Assembly (NCBI RefSeq): GCF_947487575.1
Contig: NZ_CANKXG010000007.1
Coordinates: forward strand, 62,001 to 126,000
Origin: an uncultured Algibacter sp.
GTDB taxonomy: Bacteria; Bacteroidota; Bacteroidia; Flavobacteriales; Flavobacteriaceae
Direction of reading: 5' to 3'
DNA length: 64,000 nucleotides
In this document: positions 1 to 64,000 of the stretch, one piece after another
How the letters are laid out: every line of letters starts with the position of its first letter
Numbering within the stretch: the first letter of the stretch is position 1
Translations under genes and position numbers: made by a program
The notes under the pieces: generated by a model
Databases searched by the model: none
What the model was told of the DNA's origin: nothing
Seen by the model: the letters and a program-made list of their open reading frames with translations, nothing else

Positions 1-1443
1 TTGTAGATGACTTTTGTTTAGACCACCAACGTATAGAACAATATCCGCCTTTTTAGCAGTTTCAATGGCCTGTACCCTAAGTGAATCTTGATTTAGTTTT
101 GAAGGAATAATATCATCGTACACAGAAGGTCCAGTATGGTAGCCCATAGCATGAATAATTTTTGCCTTCTTATAGCGTTGTTTCATACCTTCAAGTGGTG
201 AAATTTCAAATTGAGGTTTTAATTCAGACGAACCTCCACCAGCAGTCATAGAGCGTGTAGCATTTTCTCCAATAACAGCAATAGTAAGTCCTTCTTTATC
301 TTCAATAGGGAAGAAATTGTTTTCGTTTTTTAATAAAACAATACCTTCTTGGGCTACACTTCTAGCAACATCATGATGTGCTTTAGTATTTATTCTTCCA
401 AAGCCTCTATTCTGTTTTAAAGTGGTGCGAAACATTAGTCGTAAAATACGTCTTACTTTATCATCAACAACAGATTCTTTAATGTCTCCATTTTTTAGGG
501 CTTTTAAAAACGCTGATGCTAGATAGTAATAGTCATAATGATTTGAAGTTGTAGTACCTAAACCATCAGTTCCTGTTCCCATTTCTAGATCTAAACCGTT
601 TATGGCAGCTTCCATAGTATCATGGGTTGAACTCCAATCGCTAATTACTACACCATCATACCCCCAATCTCCTTTTAAAATAGTTTTAGTGAGTAACTCA
701 TGGTGAGTTGTATATTGTCCTCTAAACTTGTTGTAAGCTCCCATAATTGCCCATACATCGGCATCTTGTACTGCAGCTTTAAAGGCAGGTAAATAAATTT
801 CATGTAATGCTCTGTCACTAGCTTCAACATTAATGGTACTTCTCCAATGTTCTTGATTATTTAAGGCAAAATGTTTCACACAGGCAGCTACATTGTTTTT
901 TTGTACACCTTTAATATAAGGTACTACCATTGTAGAAGCCAGATATGGGTCTTCTCCTAAATATTCAAAGTTTCTTCCATTAAGAGGAGTTCGGTAAATA
1001 TTTACACCAGGCCCTAAAAGGACATCTTTTTCTCTGTAAAGTGCTTCTTCTCCAATACTTTTACCAAATTGAGAAGCTAAGTTTGGGTTAAAACTAGCTG
1101 CTAAACAAGTAAGCGCAGGGAAAGCTGTTATAGAATCATTGGTCCATCCAGCATAATCCCAAGAATCCCAACTAATTTCTGCTCTAACGCCATGAGGGCC
1201 GTCAGACATCCATATTTCTGGAATTCCAAGTCTTTCAACACCTTTGGTGCTAAATTTAGATTGTGCATGACACATGGCTACTTTTTCTTCAAGAGAAAGT
1301 AAAGGCAGGATACTATCAATTTTTTTTTCTATTGAGTTTGCACTAGTGTTACTAGGTAATTCGTTTTGAGAGATTATAGAACTAAATGTAAATAGTGTAA
1401 ACAGTAGTGCTAAGTTGTAATGGTACTTGAAAGTAATATTCAT
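1..1443 (-). CDS. Glycoside hydrolase family 3 beta-glucosidase-like protein (partial)
   Basis: GH3 enzymes release terminal sugars, usually beta-glucose or xylose, from oligosaccharides by a retaining mechanism. The reading frame runs from an ATG at 1443 to the left edge without a stop, so 481 N-terminal residues are visible and the C-terminal part is missing. Residues 1-25 form a hydrophobic signal peptide ending near SSIISQ, so the protein is exported. The N-terminal barrel shows GH3 landmarks: WMSDGPHGVR, a KHFALNNQEHWR stretch, and VVISDW, whose Asp269 should be the nucleophile. After it comes the second alpha/beta domain (VLLKNENNFFPI, AVIGENA, TAGGGSSEL). It is read away from the CBS gene and has no visible operon partner here. 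The family call is firm; the substrate cannot be told from sequence. Confidence 0.93.
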   Translation of the reverse strand, partial: MNITFKYHYNLALLFTLFTFSSIISQNELPSNTSANSIEKKIDSILPLLSLEEKVAMCHAQSKFSTKGVERLGIPEIWMSDGPHGVRAEISWDSWDYAGWTNDSITAFPALTCLAASFNPNLASQFGKSIGEEALYREKDVLLGPGVNIYRTPLNGRNFEYLGEDPYLASTMVVPYIKGVQKNNVAACVKHFALNNQEHWRSTINVEASDRALHEIYLPAFKAAVQDADVWAIMGAYNKFRGQYTTHHELLTKTILKGDWGYDGVVISDWSSTHDTMEAAINGLDLEMGTGTDGLGTTTSNHYDYYYLASAFLKALKNGDIKESVVDDKVRRILRLMFRTTLKQNRGFGRINTKAHHDVARSVAQEGIVLLKNENNFFPIEDKEGLTIAVIGENATRSMTAGGGSSELKPQFEISPLEGMKQRYKKAKIIHAMGYHTGPSVYDDIIPSKLNQDSLRVQAIETAKKADIVLYVGGLNKSHLQ

Positions 1444-1694
1444 GAATTTTTTTGATTTTTTTTTAAAATGAAGTTATTAATTGAGTCTTGAATTCTTATT
1501 AGGATTAATGTAAAAGTAGTATTTACACAATTATAAAATTAAAACTAATCAAGCATTTTTTGTAAATACAATAAGTTATTCTTTTAATATTTAATTGTTT
1601 TTTCTTAAACGATATTAATTAGCCATGACTTTTGTCATACAATTTCACTCTTTGGTTTGGTAACTTTAAAAAACTAAATTAAAACTAGAATGTC

Positions 1695-2114
1695 ATGATA
1701 AGAAAAGCACCAATTTCAATGATAATGACTCAGGATGTCATAACATTAAAAAAAACAGATAATTTAGAAACTGCTGAACAATTATTTAAGAAGCATAAAA
1801 TAAGGCATATTCCTGTTGTTAATATTAATACAATTATAGGTATGCTTAGCTATACCGATTTACTTAGATTAAGCTTTGCAGATGTTACAAATGATAATGA
1901 TACCTCTGCTGATGTTATGATATATAATACTTTAACTATAGGGCAAGTAATGAAAAGAAGTGTTATTTCTGTCTCTCCATCTAACTCGATAAAAGAGGTC
2001 GCTAAAATTTTAGCAACTAAAGAGTTTCATGCGCTTCCAGTAGTTAGTAAGAACACTTTAGTTGGTATAGTAACAACTACAGATTTGATTAATTATTTAA
2101 TTAAGCAGTTTTAA
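1695..2114 (+). CDS. CBS-domain pair protein
   Basis: A 139-residue protein made almost entirely of two CBS motifs, at about residues 8-60 and 78-135. Each ends in the usual G-[ILM]-[LV]-[ST]-x-T/Y-D-L-[ILT] pattern (GMLSYTDLL and GIVTTTDLI). Stand-alone CBS pairs bind adenine nucleotides and usually act as energy or ligand sensors; no effector domain is attached. An ATG five bases earlier (1690) opens a two-codon reading frame that stops at once, so 1695 is the likely start. A decayed relative lies directly downstream (2199-2305), which suggests a former tandem duplication. The partner and ligand are unknown. Confidence 0.85.
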   Translation: MIRKAPISMIMTQDVITLKKTDNLETAEQLFKKHKIRHIPVVNINTIIGMLSYTDLLRLSFADVTNDNDTSADVMIYNTLTIGQVMKRSVISVSPSNSIKEVAKILATKEFHALPVVSKNTLVGIVTTTDLINYLIKQF

Positions 2115-2198
2115 ATTAATTTGTTAATCTATCATGCGTTACAAGTAGTTTTTAAGAAATAGTATAGTTTACTCTAATTGTATAATTTAAACTTAAGT

Positions 2199-2305
2199 GC
2201 AGAATTATTATTTAAGCAATATAAAATCTGGGATATCCCTGAATGTCTACAGGTGTAATAGTGGTTGCGCTAAATTTTACAGATTTATTAAACTGTTTTT
2301 TTTAA
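2199..2305 (+). pseudogene. Decayed fragment of a second CBS-domain gene
   Basis: Two short stretches downstream of the CBS gene still translate into pieces of the same protein. Bases 2199-2243 read AELLFKQYKIWDIPE, matching AEQLFKKHKIRHIPV of the intact gene. Bases 2252-2305 read GVIVVALNFTDLLNCFF-stop, matching the C-terminal GIVTTTDLINYLIKQF-stop. The two pieces are in different frames, are joined by a large internal deletion, and lack a start. This is best explained as a tandem duplicate that has lost its middle. It is too degenerate to be functional. Confidence 0.7.
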
Positions 2306-2312
2306 AATATAT

Positions 2313-2975
2313 CTAAGAATTAGCAATAGCTCTTAAATTTTTAATGGTTTCTTGTTGGTTAGTACTTTTAAAAATATAACTGCCAGCAACCAAAACATCC
2401 GCACCAGCATCAACTAATTGTTTGGCATTTTTATTAGTAACGCCACCATCAATTTCAATTTGTGTTGTTGCTCCTTTACGAGTAATTAATTCTTTTAATT
2501 GCTTTACCTTATTATAAGTATTCTCAATAAAATTTTGACCTCCAAAGCCAGGGTTAACACTCATTATACATACTAAATCTATGTCATTAATAGTATCTTC
2601 CAGAAGGCTAATATTTGTGTGTGGGTTTAGGGCAACACCAGTTTTCATGCCTTCAGTTTTAATAGCTTGTAGTGTGCGATGTAAATGAGTGCAAGCTTCA
2701 TAGTGCACCGTTAAAACATCACTACCTAAATTAGCAAATGTTTTTATATATCTATCTGGATCTATAATCATTAAATGTACGTCAATGGTCTTGTTTGCAT
2801 GTTTAGCAATAGCTTTTAAAACAGGCATTCCAAACGAAATATTAGGTACAAAAACCCCATCCATAATGTCAATATGAAACCAATCAGCATCGCTATTATT
2901 TACCATTTCTATATCACGTTGAAGATTAGCAAAATCTGCTGCTAAAATTGATGGGGCAATGAGTTTTGAAGACAT
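2313..2975 (-). CDS. rpe: Ribulose-phosphate 3-epimerase
   Basis: This enzyme interconverts D-ribulose 5-phosphate and D-xylulose 5-phosphate in the pentose phosphate pathway, using a metal in a TIM barrel. The 220-residue length is normal. Family signatures are visible: APSILAADF near the N-terminus, the metal-binding region WFHIDIMDGVFVPNISFG, DVHLMI, the MSVNPGFGGQ loop, EIDGGV, and the phosphate-binding GADVLVAGSYIF near the C-terminus. The gene is read alone, away from rpoD and the BLUF gene. A -7-type box lies upstream at 2996-3003. Confidence 0.96.
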   Translation of the reverse strand: MSSKLIAPSILAADFANLQRDIEMVNNSDADWFHIDIMDGVFVPNISFGMPVLKAIAKHANKTIDVHLMIIDPDRYIKTFANLGSDVLTVHYEACTHLHRTLQAIKTEGMKTGVALNPHTNISLLEDTINDIDLVCIMSVNPGFGGQNFIENTYNKVKQLKELITRKGATTQIEIDGGVTNKNAKQLVDAGADVLVAGSYIFKSTNQQETIKNLRAIANS

Positions 2976-2995
2976 GATATTAAATTTTTGTTTTA

Positions 2996-3003
2996 CAAAA
3001 ATA
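2996..3003 (-). promoter_or_regulatory. Candidate rpe promoter (-7 box)
   Basis: On the minus strand this reads TATTTTTG, matching the Bacteroidota housekeeping -7 consensus TAnnTTTG, 20 bases upstream of the rpe start codon. No clear TTG -33 element was found at the right distance, so it is a candidate only. Confidence 0.4.
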
Positions 3004-3020
3004 AGAGTTTAATAAATGAG

Positions 3021-3431
3021 TTACCCCACAGTTCTTATAAAATTTTCCGCCATAATAATGAGTTTGTTTGCAATTTTATGATTAGCATTTTTTAGCCAAT
3101 TTAAGTAGTCATGTAATTCTATAAATTCATTACTACTTCTTACAACTGTAAAACCAAAATTATAATCTGCAAAAATGCGCGTTTCTGTATTTATATTTAT
3201 AACCTTTATAATGTTTTTATGCCTTTTGTCTTTTATTATGCGTTCATATGTCTTGTCAACATCTTCTTCATGACCTTCTAAAACCTGAAGATAATTTCCT
3301 TTGTGATAAATTAAAATACCCGAAATATTATTTTTTAAATTATTCTTTTTTGCTTGTGCATATAAATCTTTTACATTTTTGGGTGCCTCTTGCTGATTAG
3401 AGTCACTCATATAACAAATGGTTTTTAGCAT
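3021..3431 (-). CDS. BLUF-domain blue-light sensor
   Basis: BLUF domains bind FAD and sense blue light through a Tyr-Gln-flavin hydrogen-bond network. This 136-residue protein is a single BLUF domain (about 1-95) plus a short helical tail, so it must signal through a partner. The key residues fall at the spacing known from AppA: Tyr7, Asn31 and Gln49 (in NYLQVLEG). The conserved KDKRH segment is at 67-71. The semi-conserved Trp and Met of the fifth strand are replaced by Tyr90 and Phe92 (FADYNFGF). The gene stands alone between rpe and rpoD with no attached output domain or cyclic-di-GMP gene nearby. The family call is firm; photochemistry is inferred from the intact Tyr/Gln pair. Confidence 0.88.
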   Translation of the reverse strand: MLKTICYMSDSNQQEAPKNVKDLYAQAKKNNLKNNISGILIYHKGNYLQVLEGHEEDVDKTYERIIKDKRHKNIIKVININTETRIFADYNFGFTVVRSSNEFIELHDYLNWLKNANHKIANKLIIMAENFIRTVG

Positions 3432-3470
3432 TATTGATTATTAGTGGTTGGTTATAGTTCTCTAAAATAA

Positions 3471-3506
3471 GCAAAAAAATAAACCCGCGGTAATCAGCCG
3501 CGGGTT
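3471..3506 (-). terminator. Rho-independent terminator of rpoD
   Basis: A perfect 9-bp stem (AACCCGCGG / CCGCGGGTT, 3482-3490 and 3498-3506) with a 7-base loop is followed on the minus strand by a T-rich run (tttattttttt). It lies about 75 bases past the rpoD stop and before the BLUF gene. Confidence 0.85.
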
Positions 3507-3583
3507 CTTTCATCAATCAAAAAACGAACAGTTATGTTTTGTAACTGTTGTTACCTTAATTTAGTCGTAATTTTTAATAATTA

Positions 3584-4447
3584 CTAACCTAAATATGTTT
3601 TTAATATTTTACTTCTAGACGTATGTTTTAATCTACGTATAGCTTTTTCTTTAATTTGTCTTACACGCTCACGAGTTAAATCAAATGTTTCACCAATTTC
3701 TTCAAGTGTCATTGGGTGTTGGTTTCCTAAACCAAAGTACAAACGAATCACATCTGCTTCACGAGGTGTTAATGTTTCCAAAGCACGCTCAATTTCTGTA
3801 CGTAAAGACTCATGCAATAATTCTTTATCAGGATTTGGCGACTCACCAGAATTCAATACATCATATAAGTTAGAATCTTCACCTTCAACTAAAGGGGCAT
3901 CCATACTTACGTGGCGTCCAGAATTCTTCATAGATTCCTTAACATCATTAATAGTCATATCCAACTCTTTTGCTATTTCTTCAGCAGAAGGCGGGCGTTC
4001 ATGACTTTGCTCTAAAAAAGCAAACGTTTTATTAATCTTATTAATAGAACCAATTTTGTTTAATGGTAAACGTACAATACGCGATTGTTCAGCTAAAGCT
4101 TGAAGAATCGATTGACGAATCCACCAAACAGCATAGGATATAAATTTAAAACCACGAGTTTCATCAAAACGTTGTGCAGCTTTAATTAACCCTAAATTAC
4201 CTTCATTAATTAAATCAGGTAAAGTAAGCCCTTGGTTTTGGTATTGCTTAGCTACAGATACAACGAAACGTAAGTTAGCCTTAGTTAACTTCTCTAAAGC
4301 TATCTGATCGCCAGCCTTAATACGTTGTGCTAATTCAACTTCCTCATCAGCTGTAATCAAATCAACCTTACCAATTTCCTGTAGATATTTATCTAACGAC
4401 GCAGTTTCTCTATTAGTAACCTGCTTCGTAATTTTAAGTTGTCTCAT
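3584..4447 (-). CDS. rpoD: Primary RNA polymerase sigma factor RpoD/SigA
   Basis: The housekeeping sigma-70 factor directs RNA polymerase to promoters. At 287 residues it has the short form usual in Bacteroidota: region 1.1 is missing and the protein starts near region 1.2 ([16 protein letters not shown]). Region 2 is intact ([34 protein letters not shown], and the -7-recognition helix [10 protein letters not shown]). Region 3 follows ([13 protein letters not shown]). Region 4 ends with the -35-type helix-turn-helix [26 protein letters not shown]. The gene has its own terminator and no operon partner. This factor would read the TAnnTTTG boxes reported elsewhere in the window. Confidence 0.97.
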
Positions 4448-4600
4448 CTAATGTTTCCTGAATTTAATTGTGAATAAATAGGTCGTTCAATAGTTATACG
4501 AACAAAAGTTACATTTTGTTACAAAAAAGATTAAAATATTTTCAATCCCTTAGTAATTAGACACTAAAAACACAAAAAAGTCACATTCATTATAATTATT

Positions 4601-4692
4601 TTGGGCATTACCCACAAGGGGTCGGGCTTTCCGCTGCAAGTCCTCGCACCTCCTGCGTCGGGCTGTGGGCTTTCCACTACAATCCCTAATGC
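4601..4692 (+). repeat. Intergenic repeat family 1, copy A
   Basis: Begins TTGGGCATTACCC, continues with GGTCGGGCTTTCCGCTG, and ends CAATCCCTAATGC. The same start and end recur at 10475, 21451 and, in reverse, at 37675 and 11958. The ends are imperfect inverted repeats (GCATTA/TAATGC here; GCGTTA/TAACGC elsewhere). It lies in the 385-base gap between rpoD and the GH26 gene; the rest of that gap (4448-4600, 4693-4832) shows nothing beyond AT-rich upstream sequence. A 64-codon open frame over this copy is not a gene. Confidence 0.8.
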
Positions 4693-4832
4693 GCTCACTC
4701 TTACGGCTCACTCAAAATTCAAAAAAAACATTTTAAATTGCTGTTTATTAGTTAGTTGTAGTTTTAGCATTATTTTATATAAACTTAGATGTTAACATGT
4801 AAAGCAATAGAAATTTATCCGACAAAGAATCT

Positions 4833-5984
4833 ATGAAAAAATCAATACTTATAATAACATTTGCAGTATGTATTAACATTAGTTGCGAAAAAGAAGAAGA
4901 TGATTTATTCGATATAAACGCCGTAAGAACGCCACCACTTATTACCGCTCCTAATAATTTTGTAGACCCCAAGTTAAATCAACAAGCAAAAGATTTATAT
5001 GGTAGATTAATAAATATAACCCAAAAGGGGATAGCTTTTGGCCAACAGCAACCCTTTGGCACAGGAACTGATTTTTCAGTACCAAACCAATTACAACCAG
5101 ATTTCTTTGATGTTACAGGAGACTTTCCGGCCATAGCTGGTTTCGATTTAGAAGAAATTAGTCTCCAATCAGATTCAAATACTCCTGAATCTTTTCTAGA
5201 CAAATTCATTAATAGATTTACTAAAGCAGTAATAGAAGCACACGAAAATGGAAGTATTATAACCATAAGTTGGCATCATATTAATCCGCAAGGTTTTGAT
5301 GCAAACGGAATAGAAAATTTTGACGGAGTAGTAGCTAAGTTTTTAGAAGGCGGTGAATTCCGTCAAGAATATATTAAGCGTCTATCTCGAGCCGCAAGAT
5401 TATTAAATAATTTAGTAGACGCTCAAGGTAATTCCATACCAGTATTGTTTAGGCCTTGGCATGAAATGAATGGAAGCTTCTTTTTTTGGGGAGATGGTTT
5501 TAGAACAACAGACGATTATATCCAACTCTGGAAAGACACTATTAAAATCTTATCTGAAGATTTTAATGTTCATAACCTTATTTACGTTTACGCACCTAAC
5601 TTAATTTCTAATAGATCAGAATACTTAAGAAACTATCCAGGAGACGAATTTGTAGATATGTTGGGCATTGATGTCTACGATTTTAGAAATAGAAATTTTT
5701 TAAATAACGCCATAAGAAATTTACAAATTGTAGAAGATATAGCCACAGAGAAAAACATGCTTTTCTCACTTACGGAAACAGGCTTAAAGAATGTTGTAGA
5801 TAATAATTGGTGGACACAAAGTTTATATAAAGCGATTAGAAGTAGCAGTATTAGTTATGCTATGATATGGAGAAATGATATGACCATATTTTTTCATGCA
5901 CCCTTTCTTGGTCATCCATCCGAAGGTGATTTTAATGAATTTTTAGATAAAGAAATTATATTATTAAGTAGTGATATTGAGTAA
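4833..5984 (+). CDS. Glycoside hydrolase family 26 lipoprotein (endo-beta-mannanase type)
   Basis: GH26 enzymes are retaining clan GH-A glycosidases, mostly endo-1,4-beta-mannanases. The 383-residue protein starts with a lipoprotein signal (INISC, lipid-modified Cys18), so it should be anchored in the outer or inner membrane. The catalytic barrel spans roughly 50-375. The acid/base glutamate is in FRPWHEMNG (Glu211), followed by FFFWG, and the nucleophile is in SLTETG (Glu315). SWHHINPQG near 146-154 is a substrate-cleft signature of the family. No SusC/SusD pair is adjacent, so it is not in an obvious polysaccharide utilization locus. The family is clear; mannan as substrate is inferred from the family majority. 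Confidence 0.92.
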   Translation: MKKSILIITFAVCINISCEKEEDDLFDINAVRTPPLITAPNNFVDPKLNQQAKDLYGRLINITQKGIAFGQQQPFGTGTDFSVPNQLQPDFFDVTGDFPAIAGFDLEEISLQSDSNTPESFLDKFINRFTKAVIEAHENGSIITISWHHINPQGFDANGIENFDGVVAKFLEGGEFRQEYIKRLSRAARLLNNLVDAQGNSIPVLFRPWHEMNGSFFFWGDGFRTTDDYIQLWKDTIKILSEDFNVHNLIYVYAPNLISNRSEYLRNYPGDEFVDMLGIDVYDFRNRNFLNNAIRNLQIVEDIATEKNMLFSLTETGLKNVVDNNWWTQSLYKAIRSSSISYAMIWRNDMTIFFHAPFLGHPSEGDFNEFLDKEIILLSSDIE

Positions 5985-6061
5985 AAAGACTTTCTGAAAA
6001 TTTTTGAGTAAGTTGAATATGTATTAACTTATTTCAAGACTAATATTTTTTAAACAAGAAA

Positions 6062-6085
6062 AAGCCCATCAAATTTGATAGGCTT
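6062..6085 (-). terminator. Terminator between convergent GH26 and GT2 genes
   Basis: Hairpin AAGCC-c-ATCAAATTTGAT-a-GGCTT, followed on the minus strand by a T-rich stretch (ttttt cttgttt). It lies between the two convergent stop codons and best serves the leftward GT2 gene. Confidence 0.7.
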
Positions 6086-6111
6086 CTAATAGTTTGAAAT
6101 TCTAACAATAA

Positions 6112-7548
6112 TTATTTCTTCTCTGTCAAACCACGAGTTAACCAACCCCGTCTATTAGCTGTAGCTATCGCATAAGGTGTAATCCAAAAGAGGCCGAATG
6201 TATATAAAATACTGTATGAGTAAGCCCAAAAACCTTCAAATGACTTATAGCTATTAGCAAAAAATAGTACTGAAAATGTTGAAAAAATTAAAATGCTAAC
6301 TAAAGTGGATCCTAAAAATAACAACGGATGTACTAAAACAAAAAACAGCATAAAAATAACCAATGGATAACTGATTAATATTTTTAAAAACTGACTAATA
6401 AATAAGGAGCGAATTCCGAATTTAGATCCAGATCTAAAATTGGTAAAAACAAATTTTGACATTTCAAGATTTTCACGAACATTACTGCGTCCCCATCTAA
6501 TAAACATTTTGTATAAACCTGGATATTCTTCTGGAACATTAGTATATGCCACTGCGTTTTTTTGAAATAAAACATGTTTTCCTTGCTTTAAAATCATGTT
6601 GGTCATGGCGCGGTCTTCTCCAATATCACTTGGTTGACCCATAAAAGTCTGATTAATCCATTGTGGTAAACAGTTGTGAACAGCAGTACTTCTATATGCA
6701 GCCAAAGCTCCAGGTGTGCATAATACGGAATTCAAATTACTTTCAGCAGAGCGTACAAATTCAAAACTCAACACGAAACTTACATCTAGCATTTTTGGTA
6801 GCATCTCTTTTGTATTGTTTAAAACACGAATGTTTCCAGCTACTGCGCCACAATTTTTATCTTTTACAAAAGGACTCACTAAATGTCTAATAGTGTCGGT
6901 ATTTACTATAGAATCACTATCAACAGTAATGAAAATGTCACCACTACCAACGTTAAAACCGCGGTATAGTGCATGACGTTTTCCTTTGTTTTCAGGCTGT
7001 TTAAAAATTTCTAAACGATTACTTAATTTTTTTTTAGCATCAATAATCCAATCCCAGGTATCATCTAAACTACCATCATCAATTGCAATAATCTCTAATT
7101 TATCTTTTGGATAATCACTTTTCTCTAAACTCATTATTGTATCCCAAACCTGTTTACCTTCATTATAAGCAGGTACTATAACTGTGCAGGTTGGTAATTC
7201 TTCATCTGATACAGACTTAATAGGTTTGTATTTATAGTAGTTATACGCTATATAAAGAAACATAATTGCTTTATAAACAAGCAAAATTAAGCCAACAATA
7301 CCGAAAACAGCACCTAAAGTTGAATCCATACGATTTGCATTAAATTCTTCAAAATCATTATGAAAAACCGAGAAAGAATAAATGCCTAGTGCAATCAATA
7401 AAAAAGTACCTAGAAGAATAATTTTATTTTGAGGGTTCTCTGTTTTTCCATTATTATGAAAAAGTCTACTTATATAGTTCTCTATTGTATTGATTTTACT
7501 TTTTGCATTTGATTTAATTTTAGAAGGATTAATTTGGGGGGTAGACAT
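6112..7548 (-). CDS. Processive family 2 glycosyltransferase (polysaccharide synthase)
   Basis: A 478-residue membrane GT2 enzyme of the chitin/hyaluronan/cellulose-synthase group, which polymerizes nucleotide sugars at the inner face of the cytoplasmic membrane and exports the chain. Two membrane segments (about 42-62 and 78-102) precede the catalytic domain. The processive GT2 motifs are in order: Asp157-Asp158 (IAIDDGS), Asp210-Ser-Asp212, Glu311-Asp312-Arg313 (GEDR), and Arg351-Trp352 (FIRWGRS), the last corresponding to QxxRW. About three more membrane helices follow (385-460). No partner genes for export or modification are adjacent, which fits a self-contained synthase. The sugar polymerized cannot be deduced. 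Confidence 0.88.
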   Translation of the reverse strand: MSTPQINPSKIKSNAKSKINTIENYISRLFHNNGKTENPQNKIILLGTFLLIALGIYSFSVFHNDFEEFNANRMDSTLGAVFGIVGLILLVYKAIMFLYIAYNYYKYKPIKSVSDEELPTCTVIVPAYNEGKQVWDTIMSLEKSDYPKDKLEIIAIDDGSLDDTWDWIIDAKKKLSNRLEIFKQPENKGKRHALYRGFNVGSGDIFITVDSDSIVNTDTIRHLVSPFVKDKNCGAVAGNIRVLNNTKEMLPKMLDVSFVLSFEFVRSAESNLNSVLCTPGALAAYRSTAVHNCLPQWINQTFMGQPSDIGEDRAMTNMILKQGKHVLFQKNAVAYTNVPEEYPGLYKMFIRWGRSNVRENLEMSKFVFTNFRSGSKFGIRSLFISQFLKILISYPLVIFMLFFVLVHPLLFLGSTLVSILIFSTFSVLFFANSYKSFEGFWAYSYSILYTFGLFWITPYAIATANRRGWLTRGLTEKK

Positions 7549-7705
7549 GAATTTTTTTAGGATTTTATTTATATATGTATTTACGTTGGTAATATCTGTT
7601 TAGATTTTTTTAAATATTTATTTAAGAATAAATTTTTGATTCTGTTTCCGTGGATAATGATTTGTAGAAAGTAATAACTTTTACACTTTAAGAATGAAGC
7701 AAAAA

Positions 7706-7740
7706 GAATCCCTGAATAGAATTAATTCTATTCGGGGTTC
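7706..7740. terminator. Orphan hairpin in the GT2-pnp gap
   Basis: A 20-base perfect palindrome (GAATAGAATT/AATTCTATTC) is extended by a CCC/GGG clamp and flanked by A-rich sequence on the left and T-rich on the right. It has the form of a terminator on either strand, but no intact gene is directly upstream on either. It may be left over from the decayed sequence at 7802-7940. The bases 7549-7705 hold only AT-rich sequence upstream of the GT2 gene. Confidence 0.45.
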
Positions 7741-7801
7741 TTTATTAAAATTTAGATGTTGAAAAAAATCAACAAGAATTCTCAATGTTTAAATAGTATT
7801 T

Positions 7802-7940
7802 TTGAAGTGGTTATTTAAGGGGGAATTTGATTATTTGAAGCATCATCAAAGATAATAATAGCAAGAAGAGTATATAGGCAAAGGAATTGTTGGTGTTTAT
7901 GATACTGTAGATAATATTCAATTTAGAATCCTAAAGAACT
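7802..7940 (+). pseudogene. Possible remnant of a protein C-terminus
   Basis: A short open stretch ends with KGIVGVYDTVDNIQFRILKN-stop (7880-7942) and reads like the end of a protein. It is preceded in frame by stop codons, while a different frame just upstream reads EFDYLKHHQR. There is no start codon and the frame breaks, so any gene here is decayed. The evidence is only that it reads like protein; I recognise no family. Confidence 0.25.
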
Positions 7941-7943
7941 AAA

Positions 7944-7978
7944 AAAAGCCTGTTTTTCAAATTTTGAAACAGGCTTTT
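7944..7978 (-). terminator. Terminator of pnp
   Basis: Long hairpin with stem AAAAGCCTGTTT / AAACAGGCTTTT, beginning about 20 bases past the pnp stop. On the minus strand it ends in a T-run (GGCTTTTTTT). The symmetry means it could also stop rightward transcripts. Confidence 0.85.
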
Positions 7979-8000
7979 AATATTATAATCTAAAAAAGAA

Positions 8001-10247
8001 TTAATCTTCCTTTTTATCTCCTCTAGGTCTTCTATCGTCTCTACGATTATCTCTACCTCTGTTATCACGTCCACGGTTATCTCTACCTCGATTGTTATCT
8101 CTTGGTGGTCTTTCAACATAACCTTCTGGTTTTGGTAAAATAGCCTTACGAGATACTTTTTCCTTACGCGTACGTTTGTCTATACCAAAGTATTTTACAT
8201 CAAATACATCGCCCATGTTTACAACATCGCTTACATTTTCAGTACGTTCCCAAGCTAATTCACTAACGTGTAATAATACTTCGTTTCCTGGTGCTTCAAC
8301 ATATTCTACAACAGCACCAAAGTCAAGCATCTTAATCACTTTAACTTCGTAAACACTACCCACTTCAGGTTTAAATAATATAGCATCAATTTTTGCCATA
8401 ACAGCATCAATACCTTTACTGCCAACACCTAAAATTTCAACAATACCCTCTTCAGTAACAGGATCTTCGTTAATAACGATAGTGGTTTCAGTTTCTTTTT
8501 GCATTTCCTGAATCACTTTTCCTCCAGGACCAATTAACGCACCAATAAATTCGTTTGGTACACGTCTTGAAACCATAGTAGGAGCGTGGTCTTTAACTTC
8601 GTTATTAGGAGTTTCAATAGTTTCGGTAATTTTACCTAAAATATGTAAACGACCATCACGAGCTTGTTTTAAAGCATTTACAAGAATTTCGTATGACAAT
8701 CCTTTTACTTTAATATCCATTTGGCAAGCTGTAATACCATCAGCAGTACCAGTAACCTTAAAGTCCATATCTCCTAAGTGATCTTCATCACCTAAAATGT
8801 CAGAAAGCACAGCGTATTTTCCAGAGTCAGCATCAGAGATTAATCCCATAGCAATACCAGAAACAGGTTTCTTTAATTGTACCCCTGCATCCATCATTGC
8901 CATAGTACCAGCACAAACGGTTGCCATAGAAGACGAACCATTAGATTCTAAAATTTCAGAAACTACACGAACAGTATAAGGGCAATCATCAGGAACCATA
9001 CCTTTTAAAGCACGTTGTGCTAAATTACCGTGTCCAACCTCTCTACGAGACGTTCCACGAATAGGTCTAGCTTCACCCGTGGAAAAAGGAGGGAAGTTAT
9101 AGTGTAAATAGAAACGCTCCTCACCTTCGTAAGATGGCATATCTATTTGATTAGCTTCTCTACTTGTACCTAAAGTAACCGTAGCCAGTGCTTGAGTTTC
9201 CCCACGCGTAAATATAGACGAACCGTGTGTAGAAGGTAAATAATCAACCTCACACCAAATTGGTCTAATCTCATCTGTTTTACGTCCATCTAAACGTAAA
9301 CCTTCATTTAAAGTTAAATCTCTAACCGCAGCTTTTTCAGCCTTAGAGTAATATTTAGAAATTAACCCACCAAAATCTTCTTGTTCTTCTTCAGAAAAAG
9401 AGGCTTTAATTTCTTCTTTAATTTCACCAAATGCAGCGCTACGTTCATGCTTTGCAGAACCAGCTTGTGCTACAGCATATACTTTGTCGTATGCCATGTC
9501 GTGGATTTTCTGAGCTAAATCAGCATCTTCTCTTTCTGGCTCATACTCACGTACTTCTTTTTTGCCGAAAGCTTCAGCTAATTTTACTTGAGCAGCACAT
9601 TGTACTTTAATGGCCTCGTGTGCAAACTTAATGGCTTCAGTCATTTCTTCTTCAGAAATCTCATCCATTTCACCCTCAACCATCATCACAGAATCAGCAG
9701 AAGCTCCAATCATCATATCGATGTCAGACTCTAATAATTGTGCTCTAGTTGGGTTTATTACGAATTCACCATTAATACGACCAACTCTAGCTTCAGAGAT
9801 TGGGCATTCAAATGGAAAATCAGATAATTGAATAGCCGCTGAAGCAGCTAAACCTGCCATAGCATCTGGCATAACATCATCATCATGAGACATTAATTGA
9901 ATCATCACCTGAGTTTCAGAATGATAATCTTTAGGGAATAACGGACGTAAAACGCGGTCTACTAAACGCATCGTTAAAACCTCTCCGTCACTCGGTCTAG
10001 CTTCTCTTTTGAAGAAACCTCCAGGGTAACGCCCTGCAGCAGCAAATTTTTCTCTGTAATCTACTGTTAACGGTAAAAAGTCAACATCTGCTTGTCTGTA
10101 ATTGGAAACAACTGTACATAATAACATACATTTTCCAGATTGCACAACAACGCTTCCGTGCGCTTGTTTTGCTAATTTTCCGGTTTCAATAGAAATTTCT
10201 CTACCGTCTCCTAGGTCAATGACCTCTTTAAAAACTTTTGGAATCAT
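8001..10247 (-). CDS. pnp: Polyribonucleotide nucleotidyltransferase (PNPase)
   Basis: PNPase degrades RNA 3' to 5' by phosphorolysis as a trimer and can add 3' tails. The start was placed at the ATG at 10247 ([15 protein letters not shown]), giving 748 residues; an in-frame ATG 21 bases upstream is less likely. Two RNase PH-like domains (about 1-220 and 300-545) flank a helical linker. A KH domain with its GPGG loop lies near residue 573, and an S1 domain at about 626-700. The C-terminus (about 705-748) is an unusual Arg/Gly/Asp-rich tail with GRDNR repeats, likely an RNA-binding disordered tail. rpsO is the upstream gene on the same strand, as in many bacteria, but repeats and a terminator sit between them. 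Confidence 0.97.
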
Positions 10248-10369
10248 AAATTTTTTCTTGTAATTCAAGCGTAAAATTGCTCAAATCATGTTAAACAATG
10301 GTCGTTGTGTTGTGTGTAGTTATTGTGTGTGTGACCAATGAAAAACTATAACTAGCTTCTTCTATGTTT

Positions 10370-10453
10370 GTCATTGCGAGTCACGCTTTTTTGCGTGATG
10401 TGGCAATCTGCTCCTTTTGGAAAGATTACCAAGTCGTTACTCTTCGTAATGAC
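10370..10453 (+). repeat. Intergenic repeat family 2, full copy
   Basis: An 84-base element with imperfect terminal inverted repeats GTCATTGCGA and TCGTAATGAC. Inside are a strong hairpin (TCACGC tttttt GCGTGA) and the motif GTGGCAATCT, later answered by AGATTACC. A partial copy with GTCATTGCGAG and CGTGGCAATCT lies at 45877. Elements of this form occur in many bacteria and look like non-autonomous MITE/REP sequences. The segment 10248-10369 before it, upstream of pnp, contains only a GT-rich stretch. Confidence 0.75.
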
Positions 10454-10474
10454 GTCGTAACGTATTTAAATTAT

Positions 10475-10574
10475 TTGGGCGTTACCAATCCCGATAGCTA
10501 TCGGGAGGTCGGGCTTTCCACTATATCTTTTTTGAATAAAAATCAAAAAAGGATGCCGCTTCAATCCCTAACGC
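10475..10574 (+). repeat. Intergenic repeat family 1, copy B
   Basis: Starts TTGGGCGTTACC and ends CAATCCCTAACGC like the other copies. Between them sit a perfect palindrome CCCGATAGCTATCGGG and a second inverted pair (TCTTTTTTGA / TCAAAAAAGGA) not found in the other copies. It directly follows the family 2 element at 10370 and directly precedes the rpsO terminator. An open frame across 10364-10633 is an artefact of the repeats. Confidence 0.8.
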
Positions 10575-10582
10575 AAAAAATA

Positions 10583-10611
10583 AAAAACCACGCAAAAAGC
10601 GTGGTCTTTTA
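10583..10611 (-). terminator. Terminator of rpsO
   Basis: Stem ACCACGC / GCGTGGT (10587-10593 and 10599-10605) with a five-base A loop. On the minus strand it is followed by a T-run (ttttttatttttt). It lies 16 bases past the rpsO stop. Confidence 0.85.
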
Positions 10612-10621
10612 TTTTTTAAAT

Positions 10622-10891
10622 TTATTTTCTTAAATTTAATTCTTTAACTATCGCACGATATCTTAAAATATCTTTCTTAGTTAAGTAATCAAGTAAGCTT
10701 CTTCTTTTACCTACTAATTTTACCAAAGAACGCTCTGTGTTATAATCTTTACGATTGTTTTTTAAGTGTTCAGTTAAGTGGTTAATTCTTTCTGTAAATA
10801 ATGCAATTTGTCCTTCTGCAGAACCAGTATCCTTTGCGTTTTTACCGTGTTTTTTAAAAAGTTTCTCTTTTCCTTTTTGATCTAAATACAT
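10622..10891 (-). CDS. rpsO: 30S ribosomal protein S15
   Basis: S15 binds 16S rRNA early in assembly of the small subunit platform. The start MYLDQKGKEKLFKKHG at 10891 gives the standard 89 residues; the frame stays open to 10948, but that extension would add 19 non-conserved residues and overlap the promoter leader. The family core is intact (DTGSAEGQIALFTERI, LTEHLKNNRKDYNTERSLVKLVGKRRSLLDYL). It is transcribed alone from a well-formed promoter (10946-10974) through a short leader hairpin, and has its own terminator. Confidence 0.97.
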   Translation of the reverse strand: MYLDQKGKEKLFKKHGKNAKDTGSAEGQIALFTERINHLTEHLKNNRKDYNTERSLVKLVGKRRSLLDYLTKKDILRYRAIVKELNLRK

Positions 10892-10923
10892 GCTAATATT
10901 ATTGTAAATGATTTTTATGTACA

Positions 10924-10940
10924 CGAAAGTCTGTCTTTCG
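10924..10940 (-). promoter_or_regulatory. Hairpin in the rpsO leader
   Basis: CGAAAG-acaga-CTTTCG forms a 6-bp stem at what should be the very 5' end of the rpsO mRNA, just downstream of the -7 box. It could stabilise the transcript or take part in S15 autoregulation; that is inference from position only. Confidence 0.4.
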
Positions 10941-10945
10941 AGCGG

Positions 10946-10974
10946 CAAATATAGTGATTTTTAATGATTTGCAA
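10946..10974 (-). promoter_or_regulatory. rpsO promoter
   Basis: On the minus strand TTG (10972-10974), then 18 bases, then TATATTTG (10946-10953). This is a full match to the Bacteroidota -33/-7 pattern, about 55 bases upstream of the rpsO start. Confidence 0.65.
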
Positions 10975-11019
10975 GAGCTATATAGTAAAAAGAAAGAGTT
11001 GTGTTGTTAAATCATTTTT

Positions 11020-11877
11020 TTATGCTCTTAGGGGTTGATTTAATATCAAATCAAGATACTGATTTACCTTGTTTTTTAAGTCTTTACGTAGGGTAATAAA
11101 ATCTAAGAAACCGTGTTCAAGTAAAAACTCTGAAGTTTGGAAACCTTCTGGTAATTCTTTTCCTGTGGTGTCTCTTACAATGCGAGGTCCAGCAAAACCT
11201 ATTAAAGCTCCTGGTTCACTTATATTTATATCGCCTAACATAGCAAATGATGCTGTTGTACCACCAGTTGTAGGATCCGTACATAACGAAATATATGGTA
11301 GTCCAGCATCTGCTAATTGCGCTAATTTTACTGATGTTTTAGCTAATTGCATTAATGATAATGCAGCCTCCATCATACGTGCACCTCCAGATTTTGATAT
11401 AACCATTAATGGTAAATTATTCTTTAAAGCATAATCTGCAGCTCTAGCAATTTTTTCACCAACCACACTACCCATAGAGCCACCAATAAAAGAGAAGTCC
11501 ATACATGCAACAACTAAATTTTTGCCTTTAGATTTTCCAACAGCTGTTCTTACTGCGTCCTTAAGTTTTGTTTTAGATTGAGCCGCTTTTAAGCGTTCTG
11601 GATATTTTTTAGTATCCTCAAATTTAAGAGGGTCTTTAGATTCTAAATTGGTGTCTAGTTCTTTAAATTTATTGTCATCAAAAAGGATTTCAAAATACTC
11701 TTTACTTCCAATTCTTACATGGTAACCATCCTCAGGGCTTACATAAAAATTTTGCTCTAACTCTTCTGTGTCAACAATTTTACCTGTTGGAGATTTGTAC
11801 CACAAACCTTTAGGTGTGTCTTTTTTCTCTTCAGTAGTAGTTGTAATTCCTTTTGTTTTTCTTTTAAACCAAGACAT
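11020..11877 (-). CDS. accD: Acetyl-CoA carboxylase carboxyltransferase subunit beta
   Basis: AccD with AccA transfers the carboxyl group from biotin to acetyl-CoA, making malonyl-CoA for fatty acid synthesis. The 285-residue protein has the crotonase-like core: [53 protein letters not shown], and [12 protein letters not shown] near the C-terminus. The N-terminal zinc ribbon found in E. coli AccD has lost all four cysteines: the matching segments read [10 protein letters not shown] and VSPEDGYH. The fold outline is kept, so the domain probably still binds its partner without zinc. I believe this is the norm in flavobacteria. The gene is monocistronic here. Confidence 0.95.
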
Positions 11878-11957
11878 AATAAATAACGTTTTTTAGTGCT
11901 TTTAAAAATTTTAAAAGCCAAGGGTTAAACCTAAATGTTTATGTATTATTGAAAATT

Positions 11958-12080
11958 GCGTTAAGGGTTTTCGTCGTTCAATTATCTATCGATAATCTTA
12001 ACCTTTTTACTAAAGTAAAAAGATATAGCGGAAAGCCTAACCACAAAATTAAACCTTTTTTTAATTTTGTGGTAACACAC
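11958..12080 (-). repeat. Intergenic repeat family 1, degenerate copy C
   Basis: In reverse orientation it begins GCGTTAAGGG, holds GCGGAAAGCCTAACC, and ends GTGGTAAC, the same framework as the other copies. Its interior carries three consecutive inverted repeats: ATTATC-tatc-GATAAT, CTTTTTACT-aa-AGTAAAAAG, and ACAAAATTAAA paired with TTTAATTTTGT. It fills most of the 319-base gap between fbaA and accD; the remainder of the gap contains the fbaA terminator. Confidence 0.6.
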
Positions 12081-12136
12081 TACTGATTTTATTAATTTAA
12101 TAATCGTAAAAATCTGTTTTTTAGGTTTTTAAATTC

Positions 12137-12169
12137 AAAAAAGGTTCTGCGAATTGCAGAACCTTTTTT
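12137..12169 (-). terminator. Terminator of fbaA
   Basis: Stem AAAAAGGTTCTGC / GCAGAACCTTTTTT with a five-base loop, about 28 bases past the fbaA stop on the minus strand. T-runs on both sides make it potentially bidirectional. Confidence 0.9.
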
Positions 12170-12196
12170 GCGTTTTTGTAGTAAAAATACCTTAAA

Positions 12197-13264
12197 TTAT
12201 AAAGTATTTACATTATTTAAATCTTCAAATGCCTTTTTTAAACGAGCTACAAATGTTTTTTCACCTTCGCGTAACCAAACTCTTGGGTCGTAGTATTTTT
12301 TGTTTGGAACATCATCTCCATCTGGGTTTCCAATTTGAGCTTTTAAATACTCAGATTTATTGCCCATATAATCTCTAATACCACTCATAAATGCATATTG
12401 TAAATCGGTGTCTATATTCATTTTAATTACACCGTAGCTTATACCTTCTCGAATTTCTTCAACAGTAGAACCTGATCCACCGTGGAATACAAAATCGATA
12501 TGATTATGCTCTACTCCATATTTTTTTGAAATATGTTCTTGAGAATTTTTTAAGATTTTTGGAGTTAACTTTACGTTTCCTGGTTTGTAAACACCATGAA
12601 CGTTTCCAAAGGCTGCGGCAATAGTGAATTGAGGACTTACTTTACTTAATTCTTCATAAGCATAAGCTACTTCTTCTGGTTGCGTGTATAATTTAGAATC
12701 GTCAACATCAGTGTTATCTACTCCATCTTCTTCACCACCTGTAATACCTAATTCAATTTCTAAAGTCATGCCCATTTTAGACATTCTTTCTAAATATTGC
12801 TTACAGATTTCAATGTTTTCTTCGATAGGCTCTTCCGAAAGGTCAATCATATGAGAACTAAATAATGATTTACCAGTTTCTTTAAAGTGAATTTCACTTG
12901 CGTCTAATAACCCATCAATCCAAGGCAATAATTTTTTAGCACAATGATCTGTATGTAAAATTACTGGAACTCCATAAGCTTCGGCTAGGGTATGTACATG
13001 TTTTGCGCCAGCAATGGCACCTGCAATGGCTGCATTTTGCCCATCGTTGCTTAGACCTTTACCTGCATTAAATTGTGCGCCTCCGTTTGAAAATTGGATA
13101 ATTACTGGGGCGTTTAAATCTCTTGCAGTTTCTAAAACACCGTTTATAGTATCTGAACCGATAACATTAACTGCTGGTAAAGCATAATTATTAGCTTTTG
13201 CATGGTTGAAAATAGCTTGTACTTCCTTACCGGTAGCTACTCCTGGTTTTATATTGTGTCCCAT
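12197..13264 (-). CDS. fbaA: Class II fructose-bisphosphate aldolase
   Basis: A zinc-dependent aldolase that splits fructose 1,6-bisphosphate into dihydroxyacetone phosphate and glyceraldehyde 3-phosphate. The 355 residues are typical of the E. coli-type (class IIA) enzyme. Signatures include PVILHTDHCAKKLLPW with catalytic Asp and zinc His, the second class II signature LEIELGITGGEEDGVDN, AAAFGNVHGVY, the zinc-binding FVFHGGSGS, and VIKMNIDTDLQ. A TACTTTTG box on the minus strand at 13303-13310 could be its -7 element. It stands alone with its own terminator. Confidence 0.97.
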   Translation of the reverse strand: MGHNIKPGVATGKEVQAIFNHAKANNYALPAVNVIGSDTINGVLETARDLNAPVIIQFSNGGAQFNAGKGLSNDGQNAAIAGAIAGAKHVHTLAEAYGVPVILHTDHCAKKLLPWIDGLLDASEIHFKETGKSLFSSHMIDLSEEPIEENIEICKQYLERMSKMGMTLEIELGITGGEEDGVDNTDVDDSKLYTQPEEVAYAYEELSKVSPQFTIAAAFGNVHGVYKPGNVKLTPKILKNSQEHISKKYGVEHNHIDFVFHGGSGSTVEEIREGISYGVIKMNIDTDLQYAFMSGIRDYMGNKSEYLKAQIGNPDGDDVPNKKYYDPRVWLREGEKTFVARLKKAFEDLNNVNTL

Positions 13265-13361
13265 TTTTTAAAATTAAATATGATTTCTTATTAGATAAGT
13301 ACCAAAAGTAATCAATTTTTAAATAATTTGTGTTTGTTTTTTAGGTTGAAAACATTAAAAT

Positions 13362-13383
13362 AACACTAAAACGTTATAGTGTT
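13362..13383 (-). terminator. Weak hairpin after tamL
   Basis: Stem AACACTA / TAGTGTT with an eight-base loop, followed on the minus strand by ATTTT. It is about 90 bases beyond the tamL stop and upstream of fbaA. It is a possible but weak terminator. Confidence 0.35.
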
Positions 13384-13469
13384 TTGGGTGGCACTAGATT
13401 ATTTCAGTAGTAGGAAAAACGATTGTAAATGAAATCTTAATTAAGATAATTGACTGTTTTTTTTTGTTT

Positions 13470-15995
13470 TTAAAATGGATAGTTTATACCAATGTTGTAA
13501 ACAGCATTTGAAAAATTATAGTCGTTAAACCATCTGTTTGCGTCTCTATACGAAGGGTCGTAGGTTTTAAAACCAATATCAAATCTAAATACAACAAAAC
13601 TTAAATCATAGCGTAAACCAAAACCTGAGCCTACAGCAATATCTTTCAATGAGTCGAGTCCAGAAAATGTAGCTCTGTCATCTTCAACGTTGTCTAAAAC
13701 ATTCCAAATATTTCCAATATCGACGAAAATGGCACCGTTTAAATTACCAAAAAGATTGAAACGTTGTTCTGCACTCAATGCTAGTTTTAAGTTGGCTTCA
13801 TTGAATTCATTGGTTGATTCAGAACTACCTGGACCTAAACTATATGCAGACCAAGCACGATTATCATTAGGCCCGCCTCCAAAAAAACTTTTCGAAAAAG
13901 GAATACTATTTGAATTTCCATAAGGAATGGCAATACCAAAAAACGCTCTGGTTGCGATTACATTTTTTTTACCTATATCCCAGTGTTTAATAAAATCAAA
14001 TTCTGTTTTAACGTATTGTGAATATGCGACATCAAAAAGTTGGTAACGGTCATTACTGTCTTTTTTAAACCCAAGAAGATTTGAAGCACCGGCTATTAAA
14101 TTACCAGCTATCTCTAATTTAAAACGAAATATTGAAAAATTATTATCAAATAAATTTTTACGATTATCTTTTGTAAAACTAAAGGCGGAAGAAAGAATAA
14201 GGTTATCTTCTGTTAGTCTTGATTTACGTTCATCTATACCATTAATTGTTACTAATTGAGTACTAGAAATATCATCTGGTTTAGGTTTGGTTAATGCATA
14301 ATCTATAAATGTGTTTGCTTCAACTGGAACATCTAAATCCCTGTCAGCACTTATGTAGCCTATGTCTTGAGCTATTTCATTTAATGAGCTAAATGAGTTC
14401 GTATATACTCGAAAATAGTTATCTGTGTTTAAGTTTCTTACATATTGAATATTAAATAAATCTAATCTATTCGTAACTTTTGTGTTTGGGTACCAGTTGT
14501 AGCTAAAATTACCATTAAAACTTTGTTTGTCTAAACCAATATTAGTTTGACTCGTAATAGCTAAGCCTATATTAGTAGTTGGTGACATATGTTTTGGGAT
14601 AATATTCTCTGTGTAAAAAGGAGAAAATATTCTTGGAATCGTTAGATTTAAATCAACACCGTATTCATTGATATCAAAAAATGGGTCACCATCAACTTTG
14701 GCGTCATCAGATGCTCCAATAGATGCGATACCAGATATTTCTAAGGTTTCGGCACCTCTAAAAACATTTCTAATTTGCAAACTTGGGTTTAATGAAAATC
14801 CAATAGATTGGATATTACTTTTTGATACATCTGCACTAAAATCTAAGTTAAACTTTTTTAGAGGTGTTAATCGAATAGTGCTACTTAATGTATTATCAGG
14901 GTTTTCAATATGTTCAATATTTGGGTATTTAAATGTACGAAGTTCGTTAATATATCTATATGTTCTTGTTCTATCAAGATCTCTGAAAAATTTCCCAGGA
15001 GTTATAAAAACAGCATCGGTTAAAGCTTTGGGACGAAAACGCATTTCACTATAACTATATAGTTTGTAACCACCATAGGAAATAGAGTCTTGAAATGGTT
15101 TGTCTCTATTCTCAAAAGTGTAGTCTGTTATTATTCTAACATCATTTATATGAAATATTTTGAATGGTTCTCTTCTTATTGAGTCTGGAGTTCTTACAGC
15201 TCTATCTTGAATTTTAATTGCAACGTTTACATTTTTATTAGTACCTATGGTGTCCATTTCAAAAGTGATATAATCTTTTTTGAAATGAAATATTCCGGAG
15301 TTTCTCAATTCACTAGAAATTCTTTCTTGCTCTAGTTCAAAATTACTAGTTTTATATTGCTCCCCTTTTTTAATTATTGTATTTTTTTTAATTTTTTTAT
15401 ATAGAGAATCAACAATGGGAGATTTTACAACTTGAGAAATAGAGTCGATTAAAAATGCTGGGCCAGTTTCAACTTTATAGGTAACTTTAGCACGTTTGTT
15501 TTCTTTTTCTTCAATATTAGACTCGGTTTCAACATTAAACCAGCCATTATTAAAGTAGTAATCTTCAAGGCGCTTAGAAGAACGTTTTGTTTTTTCTTCA
15601 CTTACAATGGTAGGTGCTTCGCCTGTTTTTTTGAGCCAATTATTAAAACCAACAACCGATGCTTTTAATTTATCAATTTGTTTTTTAGAATATCTTTTTT
15701 CTAAACGTTTTCTTCGTTTAGGTTTTTTGTCTAACCAAGCTTCAAAAATTGAATCCCTATTTTTCCTTGCTGTATTGTAAAGGTGTAGCCTTAATGGCAT
15801 ACCAAGTATTTTTCTATTAGGACTTTGGTATAATAGGTTGTTTAAAGTTTCAGTATTGTTTTTTTTGTTATTTACTATTATAGAATTTTCAGTAAGTAAA
15901 TGTTCGGTTTCAGAAACTCTCTTTACGGCATCACAAGAATAAAGATAACCCGAAAGTAATACTAAGATGAATATGTTTGAGAGTTGTTTTTTCAA
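13470..15995 (-). CDS. tamL: TamL-type BamA/TamA-family outer-membrane lipoprotein
   Basis: An 841-residue Omp85-superfamily protein. The N-terminus is a lipoprotein signal (GYLYSC, Cys21), the mark of the Bacteroidota TamL branch rather than classical TamA. Soluble POTRA-like segments occupy about 100-400 (for example the pattern ending FNVAIKI-like, residues 240-290). The beta-barrel fills about 430-841 and ends in the aromatic signal INYPF. A GGGPNDNRAWSAYSLGPG segment near 720 matches the conserved barrel region of the family. TamL with TamB is thought to move proteins or lipids to the outer membrane. No tamB is adjacent. A TATTTTTG box on the minus strand at 16067-16074 may be its promoter. 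The divergent neighbour is an SpoU methyltransferase. Confidence 0.85.
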   Translation of the reverse strand: MKKQLSNIFILVLLSGYLYSCDAVKRVSETEHLLTENSIIVNNKKNNTETLNNLLYQSPNRKILGMPLRLHLYNTARKNRDSIFEAWLDKKPKRRKRLEKRYSKKQIDKLKASVVGFNNWLKKTGEAPTIVSEEKTKRSSKRLEDYYFNNGWFNVETESNIEEKENKRAKVTYKVETGPAFLIDSISQVVKSPIVDSLYKKIKKNTIIKKGEQYKTSNFELEQERISSELRNSGIFHFKKDYITFEMDTIGTNKNVNVAIKIQDRAVRTPDSIRREPFKIFHINDVRIITDYTFENRDKPFQDSISYGGYKLYSYSEMRFRPKALTDAVFITPGKFFRDLDRTRTYRYINELRTFKYPNIEHIENPDNTLSSTIRLTPLKKFNLDFSADVSKSNIQSIGFSLNPSLQIRNVFRGAETLEISGIASIGASDDAKVDGDPFFDINEYGVDLNLTIPRIFSPFYTENIIPKHMSPTTNIGLAITSQTNIGLDKQSFNGNFSYNWYPNTKVTNRLDLFNIQYVRNLNTDNYFRVYTNSFSSLNEIAQDIGYISADRDLDVPVEANTFIDYALTKPKPDDISSTQLVTINGIDERKSRLTEDNLILSSAFSFTKDNRKNLFDNNFSIFRFKLEIAGNLIAGASNLLGFKKDSNDRYQLFDVAYSQYVKTEFDFIKHWDIGKKNVIATRAFFGIAIPYGNSNSIPFSKSFFGGGPNDNRAWSAYSLGPGSSESTNEFNEANLKLALSAEQRFNLFGNLNGAIFVDIGNIWNVLDNVEDDRATFSGLDSLKDIAVGSGFGLRYDLSFVVFRFDIGFKTYDPSYRDANRWFNDYNFSNAVYNIGINYPF

Positions 15996-16168
15996 AAGGG
16001 TTTTTGTTAACTTAAAATGTGTAGTGTTAAAAGATTATGTTCATTAAAATATCCTTAATTAGGAATCAAAAATACATTTTTTTACTCTTAAAAAATATTT
16101 AAATAGCCAGTCTGTTAGCTTATCTTATTAATAATTCCTTTTCTTTATAAAAAATTAATGATAGTTGC

Positions 16169-16888
16169 ATGCTTTCTAAAAGTCAAATAAAATTAATAAC
16201 GAGTTTAAAGCAAAAAAAATATAGACATCAACATGGTTTTTTTGTTGTTGAAGGTGTTAAAACAATAAAAGAGCTTTTGCAGTCTAATTTAGAACTTAAC
16301 AAATTATATACTACAGAATCCTTCAATATTAATGCCAAAGACGAAGTTATTATTTCAGAAATGGATTTAAAACGTATTAGTTTTTTAACCACACCGAACA
16401 AGGCGCTGGCTGTTTTTAAAATACCTGAACCAAAACCCATTGATAATTCTGGATTGGTTATAGTACTCGATTCCATAAGAGATCCAGGGAATTTAGGTAC
16501 AATTATTAGGTTATGTGATTGGTTTGGAGTAAAAGAATTAGTTTGTAGTACAGAAACGGTTGATTGTTATAACCCTAAAGTTATTCAGGCAACTATGGGG
16601 TCTATTACTCGAGTTAATATTAGTTATATTGATTTAATTTCATTTTTAAAGACAAGTAAACTACCTGTTTTTGGTGCTTTTATGGAGGGTGAAAATGTTT
16701 TTAAAAAGAAATTACCTAAAAAGGGCATTTTAGTAATGGGTAATGAAGCAAATGGTGTTTCAAAAGATGTTGAAGCAGTTATTACTGAAAAAATTTCTAT
16801 TCCAAGGTTTGGGACTCTGCAAGCTACTGAAAGTTTAAATGTTGCTACTGCAACTGCTATTTTACTGAGTGAATTTAGAAGAGGTTAA
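16169..16888 (+). CDS. SpoU/TrmH-family RNA 2'-O-methyltransferase
   Basis: A 239-residue SPOUT-fold enzyme that methylates a ribose 2'-OH in tRNA or rRNA using S-adenosylmethionine. An N-terminal substrate-binding region (about 1-75, with FFVVEGVKTIKELL) precedes the knotted domain. Motif 1 is DSIRDPGNLGTIIRLCDWFG, motif 2 is ILVMGNEANGVS, and motif 3 is IPRFGTLQATESLNVATATAILLSEF. The exact nucleotide modified cannot be predicted, so no gene symbol is given. It is divergent from tamL. Confidence 0.92.
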   Translation: MLSKSQIKLITSLKQKKYRHQHGFFVVEGVKTIKELLQSNLELNKLYTTESFNINAKDEVIISEMDLKRISFLTTPNKALAVFKIPEPKPIDNSGLVIVLDSIRDPGNLGTIIRLCDWFGVKELVCSTETVDCYNPKVIQATMGSITRVNISYIDLISFLKTSKLPVFGAFMEGENVFKKKLPKKGILVMGNEANGVSKDVEAVITEKISIPRFGTLQATESLNVATATAILLSEFRRG

Positions 16889-16952
16889 CCGTTTATCCTA
16901 TTTGGTTAATAAATCTTTTGCCTTGACATTACGCAACTTACCAAAAATATGT

Positions 16953-17684
16953 CTACTGAAATGTAAAATTAATAAACACCCCACGAGTTTGCATGCCAGC
17001 AATATTACCTGTCCAAGGACTATTTGGGTCTTCATCTCTAATGAGTTCATCATTTATGCCAAAAAGGCCACGGATGGAGGGTGTAAATTTGAAGTTGTAT
17101 AGATAGAAATCAATACCAAAACCTAATTCATAAAACAAAGAGTTTTTTGTTGTTCTGAATTGTCCATTATTATTATCTTCAGGATTATCCTGATTACTTG
17201 AGAGGTTAAGCGCTGTTGAAAAACCACCCACAATAAAAGGCTTGAAATTATTAATACGCTTAGTCGAAAATTTAACCAAAAGCGGTATATGTATGTATGT
17301 TGATTTTACTTCCCTAATTATATCTGACTCCTTTACATCAGGAATACCTTGAAACCATTCTTGATTGTAATACAACTCTCTTGTTGTAATTAATAAACCA
17401 GGTTCTAAACGTATATCTATAAAATTGTTAATTCTTAAATTACCTATTAACCCAACACTAAAACCCGGGCTTTTCTTTACGTAAATATCCTGTAAATCTG
17501 CTTCATAATCAAAGTTGAAATCGTAGCTGTTAATCCCTAAGAAATATCCCCAGCGTAGACGGTTATTATCTGTAGAACCCCGACCTTGATTGGCATCATA
17601 GTTTATTTTTTCTTTTTTAAAAAGCTGAGCACTAGAAGTTTCAACGATTAACAAAAATGATATTAATGCAAAAAAGTATTTCAT
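16953..17684 (-). CDS. porT: PorT-family protein of the type IX secretion system
   Basis: A 243-residue outer-membrane beta-barrel protein with a signal peptide (about 1-19, ending SSAQ). It has the amphipathic strand pattern and final F of small barrels (GVFINFTFQ). PorT (SprT in gliding flavobacteria) is needed for type IX protein secretion, and the gene is commonly found directly after ubiE in this group, as here (five-base gap). Alternating strands such as FIDIRLEPGLLIT and THIHIPLLVKFST-like segments support the barrel. Other T9SS parts in the window are the plug protein at 38330-39586 and two secreted cargo proteins. The ubiE linkage makes the assignment stronger than sequence alone. 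Confidence 0.85.
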   Translation of the reverse strand: MKYFFALISFLLIVETSSAQLFKKEKINYDANQGRGSTDNNRLRWGYFLGINSYDFNFDYEADLQDIYVKKSPGFSVGLIGNLRINNFIDIRLEPGLLITTRELYYNQEWFQGIPDVKESDIIREVKSTYIHIPLLVKFSTKRINNFKPFIVGGFSTALNLSSNQDNPEDNNNGQFRTTKNSLFYELGFGIDFYLYNFKFTPSIRGLFGINDELIRDEDPNSPWTGNIAGMQTRGVFINFTFQ

Positions 17685-17689
17685 GCGTA

Positions 17690-18415
17690 TTACTTAGATG
17701 ATTTATAAATTGTTGCCACACCTAATGTTTGTGGAAAATCTTCAACATTTATAAACCCAATATTACGTAAAATATTGTTCAGAGCTTCTCCAAACGGAAA
17801 AACAGATGCAGATTCACATAAATATTTGTAAGCGCTTCTGTCTTTAGAAAAAGCTTTACCAATAAGAGGTAAAATGTTTTTTGTGTAGAAATTGTAGCCT
17901 TGTTTATATGGTGTTTTAGTTGGCATGGAGGTTTCTAAAATTACAAAAGTACCTCCTGGCTTAAGGACTCTAAAAATTTCTTTAAGTCCGTTTTCAAGAG
18001 TTTCAAAGTTTCTAACACCAAAAGCAACCGTTATGGCATCAAATGAATTATCCTTAAAAGGCATATTTTCAGAATCACCTAAAATCATTTCTATCTTAGA
18101 CTCTAAACCTTTCTTTTTAATTTTTTCCTTTCCAATGTTCAACATGCCACTACTAATATCAAAACCCACAATTTTTGTGGCATTAGTTTCTGCAAGATTA
18201 ATAGCTAAATCACCCGTTCCTGTGGCAATATCTAAAATGGTGTCAGGATTAGTTTCCTTAACGATTTTAACTACTTTTTTTCGCCATTTAATATCAATTC
18301 CAAAAGAAATTACACGGTTTAAGCCATCGTAATCTTCAGAAATGGTATCAAACATTTTTGTTACCTGTTCTTTTTTACCTAAATCACTGTTTTTATATGG
18401 CTTTACTTTTGACAA
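17690..18415 (-). CDS. ubiE: Demethylmenaquinone methyltransferase
   Basis: Catalyses the final C-methylation of demethylmenaquinone to menaquinone (the bifunctional UbiE/MenG family). The 241-residue length fits. SAM-binding motif I is [17 protein letters not shown], with the acidic VGFDIS of motif II and the family signature [28 protein letters not shown] and a C-terminal [22 protein letters not shown] region follow. Menaquinone is the quinone that the NQR complex encoded later in the window would reduce. It leads a two-gene operon with porT from a candidate promoter at 18433-18440. Confidence 0.96.
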
Positions 18416-18432
18416 ATCTTAAAAATTTTGAG

Positions 18433-18440
18433 CAAAGATA
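18433..18440 (-). promoter_or_regulatory. Candidate ubiE-porT promoter (-7 box)
   Basis: TATCTTTG on the minus strand, an exact TAnnTTTG match 17 bases upstream of the ubiE start. No convincing -33 element was found. Confidence 0.45.
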
Positions 18441-18500
18441 AACTTTTAAGAAAGCATTACATAGCAGGATTATAATTAATTATATTGAATTGATTTCATG

Positions 18501-18528
18501 TTGAGATATCTAATTTATAGTATATTTG
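18501..18528 (+). promoter_or_regulatory. Candidate trkA-trkH promoter
   Basis: TTG at 18501-18503, 17 bases, then TATATTTG at 18521-18528, a full TAnnTTTG match 25 bases before the trkA start. The spacing is a little short for the consensus. Confidence 0.5.
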
Positions 18529-18553
18529 TACTACTTTTTATGATAATTAAACA

Positions 18554-19903
18554 ATGAAGATAATTATTGCTGGAGCTGGTGAAGTGGGCTTTCATATAGC
18601 AAAACTACTTTCTTACGAGTCTCAAGAAATAACCCTAATAGACCCAAACAAAAAAAGTTTAGAGTATGCAAATACCCATCTAGATATTCGAGTTGTTAAG
18701 GGGGATGCTACATCAATTGCTATTTTAAAAGACGCACGTATTGATTCCTGCGAATTATTTATAGCAGTAACATCTAGTGAAACTACAAATATAACAGTGT
18801 GTGTGTTAGCAAAGCAATTGGGGGCTCAAAAAACTATTGCCAGAATTACTAATACGGAGTTTATTCATTTTAAGGATGAAGTTGGTTTTACAAAATTTGG
18901 TATTGATGAATTGATTTCGCCAGAAGCTTTAGCAGCTTCAGAAATTGAGTTGTCGCTAAAACAATCTTCTTTTAATGAGAATTATGAATTTGAAGATGGA
19001 GCACTTACTATGGCGGGATTAACACTTCCTAGGGCAGCATCTTTTGTTGGTAAAACGGTTAAAGAAGCCGCCGATATTTTTCCCGAAATACACTTTGTGC
19101 CCATAGCTATTCAGCGTTATGGAACCCAATATACTATTATTCCAAGAGGAGATACAAAGTTTAAACGTGGCGATAATGTCGTGTTTATTACATCAGAAGG
19201 TGGTGCAGATGAACTTTGTAGACTTACAGGCAAAATTAATAGAGATATTAAAAATGTGATGATTTTAGGTGGTAGTGAAATATCCTATAAAACGGCTAGG
19301 GACTTAAGTGATAAAGGATTAAATGTGAAACTATTTGAAGGAAATAGAGAAAGAGCATTTGAAATTGCAGAAGAATTAACAAAGGTGTTGGTAATTAACA
19401 GTGATGGGCGAAATGTCGATCTGCTTGATGAGGAAAATATTAGCGAAATGGATGCCTTTATTGCAGTTGGGCCCAATTCTGAAACAAATATAATGTCTTG
19501 TTTAGTTGCAAAATCCAAAAGTGTTAAAAAAACCATTGCACTGGTTGAAAACATGGATTATTTTGATTTGTCTCATTCTATTGGTATTGATACTTTAATA
19601 AATAAAAAATTATTAGCAGCAAATAATATTTTTAGATACATACGCAGAGGCGAAGTTGTAGCTATGACTAAGCTTAGTAATTTAAATGCTGAGCTGTTAG
19701 AGTTTGAGGTAAAAGGAACATCTGCCGTTTGTAATCAAGTAATTAAATCTATAGATTTTCCTAGAACTGCTATTATTGGAGGTGTTATTAGAAACGGTGT
19801 TGGAATGATTGCTCTTGGTAGTTTTAAAATTCAAGAAGGCGATAGGGTTGTAGTATGTTGTTTGTTGAAATCCATAAAGCGTGTTGAAAAATTATTTATT
19901 TAA
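18554..19903 (+). CDS. trkA: Trk potassium uptake regulatory subunit TrkA
   Basis: TrkA is the cytoplasmic ring protein that gates TrkH according to bound nucleotide. The 449 residues form the standard duplicate: RCK_N (1-120, with the Rossmann motif MKIIIAGAGEVGFHIAKLL), RCK_C (about 135-220), a second RCK_N (about 230-350, VMILGGSEISYKTAR) and a second RCK_C (365-449). Acidic residues at the ends of beta-2 (LIDPNK) fit NAD(H)/ATP binding. It is followed 27 bases later by trkH, and the two should be cotranscribed. Confidence 0.97.
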   Translation: MKIIIAGAGEVGFHIAKLLSYESQEITLIDPNKKSLEYANTHLDIRVVKGDATSIAILKDARIDSCELFIAVTSSETTNITVCVLAKQLGAQKTIARITNTEFIHFKDEVGFTKFGIDELISPEALAASEIELSLKQSSFNENYEFEDGALTMAGLTLPRAASFVGKTVKEAADIFPEIHFVPIAIQRYGTQYTIIPRGDTKFKRGDNVVFITSEGGADELCRLTGKINRDIKNVMILGGSEISYKTARDLSDKGLNVKLFEGNRERAFEIAEELTKVLVINSDGRNVDLLDEENISEMDAFIAVGPNSETNIMSCLVAKSKSVKKTIALVENMDYFDLSHSIGIDTLINKKLLAANNIFRYIRRGEVVAMTKLSNLNAELLEFEVKGTSAVCNQVIKSIDFPRTAIIGGVIRNGVGMIALGSFKIQEGDRVVVCCLLKSIKRVEKLFI

Positions 19904-19930
19904 AATAACTTCAAAGAAACAGTTTGTCAA

Positions 19931-21424
19931 TTGAAACTCAATTATAAAATTATTTTTCATTTTTTAGGATTGTTACTATTGTTTAATGGTGGCTTTATGC
20001 TATTGTCAGCACTTATAAGTTTAATTTATAATGATGGTGTAACATTTCAAATATTTCTTGCAGGCATTATTACATTAGTTGTAGGTGTTATTAGTATGGC
20101 TTTTACTAGGCATCATAAAAAAGAAATGAATAAGCGAGAAGGTTATATAGTTGTAACCTTTGGATGGGTAATTATGTCATTAACAGGCACCTTGCCTTAT
20201 ATATTTACAGAAAGTATACCAAGTTTTACAAATGCATTTTTCGAAACTATATCTGGCTTTACTACAACAGGGGCATCAATTCTAAACGATATTGAAGCCG
20301 TGCCTAAAGGCGTATTGTTTTGGCGAAGTTTAACACATTGGATTGGTGGTATGGGAATTATAGTATTAGCCATTGCTATTTTGCCATTATTGGGTATTGG
20401 TGGCATGCAACTTTTTGCTGCCGAAGCACCAGGGCCAAGTGCAGATAAGTTACATCCCAGAATTACAGATACAGCAAAACGTTTGTGGCTTATTTATTTT
20501 GGCTATACTGCTGCAGAAACGCTACTTTTAAGTGTTGCAGGTATGTCTTTTTTCGATGCTATTAACCATTCTATGTGTACGCTTTCAACAGGAGGGTTTT
20601 CTACTAAAAATGCAAGTGTTGCTTATTGGAATGGGCAACCTATCATACAATATATTATTATATTGTTTATGTTTTTGGCAGGAACTAACTTCGTACTCAG
20701 TTACTTTGCTTTTAAAGGGAAAGTTCAAAAAATAATAAAAGATGAAGAGTTTAGATTGTACTTTTCATTTATTACCATATTTACTATAATAGCATCTGTA
20801 ATTATTTATTTCCGAGCAGATATAAGCCAATCCTCAATTGTTCATCCTATGATTTGGGGAGAAACCGAAAGTGCTTTTAGGCACGGTATGTTTCAAGTCA
20901 TATCGGTAATAACAACAACCGGATTTGTTACGGCAGATTATACATTATGGACGCCATTTTTAATGGTTTTCTTTTTTGGTCTTATGTTCTTAGGAGGCTC
21001 AGCAGGAAGTACTTCGGGTGGTGTAAAAGTGGTGCGTCATTTAATACTAATTAAAAATAGTTTTTTAGAGTTTAAACGTACGTTACATCCAAATGCTATT
21101 GTTCCTGTTAGGTATAACAAAAAAGCCATTAATAGATTTATTGTTTTCAATGTACTAGCATTTTTTATTCTATATATGTTGTCTTTTATTATTGGTTCTC
21201 TAGGCTTTTCTATGATGGCAATCGAGTTTAAATCTGCCATTGGTTTAGCTGCATCTACCCTAGGGAATGTGGGGCCTGCTTTAGGCGATTTCGGACCAGT
21301 AAATAATTACGCGGCATTGCCTGCAATAGGTAAGTGGTGGGCATCCTTTTTAATGCTCATTGGGCGTTTAGAACTTTTTACGGTACTCATTTTATTCACA
21401 CCTTTTTTTTGGCGAAATAGATAA
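19931..21424 (+). CDS. trkH: Trk potassium transporter membrane subunit TrkH
   Basis: The 497-residue potassium-translocating subunit has four repeated M1-P-M2 units. Selectivity-filter loops are visible as ISGFTTTGASIL, CTLSTGGFSTKN, ISVITTTGFVTADY and ASTLGNVGPALG, and the family motif FLGGSAGSTSGGVKV follows the third pore loop. Translation apparently starts at a TTG (19931), because the next in-frame ATG would cut into the first membrane helix. Together with TrkA it imports K+ driven by the membrane potential. Confidence 0.96.
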   Translation: MKLNYKIIFHFLGLLLLFNGGFMLLSALISLIYNDGVTFQIFLAGIITLVVGVISMAFTRHHKKEMNKREGYIVVTFGWVIMSLTGTLPYIFTESIPSFTNAFFETISGFTTTGASILNDIEAVPKGVLFWRSLTHWIGGMGIIVLAIAILPLLGIGGMQLFAAEAPGPSADKLHPRITDTAKRLWLIYFGYTAAETLLLSVAGMSFFDAINHSMCTLSTGGFSTKNASVAYWNGQPIIQYIIILFMFLAGTNFVLSYFAFKGKVQKIIKDEEFRLYFSFITIFTIIASVIIYFRADISQSSIVHPMIWGETESAFRHGMFQVISVITTTGFVTADYTLWTPFLMVFFFGLMFLGGSAGSTSGGVKVVRHLILIKNSFLEFKRTLHPNAIVPVRYNKKAINRFIVFNVLAFFILYMLSFIIGSLGFSMMAIEFKSAIGLAASTLGNVGPALGDFGPVNNYAALPAIGKWWASFLMLIGRLELFTVLILFTPFFWRNR

Positions 21425-21448
21425 TTTACATTTATTATTTAATTTTTT

Positions 21449-21534
21449 TTGGCGTTACCCAAAGGGTCGGGCTATCCGTTGCGAGTCCTCGTTTCTACGG
21501 GCTTTCTATTACTATTCCTAACGCAGATGTTATC
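21449..21534 (+). repeat. Intergenic repeat family 1, copy D
   Basis: Starts GGCGTTACCC, contains GGGTCGGGCTATCCGTTGCGAG and ends TTCCTAACGC. It is the shortest full copy and has only a weak internal inverted repeat. It lies just after the trkH stop, where a terminator would be expected. Confidence 0.8.
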
Positions 21535-21621
21535 TGCTAATTTGTTGATTATCATGAGTAAGGGTGTTACATTTTTTTAAGTAACTCGTCTAAATTATAT
21601 AACCAATTAAAATCATCAATC

Positions 21622-21876
21622 ATGGAATTAGTATTATCATCAAAAAATTTTAAACACTTATCTAATCAAAAAGAAGACTTAATTATTGAGCCTTCAGGGT
21701 TTTTAACTTCAGAATATAAAAATGTCGTTAAGTCAAGTTATAAAACAAAAAACTCAACTTCAATTTTTGGGATTAAGCAACGTATAAAAAGCAGAAATTT
21801 TATAACAAGTCGTGTAGCAGAAACAACTGTAAAATTATCTTTGTTTCTTACTATAATACTTTTAATTTTTAATTAA
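21622..21876 (+). CDS. Small hypothetical membrane protein
   Basis: An 84-residue protein that I do not recognise. The first 60 residues are polar and basic with no clear motif; a single hydrophobic segment at about 67-83 (VKLSLFLTIILLIFN) reaches the C-terminus, as in a tail-anchored protein. The start ATG is preceded by an AT-rich region with CAATC just upstream. It is followed by a second small protein of the same layout at 21991, so the two may form a pair. Coding status rests on the open frame, the start, and sensible amino-acid composition. Confidence 0.55.
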   Translation: MELVLSSKNFKHLSNQKEDLIIEPSGFLTSEYKNVVKSSYKTKNSTSIFGIKQRIKSRNFITSRVAETTVKLSLFLTIILLIFN

Positions 21877-21990
21877 TAGATTATTACAGTCTGTAACATT
21901 TTATTAAAATATGCTACATATAAATAAAGAAGTATCCTTTTTACTTTTTCGCTTAACTTCGAAATCGTTTTACTTTTAAATTTAGAAATT

Positions 21991-22281
21991 ATGGGTGGAG
22001 AAGGCTCAATTATGGCTGCTAATAATTCTTTAAAGAATAACAGATGTCTTTTGTCAAAAAGAAGAGAAAAGGGTGCTTTAGGTGGTGGTTATGCCAATAT
22101 TGAACTTAAAGAATTACCAAAGTCTACACCTGAGAAACTGTTAGAAATTAGGCAAAGACTTAAAAGAGAAAATAAAAATGCTAGAATCAAAAATATAGCA
22201 TTATTTCTAGTATTAATTTTTGGTACGGTTGCTTTGGTTCTATCATTTAACACAATAAAAAAAGCCACTAAAATTATTTAG
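21991..22281 (+). CDS. Small hypothetical membrane protein, MGGEGS-type
   Basis: A 96-residue protein starting MGGEGSIMAANNSLKNNR, followed by a basic region and a GGGYANIELKEL segment. A short charged helix comes next (STPEKLLEIRQRLKRENKNAR), then one membrane helix (about 69-87, IALFLVLIFGTVALVLSF). The N-terminal wording feels conserved in flavobacteria, but I cannot assign a function. Its stop lies inside the stem of a strong terminator, supporting a real transcription unit. The predicted topology is a cytoplasmic N-terminus with a short outside tail. Confidence 0.7.
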   Translation: MGGEGSIMAANNSLKNNRCLLSKRREKGALGGGYANIELKELPKSTPEKLLEIRQRLKRENKNARIKNIALFLVLIFGTVALVLSFNTIKKATKII

Positions 22282-22291
22282 TGGCTTTTAA
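22258..22291. terminator. Bidirectional terminator between convergent genes
   Basis: Perfect 12-bp stem AAAGCCACTAAA / TTTAGTGGCTTT (22261-22272 and 22277-22288) with a four-base loop and A/T runs on both sides. It overlaps the end of the 21991 gene and lies 25 bases beyond the stop of the leftward aminotransferase. Confidence 0.9.
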
Positions 22292-22315
22292 AAATTTAGA
22301 ATTTTATAAGTTTTA

Positions 22316-23500
22316 TTAACTCACAACCTCCTTAATACGCTTTATAGCTTCAATAATTTGTTCTTGCGAAGCTGCATAAGAAATTCTAATACAATCAGGA
22401 TTTCCAAAAGCTTCACCAGTTACAGTTGCTACAAGAGCTTCTTCTAATAAATACAAAGAAAAATCAGTAGCGTTATTTATGGTTTTACCACGTAACGTTT
22501 TTCCAAAATAATGTGTTACATCTGGGAAAATATAAAAAGCACCATCAGGAGTATTTGCTTTAAACCCTTCAATATCATTTACTAAACCTAATATTAAATC
22601 ACGGCGTTCTTTAAACTCGTCAATCATATATTGAACACGAGAAGGCGATTCATTCAAAGCAGTAATTACAGCACGCTGAGCAATACAGTTAGCACCACTA
22701 GTCATTTGCCCTTGCATTTTATTGCAAGCTCTAGCAATTTTTTCTGGAGCACCAATGTAGCCAATACGCCATCCAGTCATTGCAAATGCTTTTGATACAC
22801 CATTAACAGTTATGGTGTTGTTGTACATATCGTCAAATTCAGCCATACTTGCATGTCCATCACCGTAGTTTATATGCTCATATATTTCATCAGAAACCAC
22901 ATATATATTTGGATGCTTAACTAAAACGTCAGCTAACCCTCTTAATTCAGCATTACTATAAACAGATCCACTTGGGTTACAAGGAGAACTAAGCCAAATC
23001 ATTTTTGTTTTTGGCGTAATAGCAGCTTCAAGTTGACTTGGAGTCATCTTAAAATCCGTGTCAATAGAAGTTTTGATTTCTACTGGCACGCCATCATAAA
23101 GCTTTACAATATCAGAGTAGCTAACCCAGTAAGGACAAGGTAAAAGAACTTCATCGCCTGCATTAAGCATTACTCCAGCAATGTTTGCTAAAGATTGTTT
23201 AGCTCCTGTAGAAACAACAATTTGTGATGGAGTATACGTTAAGTTATTATCACGTTTAAACTTAGTGATGATAGCGTCTTTTAATTCACCATAACCATCA
23301 ACAGGTGTATAAGAATTGAAATTATCATTAACAGCTTGTATAGCAGCTTCTTTAATAAAATCGGGCGTATTAAAATCAGGCTCTCCTAAACTTAAGCCAA
23401 TAATATCTTTTCCTTCGCCTCTAAGTTCTCTTGCTTTTGCTGCCATTGCTAAAGTAGCAGACGTAGCCATGTTTAAAATTCTATCAGATAGTAATTGCAT
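22316..23500 (-). CDS. Class I aminotransferase (aspartate aminotransferase, I-gamma type)
   Basis: A 394-residue PLP-dependent fold-type I enzyme. The schiff-base lysine is Lys237 in VNGVSKAFAMTGWRIGY; the PLP-contacting VVSDEIYEH (Asp204, Tyr207) and SSPCNPSGSVY (Asn175) are present, as is the N-terminal LSLGEPDFNTP of the bacterial aspartate aminotransferase branch. The C-terminal substrate arginine is in CIRISYAAS. It most likely exchanges amino groups between aspartate and glutamate, though some members act on other amino acids or prephenate. It is monocistronic or weakly linked to the desaturase upstream (gap 31 bases). Confidence 0.92.
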   Translation of the reverse strand: MQLLSDRILNMATSATLAMAAKARELRGEGKDIIGLSLGEPDFNTPDFIKEAAIQAVNDNFNSYTPVDGYGELKDAIITKFKRDNNLTYTPSQIVVSTGAKQSLANIAGVMLNAGDEVLLPCPYWVSYSDIVKLYDGVPVEIKTSIDTDFKMTPSQLEAAITPKTKMIWLSSPCNPSGSVYSNAELRGLADVLVKHPNIYVVSDEIYEHINYGDGHASMAEFDDMYNNTITVNGVSKAFAMTGWRIGYIGAPEKIARACNKMQGQMTSGANCIAQRAVITALNESPSRVQYMIDEFKERRDLILGLVNDIEGFKANTPDGAFYIFPDVTHYFGKTLRGKTINNATDFSLYLLEEALVATVTGEAFGNPDCIRISYAASQEQIIEAIKRIKEVVS

Positions 23501-23531
23501 TTGTGATTGTATATTTATCGTATGTTAAATG

Positions 23532-24629
23532 TTAAGCTAAACTAGGAGGTTTCTGACCTAGCATTTTTAGTTGATTGTAGTGTTCTGAAACAGCCTGCCA
23601 AAACGTATTATACTCATTGTATGGTAAGCTAAATTCTTGAGCAGTTTCTTTTACTATTTTGGCAATTTTACTGTAATGTACATGGCTAATGTTAGCAAAC
23701 AAATGGTGTTCTACTTGTCTGTTTAATCCACCAGTATAAAATTCAGCTAACCAGCTTTTTGGAGAAAAATTAGATGTTGTAAATAATTGGTGAATAGCCC
23801 AAGTATTTTTCATGTTACCGTTTTCATCTGGTAATGGCATTTCTGTATTAGGCATAACGTGCGCCAATTGGAATACAACACTTAATATAATTCCTGCCGT
23901 ATAATGCATTACTATAAAACCTATTAAAACTTCCCACCAAGCAAAACCTAACGATAATGGTAAAACCACCCATAAAGAGTAATAAACTATTTTACCTATA
24001 ATAAGTTTTGTCCATTGCGTTGCTGGATGAGGTAATTTGCCGTAAGCTAATTTTCTTTTTAAGTAGTTATATGTTTGTATAAAATCTGTAGTAATAGCCC
24101 AATTTGCAGTTAATAATCCATATAAAAAGAACGCGTAGTATTTTTGATATTTATGAAACCTAAACCATTTTGCATGTTTTGAAAATCTGATAATTCTACC
24201 AGCATCAATATCTTCATCATGTCCTTGAATGTTTGTATATGTATGGTGTAAAACATTGTGCTGTACTTTCCAATTATAGTCATTTCCGGCTAAAATATAA
24301 ATACTACTACCCATTAATTTGTTAACCCATTTTTTACTAGAAAAAGAACCGTGATTAGCATCATGCATTACATTCATACCAACACCAGCCATGCCAACAC
24401 CAACTATTACCATACCTAGTATTTGTGCCCAACCTGGTAAGTCTATAGTTAAGATTAAAATTGCAGGAACTAGTAATAATGAAAACATTATAATAGCTTT
24501 TGTATATAGTTTCCAGTTTCCAGTACGTTTTAAATTATTTTCTTTAAAATAATCGTTAACACGTTTGTTTAGTGTTTTAAAAAACTTTGCAGAGTCTTTT
24601 CTTGAAAATGAAAGCGCTTGTTTAGTCAT
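23532..24629 (-). CDS. Membrane fatty acid desaturase
   Basis: A di-iron acyl-lipid or acyl-CoA desaturase. The start was placed at MTKQALSFSRKDSAKFF (24629), giving 365 residues; the open frame extends 28 codons further but without protein-like sequence. The three histidine boxes are HDANH, HNVLHH and QVEHH (in NRQVEHHLFANISH), the last with Gln in place of His as in front-end delta-5/delta-6 desaturases. Four membrane spans are grouped in two pairs (about 40-85 and 175-230). There is no fused cytochrome b5. It probably adjusts membrane fluidity; the double-bond position is not predictable. Confidence 0.92.
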   Translation of the reverse strand: MTKQALSFSRKDSAKFFKTLNKRVNDYFKENNLKRTGNWKLYTKAIIMFSLLLVPAILILTIDLPGWAQILGMVIVGVGMAGVGMNVMHDANHGSFSSKKWVNKLMGSSIYILAGNDYNWKVQHNVLHHTYTNIQGHDEDIDAGRIIRFSKHAKWFRFHKYQKYYAFFLYGLLTANWAITTDFIQTYNYLKRKLAYGKLPHPATQWTKLIIGKIVYYSLWVVLPLSLGFAWWEVLIGFIVMHYTAGIILSVVFQLAHVMPNTEMPLPDENGNMKNTWAIHQLFTTSNFSPKSWLAEFYTGGLNRQVEHHLFANISHVHYSKIAKIVKETAQEFSLPYNEYNTFWQAVSEHYNQLKMLGQKPPSLA

Positions 24630-24768
24630 GCTATTAACTTTAATATGATTAATTATAAATTGTTGATCATACCTGTGGCAAAGATAGGTATAAACCAATT
24701 GAAGTAATACCATTTTTTTGTAAAAATATGTGCATAAATAGTATACTTTTGTTCAAAATTTAACATAT

Positions 24769-25398
24769 ATGGAACTCATTTTAAAGTATTTTCCTAACCT
24801 TACGGAAGACCAAATACTGAAATTTAAAAAACTTGAATCTTTATATCAAGATTGGAATTTAAAGATTAATGTAGTCTCTAGAAAGGATATTGATGAGTTA
24901 TATATGCGCCATGTTCTACATTCCTTAGGTATAGCTAAAGTTATTAATTTTAAAGATGGGGCAAAACTGCTAGATGTTGGTACAGGCGGAGGTTTTCCTG
25001 GAATTCCATTGGCTATTTTGTTTCCTGAATGTTCATTTCATTTAGTTGATAGCATTGCAAAAAAACTAAAAGTAGTAGATGAGGTTGTTGCGGGGTTAGG
25101 TTTAACAAATGTTAAAACAACACACAGTAGGGTAGAAGAAATTAAAGGGAATTTCGATTTTATTATAAGTAGGGCAGTAGCTGCAATGCCAACATTTGTG
25201 CATTGGGTAAAAGGTAAAATAGCAAAGGAACAAAACCACGCACTCAAAAACGGAATTCTATATTTAAAAGGAGGTGATTTGTCAGAAGAATTAAAGGATT
25301 ACAGAACTACAACAATTTATAATTTAACCGATTTTTTTGAAGAAGATTTTTATGAAACTAAAAAAGTGGTACACCTTCCAATGAAATTTAAAGGATAA
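24769..25398 (+). CDS. rsmG: 16S rRNA (guanine-527-N7)-methyltransferase
   Basis: RsmG (GidB) methylates G527 (E. coli numbering) in the 530 loop of 16S rRNA; its loss gives low-level streptomycin resistance in other bacteria. The 209-residue protein has the expected LYQDWNLKINVVSRKD and YMRHVLHSLGI N-terminal signatures, the SAM motif LLDVGTGGGFPGIPLAI, HLVDSIAKKLKVV, and IISRAVA. A TACTTTTG box at 24744-24751 may be its -7 element. Its stop codon abuts the stop of the convergent TPR gene with no base between them. Confidence 0.95.
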   Translation: MELILKYFPNLTEDQILKFKKLESLYQDWNLKINVVSRKDIDELYMRHVLHSLGIAKVINFKDGAKLLDVGTGGGFPGIPLAILFPECSFHLVDSIAKKLKVVDEVVAGLGLTNVKTTHSRVEEIKGNFDFIISRAVAAMPTFVHWVKGKIAKEQNHALKNGILYLKGGDLSEELKDYRTTTIYNLTDFFEEDFYETKKVVHLPMKFKG

Positions 25399-26358
25399 CT
25401 AATCCATTTTAGCCAAACTAATTATTGAATTATTGAAATAAAAGTATTGATTTTGAAACCAAAAGGTGTTACTATACTGTTCAATACTTGATAATTTTTT
25501 ATTAGGTATGATTATAGAATTCGCTCTATCAAAATATATTTTTGCTTGTACTAATTCATTGTTCTTATTATGTGCCATTGCTAGTCCTAAATAGGCATCA
25601 AAATCCATAGCATCAAACTTTATGGCTTCGTTAAAGTCAGAAATGGCATCATTGAATTTACCTAAAAAAAGATTTGAAGCACCCCTGTAAAAATAACCAA
25701 AAGCATTGTTTCTGTTGAGTCTTAGGGATTTTGTTAAATCCTTGTTTGCTTCTTGGTAATACTTAATGTCCATTAAAAACGCACCACGATTGTAATAGTT
25801 ATTGGCATTAGGCGCTATTAAAATAGCTGTAGAGTAATCGGTTAAAGCATTTTTAAATTGTTCAATAGCTTTATAAGCCGAAGCTCTTAAAATATAGGTT
25901 TTTGGGTTATTAGGAGCTTGTTTAATAACACTAGTAAAATCTTTAATAGCACTTTCGTATTCTTCTAAGTCAAGTTTTACGCAAGCCAGGCTGTAAAGTG
26001 CATCAATAAAATTTTCGTCAAGAATAAATGCTTTAGCATAATCTTCTTTTGCTCCAATAAAATCTTTTATACTGTATCTGGAATTTCCTCTGTTAAAATA
26101 GGTGTCAGCATCAGGTTCTTCAATTATTATTTTTGAATAATCAACAATAGCGCCATGGTAATTTCCTAAGTCGTTTTTGGCAATGGCTCTATAGAAATAG
26201 GCGTCTAGGTTTTTAGGTTCTTCTGCGATAACTTGATTAAGAAGCTTAATTTTGTCGTTAAGGTCTGTGGTTCTAACCGCCTTTCTTAATGCCTTTTTTG
26301 CTTGCCCAAAAGAAAGTAAAGGAATGATAGTTAATAAAGTTATTAATAGTCTTTTCAT
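25399..26358 (-). CDS. Exported tetratricopeptide-repeat protein
   Basis: A 319-residue protein with a signal peptide (MKRLLITLLTIIPLLSFGQ) starting at 26358; an in-frame ATG 30 bases upstream would put charged and polar residues ahead of the signal and is less likely. The rest is about seven TPR units with the usual A-Y-x-x-R-G/A and D-Y-x-x-A pattern (YFNRGNSRYSIKDFIGAKEDYAKA, FGYFYRGASNLFLGKFNDAI). TPR arrays mediate protein contacts; here they should lie in the periplasm. No partner is indicated by context. Confidence 0.85.
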   Translation of the reverse strand: MKRLLITLLTIIPLLSFGQAKKALRKAVRTTDLNDKIKLLNQVIAEEPKNLDAYFYRAIAKNDLGNYHGAIVDYSKIIIEEPDADTYFNRGNSRYSIKDFIGAKEDYAKAFILDENFIDALYSLACVKLDLEEYESAIKDFTSVIKQAPNNPKTYILRASAYKAIEQFKNALTDYSTAILIAPNANNYYNRGAFLMDIKYYQEANKDLTKSLRLNRNNAFGYFYRGASNLFLGKFNDAISDFNEAIKFDAMDFDAYLGLAMAHNKNNELVQAKIYFDRANSIIIPNKKLSSIEQYSNTFWFQNQYFYFNNSIISLAKMD

Positions 26359-26670
26359 TAGCAATATATGCATCAAATAATATGCCATTTATAAAAATTA
26401 AAGTTAGCACTATTTTTTTGATGTTTTAAGCTAAGAAAACATCTTTTTATTCATCTCTAAATTATTTTGGTTTAGTCTCAAGATTTTTTTTTGTAATATA
26501 TATCCTCTTTTTATTTATTTAAAATAAGATTATTGTTATAAATAAAATGATTTTAGTGTGTTTTATCGATTTTTTATTGTGTTATGACGATAATTTATGT
26601 TATACTTGTGTAGCGATTATTTTAAATTGCTAGTCTCTCAATTAAAATTTAATGCCCAAAAATAGTTTAA
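26359..26670 (+). other. Intergenic region upstream of the large T9SS protein
   Basis: 312 AT-rich bases without a gene between divergent units. The only visible signal is TTG at 26577-26579 and TATACTTG at 26601-26608, one mismatch from the -7 consensus and 21 bases apart. This could drive the 26671 gene, with a 60-base leader. Confidence 0.35.
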
Positions 26671-29600
26671 ATGAGACAGTACATACCACCCACCCTTTTT
26701 CAAAAAAACGTTTTTGTATTCTTTATTTTTATAGGATTAAATTATACCTTATTTTCTCAAACGGCCGATTTTAAGGTACAGCATATTCAAGATGAAGTTG
26801 GAAATACTGGTGAAACAAATACGAGTTTTACTGCAGTGAATTCATTAAACAGTGTCGTTGAATTGGCTAATAGTAATAGAAAAACTCATGGTGGGCCTCA
26901 AACACATAGTGGTAATCGCCCTGGAGATGATATGGCAGGAGCTAGACAGCTTACTGCTGCTGGTACTTTAACTTATTACAGGGAATCGAGTTCGGATAGT
27001 AGAGATATGCGTTTTAATACTTCTATATGGGAATATATTGGAGCATCTGGAGGAGATAATGAGTTAATAGTTAGAGGAAGGTATGCCGTTAATTTAAATG
27101 GAAGTACTAATAGTGTAGCGCAAGCGATAGCAGGCGTTATAAACGCAAATAAATGTATACCTTTTGTAACAGGAATAATGAATAGTGCCACATCACAAGA
27201 TGCGGATTCAGCCACAGCTGTAGCTTATTTAGAAGATGCAACGACTTTAAGAGTACAGAAGGGTTCCAATGGAAACAATGTAACAGTATATATTACACTT
27301 GTTGAGTTTACAGGAATTAATTGGACGGTTTTACATGGAGATTCTGGAAATTCAAGTGCAGATTCAGGAACAATTACATTGAATGACGGTGCAGACGGGA
27401 CGGGAACAGCAACAAATGTTTCAGACTGGAGTGAAGCAATAATTTTTAGTCATTTCAGAGCAGATACGGGAGCCAGTGGTGTTAACGATGCTATTTCTGA
27501 TTTATGGCCAGTTACTGATCCTGGATCAAACAATCAAAGTGTAGATTGGACTTTTCATAGCAATCATGATTCTGCAGGAACCAATAGGCATTTTATACAT
27601 GTTCTTACCAATACAGGATTGAATGTTGTGCGCTTTCAAAATACTTCAAGAAATGCTGGGGAAACAGCAATAGATATTACATCCGCCGGTTTAAGCGATA
27701 TACATCAAGCACTTATTGTTGGGTCATCATCTTCAAGTGGAAGAGGTACAGCCTATGGAAGAGGATGGAGAAATTATTATCTAAATTCTACCACAGAGGC
27801 TGTGCATTGGGCGCATAGAAATAATAATACTTTATCTCACGAGATTCAAATTATCGATTTAAGTGGTTTACAAACTACATTTACTGGGCCTGAAATAAAT
27901 GTGAAAGGTAATGGTGTAAATATTCCAGATGGCAATACAGCTATTTCATTAGTGGACGATACTGATTTTGGTCAATTAGTGGTTACAGGAACTGCATCAG
28001 AATCTCATACATTTACCATTCACAATCAAGGTACTAGTGATTTAACATTAGATAGTGCTAGTCCTTATGTAGTAATAACTGGGGCCACCGCTGATTTTAC
28101 ATTAACGGCAAATCCATCAACACCAATAACCTCTGGTGGAAGTACAACGTTTACAATTACTTATGACCCGATTACAGCAGGCTCACATACAGCTACAGTT
28201 TCAATAGCTAATAATGATACAGATGAAAATCCTTATACGTTTCTCATATTCGGTAGGGGAGAGTATTGTGGTGGTGCTGGTGATTTAACTTTTGATACTA
28301 GTGTGACTTATGTGGCTTTCAATACACTTAGTAATGCTGATAATGAAATTCCAAAAGATAATCCTTTTGAAGATTTCACGTCAATGTCCACTAATGTTTA
28401 TAGAAATGCAACTCACAACTTTACAGTTAGAGTAAATACTGATGGTAATAATACCGTCTATACTAATGTTTGGATGGACTGGAACAACGATGGGGATTTT
28501 GATGACCCTGGTGAGGAATATGATATGGGGTCTGCAACTAATGTTTCAGATGGAGCAACCACTAATTCTCCTTTAGCTATTACAATTCCTTCTGATGCAG
28601 AGATTGGTTCAACCGGAATGCGAGTTGGAACAAAGATATCAGCATATCCAACTAGTTGCGAATCTGGTTTTAACGGTGAAGTTGAGGACTATTCAATTAA
28701 TGTGGTTGATTATTTAATTGATTTTGATGGTGTAAATGAGTTTATTGATGTTGGAGATAATCATGATTTAACAAGTTCTTTTTCTTTGGAAGCATGGGTG
28801 TTGCAAGAGTTGGCAGTAGCTCAAGGAACAATAATATCAAATGGAAACATTGATGCAACTTTACAAACAGGATACCATTTGTCAATACAAAGTGGCTATC
28901 CAAATTTAACTTGGTATGATAACTCAAATAATGAGATTATAAACATAACATCACCGTATTTAATTCCTAATAATGAATGGCATCATATTGCCGCAACTTA
29001 TGATGGAGTCGATGCAAAATTATATATTGATGGAATAGAAGTGGTATCTGGAGCAACTGTTACAGCTCCATCAAGTACAGTGCAAAGTTTTAAAATTGGT
29101 GCTGAAACTGTAAACTATGCTACAACCCCTTTACAAGCGAATTTTTTCGATGGAGCAATACAAGAAGTACGTGTTTGGGATGTGTCATTATCTGAAGATC
29201 AAATTAGAGAAATGATGAACCAACATATTGAACAAAACGGTACAAGCATTAAGGGGTCTACAGTACCTTTAGATATTTCAGGAGGTTTGCTATGGAGTAA
29301 TCTATTGGGATATTATCCTTTGGATTCCAATACTGCATTTGATAGCTCAGACTATAGTGTGGATGGGACGCCTATGAATATAAAATTAATACAATCAGTT
29401 TCTGCTCCACTACCTTATGAAACCGATGGAGATAGTGATTGGGATGCTAGTACAACTTGGTTAAATGGTGATGATGTATACATACCAAATTCTATAGGTG
29501 TGGATGCAAGTACCACTATTGATTGGAATATTGTGGAATTAACAAATGATGTAAGTTCTGGGGATAGGGACATTACATTAAATAGTTTAGTAACCATAGC

Positions 29601-31386
29601 AGGAACACTTACCATTGCAAATCCAACCGAATTTTTAGATGAGGCAAATTCAGGTCATAGTTTGACAGTCTCTAATTATTTGGAACTTGATGGAATTATT
29701 GATTTGGTTGGTGAGTCACAGTTGGTACAGACCGAAGGAAGTGTCCTTGATGCCAGTAGTGGCGGTTATATTGAAAGAGATCAGCAAGGGACAGCTAATG
29801 GTTATAACTATAATTATTGGTCTTCGTCAGTAAGTCATCTTGGTGGAGATGTGGATGTTAGAGGGACTGGTATAGCGGCAACAAATGCCAATTATACTAT
29901 AAGCGGAGAAATTAATGACGGCTCATTATCGGCATTTTATCAAGACCTGTTGTTTAGTGATGATGTTGATGGAAGCGGTTCTATACCTCCTCCAGGATTC
30001 GCTAAAACTATAAGTACGGCCTGGCTGTATAAGTTTTATGGTGAGTCAGACAATTATTATGCTTGGAATAAAATTGATGAATCGACACCTATACTCCCAG
30101 GGGAAGGATTTACAATGAAAGGAACTTCAGGTTCCATTCCAATTTCAACAAAACAAAATTATGTATTCACAGGACTACCATTTAATGGAGATATTACATT
30201 GGAATTAGATAATACTTCTCTTGAGATAGCTAGGTTAATTGGAAACCCTTATCCATCGGCTATTGATGCCACCGAGTTTATTTTGGATAATATGAGTATT
30301 GCAGATGGAGGAAATAATACAACCGGAACAATTTTTAACGGAGCATTATATTTTTGGGACCATTTTGGTGAGCAAAATTCACATGTATTAAAAGACTATG
30401 TGGGTGGCTACTCAACACGTAATTTGATAGGTGGTGCTATCGCAATTTCAAATGATTCTAGAATTGATGATAATATGGCAGCAGGAACAAAAATTCCTGG
30501 ACAATACATTCCAGTGAATCAAGGTTTCTTCGTGTCTACCGCTTTAGATGGTTTTGATAATGATAATGGAATGCCAATAGCAACAGTAGATGGTGGGGAT
30601 ATTGTTTTTAAAAATAGTCAACGTGTTTTTGCAAGAGAAGATGGTTCAGCTTCAATATTTGTAAGACCATCAAATGCAAAAAAAGAAAGTACTACGTCTA
30701 ATAATGAAGATAATACACCTAAAATTAAATTAAAGTATATCTCTCCAAAAGGTTATCATAGACAAATAGTTTTAGGTGCAAATGAAAATGCATCAGAAAG
30801 TTTTGATATTGGCTATGATGCTTTTATGATAGATGTGGGTGAAGAGGACATGTATTGGTATTTTGCTAATAGTAAATTTGTAATTCAAGGTGTTAATAAG
30901 TTTGAAGATACTCAAGAATTTCCATTAGGATTGATAGTTAAGGAAGCTGGAATTATAAAAATAAATTTGGATGAACTGGAAAACATAAATAAAAATATGG
31001 CAGTTTATATTAGAGATTATGTAACAAACGAAACATATAATATTAAAAATAATTCTTTTGAGTTGTTTTTAGAGCCTGGTAATTATAATGATAGATTTGC
31101 ATTAGTTTTTAACAGTGCGTCACTCGATGTAGAAGAAAATAACGGGCCAATAGCCGATATTCGGGTGTATTATATTAAGGAATCATCACAATTAAAAATA
31201 ACAAATAAAAAGAATATTCATTTATCGAGTATAGATTTGTATAATATTTTAGGTCAAAACATAACTTCTATAAAGTTAAATTCAACTAAAGATGAATCTA
31301 TTAAACTAAATGTTTCAGCTGGCGCTTATATTGTTAAAATCAAAACAGAGAAAGGGAATCTAAGTAAAAAAATAATTACTGAATAG
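26671..31386 (+). CDS. Large secreted multidomain protein with T9SS sorting tail
   Basis: A 1571-residue exported protein. The signal peptide covers about 1-30 (ending TLFSQ). A beta-rich N-terminal region (30-400) is followed by an Ig-like choice-of-anchor/ASH-type domain (about 405-530, VVTGTASESHTFTIHNQG), a GEVED domain (about 540-680, ending GEVEDYS), and a LamG/concanavalin-like domain (about 683-840, with LDIDG-type and NEWHHIAATYDG motifs). A long repeat-rich region typical of flavobacterial surface proteins follows. The C-terminal 85 residues (about 1487-1571) are a type A T9SS sorting domain (LYNILGQ, YIVKIKTEKG). The mature protein should be released or anchored at the cell surface. 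LamG and GEVED suggest carbohydrate or matrix binding; no catalytic domain was seen. Confidence 0.9.
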   Translation: MRQYIPPTLFQKNVFVFFIFIGLNYTLFSQTADFKVQHIQDEVGNTGETNTSFTAVNSLNSVVELANSNRKTHGGPQTHSGNRPGDDMAGARQLTAAGTLTYYRESSSDSRDMRFNTSIWEYIGASGGDNELIVRGRYAVNLNGSTNSVAQAIAGVINANKCIPFVTGIMNSATSQDADSATAVAYLEDATTLRVQKGSNGNNVTVYITLVEFTGINWTVLHGDSGNSSADSGTITLNDGADGTGTATNVSDWSEAIIFSHFRADTGASGVNDAISDLWPVTDPGSNNQSVDWTFHSNHDSAGTNRHFIHVLTNTGLNVVRFQNTSRNAGETAIDITSAGLSDIHQALIVGSSSSSGRGTAYGRGWRNYYLNSTTEAVHWAHRNNNTLSHEIQIIDLSGLQTTFTGPEINVKGNGVNIPDGNTAISLVDDTDFGQLVVTGTASESHTFTIHNQGTSDLTLDSASPYVVITGATADFTLTANPSTPITSGGSTTFTITYDPITAGSHTATVSIANNDTDENPYTFLIFGRGEYCGGAGDLTFDTSVTYVAFNTLSNADNEIPKDNPFEDFTSMSTNVYRNATHNFTVRVNTDGNNTVYTNVWMDWNNDGDFDDPGEEYDMGSATNVSDGATTNSPLAITIPSDAEIGSTGMRVGTKISAYPTSCESGFNGEVEDYSINVVDYLIDFDGVNEFIDVGDNHDLTSSFSLEAWVLQELAVAQGTIISNGNIDATLQTGYHLSIQSGYPNLTWYDNSNNEIINITSPYLIPNNEWHHIAATYDGVDAKLYIDGIEVVSGATVTAPSSTVQSFKIGAETVNYATTPLQANFFDGAIQEVRVWDVSLSEDQIREMMNQHIEQNGTSIKGSTVPLDISGGLLWSNLLGYYPLDSNTAFDSSDYSVDGTPMNIKLIQSVSAPLPYETDGDSDWDASTTWLNGDDVYIPNSIGVDASTTIDWNIVELTNDVSSGDRDITLNSLVTIAGTLTIANPTEFLDEANSGHSLTVSNYLELDGIIDLVGESQLVQTEGSVLDASSGGYIERDQQGTANGYNYNYWSSSVSHLGGDVDVRGTGIAATNANYTISGEINDGSLSAFYQDLLFSDDVDGSGSIPPPGFAKTISTAWLYKFYGESDNYYAWNKIDESTPILPGEGFTMKGTSGSIPISTKQNYVFTGLPFNGDITLELDNTSLEIARLIGNPYPSAIDATEFILDNMSIADGGNNTTGTIFNGALYFWDHFGEQNSHVLKDYVGGYSTRNLIGGAIAISNDSRIDDNMAAGTKIPGQYIPVNQGFFVSTALDGFDNDNGMPIATVDGGDIVFKNSQRVFAREDGSASIFVRPSNAKKESTTSNNEDNTPKIKLKYISPKGYHRQIVLGANENASESFDIGYDAFMIDVGEEDMYWYFANSKFVIQGVNKFEDTQEFPLGLIVKEAGIIKINLDELENINKNMAVYIRDYVTNETYNIKNNSFELFLEPGNYNDRFALVFNSASLDVEENNGPIADIRVYYIKESSQLKITNKKNIHLSSIDLYNILGQNITSIKLNSTKDESIKLNVSAGAYIVKIKTEKGNLSKKIITE

Positions 31387-31426
31387 TTGTTTTTAGTTTA
31401 GCCAAATTAGGTCTAAGTGTCAGTGA

Positions 31427-32674
31427 TTACCAAGTTTTATTAAGTAAGCCAATCCTTTTTTTTGTTAAATATTGTTTTTCAAGCGTATTTGTAACCGTAT
31501 CTAAGGCCAAATCAATGTATTTAATGGCTTTGTTTATTTCGTTAATGTTTGCATAATAATCTGATTTGGTGGCATAAAATAAATAGGCACGCTGTTCAAA
31601 ATCTTTAGGTTTTATATTTCTTAAATGATTTTTTGCAAGGTCGTAATCTTTCTTTTGCATGCACACTACAGCCATGGTTAAAACATGAATTGGGCTGGGT
31701 TGTATTATGTTTAAGCATTGATACCAATAGTGAATTTTTTCCCAGTTTGTATCTTCAAATCGAGAAACACGTAAATGTTCGGCAGCAATGGCGGCTTCAT
31801 AGTGATAGCAAGAAAACTCAGAGTATTCAACAGCTTTATTCATCATGGTGTTTCCTAATTTGATTAATGGAAAATACCACTTGCTTCTATCTTGAGTTTT
31901 TAAATCCAGAAGTTCATTTGCAGAATTGGTTTTAGTTTCTAATCGTGATGCATGAAAGCACATTAGGGCACACAACGCATAAACATCAGGTGTTCTGGTA
32001 AGCTTGTTTTTTAAGAGCATTTGAGTTAATCTAATGGCTTCGCCACACAGCTCTTTTCTAACTAATTTTTCTTTTTTGTTGGAATGAAAACCTTCATTAA
32101 AAATAAGGTATAACACTTCCATAACACTTTCTAAGCGAATTTTAAGTGATTTCCCTTGAGGAATTTTAAATTTAATATCTGAATTCTGAATTGCTTTTCT
32201 AGCTCGAAACAAACGTTTTTTTACAGTCTCATCTTTGGTAAGTAACGCCGATGCTATTTCTTTTATGTTAAACCCCGAAACCGTTTTTAAAGCAAACGAA
32301 ATTCTGTCTCTTGGGTCTAGTTTTGGGTGGCATGCTGTAAAAATCATACGCAGTTGGGCATCCTCAATTTCCGTGTCTAAAAACAAATCGTTTATGGCAA
32401 TACTATCTGTGCCTTGATTAATGTTTGGTAGGTAATTTTGCTCGGTTTTTAATTTTCTAAAAATATCAATAACTCTATTTTTGGCAGCTTTAATTAACCA
32501 AGCTTCTGGATTTTCAGGTTGTTTGTTTCTCCAACTTAAACTTGCTTTTATAAAAGTGTCTTGTACCGCATCTTCTATGATATTAAGATACTTTAACCCG
32601 AAAATTCGAGTTAAAACAGAAACCATCTTTCCGCTATGGTGGCGAAAAAGATGGTCTATAAGTTTAGTTTCCAT
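31427..32674 (-). CDS. ECF42-type RNA polymerase sigma factor with C-terminal extension
   Basis: A 415-residue sigma factor. Region 2 is at about 10-75 (IEDAVQDTFIKASLSWRNKQPENPEAWLIKAAKNRVID) and region 4 at about 105-160 (GFNIKEIASALLTKDETVKKRLFRARKAI). A long helical, TPR-like extension (about 180-415) replaces a separate anti-sigma factor in this group. ECF42 factors are typically encoded with DGPF/YCII-domain proteins; here the DGPF gene is directly upstream and its stop shares a base with this start (TAATG). Targets are usually the DGPF genes themselves. The stress sensed is unknown. Confidence 0.92.
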   Translation of the reverse strand: METKLIDHLFRHHSGKMVSVLTRIFGLKYLNIIEDAVQDTFIKASLSWRNKQPENPEAWLIKAAKNRVIDIFRKLKTEQNYLPNINQGTDSIAINDLFLDTEIEDAQLRMIFTACHPKLDPRDRISFALKTVSGFNIKEIASALLTKDETVKKRLFRARKAIQNSDIKFKIPQGKSLKIRLESVMEVLYLIFNEGFHSNKKEKLVRKELCGEAIRLTQMLLKNKLTRTPDVYALCALMCFHASRLETKTNSANELLDLKTQDRSKWYFPLIKLGNTMMNKAVEYSEFSCYHYEAAIAAEHLRVSRFEDTNWEKIHYWYQCLNIIQPSPIHVLTMAVVCMQKKDYDLAKNHLRNIKPKDFEQRAYLFYATKSDYYANINEINKAIKYIDLALDTVTNTLEKQYLTKKRIGLLNKTW

Positions 32675-33021
32675 TAGCGGTCAAATACCATGATTTCACG
32701 AATTTCTACAGTGCCATCCAAATCGTAGTCTGGATAATCTTCTGCAATTATAACAACGTCATCAAAGTTTTTGGCCTGTACGGTGTAATAACCTCCAACT
32801 ATTTCCTTTACTTCAGCCGAAGTTAAATCAGTAACCGTTCTGTTTTTGCCAACCACCCTTCTTATCTGTGGTGTTAAAGCTTCTCCTCCTTTTAAAATGC
32901 CTTGTTCTTGCATTTTGTTGCCCCAAGCAAACCATTTTTCCATTCTGGTTTGTAATTCTTCAGGGGATAATCCTAAATCAGTGTAATCGGCTCCGGTAAA
33001 AATCATCATAAATTCTTTCAT
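32674..33021 (-). CDS. DGPF/YCII-domain protein
   Basis: A 115-residue dimeric ferredoxin-like protein of the YCII/DGPF family (MKEFMMIFTGADY, LKGGEALTP, GGYYTVQAKNFDDVVIIAEDYPDYDLDGTVEIREIMVFD). These proteins have no settled function, but they are the regular companions of ECF42 sigma factors. The stop codon overlaps the sigma start by one base, so translation is coupled. Confidence 0.92.
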   Translation of the reverse strand: MKEFMMIFTGADYTDLGLSPEELQTRMEKWFAWGNKMQEQGILKGGEALTPQIRRVVGKNRTVTDLTSAEVKEIVGGYYTVQAKNFDDVVIIAEDYPDYDLDGTVEIREIMVFDR

Positions 33022-33345
33022 AATTATATATTTTAAAGTTTATACCTGTAAGACGTTTGCCAAAATATAAAAGGGGACAGGTTTTTCAAATTTAATTTAT
33101 TTTTATTTAGGTGTTACTTCAATAATGGGTGCTGCTTCAATCTTTAGCGCGAAAAAAGGAAATGATTAAAAACGCTTTAATTATTCGGGAAGTTCGTTTA
33201 ACGTTGTTAAGTATGATTTAGTTGCATGGTTAAGTAACTAATTTAGTAAACAAAAACAAACGCGATAAAATTCCGAGGGAATTTTTCAAATAAGTACTTG
33301 CCTAAGCAATGAATTATACACATCTTAAGTTTGTAATCACTAAAT
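33022..33345. other. Intergenic region with inverted-repeat motifs
   Basis: 324 bases without a gene. It contains TTCGTTTAAC (33193-33202), which recurs inverted at 34052-34061 on the other side of the next gene. A perfect hairpin AAAATTCC-gag-GGAATTTT lies near 33267-33285 and a short TTGC-ctaa-GCAA hairpin near 33298-33310. The right half looks like a conserved non-coding sequence of the kind that borders cassette-like genes in Bacteroidota, but that is from memory of sequence style, not a match I could run. Confidence 0.4.
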
Positions 33346-33984
33346 TTAATCTTTTGGCCTTGATGGTGGACTAAAATAGTTTTCATCAATTAAAAGTATT
33401 TTCAAATCCCTTTTGTTTGTAATTCGATAATAAGTTTCTGTAAGTTGATTTAAGATGTTAGGCAGATTATTAAATTCATTTTTATCATCATACTGAATAC
33501 ATATCGTTAGCTTTTCTGAGCTTTCACTTAAGTCTAAATTTTTCCCATTATTTTCAATATCTTTTTTTAAAACATTCTCTAAATTATCTAAAGAAATACC
33601 AGATTCATTGTTTTTACTAATCTTATTATTATAGATTCCAATTGCATTTTTAAGTTTGATAAATCTAATAGAATCTTCTTTCAGACAAGTGTTTCTGAAA
33701 TAAATGGTTTTAATTTTACCGTCTGTTGTTGAAGTTATTTTCGGTATACTATCATTACAGATTATTTTTTCAATTCGATTAATTAGGTCAATCCAGTTTT
33801 CGAAATTATTAACGTTTAATTCAACGCCTAGACTATCATTTTGTCTATTCCACTTTCCAAATTCCATTTGAACCAAGGTCGTTTCTTTTTGTGTTGACTC
33901 TTTTTCTTTTTTGTCAGTGTTTCGACACCCGATTATTGTTAAAATTAGTATAACAGAAAAAGATACTTTAATTTTATTTACCAT
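33346..33984 (-). CDS. Hypothetical lipoprotein
   Basis: A 212-residue protein from the ATG at 33984 (the frame is open 11 codons further, into the palindrome upstream). The signal peptide MVNKIKVSFSVILILTIIGC carries a lipobox with Cys20, so it is a predicted lipoprotein. The mature part is polar, with short strands and two cysteines, and shows no family I recognise. It is flanked on both sides by inverted-repeat sequence (33193-33202 and 33985-34061), which suggests a mobile or recently acquired gene. Confidence 0.7.
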   Translation of the reverse strand: MVNKIKVSFSVILILTIIGCRNTDKKEKESTQKETTLVQMEFGKWNRQNDSLGVELNVNNFENWIDLINRIEKIICNDSIPKITSTTDGKIKTIYFRNTCLKEDSIRFIKLKNAIGIYNNKISKNNESGISLDNLENVLKKDIENNGKNLDLSESSEKLTICIQYDDKNEFNNLPNILNQLTETYYRITNKRDLKILLIDENYFSPPSRPKD

Positions 33985-34061
33985 TTCGTTTAGCTTGTAT
34001 GTACCACAATGTTCCACTGATAAAAAATCGTTTCAATGTTTTTTATCAAGTGTTAAACGAA
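33985..34061. repeat. Imperfect palindrome abutting the lipoprotein start codon
   Basis: The ends are TTCGTTTAGC-TTG and CAAgt-GTTAAACGAA, imperfect inverted repeats. The interior holds a second stem GATAAAAAA / TTTTTTATC. The total is 77 bases and it begins one base before the start codon of the gene at 33984. The arms GTTTAGC and GTTAAAC resemble integron attC core sites (RYYYAAC/GTTRRRY), with one mismatch in the first. Confidence 0.5.
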
Positions 34062-34104
34062 GTTAGCTAATTTTTCTTACAAAGCAAAGTGTGTGTTTCA
34101 TAAA

Positions 34105-34138
34105 AAAAGAGACTGTCTAAATTTAGACAGCCTCTTTT
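34105..34138 (-). terminator. Terminator of pruA
   Basis: Stem AAAAGAGaCTGTCTAAA paired with TTTAGACAGcCTCTTTT, starting 30 bases beyond the pruA stop on the minus strand and followed by a T-run. Confidence 0.85.
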
Positions 34139-34167
34139 ATAAATCTATAGTTTCTCGTTTAAGAGAT

Positions 34168-35796
34168 TTATTCTCCCAAAAATGGATATCTATAATCCGT
34201 TGGTGTAACAAAAGTTTCTTTAATCATTCTAGGCGATACCCAACGTAATAAGTTTTGAGCACTACCTGCTTTATCGTTTGTTCCTGATGCCCTTGCTCCT
34301 CCAAATGGTTGTTGTCCTACAACAGCTCCTGTTGGTTTGTCATTAATATAGAAATTTCCAGCAGCGTTTTGTAAGGCCTCCGTAGCTTGTGTAACGGCAT
34401 ATCTGTCTTTTGATATAATGGCACCTGTTAAAGCATATTCGCTAGTTTCATCAACAAGTTTTAAAGTTTCCGCGTAAGCGTCATCTTCATAAACATAAAT
34501 AGTAATTACAGGGCCAAAAAGCTCTGTACGCATGGTGGTGTATTTTGGGTCTTTGGCAAGAATTACAGTAGGTTCAATAAAATACCCTTTACTTTTATCG
34601 TAATTACCACCGGCAATAATGTTTGCATCAGTATCCGCTTTTGCGCCATCAATAAATTTAGCTAATTTATCAAAAGAACCTTCATGTATAACAGCAGTAA
34701 TAAAATTACTCATATCTTCAGGAGAACCCATTTTTAGTGACTTAACATCTTTCAAAACAAATTTCTTTACATCACTCCATAAGCTTTTTGGAATATAAGC
34801 CCTTGATGCTGCACTACATTTTTGTCCTTGAAATTCGAAAGCGCCACGAACTATTGCTGTAGCCACTTGTTTTGCATTAGCTGATTTGTGAGCAACAATA
34901 AAATCTTTTCCGCCAGTTTCTCCAACAATTCTTGGGTAAGTTTTATAATTGTGGATGTTGTTTCCAATTTGCTTCCAAAGTTCTTTAAATATGAACGTAG
35001 AACCCGTAAAGTGTAAACCAGAAAAATCTGGACTAGCCATTACTGTATTTGTAATCATCACTGGGTCACCAAACACAACATTAATTACACCAGGAGGCAC
35101 GCCAGCTTCTTCAAATACATCCATAATTACTTTTGCAGAATATACTTGGCTATCACTAGGTTTCCAAACTACAACATTACCCATTAAAGCCATGCATGCT
35201 GGTAAATTTCCAGCAATGGCAGTAAAGTTAAAAGGTGTTACGGCATAAGTAAAACCTTCTAACGGACGGTATTCTATTCTATTCCAAGCATCATTTGTGC
35301 TTTCTGGTTGTTCCATGTAAATGTCGGTCATAAACTGAACATTAAAACGTAAAAAATCTATAAACTCACAAGCAGCATCAATTTCTGCTTGGTGGATGGT
35401 TTTAGATTGCGCAATCATAGTAGCAGCGTTTATTTTAGCTCTATATGGGCCAGCAATAAGTTCGGCTGCTTTTAAAAAGATACCTGCACGTTGTTCCCAT
35501 GGTATTTGAGACCATGTTTTTCTAGCTTCTAAAGCGGTAGAAATAGCATCTTCAACATGCGATTGTTCAGCTAAATGATATGTTCCAACAATGTGTTGGT
35601 GGTTATGCGGTGGAGACATGGTTCTGGTGTTTCCAGTTTTTACATCCTCACCATTAATATATAAAGGAACATCAGTTTTGCTATTAAACATAGCTCTATA
35701 AGTCTTTAAAACTGCATCGCGTTCTGGTGATCCAGGAGCATAAGATTTTACAGGTTCATTAACCGCAACTGGCACATTAAAAAAGCCTTTTCCCAT
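34168..35796 (-). CDS. pruA: Delta-1-pyrroline-5-carboxylate dehydrogenase
   Basis: Oxidises pyrroline-5-carboxylate (as glutamate semialdehyde) to glutamate with NAD+, the second step of proline catabolism. The 542 residues match the stand-alone PruA of Bacteroidota. The aldehyde dehydrogenase active site is intact: Glu293 in VGETGGKDF and nucleophile Cys327 in FQGQKCSAASRAY. The NAD motif is AVTPFNFTAIAGNLP and the C-terminal signature is GQQPFGGARASGTNDKAG. No putA/proline dehydrogenase is adjacent. It has its own terminator and a -7-type box upstream. Confidence 0.96.
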   Translation of the reverse strand: MGKGFFNVPVAVNEPVKSYAPGSPERDAVLKTYRAMFNSKTDVPLYINGEDVKTGNTRTMSPPHNHQHIVGTYHLAEQSHVEDAISTALEARKTWSQIPWEQRAGIFLKAAELIAGPYRAKINAATMIAQSKTIHQAEIDAACEFIDFLRFNVQFMTDIYMEQPESTNDAWNRIEYRPLEGFTYAVTPFNFTAIAGNLPACMALMGNVVVWKPSDSQVYSAKVIMDVFEEAGVPPGVINVVFGDPVMITNTVMASPDFSGLHFTGSTFIFKELWKQIGNNIHNYKTYPRIVGETGGKDFIVAHKSANAKQVATAIVRGAFEFQGQKCSAASRAYIPKSLWSDVKKFVLKDVKSLKMGSPEDMSNFITAVIHEGSFDKLAKFIDGAKADTDANIIAGGNYDKSKGYFIEPTVILAKDPKYTTMRTELFGPVITIYVYEDDAYAETLKLVDETSEYALTGAIISKDRYAVTQATEALQNAAGNFYINDKPTGAVVGQQPFGGARASGTNDKAGSAQNLLRWVSPRMIKETFVTPTDYRYPFLGE

Positions 35797-35838
35797 AATA
35801 TTTGATTTTTTGTTATTGAATTTTCAGTAAATGTGCTA

Positions 35839-35846
35839 CAAATTTA
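35839..35846 (-). promoter_or_regulatory. Candidate pruA promoter (-7 box)
   Basis: TAAATTTG on the minus strand, an exact TAnnTTTG match 42 bases upstream of the pruA start; no clear -33 element. Confidence 0.4.
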
Positions 35847-35947
35847 CGAATTATTAAATGATAATTTAAATTTTACAGTTCTTAAAAGCGCGTTAAATTT
35901 TATTTATTTTTTGTAAGTTGCCAAAGCGTTTTAAGACTACGTTTTGT

Positions 35948-36670
35948 ATGTGTACAGTTACAATAATTCCCGTTGGTAATAATGATTTTGTGTTAACAAC
36001 AAATAGGGATGAATCACCAGAAAGAGTATCTTTAGTTCCAGATTTTTATACTATTGAGGATACTAAATTGTTGTTTCCAAAGGATAAAATGGGAGGCACT
36101 TGGATTGGTGTAAGTGAAAAAAACCGTGTGATATGTGTTTTAAATGGTGGTTTTGTTAAACATGAAAGGCAATCAAGTTATAGGAAAAGTAGAGGTATTG
36201 TGGCCAACGATTTTATGGTTTCAAATAATATAGTTGAAACTGTTGAAGGTTATAACCTTGATAATATTGAACCGTTTACCATTGTAATTGCAGATTGGAA
36301 TAATGGATTGAAATTCTACGAACTTGTTTGGGATGGTAAATACAAGCATTTTATTAAATTACCTTTTGATTCGCGAATTTGGTCATCTTCAACACTATAT
36401 TTTGAAGGAATGCAAAGAGAGCGTCAGCAATGGTTTGAAAATTTTGAAGCTTTAAATGGTTTGAATGCTGAATCGCTTTTGAATTTTCATAAAAAAAAGG
36501 ATGTTGAAAATATGGAATATGGCATTATCATGAATCGTGGTTTTGTAAAAACAACAAGTATTACACAAGTTAAAAAGCAAGGAAGTGATATAAGTATGCG
36601 CTATGAGAATATTGAGAAAGAAACAATTACTACTAAAACCTTCAACCTTCCAGAGGTAGTTAATGGATAA
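35948..36670 (+). CDS. NRDE (TANGO2-like) family protein
   Basis: A 240-residue protein starting MCTVTIIPVGNNDFVLTTNRDES. The family is named after the NRDE motif (residues 19-22 here), and Cys2 after the initiator Met is the invariant residue thought to become N-terminal, as in Ntn hydrolases. The frame is open ten codons further upstream but Cys2 fixes the start at 35948. TANGO2 proteins are linked to haem or lipid handling in other organisms; the bacterial role is unsettled. The last eight bases overlap the next gene, so both are translated from one mRNA. Confidence 0.9.
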   Translation: MCTVTIIPVGNNDFVLTTNRDESPERVSLVPDFYTIEDTKLLFPKDKMGGTWIGVSEKNRVICVLNGGFVKHERQSSYRKSRGIVANDFMVSNNIVETVEGYNLDNIEPFTIVIADWNNGLKFYELVWDGKYKHFIKLPFDSRIWSSSTLYFEGMQRERQQWFENFEALNGLNAESLLNFHKKKDVENMEYGIIMNRGFVKTTSITQVKKQGSDISMRYENIEKETITTKTFNLPEVVNG

Positions 36671-37661
36671 TACAGGTATTATTTTAACATTGGCATATCC
36701 AGATACTATTGTTATGGTTTCTGAAGAATGGTTTTCTCCTTTTTTAAGGTTTTTAGGCGTTGGAAAAAAGGATTATTTACGTGCTGGTCATGCTGCTTTG
36801 GTTTTGATTGATAAAGAAACTGGTGTTTTAGAATACCATGATTTTGGACGTTATATAACTTCTGAGCCTAACGGACGCGTAAGAGGTCGTGATACTGATA
36901 ATGAATTACATTTTCCGATTAAAGCTGAAATTGAAAATGATACAATTTCTAATTTAGATACTATTCTTGAGTTTCTCGGCACACATCCAAAACTTACGCA
37001 TGGTGATGGGAAATTGGTGGCTTCGGTTTGTAAAACTGTTAATTACCAAAAAGCGCGAACACATATTACTAAAATGCAAAATAAACATTTTATAAGGTAT
37101 GCAGCGTTTATTAAAGATGCTTGTAATTGTGCACGTTTTGTAACAGATACTTTAATTGCTTGCGTAACAGATTCTAAGATAAAAAAGAACCTTGAAAATT
37201 CTAAATGGTTTACGCCAAGTACAGTTGGTAACGTGTTGCTTGCTGATACTGAAAACCATTCTTATACCATTTCAGAAACTGGTTTGATATCTAAATTTGA
37301 AGGTTCTCAAAAGAGTGAAAACTTGCGTTGTTTTTTAGATAGACTGAAAGACCATGAAGTTAATTTGGTCGGAACTCAAAAACCTAAACCTGTTGATGGT
37401 TTACATGAAAGAGCACAATGGCTTTCTGGTATTGCCGCTGGGGCTTGGTTTGAGTTACATAAAACAGATCATGATGTAGAATATCATTTTAAGCGTATAT
37501 CTCCTTACGGGAATATTGATGTACATGATACTTTTATTGTTGAAGATGATTCTTTTGATTACGATTTAGAATTTGAATTTATCCATTATTCTAATTGTAA
37601 GTTCTTTCATGTGAAACAGAATGAGAAAGTTTTTAGGTTTGAACGAAAGTTTGAATTTTAA
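36663..37661 (+). CDS. Uncharacterised protein, possible permuted NlpC/P60-type thiol enzyme
   Basis: A 332-residue protein without a signal peptide. The first half carries AGHAALVLIDKETGVLEYHDFGRY (His43, with His59-Asp60). The second part carries KDACNCARFVTDTLI (Cys154, Cys156). A His in a strand before a Cys at a helix start is the order expected of circularly permuted papain-like enzymes (NlpC/P60, YiiX-like). This is my inference from pattern; the overall family looks like an uncharacterised flavobacterial one. It overlaps the NRDE gene by eight bases, so the two probably act together. The C-terminal third (from about 220) is unassigned. Confidence 0.75.
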   Translation: MDNTGIILTLAYPDTIVMVSEEWFSPFLRFLGVGKKDYLRAGHAALVLIDKETGVLEYHDFGRYITSEPNGRVRGRDTDNELHFPIKAEIENDTISNLDTILEFLGTHPKLTHGDGKLVASVCKTVNYQKARTHITKMQNKHFIRYAAFIKDACNCARFVTDTLIACVTDSKIKKNLENSKWFTPSTVGNVLLADTENHSYTISETGLISKFEGSQKSENLRCFLDRLKDHEVNLVGTQKPKPVDGLHERAQWLSGIAAGAWFELHKTDHDVEYHFKRISPYGNIDVHDTFIVEDDSFDYDLEFEFIHYSNCKFFHVKQNEKVFRFERKFEF

Positions 37662-37674
37662 ACGTGTTACTTAT

Positions 37675-37764
37675 GCGTTAGAGATAGAAGAGGAAAGTCC
37701 ACAGCGAGGTACCAGCGAGGAGGACTTGTAACGAAAAGCCCGACCCTTGTGTGGTAACGCCCAA
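37675..37764 (-). repeat. Intergenic repeat family 1, copy E
   Basis: In reverse orientation: it starts GCGTTAGAGATAG and ends AAAAGCCCGACCC...GGTAACGCCCAA. It is a full copy that fills the 112-base gap between the convergent 36663 gene and apaG, where no other terminator is present. Confidence 0.8.
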
Positions 37765-37773
37765 ATAAAAAAC

Positions 37774-38160
37774 CTAGTTTATTGCAAAAGGTGCGCTCAG
37801 CTTAAATGTTGGGATAGTAACTTGAAATTTTTTGGTAGTTGTAAAGTTTACCATATTGTAATGCCCTTGCATAGCGCCAAACGGTGAGGTTAATAAACAA
37901 CCTGATGTGTAGGTGTGAGATTCACCTGGTTTAAGTACAGGTTTTTTACCTATAACGCCTTCGCCAGAAACAGTTTCGATGTTGTTTAAGGCATCTAGAA
38001 TTTCCCAATGGCGTGCATTGAGTTGCACAGAATCTTTGCTTTGGTTTTCGATAGTTACGGTATATCCAAAGGCGTACTGTATTTTATAGTTTTTATAAAA
38101 CGAACCCTCGAAAGTAGTTTCGACCGAGATTTTTATGCCTTTTGTAACCTGTTGAACCAT
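37774..38160 (-). CDS. apaG: ApaG-family protein
   Basis: A 128-residue single-domain immunoglobulin/FN3-like protein. ApaG signatures are visible: the YAFGYTVTIENQSKDSVQLNARHWEILDA strand region, VSGEGVIGKKPVLKPGESHTYTSGC, and TPFGAMQGHYNM-like (SPFGAMQGHYNMV). ApaG has been linked to cobalt/magnesium sensitivity in enterobacteria, but its molecular role is unsolved. It is read alone towards repeat copy E. Confidence 0.95.
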   Translation of the reverse strand: MVQQVTKGIKISVETTFEGSFYKNYKIQYAFGYTVTIENQSKDSVQLNARHWEILDALNNIETVSGEGVIGKKPVLKPGESHTYTSGCLLTSPFGAMQGHYNMVNFTTTKKFQVTIPTFKLSAPFAIN

Positions 38161-38329
38161 TGATGTGCAAAGTATTAACGTGTGCTAAAATAATAAATAT
38201 TAAGTGGTTAACGTAAATTTTAACGTGTTTGATGGAAAAATTAGATGAAATGCATTTTTAACCCGCAATAATTGCTAAATATCTATTTAAGCGATTGTTA
38301 ATACTAGCTTATTGAGTATTTAATGCTAC

Positions 38330-39586
38330 TTAATTTGAAATATTGATGGATGAAATTTCGTTAAAACCAATAATTCTGTCATAACGCGCACCCAAATCTC
38401 TGTAATAAACTAAAACTTTATAATTGTTTTCTGTTTGCCAAAAGTTACCGCTTATGGCGCCTTCGTTAAGGATTTCGTTTTTGTTAACTTTAACATATTT
38501 ATAATTATAAAACCCTTGTTTTAGTTTTATACTGGTTTCATAAATTCCATACTGCGGATTGAAGACCATTTTGTTATAATCTTCTAGCGCATAATTATTG
38601 TAATTCCCATAAACATAAATGTTTTCTCCGTTAATTAACTCTGGAAGTTTTAAGGAAAAGTGAACTTGTACATAATCTGCTTCAATAGAAACGTCATCCC
38701 TGTCAATGGCCACAATTTTAAATTGTCCATTAATATCAGGATTGTAGGTATAGGGTAAATTATTTCTTGCAATATCAGTATATAAAAACGATTGATAAAT
38801 ATCTTCTAAAGCTATTGATTGTACGCGGTTTGTTGCTGCTCTTACATCTTTAGTTTCAAAAAACAGATATTCGTTTCCTGCAGGAAACGAGGTTTCTTTA
38901 ATGTATCTATAAATTAGTTTATTGCCAATGGTGTATTGTGGCTTTAGGTTTGATATGGAAGTGTTTAAGTTCCTGTTTTGAATGATTAATGTTTTTACTG
39001 TTTGCTGTGGGTTGTTTATTTGTCTATTAGTAGCAATTTCGATATCTACAGTTTGAGTGGTTTCTATGTTGCTTACATCTCGTGATCTTTTAATGGCAAT
39101 ACCAGGAGTAACTATATTTTCAAAAATCATGAATTTTCTTGAAAAAACTAGGTCGCCATAGGAGTCATAAATTGAAATAATATAATTGCCAGATACTTTT
39201 AAGCGTTTTGTTTGTTGATTAGGTATAGATAGCTTGTAATGCGAATACATTTGAAACGTATTAAACGAGTTTGTGTAGTCTTGAATTCTAAAATTATCAA
39301 CACCTAACATAAACTCTGGTTTTACGAGAACAGATTTCTTCCAATTATAATCGTAATGTTCAATTTTATAATAAAAATCGGGTTCTTCTGAAACAAGAGC
39401 ATCAAATTCTAGGTAAAACGCTTCACCTAATTCGATTATTGGTAATTCTCCTAAATTACTATTATTACTTTTAAAAGTGATTGACTTTATATAATCAGGA
39501 GGATTTACCTCTGCTACTTGAGCATAAACAAACCCAGTTGCAATAAAACAAAACCATTTTAAGAAAAATCTGAAAGACATTAGCAT
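38330..39586 (-). CDS. Type IX secretion system plug protein (DUF5103)
   Basis: A 418-residue exported protein with signal peptide MSFRFFLKWFCFIATGFVYAQ; the ATGs at 39586 and 39580 are both possible starts, and the frame upstream of them adds non-signal residues. The body is beta-rich with several Ig-like segments (PDYIKSITFKSNN, GNYIISIYDSYGDLVFSRKFMIFE, a late SLKLPELINGENIYVYGNYNNY), the pattern of the DUF5103 family that plugs the SprA translocon of the T9SS. This is the second T9SS component in the window after porT. It is monocistronic. Confidence 0.85.
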   Translation of the reverse strand: MLMSFRFFLKWFCFIATGFVYAQVAEVNPPDYIKSITFKSNNSNLGELPIIELGEAFYLEFDALVSEEPDFYYKIEHYDYNWKKSVLVKPEFMLGVDNFRIQDYTNSFNTFQMYSHYKLSIPNQQTKRLKVSGNYIISIYDSYGDLVFSRKFMIFENIVTPGIAIKRSRDVSNIETTQTVDIEIATNRQINNPQQTVKTLIIQNRNLNTSISNLKPQYTIGNKLIYRYIKETSFPAGNEYLFFETKDVRAATNRVQSIALEDIYQSFLYTDIARNNLPYTYNPDINGQFKIVAIDRDDVSIEADYVQVHFSLKLPELINGENIYVYGNYNNYALEDYNKMVFNPQYGIYETSIKLKQGFYNYKYVKVNKNEILNEGAISGNFWQTENNYKVLVYYRDLGARYDRIIGFNEISSINISN

Positions 39587-39701
39587 GTGTTTTTTGTAAA
39601 TATAATCAAATTTAATGCCTAAAAAATATAATGAAAATTTAAGCAAACGTTTGCGTATAAAATTAAACTTAATTTATTATGAAAACTGTATATTTAATTT
39701 G

Positions 39702-39709
39702 TATTTTTG
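39702..39709 (+). promoter_or_regulatory. Candidate nqr operon promoter (-7 box)
   Basis: TATTTTTG, an exact TAnnTTTG match, 37 bases upstream of nqrA. A TTG -33 element at consensus distance was not found. Confidence 0.4.
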
Positions 39710-39746
39710 CACCGATTTTTAGACAACTAATTTCAATAAAATAAAT

Positions 39747-41111
39747 ATGTCAAACGACATTCGTATTAAAAAAGGTCTGGACATTAAACTTATTGGTGAA
39801 GCTGAAAAAACCGTTGAACAAGCGGTTATCAGTAACTACTGCACCGTAAGACCAGAAGATTTTCATGGTGTTATACCAAAACTTGTTGCAAAAGAAGGAA
39901 CCTCAGTTAAAGCTGGAGGGACTTTGTTTTTCGATAAATCTCAAGAATTGATAAAATTTTTATCACCAGTTTCTGGGAAAATAGTTGAGGTAGTTAGAGG
40001 GCCTAAAAGACGCATTGATGCCATTAAAATAGAGGCTGATAAAGCACAAACATTTGAAGACTTTGGAAAGTTTGATATTGATGCTTCAAAACCAGATGCT
40101 ATTAAAGCACATTTGTTAGCTTCTGGATGTTGGCCATTTGTAAAACAGCGTCCGTATGATGTGATTGCAAACCCTGAGAAATCACCAAAAGCAATATTTG
40201 TTTCAGGATATGCTAGCGCACCATTGGCAGCCGATTTAGATTTTACCTTACAAGGAAAAGAAGTGGAATTGCAAGCTGCAGTTTCAGCTTTAGGTAAATT
40301 AACTGAAGGTAGCGTGCATGTATCTGTTGGTAACAATGGAAATTCACCACTTGCAGGTTTAAAAGGTATTACTTTGCATAAAGTTTCTGGACCACATCCA
40401 TCAGGAAATGTAGGGACACTAATTAATAAAATTGACCCAGTTAATAAAGGCGAAGTTGTTTGGACAGTTAGTCCACAAGACTTAGTTATTATTGGCGAGT
40501 TGCTTTTAACTGGAAAATTTAATGCAGAGCGTATTGTAGCTTTAGCTGGTTCTTCTGTTGAAAAACCAAGATATTTTAAAACAATTGCTGGTAGTGAAAT
40601 TGCTACTTTAATTTATGATAAAGGTGTTTCTAAAGATGCTAGAAGTAGTGATTATCGCATTATTTCAGGTAATGTTTTGTCAGGAAAAGAAATACAACCA
40701 AGTGGAAGTTTAGATTATTATAGTAATGTAATTACTGTAATTCCAGAAGGTGATGATTATGAGTTATTTGGTTGGAATAAACCAGTTTTTAATAAAATAT
40801 CGACATCTAGAGCCATGACGTTTTCTTGGTTGAATCCTAAGAAAAAGTACGACTTAAATACCAATACAAATGGTGAGCATAGAGCATTTGTTACTACAGG
40901 AACCTACGAAGAGGTTTTTCCATTGGATATTTTTCCAATGCAGATTTTAAAGGCTTGTATGTATCAAGATTTAGATGAGATGGAAGCTTTGGGTATGTAT
41001 GAGGTTGCTCCAGAAGATTTCGCATTAACAGAATTTGTATGTGTGTCTAAGCAACCACATCAAAAAATAATACGAGAAGGTTTAGACTTAATGTTAAAAG
41101 AGATAGGGTAA
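39747..41111 (+). CDS. nqrA: Na+-translocating NADH:quinone reductase subunit A
   Basis: The cytoplasmic, quinone-binding subunit of the Na+-pumping NQR complex. The 454 residues match the family (IRIKKGLDIKLIG start, GTLFFDKSQELIKF, HPSGNVGTLINKI, CMYQDLDEMEALGMYEV near the end). It opens a six-gene operon; its last base is shared with the nqrB start (TAATG overlap at 41111). Confidence 0.97.
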   Translation: MSNDIRIKKGLDIKLIGEAEKTVEQAVISNYCTVRPEDFHGVIPKLVAKEGTSVKAGGTLFFDKSQELIKFLSPVSGKIVEVVRGPKRRIDAIKIEADKAQTFEDFGKFDIDASKPDAIKAHLLASGCWPFVKQRPYDVIANPEKSPKAIFVSGYASAPLAADLDFTLQGKEVELQAAVSALGKLTEGSVHVSVGNNGNSPLAGLKGITLHKVSGPHPSGNVGTLINKIDPVNKGEVVWTVSPQDLVIIGELLLTGKFNAERIVALAGSSVEKPRYFKTIAGSEIATLIYDKGVSKDARSSDYRIISGNVLSGKEIQPSGSLDYYSNVITVIPEGDDYELFGWNKPVFNKISTSRAMTFSWLNPKKKYDLNTNTNGEHRAFVTTGTYEEVFPLDIFPMQILKACMYQDLDEMEALGMYEVAPEDFALTEFVCVSKQPHQKIIREGLDLMLKEIG

Positions 41112-42349
41112 TGAGTTTAAAAAATAAATTACACGTTTTAAAAAGAAAGTATAGAAGTAAAAAAATGGCACCTGCATTTAATGCAATCCATACCTTTTTA
41201 TACTTGCCAGATGAGACCACACATAATGGAACTCACATTAAAGCAGCCGACGATTTAAAACGTACCATGAATACAGTAATTATGGCTATGGTGCCATGTT
41301 TATTATTTGGTATGTTTAATGCGGGTTACCAACATCATTTAGCTTTAGGTGAAATTCAAGCAGTAGCTGGAAGCTTTTTTAGTGCTGAGTTTTGGACGCT
41401 TGATAATTTCATGGTTGGTTTCTGGAAAATTATTCCATTGGTAATTGTATCCTATGGTGTAGGTCTAGGAATAGAATTTATATTCGCCATTATTAATAAA
41501 CATGAAGTTGAAGAAGGGTATTTAGTAACAGGAATGTTAGTACCACTTATTGTACCTGTAGATATCCCATTATGGATGCTTGCAGTTGCTGTTATCTTTG
41601 GTGTTGTTATTGGTAAAGAAGTTTTTGGAGGTACTGGAATGAACATTCTTAATCCAGCATTAACTATTAGAGCCTTTTTATTCTTTGCTTATCCAACATG
41701 GATGAGTGGTGATAAGGTTTGGGTTCATGGAGCTGATCCTAGAGTTCAAGATTTAGCAGCAGGAGCTCAACCTGATGCTATTTCTGGTGAAACTATATTG
41801 GGTAGTTTAGCTCAGAATAATTCCAGTATGATTGATACTACTACAGATATTTGGAATGCATTTTTAGGGTTTATTCCAGGTTCAATTGGTGAAACATCAA
41901 CACTATTAATTCTATTAGGAGGATTGTTCTTAATCTTTTCTAAAATTGGAAGTTGGAGAATTATGTTATCCTCAGTAATGGGGGCTATTGTAATGGGGCT
42001 TATTTTTAATTTTGTTGCAGATTCGGGAATGATTTCTGAAAGCAGTAAATTTTATGGATTAATGAATACAACATTCTGGCATCACTTACTTATTGGTGGT
42101 TTTGCTTTTGGTACTGTATTTATGGCTACTGATCCAGTAACGGCATCACAAACAAATAAAGGAAAATGGATATACGGTTTCTTAGTTGGTTTTATATCAA
42201 TTATGATTCGTGTATTTAACCCAGCATATCCAGAAGGTGTTATGTTAGCTATTCTATTAATGAATGTATTTGCACCAACTATTGACCATTATGTGGTTCA
42301 AGGAAACGTGAAAAAAAGGATGAAACGTTTAAAAGTTAAAACAGCATAA
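41111..42349 (+). CDS. nqrB: Na+-translocating NADH:quinone reductase subunit B
   Basis: A 412-residue integral subunit that forms the Na+ channel and holds a covalently bound FMN and riboflavin. About ten membrane helices are visible. The covalent FMN threonine is expected in the loop reading DAISGETILG (Thr228); the usual motif is SGAT, and here Glu stands where Ala is normal. The FMATDPVTASQT and KEVFGGTGMNILNPALTIRAFLFFAYP segments are family signatures. FMN attachment needs ApbE, encoded at 58421. Start overlaps the nqrA stop. Confidence 0.96.
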   Translation: MSLKNKLHVLKRKYRSKKMAPAFNAIHTFLYLPDETTHNGTHIKAADDLKRTMNTVIMAMVPCLLFGMFNAGYQHHLALGEIQAVAGSFFSAEFWTLDNFMVGFWKIIPLVIVSYGVGLGIEFIFAIINKHEVEEGYLVTGMLVPLIVPVDIPLWMLAVAVIFGVVIGKEVFGGTGMNILNPALTIRAFLFFAYPTWMSGDKVWVHGADPRVQDLAAGAQPDAISGETILGSLAQNNSSMIDTTTDIWNAFLGFIPGSIGETSTLLILLGGLFLIFSKIGSWRIMLSSVMGAIVMGLIFNFVADSGMISESSKFYGLMNTTFWHHLLIGGFAFGTVFMATDPVTASQTNKGKWIYGFLVGFISIMIRVFNPAYPEGVMLAILLMNVFAPTIDHYVVQGNVKKRMKRLKVKTA

Positions 42350-42351
42350 TT

Positions 42352-43098
42352 ATGGCAGTTAATACAGATAAAAATTCATATACAATACTATTTGCTGTAG
42401 CAATGGTATTAATAGTAGGCTCATTGTTAGCGTTTACAGCATCATCATTAAAACCTGCAATTACTGAAAATAAACGTATGGAAAAGCAGCAGAATATTCT
42501 GTATGCTATGGGGGTAAATGAAAATGAAGGAACAAGTAGAGAATTTATCTCTACAGATAAAGTTGCTGAAGCGTTTTCAAAATATATAAAAAAACAATTA
42601 GTTATTGATACAAATGGTGGTTCAGAAGAAGATACTGAAGCTTATTTAATTGATGTTAAAAAGGAACAAGCAAAAGCTAAAAATGGAGAAACAAGACGTT
42701 TGCCGTTATTTGTTGGAGAGAAAGATGGTAAAACATTTTATATTGCTCCAATTAGAGGTAAAGGGCTTTGGGATGCTGTTTGGGCTTATATAGCTTTAGA
42801 TAAAGATATGGTTGTTCAAGGCGCATTTTTTGATCATGCTGGTGAAACCCCTGGTTTAGGAGCAAATATTAACCAGCGTTTCTTTATGGATGATTTTACA
42901 GGAGAACGATTACTTTCAGATAACGGTACTTTTAAAGGTATTGCTGTTGCAAAAGGGAACAATGATCCTAAAAACTTAATTAAAGATGATCATGAAGTAG
43001 ATGCCTTAGCTGGAGCAACAATAACTGGTGATGGTATTTCGGCAATGATTAAAGCTGATTTAAAACTGTATTTACCTTACTTTAAAAATTTAAAATAA
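42352..43098 (+). CDS. nqrC: Na+-translocating NADH:quinone reductase subunit C
   Basis: A 248-residue subunit with one N-terminal membrane helix (about 10-32) and a periplasmic FMN-binding domain. The covalent FMN threonine is Thr223 in VDALAGATITGDGIS. GKGLWDAVWAYIAL and HAGETPGLGANI are family signatures. It relays electrons from NqrB to NqrD/E. Two bases separate it from nqrB. Confidence 0.96.
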   Translation: MAVNTDKNSYTILFAVAMVLIVGSLLAFTASSLKPAITENKRMEKQQNILYAMGVNENEGTSREFISTDKVAEAFSKYIKKQLVIDTNGGSEEDTEAYLIDVKKEQAKAKNGETRRLPLFVGEKDGKTFYIAPIRGKGLWDAVWAYIALDKDMVVQGAFFDHAGETPGLGANINQRFFMDDFTGERLLSDNGTFKGIAVAKGNNDPKNLIKDDHEVDALAGATITGDGISAMIKADLKLYLPYFKNLK

Positions 43099-43099
43099 T

Positions 43100-43744
43100 A
43101 TGGGACTACTTTCAAAAAAAGACGCAAAGTTAATAACAGACCCGTTAGCAGATAATAACCCAATTACTATTCAAGTATTAGGCATTTGTTCTGCATTAGC
43201 AATCACTGCTGAACTTAAAGCTTCTCTAGTAATGGGTATAGCTGTAATGTTTGTATTAGGAATTGGTAATGTGGTAATTTCTTTAATGAGAAATATTATT
43301 CCTTCAAAAATTAGAATCATTGTGCAACTTATTGTGGTTGCTGCTTTGGTAATTATTGTAGATCAAGTATTAAAAGCTTATCAATACGAATTAAGTAAAA
43401 CTTTGGCTGTATTTGTAGGATTAATTATTACAAACTGTATCATTATGGGACGTTTTGAAGCTTTCGCTTTAGCAAATGGACCTTGGAAATCTTTTCTTGA
43501 TGGTATAGGTAATGCTTTAGGATACGCAGTTATTCTTTTAATCGTTGGTTTTTTTAGAGAACTTTTAGGTTCAGGAACTTTATTTGGTATTCCAGTACTA
43601 GGAGATGCAATCGAAAAAACTGGAGTATACTCTATAGGTTACGAAAATAACGGATTCATGTTGATGCCGCCAATGGCGTTAATAGTTGTAGGTTTAATTA
43701 TCTGGGTACAGCGCAGTAGAAATAAAGCATTAATCGAGGATTAA
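43100..43744 (+). CDS. nqrD: Na+-translocating NADH:quinone reductase subunit D
   Basis: A 214-residue, six-helix subunit that shares an iron centre with NqrE at their interface. Paired half-repeats start with NPITIQVLGICSALAIT and FVGLIITNCIIMGRFEAFA, each with the conserved cysteine (Cys in LGICSAL and in TNCIIMG). One base after nqrC. Confidence 0.95.
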   Translation: MGLLSKKDAKLITDPLADNNPITIQVLGICSALAITAELKASLVMGIAVMFVLGIGNVVISLMRNIIPSKIRIIVQLIVVAALVIIVDQVLKAYQYELSKTLAVFVGLIITNCIIMGRFEAFALANGPWKSFLDGIGNALGYAVILLIVGFFRELLGSGTLFGIPVLGDAIEKTGVYSIGYENNGFMLMPPMALIVVGLIIWVQRSRNKALIED

Positions 43745-43810
43745 TTAGTAAACAGTATGAAGTCTTAAGTAAATATTCGCTTATTTAAGATGAAACAAAA
43801 AAAGTAAAAA

Positions 43811-44533
43811 ATGGAGCACATAGAATTATTTTTTAAGTCAATTTTTATTGATAATATGGTGTTTTCGGTATTCTTAGGTATGTGTTCATACTTAGCAGTA
43901 TCTAAAAAAGTTGCTACAGCAGTAGGTCTTGGTGCAGCTGTAATATTTGTATTGGCAATTACAGTGCCTTTAAACTGGTTATTGGATCAATATTTATTGC
44001 AACCTGGAGCTTTAAAATGGTTAGGAGAAGAATATGTAGATTACGATTTGAGTTTTCTTTCTTTTATAATGTTTATAGCAACCATAGCAACTATGGTGCA
44101 ATTGGTAGAAATTGTAGTTGAGAAATTCTCACCATCACTTTATAACTCTTTAGGTATATTTTTACCACTTATTGCAGTAAACTGTGCCATTTTAGGAGGG
44201 TCATTATTTATGCAATCTCGTGAAATTGAAACTTTAGGTTTAGCATTTAATTATGGTGTGTCTTCTGGTATTGGATGGTTTTTAGCCATTTTAGCCATTG
44301 CAGCCATTCGTGAAAAAATTAGATATAGTAATGTGCCAGCACCTTTAAGAGGTTTAGGAATTACATTTATAATTACAGGACTTATGGGAATTGGTTTTCT
44401 AAGTTTTGGAGGGATGTTAACTGGTGGTGATGAAGAAGAAGAACAACCAGCCACAGAAACAGCCATAGACGTTGAGAAATTAGAAACTGAAAAAGCTAAG
44501 GAATTAGCTGATAACACTAAAATAGTTAAGTAG
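43811..44533 (+). CDS. nqrE: Na+-translocating NADH:quinone reductase subunit E
   Basis: A membrane subunit homologous to NqrD. Conserved cysteines sit in [10 protein letters not shown] and [12 protein letters not shown]. The protein has 240 residues, about 40 more than the classical NqrE. The extra part is a very acidic C-terminal tail after the last helix (GGDEEEEQP and following charged residues to KIVK). A 66-base gap with a possible intercistronic hairpin (CTTAAGTAA / TTATTTAAG, 43765-43793) separates it from nqrD; all other junctions of the operon are tight. Confidence 0.94.
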
Positions 44534-44534
44534 T

Positions 44535-45845
44535 ATGATGATTTTAGCAGCAGGAACAACAGGAACAGTTATAGCAACAGTTGTAGCGTTTTTAATAATC
44601 ACGCTAGTACTTGTTAGTTTATTACTTTTTGTAAAACAAAAACTATCGCCATCTGGTCCAGTAAAAATCACTATTAATGGTGAAAGAGAAATAGAAGTTG
44701 CATCTGGAGGTAGTTTATTATCTACTTTAGGAGCTCAAAAAATATTTTTGCCATCAGCTTGTGGTGGTGGTGGAACATGTATTCAATGTGAATGCCATGT
44801 ACTATCTGGTGGAGGTGAAGCTTTGCCTACTGAAACACCTCACTTTTCTAGAAAAGAATTGGCACATGGTGCACGTTTATCATGTCAGGTAAAAGTAAAA
44901 CAAGACATGGATATTACCATTCCGGAAGAAGTATTTGGTATTAAAAAATGGGAAGCTACGGTTGTACGTAACTATAATGTAGCCTCATTTATTAAGGAGT
45001 TTGTTGTTGAAATTCCTGAAGATATGGGTTACAAAGCAGGTGGATATATTCAAATTGAAATTCCGCCATGCGAGGTGAAGTATTCAGATATGGATATTAC
45101 AGCGCATCCTGAAGAACATGATACACCAGATAAATTTCAAACAGAATGGGACAAATTTGGTTTATGGCCTTTAGTAATGAAAAATACAGAAACTATTGAG
45201 AGAGCATATTCTATGGCTTCTTATCCTGCTGAAGGACGCGAAATTATGTTAAACGTTCGTGTGGCATGTCCACCATGGGATAGGGCTAAAAATGGATGGA
45301 TGGATGTTAATCCAGGTATTGCTTCATCTTATATTTTTAATCAAAAACCAGGTGATAAAGTAACTATTTCAGGACCTTATGGTGAATTTTTTATCAACGA
45401 GTCTGATAGTGAAATGCTTTACGTTGGTGGTGGTGCAGGAATGGCACCAATGCGTTCACACTTATACCATTTATTTAGAACTTTAAAAACTGGACGTAAA
45501 GTTACGTATTGGTACGGTGGACGTTCTAAACGTGAGTTATTCTATTTAGAACATTTTGAAAAATTAGAAAAAGATTTTCCAAACTTTAAGTTCTACTTAG
45601 CATTATCCGAACCTATGGAAGAAGACAATTGGAAAGTAAAAGAAGATATTGATGCACCTGGTGATGGATTTGTTGGATTTATTCACAATTGTGTGATTGA
45701 CAACTATTTAAGCAAGCATGAGTCGCCAGAAGATATTGAATTATATTTCTGTGGGCCGCCATTAATGAACAAAGCTGTTCAGAAAATGGGTGAAGATTTT
45801 GGTATCCCAGATGAACACATCAGATTTGATGACTTTGGAGGCTAG
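44535..45845 (+). CDS. nqrF: Na+-translocating NADH:quinone reductase subunit F
   Basis: The NADH-oxidising entry subunit. One membrane helix (about 10-32) anchors it. The 2Fe-2S ferredoxin domain has Cys76, Cys82, Cys85 and Cys117 (SACGGGGTCIQCECHV and RLSCQ). The FAD domain has RAYSMASYP, and the NADH domain has VGGGAGMAPMRSHLYHL and the terminal YFCGPPLMNKAV. 436 residues. It starts one base after nqrE and closes the operon, followed by a repeat and a terminator. Confidence 0.97.
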   Translation: MMILAAGTTGTVIATVVAFLIITLVLVSLLLFVKQKLSPSGPVKITINGEREIEVASGGSLLSTLGAQKIFLPSACGGGGTCIQCECHVLSGGGEALPTETPHFSRKELAHGARLSCQVKVKQDMDITIPEEVFGIKKWEATVVRNYNVASFIKEFVVEIPEDMGYKAGGYIQIEIPPCEVKYSDMDITAHPEEHDTPDKFQTEWDKFGLWPLVMKNTETIERAYSMASYPAEGREIMLNVRVACPPWDRAKNGWMDVNPGIASSYIFNQKPGDKVTISGPYGEFFINESDSEMLYVGGGAGMAPMRSHLYHLFRTLKTGRKVTYWYGGRSKRELFYLEHFEKLEKDFPNFKFYLALSEPMEEDNWKVKEDIDAPGDGFVGFIHNCVIDNYLSKHESPEDIELYFCGPPLMNKAVQKMGEDFGIPDEHIRFDDFGG

Positions 45846-45876
45846 GCGGATTGCTAAGCGAATATTATTCATTTAG

Positions 45877-45903
45877 GTCATTGCGAGCAAAGCGTGGCAA
45901 TCT
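45877..45903 (+). repeat. Intergenic repeat family 2, partial copy
   Basis: GTCATTGCGAGCAAAGCGTGGCAATC, sharing GTCATTGCGAG and GTGGCAATCT with the full copy at 10370. Only the left half is present; it sits between the nqrF stop and the operon terminator. Confidence 0.65.
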
Positions 45904-45927
45904 TTTAAATCAAATCAAAATTATATT

Positions 45928-45959
45928 AAAAACCAACTCTTATCGAGTTGGTTTTTTTA
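45928..45959 (+). terminator. Terminator of the nqr operon
   Basis: Stem AACCAACTC / GAGTTGGTT (45931-45939 and 45945-45953) with a five-base loop, then a T-run to 45958. The A-run on the other side may let it also end the leftward gene at 45981. Confidence 0.9.
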
Positions 45960-45980
45960 TGACTTTATTTCTAAAATGTT

Positions 45981-46430
45981 TTAAACTAATTCAAACTTAG
46001 CTTTTTTATTTTTAACCTCAAATAGCTTCGTGTAATCCATCACGTTTGCAACACCATCCAATTCACATAAAAGCTTGATTACTTCGGACAAACCATTAAA
46101 TAAAATATCCTTATCCGTTGGATTTTTTGGTTTAAAATTTTTATGATGAAGCGGTAATTGAAAACCACAACCTTGTAAAAAGGAGGCTTCAATTTTAAGT
46201 AAATCCAATGGGGAATAGCCATTAAATTTTCTGCCTAAGTTTTGATGGATTATACCTACATAGTTGAGTTTTAAATTACCATGAAAATCTGATAGATGTT
46301 TCCAGCTATCGGTATTATCTAAAATGTTTCCTACGGCACATTGCTTACAACACTCTGGATTTAAGGTGTTGTTATGAAAAGCGATATATAGTTTTTTTAT
46401 AGCAGATTCTATACGAGAAGTAGTCTTCAT
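45981..46430 (-). CDS. Conserved hypothetical protein with CC-x2-C motif
   Basis: A 149-residue cytoplasmic protein without signal or membrane segment. The N-terminal part has NPECCKQCAVGNIL (Cys27, Cys28, Cys31), and further on there are QGCGFQLP and a closing helical region. The spacing could hold a metal, but there is no second Cys pair. It has the feel of a flavobacterial protein found near NQR genes; I cannot assign a function. It is convergent with the nqr operon. Confidence 0.75.
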   Translation of the reverse strand: MKTTSRIESAIKKLYIAFHNNTLNPECCKQCAVGNILDNTDSWKHLSDFHGNLKLNYVGIIHQNLGRKFNGYSPLDLLKIEASFLQGCGFQLPLHHKNFKPKNPTDKDILFNGLSEVIKLLCELDGVANVMDYTKLFEVKNKKAKFELV

Positions 46431-46541
46431 GAGTTAGATTTTTACTTAAAATTACTGAAAACCTGAATTTCATCAGTGAATAAATTCTTAAATTTTTCAT
46501 AATAAAGTAAGAAGTTAGTCTAATTAAGCGTTAGTTTTTAT

Positions 46542-47411
46542 ATGAAAAATGCGTTTAGAATTCTAGTTTTATTAGTGTTGCTATTGGTTTTATTTATTCA
46601 ATTTAAACCTACTGAAAATTCTATTAAGACTATCGCTACTAGAATTAGTACACCCAGTTTAATTAATAAAGATAGCCTTACAATAAAATCAAGAATTAAT
46701 CTTCCCAAAGGTTATAAAAGGGTAGTGTATCCAAGTCAATCATTTCAAGAATATTTAAGAAATTATAAGCTAAAACCGTTTGGAACAAAAATAATTAATT
46801 ATGATAATACCAATTATTTTTGGCAAGGTGGACACATTGGAATACTTGAAATCCCTGTGCCAAAGAATGGGTTACAACAATGTGCTGATGCTTTAATTAG
46901 AATTAGAAGTGAATACTTGTGGGATAAAAATAGAAAAGATGAAATAGGATTCAATTTTACAAGCGGGCATTATTGCTCATGGAAACAATATGCTGAAGGT
47001 TACAGGCCAAAAATAAAGGGTAACAAAGTGTCGTTTCATAAAACCGCTTCAAGTAATCCTTCAAAAGAAAACTTCTATAAATATCTGAATTTAATTTATA
47101 TGTATTCAGGAACTTTGTCGCTTTATTATGAACTTCCAAAAATTAATTCGGCTAAAGACTTGAAAATTGGCGATATGCTCATTAAGGGTGGTTCGCCTGG
47201 GCATATTGTAATGGTTTGTGATGAAGCTATAAATGGTAAAGGGGAGAAATTATTTCTATTGTTTCAGGGTAATACACCTGCGCAGAGTGTACATTTAGTT
47301 AAAAACCTTGAAGACTCGAATATATCGCCATGGTATCAACTCAAAAAAGATGCAGTTATACCTGTTTCTAACTATACTTTTGGGAGTGCTAAGTTTGTAA
47401 GGTTTAAATAA
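46542..47411 (+). CDS. DUF4846-type exported protein
   Basis: A 289-residue protein with an uncleaved or cleaved N-terminal hydrophobic helix (about 5-22) and a globular domain. Recognisable parts are INLPKGYKRVVYPSQSFQEYLRNYKLKPFG, the CADALIRIRSEYLW and FTSGHYCSWKQYAEGYRP segments, and KIGDMLIKGGSPGHIVMVCDEA, the pattern of DUF4846. The GSPGHIVMVCD stretch with His resembles the His side of an NlpC/CHAP-type fold, but a clear partner cysteine order is not evident. Function unknown. Confidence 0.8.
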   Translation: MKNAFRILVLLVLLLVLFIQFKPTENSIKTIATRISTPSLINKDSLTIKSRINLPKGYKRVVYPSQSFQEYLRNYKLKPFGTKIINYDNTNYFWQGGHIGILEIPVPKNGLQQCADALIRIRSEYLWDKNRKDEIGFNFTSGHYCSWKQYAEGYRPKIKGNKVSFHKTASSNPSKENFYKYLNLIYMYSGTLSLYYELPKINSAKDLKIGDMLIKGGSPGHIVMVCDEAINGKGEKLFLLFQGNTPAQSVHLVKNLEDSNISPWYQLKKDAVIPVSNYTFGSAKFVRFK

Positions 47412-47493
47412 GCCTATTTCTTGTTAATTAAAATGCTCACATTTTTAATTTGTTTTGATGTTATATTATATATAACAATTAAAGCTATTAATT

Positions 47494-49446
47494 ATGAAAA
47501 GAATTATACTTTTTACAATGTGTTTTGCATTCGCATTTACAAACTTAAATGCGCAAGATTATAATCAGGTGATTTTTACAGGAGAAGGAGGTAGTGATGC
47601 TTGGGAAGATCCTGAAAATTGGCGTAGAGGAGGAGACCCCACACTTCCTGGGGTGCCAGAATCAGGTGATGATATTTTAATTGATGGATATTCTGTGTAT
47701 TTTAATGGTCTTGGCTCAATTCCTCTTAGTCAAGAATATGGAACTTTAGAGTTACGGTTTGGCGCTCACTTATTCACGCAAGGAGATTTTAATCTTACAG
47801 GAGATTTTATTGTAGATGCGTCAAGTACTTTTGAGGTTATTGTTCAAGATATTGATTTATTTAAAAAAGTAACATGTTCATATTTTTCTTTTGTTGGAAA
47901 ATTGAATTTAATTTTTTTAGGATATGCACCGCAAATAGGAGATAGTTTCCAGGTTATTGAAGGTGAACATCAATTTTGTCCCTCAACATCACCTTATGAA
48001 AATTTTAATACAGATTTTGAAACCATATTAACAGCTCAATGTGGTGCAGATGGTTATGGTTTAAGTGTAGAGGTTCTAGGGATTAATTATACAACTTCTA
48101 CTTCATGGGATGGAGAGGGAAATGATAGTGATTGGGATAATCCTGCCAACTGGGATCCTAATGGTGTTCCAACAGCAAATTCAAGAGTTATAATTAATAA
48201 ACCAGGTGCTGGTGGCTATGTAAGAACAAAAGGGGCTGGTGTAACGGTTGTTAAAAATATTATATTGGGAGCTAATAATACTTTAGAAATAAATGGTGAT
48301 TTACTTGTTGATAAGTTTGTTTCTGTTAATAAAGGCGCTACTTTTTTATGGCAAGGGGGTAAAATTTATAGTAATGACTCTAATAATCAATCTGGAATAA
48401 CAGCTTATGGAAATATAATTCTAGATGGACCTGGGACTAAAGAATTAGATACTAATTTTTATATGATATCCTATTTTGAAGATATAAATCACAACCAAGG
48501 AGATTTAAACATCAATGATGGTTATGTAAGGATGTTTAACTATAATAGTTATAATATTAATGGAGATGATATTAGTATAGGTTATACAAGTGGTGATAGA
48601 CATGAATTAACTATTAGTGTTGTAAGTCAACTTAAGAAAACAGCAGGGACTGGTAGCTCTTCAATTAATTTAACAACATTTATAAATTATGGAGATATTA
48701 TTAGTGAATCTGGCACATTGGTTATAAATGGCGATTTGCAAACAGGAGAATTTGAAGAATATATTGATGGACAACTCGTAGAGTATATAGGAAGCTACGG
48801 AGGTAGCGGAAATGTTCAATTCCCAGAGGGCTTTGTTCTAGATGGAGAAATTGCTCCGGGAAGTTCTCCCGGTATTTTAACGGTTGTTGGAGATTTAACA
48901 ACATCATCTGAAGCAACTTTTGAGATTGAAATTGATGGTACTATTGCTGGCACACAATATGACCAAGTTTTAGTTACAGAAAATGCAATACTAGAAGGAG
49001 AAGTTATTGTTACATTAGGTTACTTGCCAGCAAACGATGCGAGCTTTGAAATTTTAACATCTACTGCAATTTCTATTTGTAACCTTCCAGAAACAGTTTC
49101 TGCAAGTTTTAGTGGTACACCCTATACATTTACCGTGGAGTGTTTTAATAATTCGGTTTATTTAAATGGACCAGGTGCTACACTTTCTAATTCAGAAAAT
49201 ATATTAGATGAATTAACAATATATCCTAATCCAGCTATTAATGTTTTAAATATAAAATCTAGTTTGATTAGTAAAGGTAATTGGCAACTAATTAATCAAT
49301 TAGGACAAGTTGTAAAAGCTTCAATATTTGAAGCTGATGAAATTAATATTTTTGTTAATGACCTTGAAACAGGTTTATATTTCTTTAAGATTGAAGATGA
49401 AAATTTAGATGCTACAGTAACTAAACGGATAGTAATATCTAACTAA
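47494..49446 (+). CDS. T9SS-exported repeat protein (650 residues)
   Basis: Signal peptide 1-20 (ending LNAQ). Two similar segments with a W-x-x-P-x-N-W core (DAWEDPENWRRGGDP near 33, SDWDNPANWDPNGVP near 208) begin strand-rich, autotransporter-like stretches. A PATR-like unit lies at about 451-522 (SSPGILTVVGDLTTSS, YDQVLVTENA, FEILTS). A type A T9SS sorting tail covers about 566-650 (LTIYPNPAINVLNI, GLYFFKIEDE). It is a likely surface or secreted beta-helix adhesin-type protein without a catalytic motif. It is the convergent neighbour of the CHAT operon. Confidence 0.85.
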   Translation: MKRIILFTMCFAFAFTNLNAQDYNQVIFTGEGGSDAWEDPENWRRGGDPTLPGVPESGDDILIDGYSVYFNGLGSIPLSQEYGTLELRFGAHLFTQGDFNLTGDFIVDASSTFEVIVQDIDLFKKVTCSYFSFVGKLNLIFLGYAPQIGDSFQVIEGEHQFCPSTSPYENFNTDFETILTAQCGADGYGLSVEVLGINYTTSTSWDGEGNDSDWDNPANWDPNGVPTANSRVIINKPGAGGYVRTKGAGVTVVKNIILGANNTLEINGDLLVDKFVSVNKGATFLWQGGKIYSNDSNNQSGITAYGNIILDGPGTKELDTNFYMISYFEDINHNQGDLNINDGYVRMFNYNSYNINGDDISIGYTSGDRHELTISVVSQLKKTAGTGSSSINLTTFINYGDIISESGTLVINGDLQTGEFEEYIDGQLVEYIGSYGGSGNVQFPEGFVLDGEIAPGSSPGILTVVGDLTTSSEATFEIEIDGTIAGTQYDQVLVTENAILEGEVIVTLGYLPANDASFEILTSTAISICNLPETVSASFSGTPYTFTVECFNNSVYLNGPGATLSNSENILDELTIYPNPAINVLNIKSSLISKGNWQLINQLGQVVKASIFEADEINIFVNDLETGLYFFKIEDENLDATVTKRIVISN

Positions 49447-49479
49447 ATTTAATTGTATTTTATCAAGATGAATTCTAAG

Positions 49480-49508
49480 AAAGAGTTGCTAGAAATAGTA
49501 ACTCTTTT
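49480..49508 (+). terminator. Terminator of the 47494 gene
   Basis: Stem AAAGAGTT-g-CTA / TAG-t-AACTCTTT with a gaaa tetraloop, followed by TTTT; it runs into the last codon of the convergent CHAT gene. Confidence 0.7.
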
Positions 49509-52500
49509 ACTTTTTACGAGTTTTAATAATATAAATTGTGGCAAGTATAAGTAATAAGGCACTTAGTAAATACCAAATAATGTTTGAAGTTGTATTTAAA
49601 CTTATGGGGTTAGTGTCTCCTATTAATACCAATCCAGCCCAGTATTGTGGATGAACAACTCTTCCTTCACTTTTATCAATATAATCTAGTTTTGCTTGCT
49701 GTAGCGCTTTGTCTTTGGGTAGTCCTTTTTTTATATTATCATAAAACAATTGTATGATTTTAGAACTAGACTGTTCGTCAATTTTCCATAGACTTGTTAA
49801 AATACTCTCACTACCAGCGTAGTTAAAAGCATGTGCTAGAGATATCATCCCTTCTCCCGTTTGATACGTAGGTTTTCCTGTTTCACAAGCAGTTAAAATG
49901 GCAAGGTTAGAGTTTAAATTTTCATTGTAAATTTCATAAGTGTATAGCGAGTTGTCTTCATCTTCAATATTCTTAGCAAATATTAAACGAGATAATTCGG
50001 GAGATACGTTATTAGATTCAGCATGAGTACCAATATGAATAATTTTATGTTCGTTAGCTTCATTTTTGAAAATTTGTTTTGAAGCATTTTCATTTATAAA
50101 ATAATCTCCATTAAACAGTCTAGAATAGGCTTTGGCTAAATCTACACTAAATGGCTGGGGTAATAGCGTAAGGTATGTTTCATCAATGGATAGAGAGTCT
50201 TGTATAGCAACGCTATAATTTTGTTTCATTTTGTCATTAAACTCTGGCGCAAAAGCAATGAAGTCTTTTTGGAAGTTTATTGGATTTTTTTGAGCATCTA
50301 ATAAAAGCAAACTGTAATTGTATGAAATAGTATAGTTTGAGAGCAAGCTATTTGTGCCTAACTCTTTAAACGATTTTACTTTTGCAGGTGTTAAGCTTTC
50401 AAAGCTTAAATTAAATAATATACCGTCAGGAATAATAATTACATGGTCTGTGGTTATTTCCTTTTCAAAGGGCTGCCATAGTTGATGGTATAGCATATGT
50501 AATTTGCTACTCGTCGATTCAAGGTCAGATGGATTTTCTGATAGTTGAGAAATAAGGTTTTCAATGTTTCTGCTATCTAGTTTGAATATTTTTTTTTCTT
50601 GATTATTAATAACTGCGGCATATAATTCATTTTCAATGAATATGTAGCGCAAAACAGTGCTATGCTTTGGAATGTTTTCGTGAAGATTATTTAAAGGTTC
50701 TTCAATAGTTGCATAGCGCATCTTATAATATTTTGGATAGAAGGTTTTTAAAGAATCTAGAAAAGTTGTCCATTTATTATTGTTTTCAATAAGGGATTGG
50801 ACGGGATTATTCTCCTGTTCTTCAAAATTAGAATTTTGCAGCTTTCTAAGCATGTTTTCTCTTTCTATTACTCCACTTGGAATATCTGTAAAAGAAATTG
50901 ATTTTTTAAGGTTTAGGCGTGCTCGTATTCTATTATATAAAGCAGATTCATGAAGACTTATTGTTTTGTTTAAATACCTTGGATTATTTGTTAGTTGATA
51001 TAATTCAAGGTTTATTTTTTTTGCAAAATTAAAGGCTTCATAATTGTTATCTATCAACCTATTTACATCTATTACACTTGTTATTAATGCTCTTCTTTCT
51101 TCCAAAGTATGTATAGCTTTTTTAACATCTATTAGAATGTTCTTCAAGAACAAGCTGTCTTTAGTTTTTGATAATTGGTATCTTGATTTTGCGTTAAGAA
51201 TTAATACTTCCGCTTTATATCCTTCAAAATGTGATTTGTCATAACTGTTTTTAACGGTGTCGTTGTACTTTTCATATAAAGCGATACTTTTTTTGCTCCA
51301 TTCTAAACTCTCCTTATAATTATCTGTGAGCATTGATGTTTTAGCTAGCGCTACTAGCACAATATTTATTAAATTACTTTGTTCACTTTTATTTTTTAGG
51401 AAGTAATTATAGGTGTTTTTTAAAATTGAAATGGCCTGTTTTTTTTCATTCATTGTAGCTAATACCAAAGATAAATTCGTAATAACAAATAAACGATCTC
51501 TACTGTATTCATTTGGATGAGCTTTTTGATGAAAATGATTACTTAATTCTAAATATTTTTTTGCATCTTCATAGTTTTTTAACTCTTTGTTAATAAGTCC
51601 TTTATTATAATACATGTTGGCTTTTGTAACAAAATTATCCCCTGGTATTTTATTAACTATAATTTCTGCTTCATTTAATAATGATAATGAATATTTAAAT
51701 TCTTTTAGTGGGATTATCACTTCGGCAAGTACTGTAATTGCAGAGAAGTTTTCTAAGCTATTAGGTAATAAATTTTCTTTAGCATGTTTATAGGCTATAC
51801 CACTTATTTTTTTTGATTTTTCAAAATCACCTAAATCAAAATAAAGACTTGATAAATTTCGATATGCTAAAGATAGATTTCGTTGTACACGAAAGGTTAA
51901 TGGATGATTATGAGTGCTATTTAAAAACTCTTTATATAATTTTATGCTTTCTTGAATGAGTAGCATGGCTTCAGCGTATTTACTCTGACTCTGTTTTAGT
52001 AAAACGATATTAGATTTTATGGATGCTGGAAAATATAATCTATTTTCTGGGTTGTCATCCATTTCAATAGTACTTTTTAAGCTCGTTTGGTAATAATGAT
52101 AAGCACTATCAGGTTTTGAAGTAAAGTACATTAAAGCACCAAGGTAATTGTAAACTCTTGCAGATATCTTGAATTTTTGAGACGGATTTTTTTTAATAAT
52201 TTTTAACGCATCCCGTGTATGTTGTTCAAAGAGGTTTATATTTCCAGTTCTTAAAGCATATTCGCTTAAACGGTAGTCTGAATTTAATATGGGTTCATTA
52301 TCATTCTGTTTTAAAGCTATTACTTTAGATTGTTTTGCATAATCATAAGCTTTTTGTGGATTTCCTTGCTCATTAAATAATTTGGATAAATCTATTTTTA
52401 TTTGATGTCTTGACTTTAATGTTAAAGCGTTCTTTTCTAATTTTTTTGCTAAATCTAAACTTTGTTTTATTGTTTTATCTTTATTAATTATTGATAGCTC

Positions 52501-52734
52501 AATCTTTCCAAGGATATACACGTAATGAGATAAAGTGTCATAATTTTTATTTGCTAGATAATATTCAATTTGTTTATTAAGCTCTGTTTTAGCCTTGTCC
52601 AGAGAATCGGTATTTACTAGTTTTTGGACGTATGCAATATCTGAGATAGAATTATTTTGTGCCTGAAATTCAAACATAAAAAAAAACATAAACACTAAAA
52701 ATATGTTTTTATAAAACGAATGCAATTTAATCAT
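49507..52734 (-). CDS. Membrane-anchored TPR-CHAT (caspase-like) protein
   Basis: A 1075-residue protein with three parts. A signal peptide covers about 1-27 (FMFEFQAQ). A long helical array with TPR-type units fills about 30-620 (for example LAYRNLSSLYFDLGDFEKSKKI). The CHAT domain is at about 700-1035, with the catalytic pair His904 (HIGTHAES) and Cys950 (ILTACETG). A single membrane helix follows at about 1051-1071 (LSALLLILATIYIIK) with a KTRKK tail. The topology puts the TPR and protease parts in the periplasm, anchored by the C-terminus. CHAT domains are clan CD cysteine proteases related to caspases and separases. It is the last gene of an operon with an anti-sigma-like protein (12-base gap) and an ECF sigma factor. 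Its substrate is not known; the anti-sigma-like protein is an obvious candidate. Confidence 0.88.
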   Translation of the reverse strand: MIKLHSFYKNIFLVFMFFFMFEFQAQNNSISDIAYVQKLVNTDSLDKAKTELNKQIEYYLANKNYDTLSHYVYILGKIELSIINKDKTIKQSLDLAKKLEKNALTLKSRHQIKIDLSKLFNEQGNPQKAYDYAKQSKVIALKQNDNEPILNSDYRLSEYALRTGNINLFEQHTRDALKIIKKNPSQKFKISARVYNYLGALMYFTSKPDSAYHYYQTSLKSTIEMDDNPENRLYFPASIKSNIVLLKQSQSKYAEAMLLIQESIKLYKEFLNSTHNHPLTFRVQRNLSLAYRNLSSLYFDLGDFEKSKKISGIAYKHAKENLLPNSLENFSAITVLAEVIIPLKEFKYSLSLLNEAEIIVNKIPGDNFVTKANMYYNKGLINKELKNYEDAKKYLELSNHFHQKAHPNEYSRDRLFVITNLSLVLATMNEKKQAISILKNTYNYFLKNKSEQSNLINIVLVALAKTSMLTDNYKESLEWSKKSIALYEKYNDTVKNSYDKSHFEGYKAEVLILNAKSRYQLSKTKDSLFLKNILIDVKKAIHTLEERRALITSVIDVNRLIDNNYEAFNFAKKINLELYQLTNNPRYLNKTISLHESALYNRIRARLNLKKSISFTDIPSGVIERENMLRKLQNSNFEEQENNPVQSLIENNNKWTTFLDSLKTFYPKYYKMRYATIEEPLNNLHENIPKHSTVLRYIFIENELYAAVINNQEKKIFKLDSRNIENLISQLSENPSDLESTSSKLHMLYHQLWQPFEKEITTDHVIIIPDGILFNLSFESLTPAKVKSFKELGTNSLLSNYTISYNYSLLLLDAQKNPINFQKDFIAFAPEFNDKMKQNYSVAIQDSLSIDETYLTLLPQPFSVDLAKAYSRLFNGDYFINENASKQIFKNEANEHKIIHIGTHAESNNVSPELSRLIFAKNIEDEDNSLYTYEIYNENLNSNLAILTACETGKPTYQTGEGMISLAHAFNYAGSESILTSLWKIDEQSSSKIIQLFYDNIKKGLPKDKALQQAKLDYIDKSEGRVVHPQYWAGLVLIGDTNPISLNTTSNIIWYLLSALLLILATIYIIKTRKK

Positions 52735-52746
52735 ACGATTAAAAAT

Positions 52747-53487
52747 TTACGGTTTCAGTTTTGCTATAATTGCTTTGGCAGTGTCAGTTTCACTTAAGTC
52801 AAGGTGCTTTTTAGCAAGCTCAACGTTACCTTCTTTTAAATAGGCTAATCCTAAATAAAGATAGGCCTCATCTAAAAAAATAAAACCATCTTCTGCTTCT
52901 ATTGATCGCTCTAAAAAAGGAATGGCGTCATTTATATTTTTATTAGCCAAATGGGCTACCCCTAAAAAATAATTTAGAGTGTCATTTTCAGGTTTTTTTT
53001 CCTGTAAAACCTTCCATTTATCAATTGCTATATTATAGTCGCCATGTTTATAGTTTACCATGGCGTCATAAAATGCAAAATTATTAGTGCTACCCATGGT
53101 TGTAGGTAAACCTGGATCTGGTTTAAAATAGTTGGTATATAGTTTTTCGTTTTTTGGAGAGCTGAAAAACCAAATTCCCCCAATGGCTAAAACAAGAGCA
53201 GCAGCTACTGCAATTTTGCTAAAATTTAAAAACCTTACTTTACCACGAATTGGTTTTTTTATGATGGTTTGTGGAATAGCTTCATGAAACTCATCAAGTT
53301 GTTCTTTTAAAGTTTGTGCTTCAATGCCTTTTAGCATCGTTTCAACATCTTTAACTTTAGTTTTGAACTCCTTGTCAAGTTCAAGAAGTTGATTAAAATC
53401 TTTCAATTCTTGAATTGTCATAGAACCATTTATGTAACGTTCTATAATTTCTAGTAATTCTTGTGATATTTCGCTATTATCTTTCAA
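52747..53487 (-). CDS. Single-pass membrane protein with periplasmic TPRs, anti-sigma-like
   Basis: A 246-residue protein. The N-terminal 85 residues are cytoplasmic and helical; ELLEIIERYINGSMTIQELKDF resembles the start of Bacteroidota anti-sigma factors. A membrane helix lies at 91-109 (KIAVAAALVLAIGGIWFFS). The outer part (about 138-240) has three TPR-like units (YDAMVNYKHGDYNIAIDKW, NYFLGVAHLANKNINDAI, YLYLGLAYLKEGNVELAKKHL). It sits between the ECF sigma gene (three-base gap) and the TPR-CHAT gene. I infer that it holds the sigma factor at the membrane and that its periplasmic TPRs meet the CHAT protein. No zinc-binding anti-sigma motif is present. Confidence 0.8.
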   Translation of the reverse strand: MKDNSEISQELLEIIERYINGSMTIQELKDFNQLLELDKEFKTKVKDVETMLKGIEAQTLKEQLDEFHEAIPQTIIKKPIRGKVRFLNFSKIAVAAALVLAIGGIWFFSSPKNEKLYTNYFKPDPGLPTTMGSTNNFAFYDAMVNYKHGDYNIAIDKWKVLQEKKPENDTLNYFLGVAHLANKNINDAIPFLERSIEAEDGFIFLDEAYLYLGLAYLKEGNVELAKKHLDLSETDTAKAIIAKLKP

Positions 53488-53490
53488 TGT

Positions 53491-54069
53491 CTAATTATTG
53501 TGTACTAATACCATGGCACGTAATTTTTCCATACAACGGTATTTTTTATTTCGAGCTGTGTTTTCTTCAATTTTTAGTTCTGATGCAATCTCCTTCAATG
53601 ATTTTTTTTCAAAATAGAAAATGCTTAAAAGTTGTTTACATGGTTGCCCCAAATTTTTAAAAGTTTCCATGGCTAATTTTAGTTTGTTACTTTTTAAGTC
53701 AGTATCTTCATCATTATTAGTCTCATCCTTTATAAAGGTTAATGTTTCATAATCTAAAGACTTAGAGTTTCTAAAAGATTTGGACCTCAAAACATCCATC
53801 CACTTGTTTTTTGCTATTTGATATAGATAGCCTTGTAAAGCAGTGTCATTTTTAGGAATAAACTTATCATTTTTTATTTGTGTCCAAACCGAAATAAAAG
53901 CTTCTTGGTAAATATCCTTAGCATGTTCAATTGAACCACTATTTTTAAGAATTAAGAACTCCACTTTTTTATAGTTTGTTGTGTAAAAGTGTTTTAAAAT
54001 ATCTGATTCATTTGATTTTATTGCACAAACGAGTTCAGATTGACTTAATAAATTTATTGACTTCCCCAT
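53491..54069 (-). CDS. ECF RNA polymerase sigma factor
   Basis: A 192-residue extracytoplasmic-function sigma factor. Region 2 is at about 25-100 (SIEHAKDIYQEAFISVWTQI, YLYQIAKNKWMDVLRSK); region 4 is at about 130-185 (PCKQLLSIFYFEKKSLKEIASELKIEENTARNKKYRCMEKLR). It leads the operon with the anti-sigma-like and TPR-CHAT genes. The promoter at 54086-54116 resembles a housekeeping one, so the operon may be made constitutively and controlled after translation. Confidence 0.92.
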   Translation of the reverse strand: MGKSINLLSQSELVCAIKSNESDILKHFYTTNYKKVEFLILKNSGSIEHAKDIYQEAFISVWTQIKNDKFIPKNDTALQGYLYQIAKNKWMDVLRSKSFRNSKSLDYETLTFIKDETNNDEDTDLKSNKLKLAMETFKNLGQPCKQLLSIFYFEKKSLKEIASELKIEENTARNKKYRCMEKLRAMVLVHNN

Positions 54070-54085
54070 GAATTAATAGCTAAAG

Positions 54086-54116
54086 GAAAGATACAATTAT
54101 TTCATTTTATAGCAAA
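54086..54116 (-). promoter_or_regulatory. Promoter of the sigma/anti-sigma-like/TPR-CHAT operon
   Basis: On the minus strand TTTG (54113-54116), exactly 19 bases, then TATCTTTC (54086-54093), one mismatch from TAnnTTTG; 16 bases before the sigma start. This is one of the best -33/-7 pairs in the window. Confidence 0.55.
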
Positions 54117-54265
54117 CACTTACACTACCAAAGGGCTAATATTTCGGTTATCTACTTTTATCAAATATTTTAAATTGTTTTGGTAGAACATTGATTATGT
54201 TTTTACCTTGTTTTATAAATTCGTTAATTCTTTTAGAATATACTACCAGACATAAAATGATTTAT

Positions 54266-54994
54266 TTATCCTTGGCCTACAATTATAGTTAATCTTGCTG
54301 TAGATACTATAGATTTATAATAACTTTGAGCATCAGCAAAAGCTGACATTGGCCCACTACCTGTGGATGTATTAGCATGATAAAGCCCTGGTGAGAACTC
54401 AGTTAAGTGACTAGCACCAGATCCTACATTATTACCTTGTCTTATAGAGTCTCCTAGTTTCCAGAAATATGTTCTTCCTACATTAGAAGGAATAACATCT
54501 GGTGTGTAATCTAAAATTTCGAGATGATAGCTTATAGCATTGTCTACCGCGGGTACTTCAAAATAGGCTACTATACCATAGTCTCCAGATCCTTCCCAAT
54601 GCCTATATTCAATATTTAATGTTTTAACAATAACCTCTGGTTCTGTTGTAAAGAAAAATGGAGCTTGAGATGTACCTCCATTATTATCTCTAGCTTCTAT
54701 ATAACCTTCATAATTAGTTTCTGGTTCTAGCTTAGAGAACGTATATGTTAAACCTGTATTACCAGATGCTATTTCTTGTTCTTCTAAAATAATGGCATAT
54801 GTAATAGTATCTTCATCTGGATCAATAGATTCTGTCCATTCTATTGTAGCACCATTTACGGTTGTTTCAATCGTATTTGCAGAAAATATACCAGGATTGG
54901 AATTGTTTGGATCATTTTCGGTTGTTGAACAACTTGTAATTAGGAAAGTGAAAAAAGCGATTAAATGAAATGTTATTTTTTGTGATGTGTTCAT
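54266..54994 (-). CDS. Fibronectin type III lipoprotein
   Basis: A 242-residue predicted lipoprotein from the ATG at 54994 (MNTSQKITFHLIAFFTFLITSC, Cys22); a frame ten codons longer begins at 55024 but puts a polar stretch before the signal. An FN3 domain covers about 38-120 (TVNGATIEWTESIDPDEDTITYAI, LEPETNYEGYIEARD). The C-terminal half is beta-rich and unassigned. It is the last of three closely spaced lipoprotein genes read towards the CHAT operon; the 196-base gap to the sigma gene (54070-54265) holds only that gene's promoter. Confidence 0.8.
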   Translation of the reverse strand: MNTSQKITFHLIAFFTFLITSCSTTENDPNNSNPGIFSANTIETTVNGATIEWTESIDPDEDTITYAIILEEQEIASGNTGLTYTFSKLEPETNYEGYIEARDNNGGTSQAPFFFTTEPEVIVKTLNIEYRHWEGSGDYGIVAYFEVPAVDNAISYHLEILDYTPDVIPSNVGRTYFWKLGDSIRQGNNVGSGASHLTEFSPGLYHANTSTGSGPMSAFADAQSYYKSIVSTARLTIIVGQG

Positions 54995-55030
54995 TTTTAG
55001 TGTTTTAAAATTATTGATTTTCATAGTTTT

Positions 55031-55816
55031 TTATTGAATATTTGGGTTGTCAGGTTCACGGTCATAAATATCTGGAGTGCCATCATTATCTCTGTCGGAA
55101 AGTGATCCTCCACCGACTAATAATTGATTGCTAAGTGGTAAGAAGATATCTAAAACTAGTCTATCAAATTCATTTGTTGGTCCTGCTGAAACAGATGAAG
55201 TCACAGAAAAATTACCAAAAGGAAGCTCTTTTACATTTATCCAAACTATGGCAGTAAACCTTCCGAATCTTAAAAATCGAGACGCATAAATAAAATTAAT
55301 ACCACTGAAACTTTGTGGTACATTAATAGAGCACACCACATCATCAATGCCATTAAAATCATAAGTATTTAACATGTTATCGATAACTACTTTCATGATA
55401 TCATTAACACCGAAATTTGGAGGATATGTAGAACTAGGAACATAATCCCAGGTAACAGCACCATCATTTCTGTCGATATCAATACCCAATGGAAATGGTG
55501 CGTTTGCTATTAAAGGCCTAGATTCCTCACCCTTATAACCTTGCGGTAATGTTATTACGAATAGAGGTGAAGAATGTGGGAACGGTAATAATTGTGGGTT
55601 TTGTAATATAGGTACTTGAGTTAATGGTATAACGCCAGTTTGAGCATATTTATAGTAAGCTCCAGTTGGACCTGTAAGTGTGTTATTTCCATTTCCATTT
55701 ACGCATGTTGTTTGAAAATTTGCAAGACCATTTTGGTTATTATTGATATCATTTGTACTGCATGATAGTATGGCTAGCAGAGTAAGTATAGAACTATATA
55801 ATTTTATAAGTTTCAT
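55031..55816 (-). CDS. Hypothetical lipoprotein with calcium-type DxDxDG tail
   Basis: A 261-residue protein with a lipobox (LLAILSC, Cys19). The body is beta-rich with no family I recognise. The last 20 residues (DRDNDGTPDIYDREPDNPN) match thrombospondin type 3-like calcium-binding motifs. It lies 36 bases before the FN3 lipoprotein gene and 56 after the next upstream gene, consistent with an operon. Confidence 0.75.
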   Translation of the reverse strand: MKLIKLYSSILTLLAILSCSTNDINNNQNGLANFQTTCVNGNGNNTLTGPTGAYYKYAQTGVIPLTQVPILQNPQLLPFPHSSPLFVITLPQGYKGEESRPLIANAPFPLGIDIDRNDGAVTWDYVPSSTYPPNFGVNDIMKVVIDNMLNTYDFNGIDDVVCSINVPQSFSGINFIYASRFLRFGRFTAIVWINVKELPFGNFSVTSSVSAGPTNEFDRLVLDIFLPLSNQLLVGGGSLSDRDNDGTPDIYDREPDNPNIQ

Positions 55817-55872
55817 AATATATTGTTTATGGTTTTATTAAAACATCGTAATCAAATTAAAATGTCATCATT

Positions 55873-57003
55873 TTAATTTTCAATTTCATATTCAGTCCAT
55901 TCTTGATTGTTCATTGAATTATCAATATTTGGGTTGTATAGCGCATTATCTGTTCCTATATATTCATTGTTATTATTGCCGTAATAATGATTGTTGTGTC
56001 CTTCTACTTGATAAGTTTGACCCGTATTTGGGTTGGAAACTGTGTTTCTTTCCCAAATACCGCTATTTATTGTTTTTGAATGTCCAGCATCATTAATATT
56101 ATTTCTACGTTTCCAGCTTTCATGACTATCATCTAACATAGAACTATATGTGTTTCCTGTGTTTCTTATTGCTTGTCCTTGCAATCTAATTGCAGCCATA
56201 CGTTGTTGATGCCCCGCATTACTTTGTTTCGATAAATTTGAATAATGATTATTATTAGCTTTAACCCATTCGGCATTTATTTGAAAGTTTACTAAAGCGT
56301 TTATAAAATCTTTTTTAGCTTGCTTATAAATGTTCTTAGGAGCGCCCATGGAGTTTAAGGTGTAGCCCCAGTCCATACCGCCAATGGTAGTGTATTGATT
56401 TGTGAAATAACGAATAATACCAATTGATATGCTTCCATCTTTATCTTCCCACTCCGTAGCTATACACTGATATTGTTTGTTTTCAGGGCTAGCTTTAAAC
56501 AAATAGCTATCAAAGCGTTTGTCAAATTTGGCGAGTTGAGATATTGGAAATTGATTTACCAAACGCAACCCTTGAGATTCTGCATAAGGCTTTAAATCTT
56601 CTTGAATAACTCTATTAATATTTTTAGGGGGTTTAACATTGCTTCCACTCTGTTTAGCATATTGGTTGCGTTGCGGATTATTTGAATAAAAATGAGATAT
56701 AAAACGCTCTCCATATACCTTTACTCCGTTTTTAGATTCAAATAAAATACCTTCTTTAGTATTGTTGCTTTTATTCCATGCTTTAGGAATAGGCATAACA
56801 CCTACGGGCATGCCAAACTGTTTGCTCATTACCTTATAGCCTTTTAGCTTACTGGTGTTTGTTGGTTTTTTTGTGGTTTGATTGTCGCTATTGTAAGTCC
56901 TAGAATTAATATTAAATTCTGCAAAATCGTTGTTTTCTTTTTGTTGTCCGCAGGAAAAAAATAAAACTGTTATCAAGGCAAAGAAGTAAATAGATGTTTT
57001 CAT
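55873..57003 (-). CDS. Hypothetical lipoprotein, Asn/Gln-rich
   Basis: A 376-residue predicted lipoprotein from the ATG at 57003 (MKTSIYFFALITVLFFSC, Cys18). The middle contains a globular region (about 60-250) with MPIPKAWN and WEDKDGSISIGIIRYF strands. The C-terminal 120 residues are rich in Asn, Gln, His and Tyr with DDSHESWKRRNNINDAG, SGIWERNTV, NPNTGQTYQVEG and YIGTDNALYNPN motifs; I have seen this tail pattern in unrelated hypothetical proteins but know no function. It is the first gene of the three-lipoprotein run; a terminator at 57146 precedes it. Confidence 0.75.
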   Translation of the reverse strand: MKTSIYFFALITVLFFSCGQQKENNDFAEFNINSRTYNSDNQTTKKPTNTSKLKGYKVMSKQFGMPVGVMPIPKAWNKSNNTKEGILFESKNGVKVYGERFISHFYSNNPQRNQYAKQSGSNVKPPKNINRVIQEDLKPYAESQGLRLVNQFPISQLAKFDKRFDSYLFKASPENKQYQCIATEWEDKDGSISIGIIRYFTNQYTTIGGMDWGYTLNSMGAPKNIYKQAKKDFINALVNFQINAEWVKANNNHYSNLSKQSNAGHQQRMAAIRLQGQAIRNTGNTYSSMLDDSHESWKRRNNINDAGHSKTINSGIWERNTVSNPNTGQTYQVEGHNNHYYGNNNNEYIGTDNALYNPNIDNSMNNQEWTEYEIEN

Positions 57004-57145
57004 AAGGGTAGTGTATAGATTATTAATCATTTATACTATCTCATCGAACGTATTTAAAAATGTCATCATTTAAATTGAAAAAAGACAATCAATATAAGCC
57101 CAAATGTGCTTTACTTGTTAAGTAAAAGCCATGTTTGTTAAACTA

Positions 57146-57174
57146 AAAAACCACCGTATTTAGCGGTGGTTTTT
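57146..57174 (-). terminator. Terminator of the beta-barrel gene
   Basis: Stem CCACCG / CGGTGG (57151-57156 and 57164-57169) with flanking A and T runs; on the minus strand a T-run follows. It lies 37 bases beyond the stop of the 57212 gene and separates it from the lipoprotein genes. Confidence 0.85.
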
Positions 57175-57211
57175 AATTTACAAATGAAGCTGTGATTTGC
57201 TTTCATCAAAT

Positions 57212-57874
57212 TTAAAAGAAAAAATATCCTACTGAAAGCATAAATAGGCTGTTTTTTACATTTTCACTACTGTCTGAAGAAATATTTGATAAACCAAAAT
57301 TATAACGTGCAGATATATTTATACCATTTTCCAATTTGTATCCTGCTCCTATACCAAATGAAATATCGGTACTATTAAAAAAATTAGATATATCTTGCTC
57401 TATAGCGTTATTGGAAACAGCTGATGAATTAGCATTTGATGATTTGGCATTTGTTGCTCTTTCTGAAGAGCCTGTAGTGGGTGTATTAGTGTTGCCTCCA
57501 GTATTTATATTATCTACTTGAATAGTTGCAGATAATAAGTAGCCAATTTGAGGCCCAGCTTCTATACTTAATTCTTCGTTTACATAATACTTCCCAATTA
57601 TTGGAAGGTTTAAATAATTTAGAGTACCAGTTCCATTAGCTACTTTATAACCTTGTGAAGAAAATAAAAGTTCTGGTTGTAAGTAGAATTCAGTTGATAA
57701 AGGGATTTCTGCCATACCCCCAAAATGAAGAGCTGTCCTGCTTCCTGTACTTTTAATATCTCCAGATGCTGAGGCGAAGTTAATTCCACCTTTTGCTCCA
57801 AATTTTATGTCTTGTGAATTTACAGTTAATACAAGACTTAGAATTACAATTGTTGTTACATAAATTTTTTTCAT
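57212..57874 (-). CDS. Outer-membrane beta-barrel protein
   Basis: A 220-residue small barrel of the OmpA/PorT-like eight-strand type (outer membrane beta-barrel domain). The start at 57874 (MKKIYVTTIVILSLVLTVNSQ) gives a clean signal peptide; the frame upstream adds 19 polar residues. Strand signatures are IKFGAKGGINFA, FYLQPELLFSSQGY, YYVNEELSIEAGPQIGYLL, FGIGAGYKLENGINISARYNFGL and the C-terminal aromatic FF. A Ser/Asn/Thr-rich loop (about 130-165) is unusually long. Function unknown. Confidence 0.85.
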   Translation of the reverse strand: MKKIYVTTIVILSLVLTVNSQDIKFGAKGGINFASASGDIKSTGSRTALHFGGMAEIPLSTEFYLQPELLFSSQGYKVANGTGTLNYLNLPIIGKYYVNEELSIEAGPQIGYLLSATIQVDNINTGGNTNTPTTGSSERATNAKSSNANSSAVSNNAIEQDISNFFNSTDISFGIGAGYKLENGINISARYNFGLSNISSDSSENVKNSLFMLSVGYFFF

Positions 57875-58026
57875 TGGTTTGATTTTTAAATTAGTATTTA
57901 TTTTTAATTGAATTATGTTATTACGTTTCATTGATTTTTAGTTGAGTTATGTTTAGGTTATTTCTTTTTCATACAAATAGTTTGAAAATGTCATCAAGAA
58001 AATATCATTTATAGTATTTTTGTAAA

Positions 58027-58404
58027 ATGAGTAAGCCATTAACAGAGCAAGAATTGCATAATCTAGCCATGAATCATGTTGGTAAGGATTTAGAACAGAG
58101 GGGGTTTGAGTTTATAGCTGTAAATAGCAAATTGAAAAAACACCCACAATTTGTTTGTATTGATAAAAACAAACAATATTTTTTTGTTATTGTTCGTGCT
58201 GTAATACTTCCTGAAAACCCAAATAATTATGATGTGGTTTGGATGGAGTCTTTTAAAAGTCACGCTCGAGAGAAAGATGCAAAAGTCCTGTATGCTGGTG
58301 TTGGTATTGGAAGTACTGAAGGCGAAAAGGAACCTATTTACTTAAATCAAGATTATTTATTAGAGTATAATGGTATTCAGGTTTTAGAAACTAATTTAAA
58401 TTGA
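58027..58404 (+). CDS. Conserved hypothetical protein upstream of apbE
   Basis: A 125-residue cytoplasmic protein with an alpha/beta pattern resembling a nuclease-like restriction fold without clear catalytic residues (LAMNHVGKDLEQRGFEFIAVNSKLKKHPQFVCID, YDVVWMESFKSHAREKDAKVLYAGVGIG). It precedes apbE by 16 bases and should be cotranscribed. In related bacteria I would expect this pair directly after nqrF, suggesting a role in NQR maturation; that is inference. A TATTTTTG box ends only four bases before the ATG. Confidence 0.78.
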   Translation: MSKPLTEQELHNLAMNHVGKDLEQRGFEFIAVNSKLKKHPQFVCIDKNKQYFFVIVRAVILPENPNNYDVVWMESFKSHAREKDAKVLYAGVGIGSTEGEKEPIYLNQDYLLEYNGIQVLETNLN

Positions 58405-58420
58405 AAAGAAATATTAAAAA

Positions 58421-59401
58421 ATGAATAAATTTTTATTGGGGTTATTACTTCTTGCAATTAGTTTTTCATGCAAACAAAATACTAAAAACACAAAACTTGC
58501 TGGCGCTGTTTTTGGAACAAGTTATTCTATTATTTATAACTCTAATGTTAATTATCAAATTCAATTTGATAGTTTGTTTTATGCAATTAATAAGTCAATG
58601 TCTACTTATCAAGTTAATTCAGATATTTCAAAACTTAATAGAAATGAATCCTTTGAAATTGATGAACATTTTGTGAAAGTTTATGATGCTTCAAAAGAAA
58701 TTTTTGGACTAACAGAAGGTGCTTTCGATCCTACAATTGGCAACGTAGTTAATGCATGGAAATTTGGAGCAGAAAACATTATTGAAGATATAGATAGTTT
58801 AAAAATTGATAGCTTAATGCAATATGTAGGATATGATAAAACATATCGACTTGAAAATACTATAAGAAAAGCAAATCCAAATGTGTATTTAGAATTTAAC
58901 GCTATCGCTAAAGGGTATGCTGTAGATGTTATTAGTGAGTTTTTGGAAAGTCAAAGAATAAATAATTATTTAGTTGAAATAGGTGGAGAAATAAGGGCTA
59001 AGGGTCTTAATTTAGAAAATCAAAAAAACTGGAAAGTTGGTTTAGAAGAACCAAATTTTGAGGGAGAACAATCTATTTTAAAGGCCATTAGTTTACATGA
59101 TGAAGCTATGGCAACTTCTGGCACATACAGAAAATTTAAAATTGATAAAAATGGTAAGCGTTATGCGCATATAATTGATACAGATACTGGCTATCCAAGT
59201 AAAACAAATTTGCTAAGTATAACGGTAATTACTGAAGATTGTATGACGGCTGATGCTTATGCTACTGCTTTTAAATCTATGGGTATTGAAAAAGTTAAAA
59301 CCTTTTTGAAGACCCACCCCGAACTTAAGGTGTTTTTAATTTTTGAGAATGACAAACAAGAATTTGAAACACTTGCCTTAAATGGGTTCTCGGTAGACTA
59401 G
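58421..59401 (+). CDS. apbE: FAD:protein FMN transferase
   Basis: ApbE attaches FMN covalently to threonine in proteins such as NqrB and NqrC, using FAD. The 326-residue protein is a lipoprotein (ISFSC, Cys17) working outside the cytoplasmic membrane, the right side for NqrC. Core motifs are MSTYQVNSDISKLN, FDPTIGNVVNAWKFG, LEFNAIAKGYAVDVISEFL, NYLVEIGGEIRAKG, and MATSGTYRKF with HIIDTDTGYP. The stop abuts the stop of the convergent methyltransferase gene. Confidence 0.95.
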   Translation: MNKFLLGLLLLAISFSCKQNTKNTKLAGAVFGTSYSIIYNSNVNYQIQFDSLFYAINKSMSTYQVNSDISKLNRNESFEIDEHFVKVYDASKEIFGLTEGAFDPTIGNVVNAWKFGAENIIEDIDSLKIDSLMQYVGYDKTYRLENTIRKANPNVYLEFNAIAKGYAVDVISEFLESQRINNYLVEIGGEIRAKGLNLENQKNWKVGLEEPNFEGEQSILKAISLHDEAMATSGTYRKFKIDKNGKRYAHIIDTDTGYPSKTNLLSITVITEDCMTADAYATAFKSMGIEKVKTFLKTHPELKVFLIFENDKQEFETLALNGFSVD

Positions 59402-60166
59402 TTATTTAAAAACTACAGGAATAATTTCGCCTTTAGCCAAACAAAAATTTTCTATCACTTCCTCGGAAAGAGAACTTGTATAGTCAACTTCTTCAACTTT
59501 AAAACCAATACCTCGAAGCTTATCAAAATAATCACGCCCATATACACGAACATGGTCATATTGACCAAATATTTTAGCACGCTCTTTTTTATCTGTAATG
59601 CTATTATCCTCAAAAGTAACTTCTCTTTTTAAATCTTGAGGAATTTGAAAAACACCCATACCACCAACTTTCAAAATACGATATAATTCTTGCATTGCTT
59701 TGGTGTCCTCTGGAATATGCTCTAAAACATGGTTGCATAAAATAACATCAAACTCATTGTCTTTAAAAGGAAGGTTACAAATATCTGCTTTTACATCTGC
59801 TAAAGGTGAATTTAAATCTGTTGTAACATAATTTAAATTACTCATGTTTTTGAAGCGTTTATAAAACGCTTGTTCAGGAGCAAAATGAAGCACTTTTAAT
59901 TTTTCTGAAAAGAACTTCGTTTCGTTTTGAAGATATAGCCAAAGTAATCTATGGCGCTCTAAACTTAATGTTGATGGAGATAACACGTTATTGCGTTGGT
60001 TGCCATAACCATAAGGTAAAAAGGTTCTAAAACTTTTGCCATCAATAGGATCTGTGAATTTGCCTCCTTTTAAAAAAAATGCTAAAACTGGGCGAATTAC
60101 ATAGCTTAACCTTATAAGTAAAGGTCTAGGAACTATATTGAGAATAGTCTTAAAAAGGCGTTTCAT
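59402..60166 (-). CDS. SAM-dependent methyltransferase (class I)
   Basis: A 254-residue methyltransferase with the Methyltransf_11 pattern. LHFAPEQAFYKRFKNM in the motif I region is glycine-poor, and motif II is YVTTDLNS. DICNLPFKDNEFDVILCNHVLEHIPED and LKVGGMGVFQIP follow. The N-terminal 35 residues are basic and hydrophobic and could touch the membrane. The substrate is unknown. It is two bases after map and ends exactly where apbE ends. Confidence 0.88.
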   Translation of the reverse strand: MKRLFKTILNIVPRPLLIRLSYVIRPVLAFFLKGGKFTDPIDGKSFRTFLPYGYGNQRNNVLSPSTLSLERHRLLWLYLQNETKFFSEKLKVLHFAPEQAFYKRFKNMSNLNYVTTDLNSPLADVKADICNLPFKDNEFDVILCNHVLEHIPEDTKAMQELYRILKVGGMGVFQIPQDLKREVTFEDNSITDKKERAKIFGQYDHVRVYGRDYFDKLRGIGFKVEEVDYTSSLSEEVIENFCLAKGEIIPVVFK

Positions 60167-60168
60167 GC

Positions 60169-60987
60169 TTAAAGCACTAAAGCTTTTTGTCTGAATTCTT
60201 CTTCTTCATTAGAAGTAATTCCTAAAGCTTCATAAATATATGCAAACGTTGAAAGCAATTCAGGTTTGCCATCAATTAAAGCAACATCATGCTCAAAGTG
60301 TGCGGAGGGTTTATTGTCTTGAGTAGTTATTGTCCAACCGTCTCTATGTTGCTTAATCCTATGTGTTCCTAAATTAATCATAGGCTCAATGGCTACTACC
60401 ATGCCTTCAATAAATTTTTTGCCTCTACCACGTTTTCCGTAGTTTGGCATTTCTGGGTCTTCATGCATTTTGCTGCCTAAACCATGACCAACTAATTCGC
60501 GTACCACACCATATCCATGATCTTCACAATATTTTTGAATGGCATAACCAACATCGCCAACACGATTATTGGCTTTAAATTCTCTTATACCTACATATAG
60601 AGATTCTTTGGTTACTTGTAATAATTTTTCTGTTTCGGGGTCAATATCTCCTACTGCAAATGTATAGGCATGATCACCATAAAAACCATTTTTTAAAGCA
60701 CCGCAATCTATTGAAATAATATCGCCTTCAACTAAAGGATTTCCATTTGGAATGCCATGTACTACCTGTGAATTAGGGCTCATACAAAGCGTATTTGGAA
60801 AATCATATAATCCTAAAAATCCAGGGATTGCGCCATGGTCTCTAACACATGTTTCAGCTATTTTATCTAATTCAAGCGTTGTTACTCCAGGTTTTATTGC
60901 CTTAGCTAATTCGCCTAAAGTCTTAGATACGATTAATGCACTTTCTCGCATTAATTCAATTTCCTCTTTTGTTTTAACAATAATCAT
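60169..60987 (-). CDS. map: Methionine aminopeptidase, type I
   Basis: Removes the initiator methionine from new proteins. The 272-residue protein has the pita-bread fold metal ligands in order: two Asp in SIDCGALKNGFYGDHAYTF, His in VGHGLGSKMHEDP, Glu in VVAIEPMIN and Glu in FEHDVALI. No N-terminal SH3 extension. A TATCTTTG box just upstream (61007-61014) gives it its own promoter within the gpmI-HAD-map-methyltransferase row. Confidence 0.97.
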   Translation of the reverse strand: MIIVKTKEEIELMRESALIVSKTLGELAKAIKPGVTTLELDKIAETCVRDHGAIPGFLGLYDFPNTLCMSPNSQVVHGIPNGNPLVEGDIISIDCGALKNGFYGDHAYTFAVGDIDPETEKLLQVTKESLYVGIREFKANNRVGDVGYAIQKYCEDHGYGVVRELVGHGLGSKMHEDPEMPNYGKRGRGKKFIEGMVVAIEPMINLGTHRIKQHRDGWTITTQDNKPSAHFEHDVALIDGKPELLSTFAYIYEALGITSNEEEEFRQKALVL

Positions 60988-61006
60988 AAATATAATAATA
61001 GGAGTA

Positions 61007-61014
61007 CAAAGATA
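61007..61014 (-). promoter_or_regulatory. Candidate map promoter (-7 box)
   Basis: TATCTTTG on the minus strand, an exact TAnnTTTG match 19 bases before the map start; no clear -33 element. Confidence 0.45.
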
Positions 61015-61028
61015 CTTAAAAAGACAAT

Positions 61029-61448
61029 TTATTTAAATAATCTAAAAAAGCCTTTCCTTTTTTCGGGAATAGGGGGTGTTGAATTTGTTAGCATTTGATA
61101 AACTTCTCCCCAGCCTGGAAAACCACCTATGTTTCTATCATCAATAAATAAATCTGCGTTTATTTTTCTACTAATGTCATCTGTGTATTCTTCTTCGGTA
61201 AAACTTTTGTTTACTGCATAAAAACGGATACCATTATCCTCACAAAATTTAACAGCTTCATCAAGTTTGTCACCACATCTGTAAGTCCATAAAATGAGAC
61301 GATGACCATCTTCCTGAAGCTTTTTTAAAGTTTCAAAAGCAAATAGAATAGGTTTTCCTATTTTTGGATATGCATCTTCAACAACAGTACCGTCAAAATC
61401 AACAGCAATAATAAGAGTATCGTTAAAATTCATTTCGTTTAGGGGCAT
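61029..61448 (-). CDS. HAD-superfamily hydrolase (BT0820-like)
   Basis: A small 139-residue HAD-fold protein. Motif I is VDFDGTVV with nucleophile Asp, motif II is ILWTYR, and motif III/IV is NADLFIDDRNIG near the C-terminus. It has no cap domain, so it likely acts on macromolecular or bulky phosphates. The start at 61448 (MPLNEMNFN) or five codons later at 61433 cannot be separated. It lies between gpmI and map with gaps of 37 and 41 bases. Confidence 0.85.
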   Translation of the reverse strand: MPLNEMNFNDTLIIAVDFDGTVVEDAYPKIGKPILFAFETLKKLQEDGHRLILWTYRCGDKLDEAVKFCEDNGIRFYAVNKSFTEEEYTDDISRKINADLFIDDRNIGGFPGWGEVYQMLTNSTPPIPEKRKGFFRLFK

Positions 61449-61485
61449 TAATTACCCTGTAAAGTTAATTATTTCTATTTTATCG

Positions 61486-62997
61486 TTAAACTAATGCGTG
61501 TTGAGTCATTGCTAGAGGTTGTTCAACATTCATGAGTTTTAATATTGTCGGTGCCATATCTCCTAAAACACCATCTTTAATTTCTTTTAACTCATTATCA
61601 ATTAAAATAACGGGAACAGGGTTTGTTGTATGTGCCGTATTTGGAGAGCCATCAGGGTTTATCATGGTTTCACAGTTTCCATGATCTGCTATTAAAAGTG
61701 TGGTGTATCCATTGTTTAAACCAGTAGTTACAACATCTTTAACACAGGCATCAACTGCTTCGCAGGCTTTAATTGCTGCTTCCATAACACCAGTATGTCC
61801 AACCATATCACCATTTGCAAAGTTTAAGCAAACAAAGTCAACATCGCCTTTTTCAAGTTCGGGTACAAGAGCATCCTTTAATTCGTAAGCACTCATTTCT
61901 GGTTTTAAATCGTAAGTTGCTACTTTCGGTGAGTTTTTAAGAATGCGAGATTCTCCTTCAAAAGGTTTTTCTTGCCCTCCAGAAAAGAAAAATGTAACAT
62001 GTGGGTACTTTTCTGTTTCAGCAATTCTAATTTGCTTTTTACCGTGTTTAGCTAATACTTCTCCTAGTGTTTCAGTAATATTGTCTTTATTGAAAATAAC
62101 CTTTATTCCATTAAATGCATCGCTGTAATTTGTTATGGTTACATAGTACAAGTCGATTTTTTTAGTATTGTACTCAGGGAAATCTTTTTGATTTAACATT
62201 TCGGTTAATTCACGACCTCTGTCCGTTCTGAAATTAAAAAAGATAACAACATCATCCTTTTCAACTTTGGCAACAGGTTCATTATTATTTGTAATAATTA
62301 ACGGTTTGATAAACTCATCAGTAATATCGTTATCATAATTGACTTGAATTTTTTCAGTTGGATTTGTTGTTTTAGTACCAACTCCATTTACTATAGCATC
62401 ATAAGCTAGTTGTACACGTTCCCAACGATTATCTCTATCCATTGCATAATAGCGTCCTGTAATGGTAGCTATTTTTGTTCGTGTACCTTTAATATGGTTT
62501 TCCAAATCTTCAACATAGCTTTTTCCTGATTTAGGATCTACATCTCTACCATCGGTAAAAGCATGTACAAAAGAGTTTACTCCAGCTTTATTTGCTGCAT
62601 CAATAAAACCTTTTAAGTGGTTAGTGTGAGCATGAACACCTCCATTACTTAGTAGCCCTAAAAAGTGAACATTTTTATTATTGTCTGAAGCATATTTTAA
62701 AGCATCAACTAATACCTTTTCATCCTTTAAAGTGTCTTTTTCTATGGCTAAATTAATTTTAGCTAAATCTTGATATACAATTCTACCAGCACCTAAATTC
62801 ATGTGTCCTACTTCACTATTTCCCATTTGGCCTTCTGGCAGACCAACGTGCAAACCATCTGTGCGAAGTGTTGCATAAGGGTATTTTTTATATAAAGAAT
62901 CTATGAATGGTGTGTTGGCATGATCGATAGCAGAAACTTTTGGGTCTGGAGAATTTCCCCAACCGTCAAGAATCATTAAAATAACTTTTTTGTTCAT
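61486..62997 (-). CDS. gpmI: 2,3-bisphosphoglycerate-independent phosphoglycerate mutase
   Basis: Interconverts 3- and 2-phosphoglycerate in glycolysis, using two metals and a phosphoserine. The start MNKKVILMILDGWGNSP at 62997 gives 503 residues; the frame ten codons longer lacks conservation. The nucleophile is Ser61 in GQMGNSEVGHMNLGAG, with Asp11 in LDGWG and LLIADHGNCE near the C-terminus. The FSGGQEKPFEGE region contains a family loop. A TATCTTTG box (63025-63032) upstream is a likely promoter. Confidence 0.96.
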   Translation of the reverse strand: MNKKVILMILDGWGNSPDPKVSAIDHANTPFIDSLYKKYPYATLRTDGLHVGLPEGQMGNSEVGHMNLGAGRIVYQDLAKINLAIEKDTLKDEKVLVDALKYASDNNKNVHFLGLLSNGGVHAHTNHLKGFIDAANKAGVNSFVHAFTDGRDVDPKSGKSYVEDLENHIKGTRTKIATITGRYYAMDRDNRWERVQLAYDAIVNGVGTKTTNPTEKIQVNYDNDITDEFIKPLIITNNNEPVAKVEKDDVVIFFNFRTDRGRELTEMLNQKDFPEYNTKKIDLYYVTITNYSDAFNGIKVIFNKDNITETLGEVLAKHGKKQIRIAETEKYPHVTFFFSGGQEKPFEGESRILKNSPKVATYDLKPEMSAYELKDALVPELEKGDVDFVCLNFANGDMVGHTGVMEAAIKACEAVDACVKDVVTTGLNNGYTTLLIADHGNCETMINPDGSPNTAHTTNPVPVILIDNELKEIKDGVLGDMAPTILKLMNVEQPLAMTQHALV

Positions 62998-63024
62998 TTT
63001 TTTTGTTAAAATTTTAAAACTAAA

Positions 63025-63032
63025 CAAAGATA
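63025..63032 (-). promoter_or_regulatory. Candidate gpmI promoter (-7 box)
   Basis: TATCTTTG on the minus strand, an exact TAnnTTTG match 27 bases before the gpmI start; a TTG lies 22 bases further upstream. Confidence 0.45.
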
Positions 63033-63250
63033 TGAAACTTAGTTATAAATGAAGCAATAAACCCTTTGAAATGCCTTATTTATTAAGGATTTAGCATAAT
63101 TATCAATAGTGGCTATTTTAGTTAACAATGTGTGAAATAAACGTTAAAAATGTGTTATATCTTAATTTTTGTGTAACAGATAGAATTTATTATCGTCTCT
63201 TTAGTATATCAAAAAACATAAATCAATAAATCAAATTAAAATCTTTCATC

Positions 63251-63658
63251 ATGAAAAAAACAATCATTATTTCCGCAATCGCATTATGCTTTTCAATTGT
63301 ATCTGTTAATGCAACTCCTGAAAATTCAACTATTAATTATGAAGTAGGAGCTTTTTTTAAAGTGAATTCTTTTTGTGTTTCTATTGCAAAAGGCGATTTA
63401 GAAACAGTTCAAAAATTAATTAGTAGAGGTGCAGATGTTAACGAAGTATCCAATGGAATGACTCCTGTTATGTATGCTGCAAAATTTAATAGAACGGATA
63501 TTTTAGAACTTCTAATTACTCATGGGGCTAATTTAAAAGTAAAGTCTAATAATAAAATGACAGCTTTAAAATATGCAAAAATACATGGCGCAAAGGATGC
63601 TGAAGCTATTTTAATTAAAGCTATTGCTGATGCAAAACAAGCTAAAAAAAGAAAATAA
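63251..63658 (+). CDS. Exported ankyrin-repeat protein
   Basis: A 135-residue protein with a signal peptide (about 1-22, ending VNA). Two full ankyrin repeats are visible (KGDLETVQKLISRGADVNEVSNGMTPVMYAAKF-type and RTDILELLITHGANLKV) plus a third partial one, and a basic C-terminus (KQAKKRK). Ankyrins make protein contacts; here in the periplasm. The partner is unknown. A terminator follows 40 bases after the stop. Confidence 0.85.
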   Translation: MKKTIIISAIALCFSIVSVNATPENSTINYEVGAFFKVNSFCVSIAKGDLETVQKLISRGADVNEVSNGMTPVMYAAKFNRTDILELLITHGANLKVKSNNKMTALKYAKIHGAKDAEAILIKAIADAKQAKKRK

Positions 63659-63695
63659 TTATAGAAATTAATAATTATTTGAGTTAGTCACTCTA

Positions 63696-63725
63696 AAAAA
63701 AGCCTCGTTTAACGAGGCTTTTTTG
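63696..63725. terminator. Bidirectional terminator
   Basis: Stem AAAGCCTCG / CGAGGCTTT with a five-base loop and A/T runs on both sides, between the convergent ankyrin and M48 genes. Confidence 0.9.
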
Positions 63726-63744
63726 TGTTATATTGAAATTGATA

Positions 63745-64000
63745 CTATTGATTTTTGTATTTAATTATGGCTTCTTCAATTTTTTCAATCCTATTATCAG
63801 GGTCTGGGTGAGTGCTTTTAAATTCTGGAACCCGATTTGGTCCAGCTGCACTTTTTAAAATTTCCATAACACCTATCATCTCTTTCGGATTATAACCTGC
63901 TTTAATCATAAATTTAACGCCAAGATCATCACTTTCCAATTCATCATCTCTTCCATTAGTTAATAATGTATTTTGACCAATTCCACTTACTAATCCGCCC
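63745..64000 (-). CDS. M48-family metallopeptidase (partial, C-terminal end)
   Basis: The frame enters at the right edge and ends at 63745, so only about 85 C-terminal residues are visible. NGRDDELESDDLGVKFM is the third-ligand segment of M48 peptidases (Glu of ELESD binds zinc), and STHPDPDNRIEKIE is the conserved terminal signature. The HExxH part lies outside the window. Such proteins (BepA/LoiP-like) degrade or fold outer-membrane proteins. Confidence 0.85.
   Translation of the reverse strand, partial: GGLVSGIGQNTLLTNGRDDELESDDLGVKFMIKAGYNPKEMIGVMEILKSAAGPNRVPEFKSTHPDPDNRIEKIEEAIIKYKNQ

Follow-up and report, generated by a model that had tools for sequence, protein, structure and literature searches.

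The window, a 64,000-nt stretch of DNA from an uncultured Algibacter sp. (contig NZ_CANKXG010000007.1), carries on its minus strand a single lipoprotein-like gene, preceded by the left half of a promoter-bearing docking site, here called B, and followed by an attC-like recombination site of a family here called A (Table 1). Its 212-aa product gave no Pfam match above the cut-off and no NCBIfam match, whilst homologues were found in 15 of 201 genomes of the family, the source genome counted. The unit itself had no match in Rfam at gathering or permissive thresholds.

Table 1. Features of the cassette locus (positions in the window)
Feature	Position	Strand	Basis
Lipoprotein-like ORF, 212 aa, family not recognised	33346..33984	-	ORF list
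Inserted gene cassette, 808 nt	33202..34009	-	Homology to G069 array cassette begins at the core; G008 locus has another insert with equal borders
Cassette borders, A/TT and G/TT	34010/34009 and 33202/33201	-	
Docking site B, left half: promoter and GTTTAAC arm, as far as the ATT core (34010-34008)	34010..34092	-	
B promoter element TTTGCTTTG	about 34088-34080	-	
B promoter element TAACTTCG	34065-34058	-	
Covarying hairpin of B, GATAAAAAAC-ATTGAAACG-ATTTTTTATC, conserved loop CATTrAAACG	34019..34047	-	
Family A attC-like site belonging to the cassette	33193..33330	-	R2 match, 111 bits, E=1.3e-22
Docking site B, right half: GTTAAACGAA arm, 3′ of the cassette	33193..33202	-	
Degenerate Flavo-1-like fragment CGCGCTAAAGATTGAAGCAGCACCC, about 52 nt beyond the right arm	33127..33151	-	Motif position

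A gene between the two halves of one palindromic site

The original prediction described a lone lipoprotein gene of unknown function beginning at a 77-nt imperfect palindrome with GTTTAGC/GTTAAAC arms (33985-34062), with a copy of TTCGTTTAAC beyond the other end of the gene. Gene and palindrome are both present, and the copy lies at 33193, where a repeat search of the window paired it with 34052-34071. The palindrome, treated as single-stranded DNA, yields better folds than its dinucleotide shuffles on the two strands (z = -3.5 and -3.9), with 1/200 and 0/200 shuffles equally good.

The unit had been read as a mobile cassette with attC-like ends. It is indeed a gene cassette, and the predicted coordinates were near base-exact, but the 5′ palindrome is not its attC: the GTTTAAC arm comes from the resident docking site and the GCTAAAC arm lies within the cassette leader. 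The latter arm is not conserved, as a copy of the cassette in another genus (G069) has ACAAAACGAA at that place, and we regard the 77-nt palindrome as mostly accidental. The TTCGTTTAAC arms at 34061 and 33193, the significant repeat of the locus, flank the whole unit and are the two halves of one palindromic docking site, with the cassette sitting at the [A/G]TT core within the 3′ arm. The true attC-like site, 3′ of the gene, had been overlooked.

The alternative suggested was a gene with a large 5′ RNA structure, which would make the palindrome a regulatory RNA element of an ordinary gene resident at the locus. The palindrome does fold significantly, and a transcript would have the covarying B hairpin at its 5′ end. 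However, the 77-nt structure depends on the GCTAAAC arm that is missing from the G069 copy, and the gene itself is missing at the orthologous locus of the congener G008. An RNA role for this palindrome is contradicted by the data and the reading as a whole is hardly credible; in place of a large 5′ structure there is no more than a short leader hairpin, though the short B hairpin could have a role as RNA.

Docking sites form a genome-wide family

The repeats of the window belong to families found throughout the genome, with 34 BLAST matches and, at E <= 0.01, 39 (B) and 55 (A) covariance-model matches. The left half of B in the window (R1 model match at C7:96016-96092, 91 bits, E=2e-14) aligns with 20 other copies, and we count about 35 B sites in the genome. 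Each comprises a promoter-like stretch (TTTG ... TAnCTTCG), then GTTTAAC, then a hairpin whose loop is conserved. The TAnCTTCG element closely resembles the -7 consensus of flavobacteria, TAnnTTTG (PMC9723704). Compensatory changes were observed in 5/10 consensus pairs of the hairpin in an alignment of 21 copies, and 12 copies have GTTAAACGAA 41-52 nt past TTCG. The site also exists in an empty form, the palindrome TTCGTTTAAC-hairpin-[A/G]TTAAACGAA, in which typically 51 nt separate the left and right arms. Empty sites made up 12 of the 62 loci scanned, a biased estimate of the ratio of empty to occupied sites because B loci were picked from strong model matches.

In occupied sites the [A/G]TT is succeeded by RRRY..., a gene, an A site and then GTTAAACGAAC, which in most cases lies immediately 3′ of the attC. 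The largest ORF runs in the same direction as the B promoter in 26/30 cases, and in some B loci no attC or right border can be recognised. The cargo includes redoxin-type proteins, an APH-type kinase, an amidohydrolase, an OLD-like TOPRIM/ATPase, a caspase-like protein, a trypsin-like protease and many unknowns. Separately, we noted an insert lacking any ORF and starting GTTGGAGTGAATTCCTGCGTCATTCACTCCAACGTCCC that recurs both in array positions and in docking sites (L017 about 4200, L018 about 820, and L023 and L039 about +60 and about +55 from the B TTCG, respectively); it may be a non-coding mini-cassette.

Docking sites are commonly accompanied by Flavo-1 RNA (RF01705), the function of which is not known (PMC9723704). 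It was found past the right arm, in the same orientation as B, at 8/9 related docking loci tested, usually about 55-65 nt beyond the site. In the window, the fragment listed in Table 1 is not recognised as Flavo-1 by Rfam. In this genome 22 Flavo-1 matches exceed the gathering score and 94 reach E<1, among them one at 10503-10579 of the window; many have no docking site, and the RNA behaves as a dispersed repeat.

Sites are inherited whilst inserts differ

B matches were found in 40/201 sampled genomes of the family, with exact B sequences in Algibacter, Gaetbulibacter, Flaviramulus, Hyunsoonleella and Wocania. B lies at orthologous positions across species with differing inserts, the border falling at the core within a few bases. 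In the empty/occupied pairs L020/L172, L026/L167, L053/L192 and L013/L184, and also between the window and G008, where both sites are occupied, both flanks align and the insert alone differs. The original prediction had named the same gene at the same place in relatives as evidence against a cassette. At the window locus G008 has the same flanks and docking site, with an insert that carries an AraC-type regulator and other genes, which favours a cassette. The window unit is thus one gene with an attC that is missing from the equivalent site in relatives. Among the congeners, conserved synteny downstream of pruA was found in G008 only, the others being different; in G005 an attC cassette array lies downstream of pruA.

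We also observed a radical-SAM-like gene behind pruA in G008 (L160, G008:C6, about 4560-6310, minus strand), accompanied by a second pruA 3′ end together with its terminator. It looks as if this were a separate element that restores the end of pruA upon insertion.

The cassette of the window recurs in G069 at 86% nucleotide identity over the gene, between two attC sites of an array. The homology begins at the core and the cassette is present alone, without B. A more distant homologue of the gene in G023 likewise lies between attC sites of a long array. These observations bear on whether B is the end of a mobile element, with genes reaching it by homologous recombination or by transposition of a whole B-gene-Flavo-1 unit. 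In favour of such a reading, B and Flavo-1 are high-copy repeats. Against this, B is orthologous between species with different inserts bordered at the core, the ends of cassettes complement their own attC (see below), and the window cassette occurs in an array without B. We therefore strongly disfavour this explanation and consider it very improbable.

attC sites and complementarity of cassette ends

A sites are 123-136 nt long, with an R′′ start typically xCTAACAACG or xCCAACACCG and an end CGTTRxC; the R2 covariance model used to find them is specific to this family and was built here. The largest group forms an array on contig C6. Outside this array, 14/25 attC lie less than 2.6 kb downstream of B on the same strand (chance 1.3% each, P=2e-20), leaving 11 without a nearby B. 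Groups of two to three attC with no B nearby occur at G000:C2:239522-240725, C2:269512-270449, C5:232001-232696 and C7:148859-150358 and are possibly older CALIN-like remnants.

The DNA fold of the 3′ site of the window, taken as a single sequence, is not significant, and the structure of the site is weakly visible in the alignment. The main proof comes from the complementarity of cassette ends. In a circular integron cassette the start is joined to the cassette's own attC, so the start should complement its own R′′ rather than that of a neighbour. Within the C6 array the mean score of cassette starts against their own R′′ is 5.66/8 (shuffled 2.52+-0.28), compared with 3.0 for R′′ against the start of the next cassette. 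Dispersed cassettes at B sites score 5.52 (shuffled 2.52+-0.25), and in both sets 0/20,000 shuffles reach the observed value. This signature of circular integron cassettes is therefore seen in array and dispersed cassettes alike.

The ends of the window cassette do not pair (2/8). Its R′′ box is decayed, reading ACTTAAG where an RYYYAAC fitting the cassette start is expected; the G069 copy has CGCACCACAAC and the start TTGTGGTrCATA is kept in both. It is this change of R′′ that accounts for the failure of the ends to pair. An intact R′′/R′ that would permit circular excision is lacking in the window unit, and this copy of the cassette is probably no longer excisable.

A recombinase heads the main array

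A search for an integrase had been proposed as a further check, and the genome does encode a tyrosine recombinase at the head of an attC array (393 aa, contig C6 249200-250381). An attI-like ATATAACTAGTT directly follows the gene and then 30 attC with R′′/R′ boxes; these R2 matches, all on the plus strand, begin 0.9 kb past the recombinase and extend over C6:251318-286657, reaching the contig end. In 10/11 homologues the attI-like ATATAACNAGTT lies no more than about 110 nt from the stop codon of the recombinase and is followed by a cassette-like start, and this conservation of the motif points to a candidate attI at which cassettes would be joined at GTT. Homologues also head arrays in G009, G023, G021 and G005. 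Across 40 relatives, recombinase and attC are both present in about 24 and both missing in 13.

The catalytic residues are invariant, and archaeal XerA and an integron integrase are both close to the protein in sequence and fold. It scores 213 bits against TIGR02249 (cut-off 265). Residues 278-300 stand opposite residues 182-247 of the integron integrase 2a3v, such that the IntI-specific insertion is absent; therefore this is not an integron integrase by the usual definition. The additional domain is required of integron integrases (PMC9668308, PMC2426708), and a classification of tyrosine recombinases describes an integron-like subgroup in which the insertion is not fully conserved, yet essential for integron function (PMC8138268). 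The absence is a point against our interpretation, in which this enzyme would handle attC. The protein also has about 95 additional residues at its N-terminus (L038 6201-6480), a domain predicted to fold as two strands, a helix, two strands and a helix. Its similarity to HARP is weak (Pfam E=0.03) and the Foldseek matches listed are recombinases, not HARP; the domain might help with folded DNA.

The enzyme that inserts cassettes at B is likely to be this C6 recombinase. A variant of our interpretation that changes the enzyme alone would assign the insertion to the host Xer or to another tyrosine recombinase. There are seven PF00589 matches in the genome, hence other tyrosine recombinases to choose from, and several array-head homologues in relatives are broken by stops. 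Set against these are the position of the C6 recombinase at the head of an array with a conserved attI-like motif and its co-occurrence with attC in relatives, and we consider the variant unlikely.

A proposed distributed integron and its relation to known systems

The anatomy of the sites, empty and occupied orthologues, exact junctions, own-end complementarity and the same cassette in a foreign array together form the basis of our interpretation. The unit is very probably an integron-type gene cassette that was put into a resident chromosomal docking site by site-specific recombination. The docking site consists of a promoter, then a palindromic att site (GTTTAAC-hairpin-GTTAAAC) and then usually Flavo-1 RNA. 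Under the proposed mechanism, which we infer wholly from sequence, a circular cassette, its attC presumably used as a folded single strand, would recombine within the 3′ arm, at its [A/G]TT core; the promoter and 5′ arm would consequently lie before the gene, and the attC and 3′ arm behind it. The cassette would then be expressed from the promoter of B.

The usual integron combines a single recombinase with a single attI, promoter and array, and its enzyme has a special IntI domain. We lean towards the view that what is present here is a distributed integron, in which dozens of docking sites, passed on vertically, each with a promoter and usually with Flavo-1 behind it, are spread around the Flavobacteriaceae chromosome. 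Cassettes would be carried to these fixed loci, and not just to a single attI, from a largely silent array for expression by a Xer/IntI-like recombinase that lacks the IntI domain. If so, a chromosome with dozens of inherited expression sites, together with an array-head recombinase devoid of the IntI domain, would revise the requirements for cassette recombination. Moreover, many "orphan" genes in marine Flavobacteriaceae would be explained, and the unexplained Flavo-1 RNA would gain a genomic context. In the open-access literature we found no description of inherited docking sites that carry promoters and lie scattered next to Flavo-1, nor is the system described in the open-access literature on integrons of Flavobacteriaceae. 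IntegronFinder 2.0 reports Salinibacter ruber as the sole complete integron within Bacteroidetes proper (PMC9024848).

Among known elements, Flavo-1 RNA shares the neighbourhood and orientation of the docking site but also occurs without B. CALINs and lone attC resemble the dispersed single cassettes in having attC far from a recombinase, whereas most of those here have at their borders a palindromic site that is conserved, inherited and equipped with a promoter, and that occurs in empty form as well. The attG secondary sites are likewise genomic sites outside attI and attC that accept integron cassettes, and two articles (PMC12901181, PMC12444791, citing Loot et al. 2024) portray them as divergent, non-classical sites over many loci. 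In contrast to attG so portrayed, B is a conserved site of ~77 nt with a promoter, a covarying hairpin and both core arms, and is orthologous between species. The closest likeness is to the chromosomal (sedentary) integron: a tyrosine recombinase heads a long same-strand array with an attI-like ATATAACNAGTT adjoining, the attC have RYYYAAC / GTTRRRY boxes, there is usually one gene per cassette, and the start of each cassette complements its own R′′. It differs in that the recombinase here lacks the IntI-specific insertion, has the extra N-terminal domain and is co-directional with its array, and in that cassettes are also found in dozens of dispersed docking sites.
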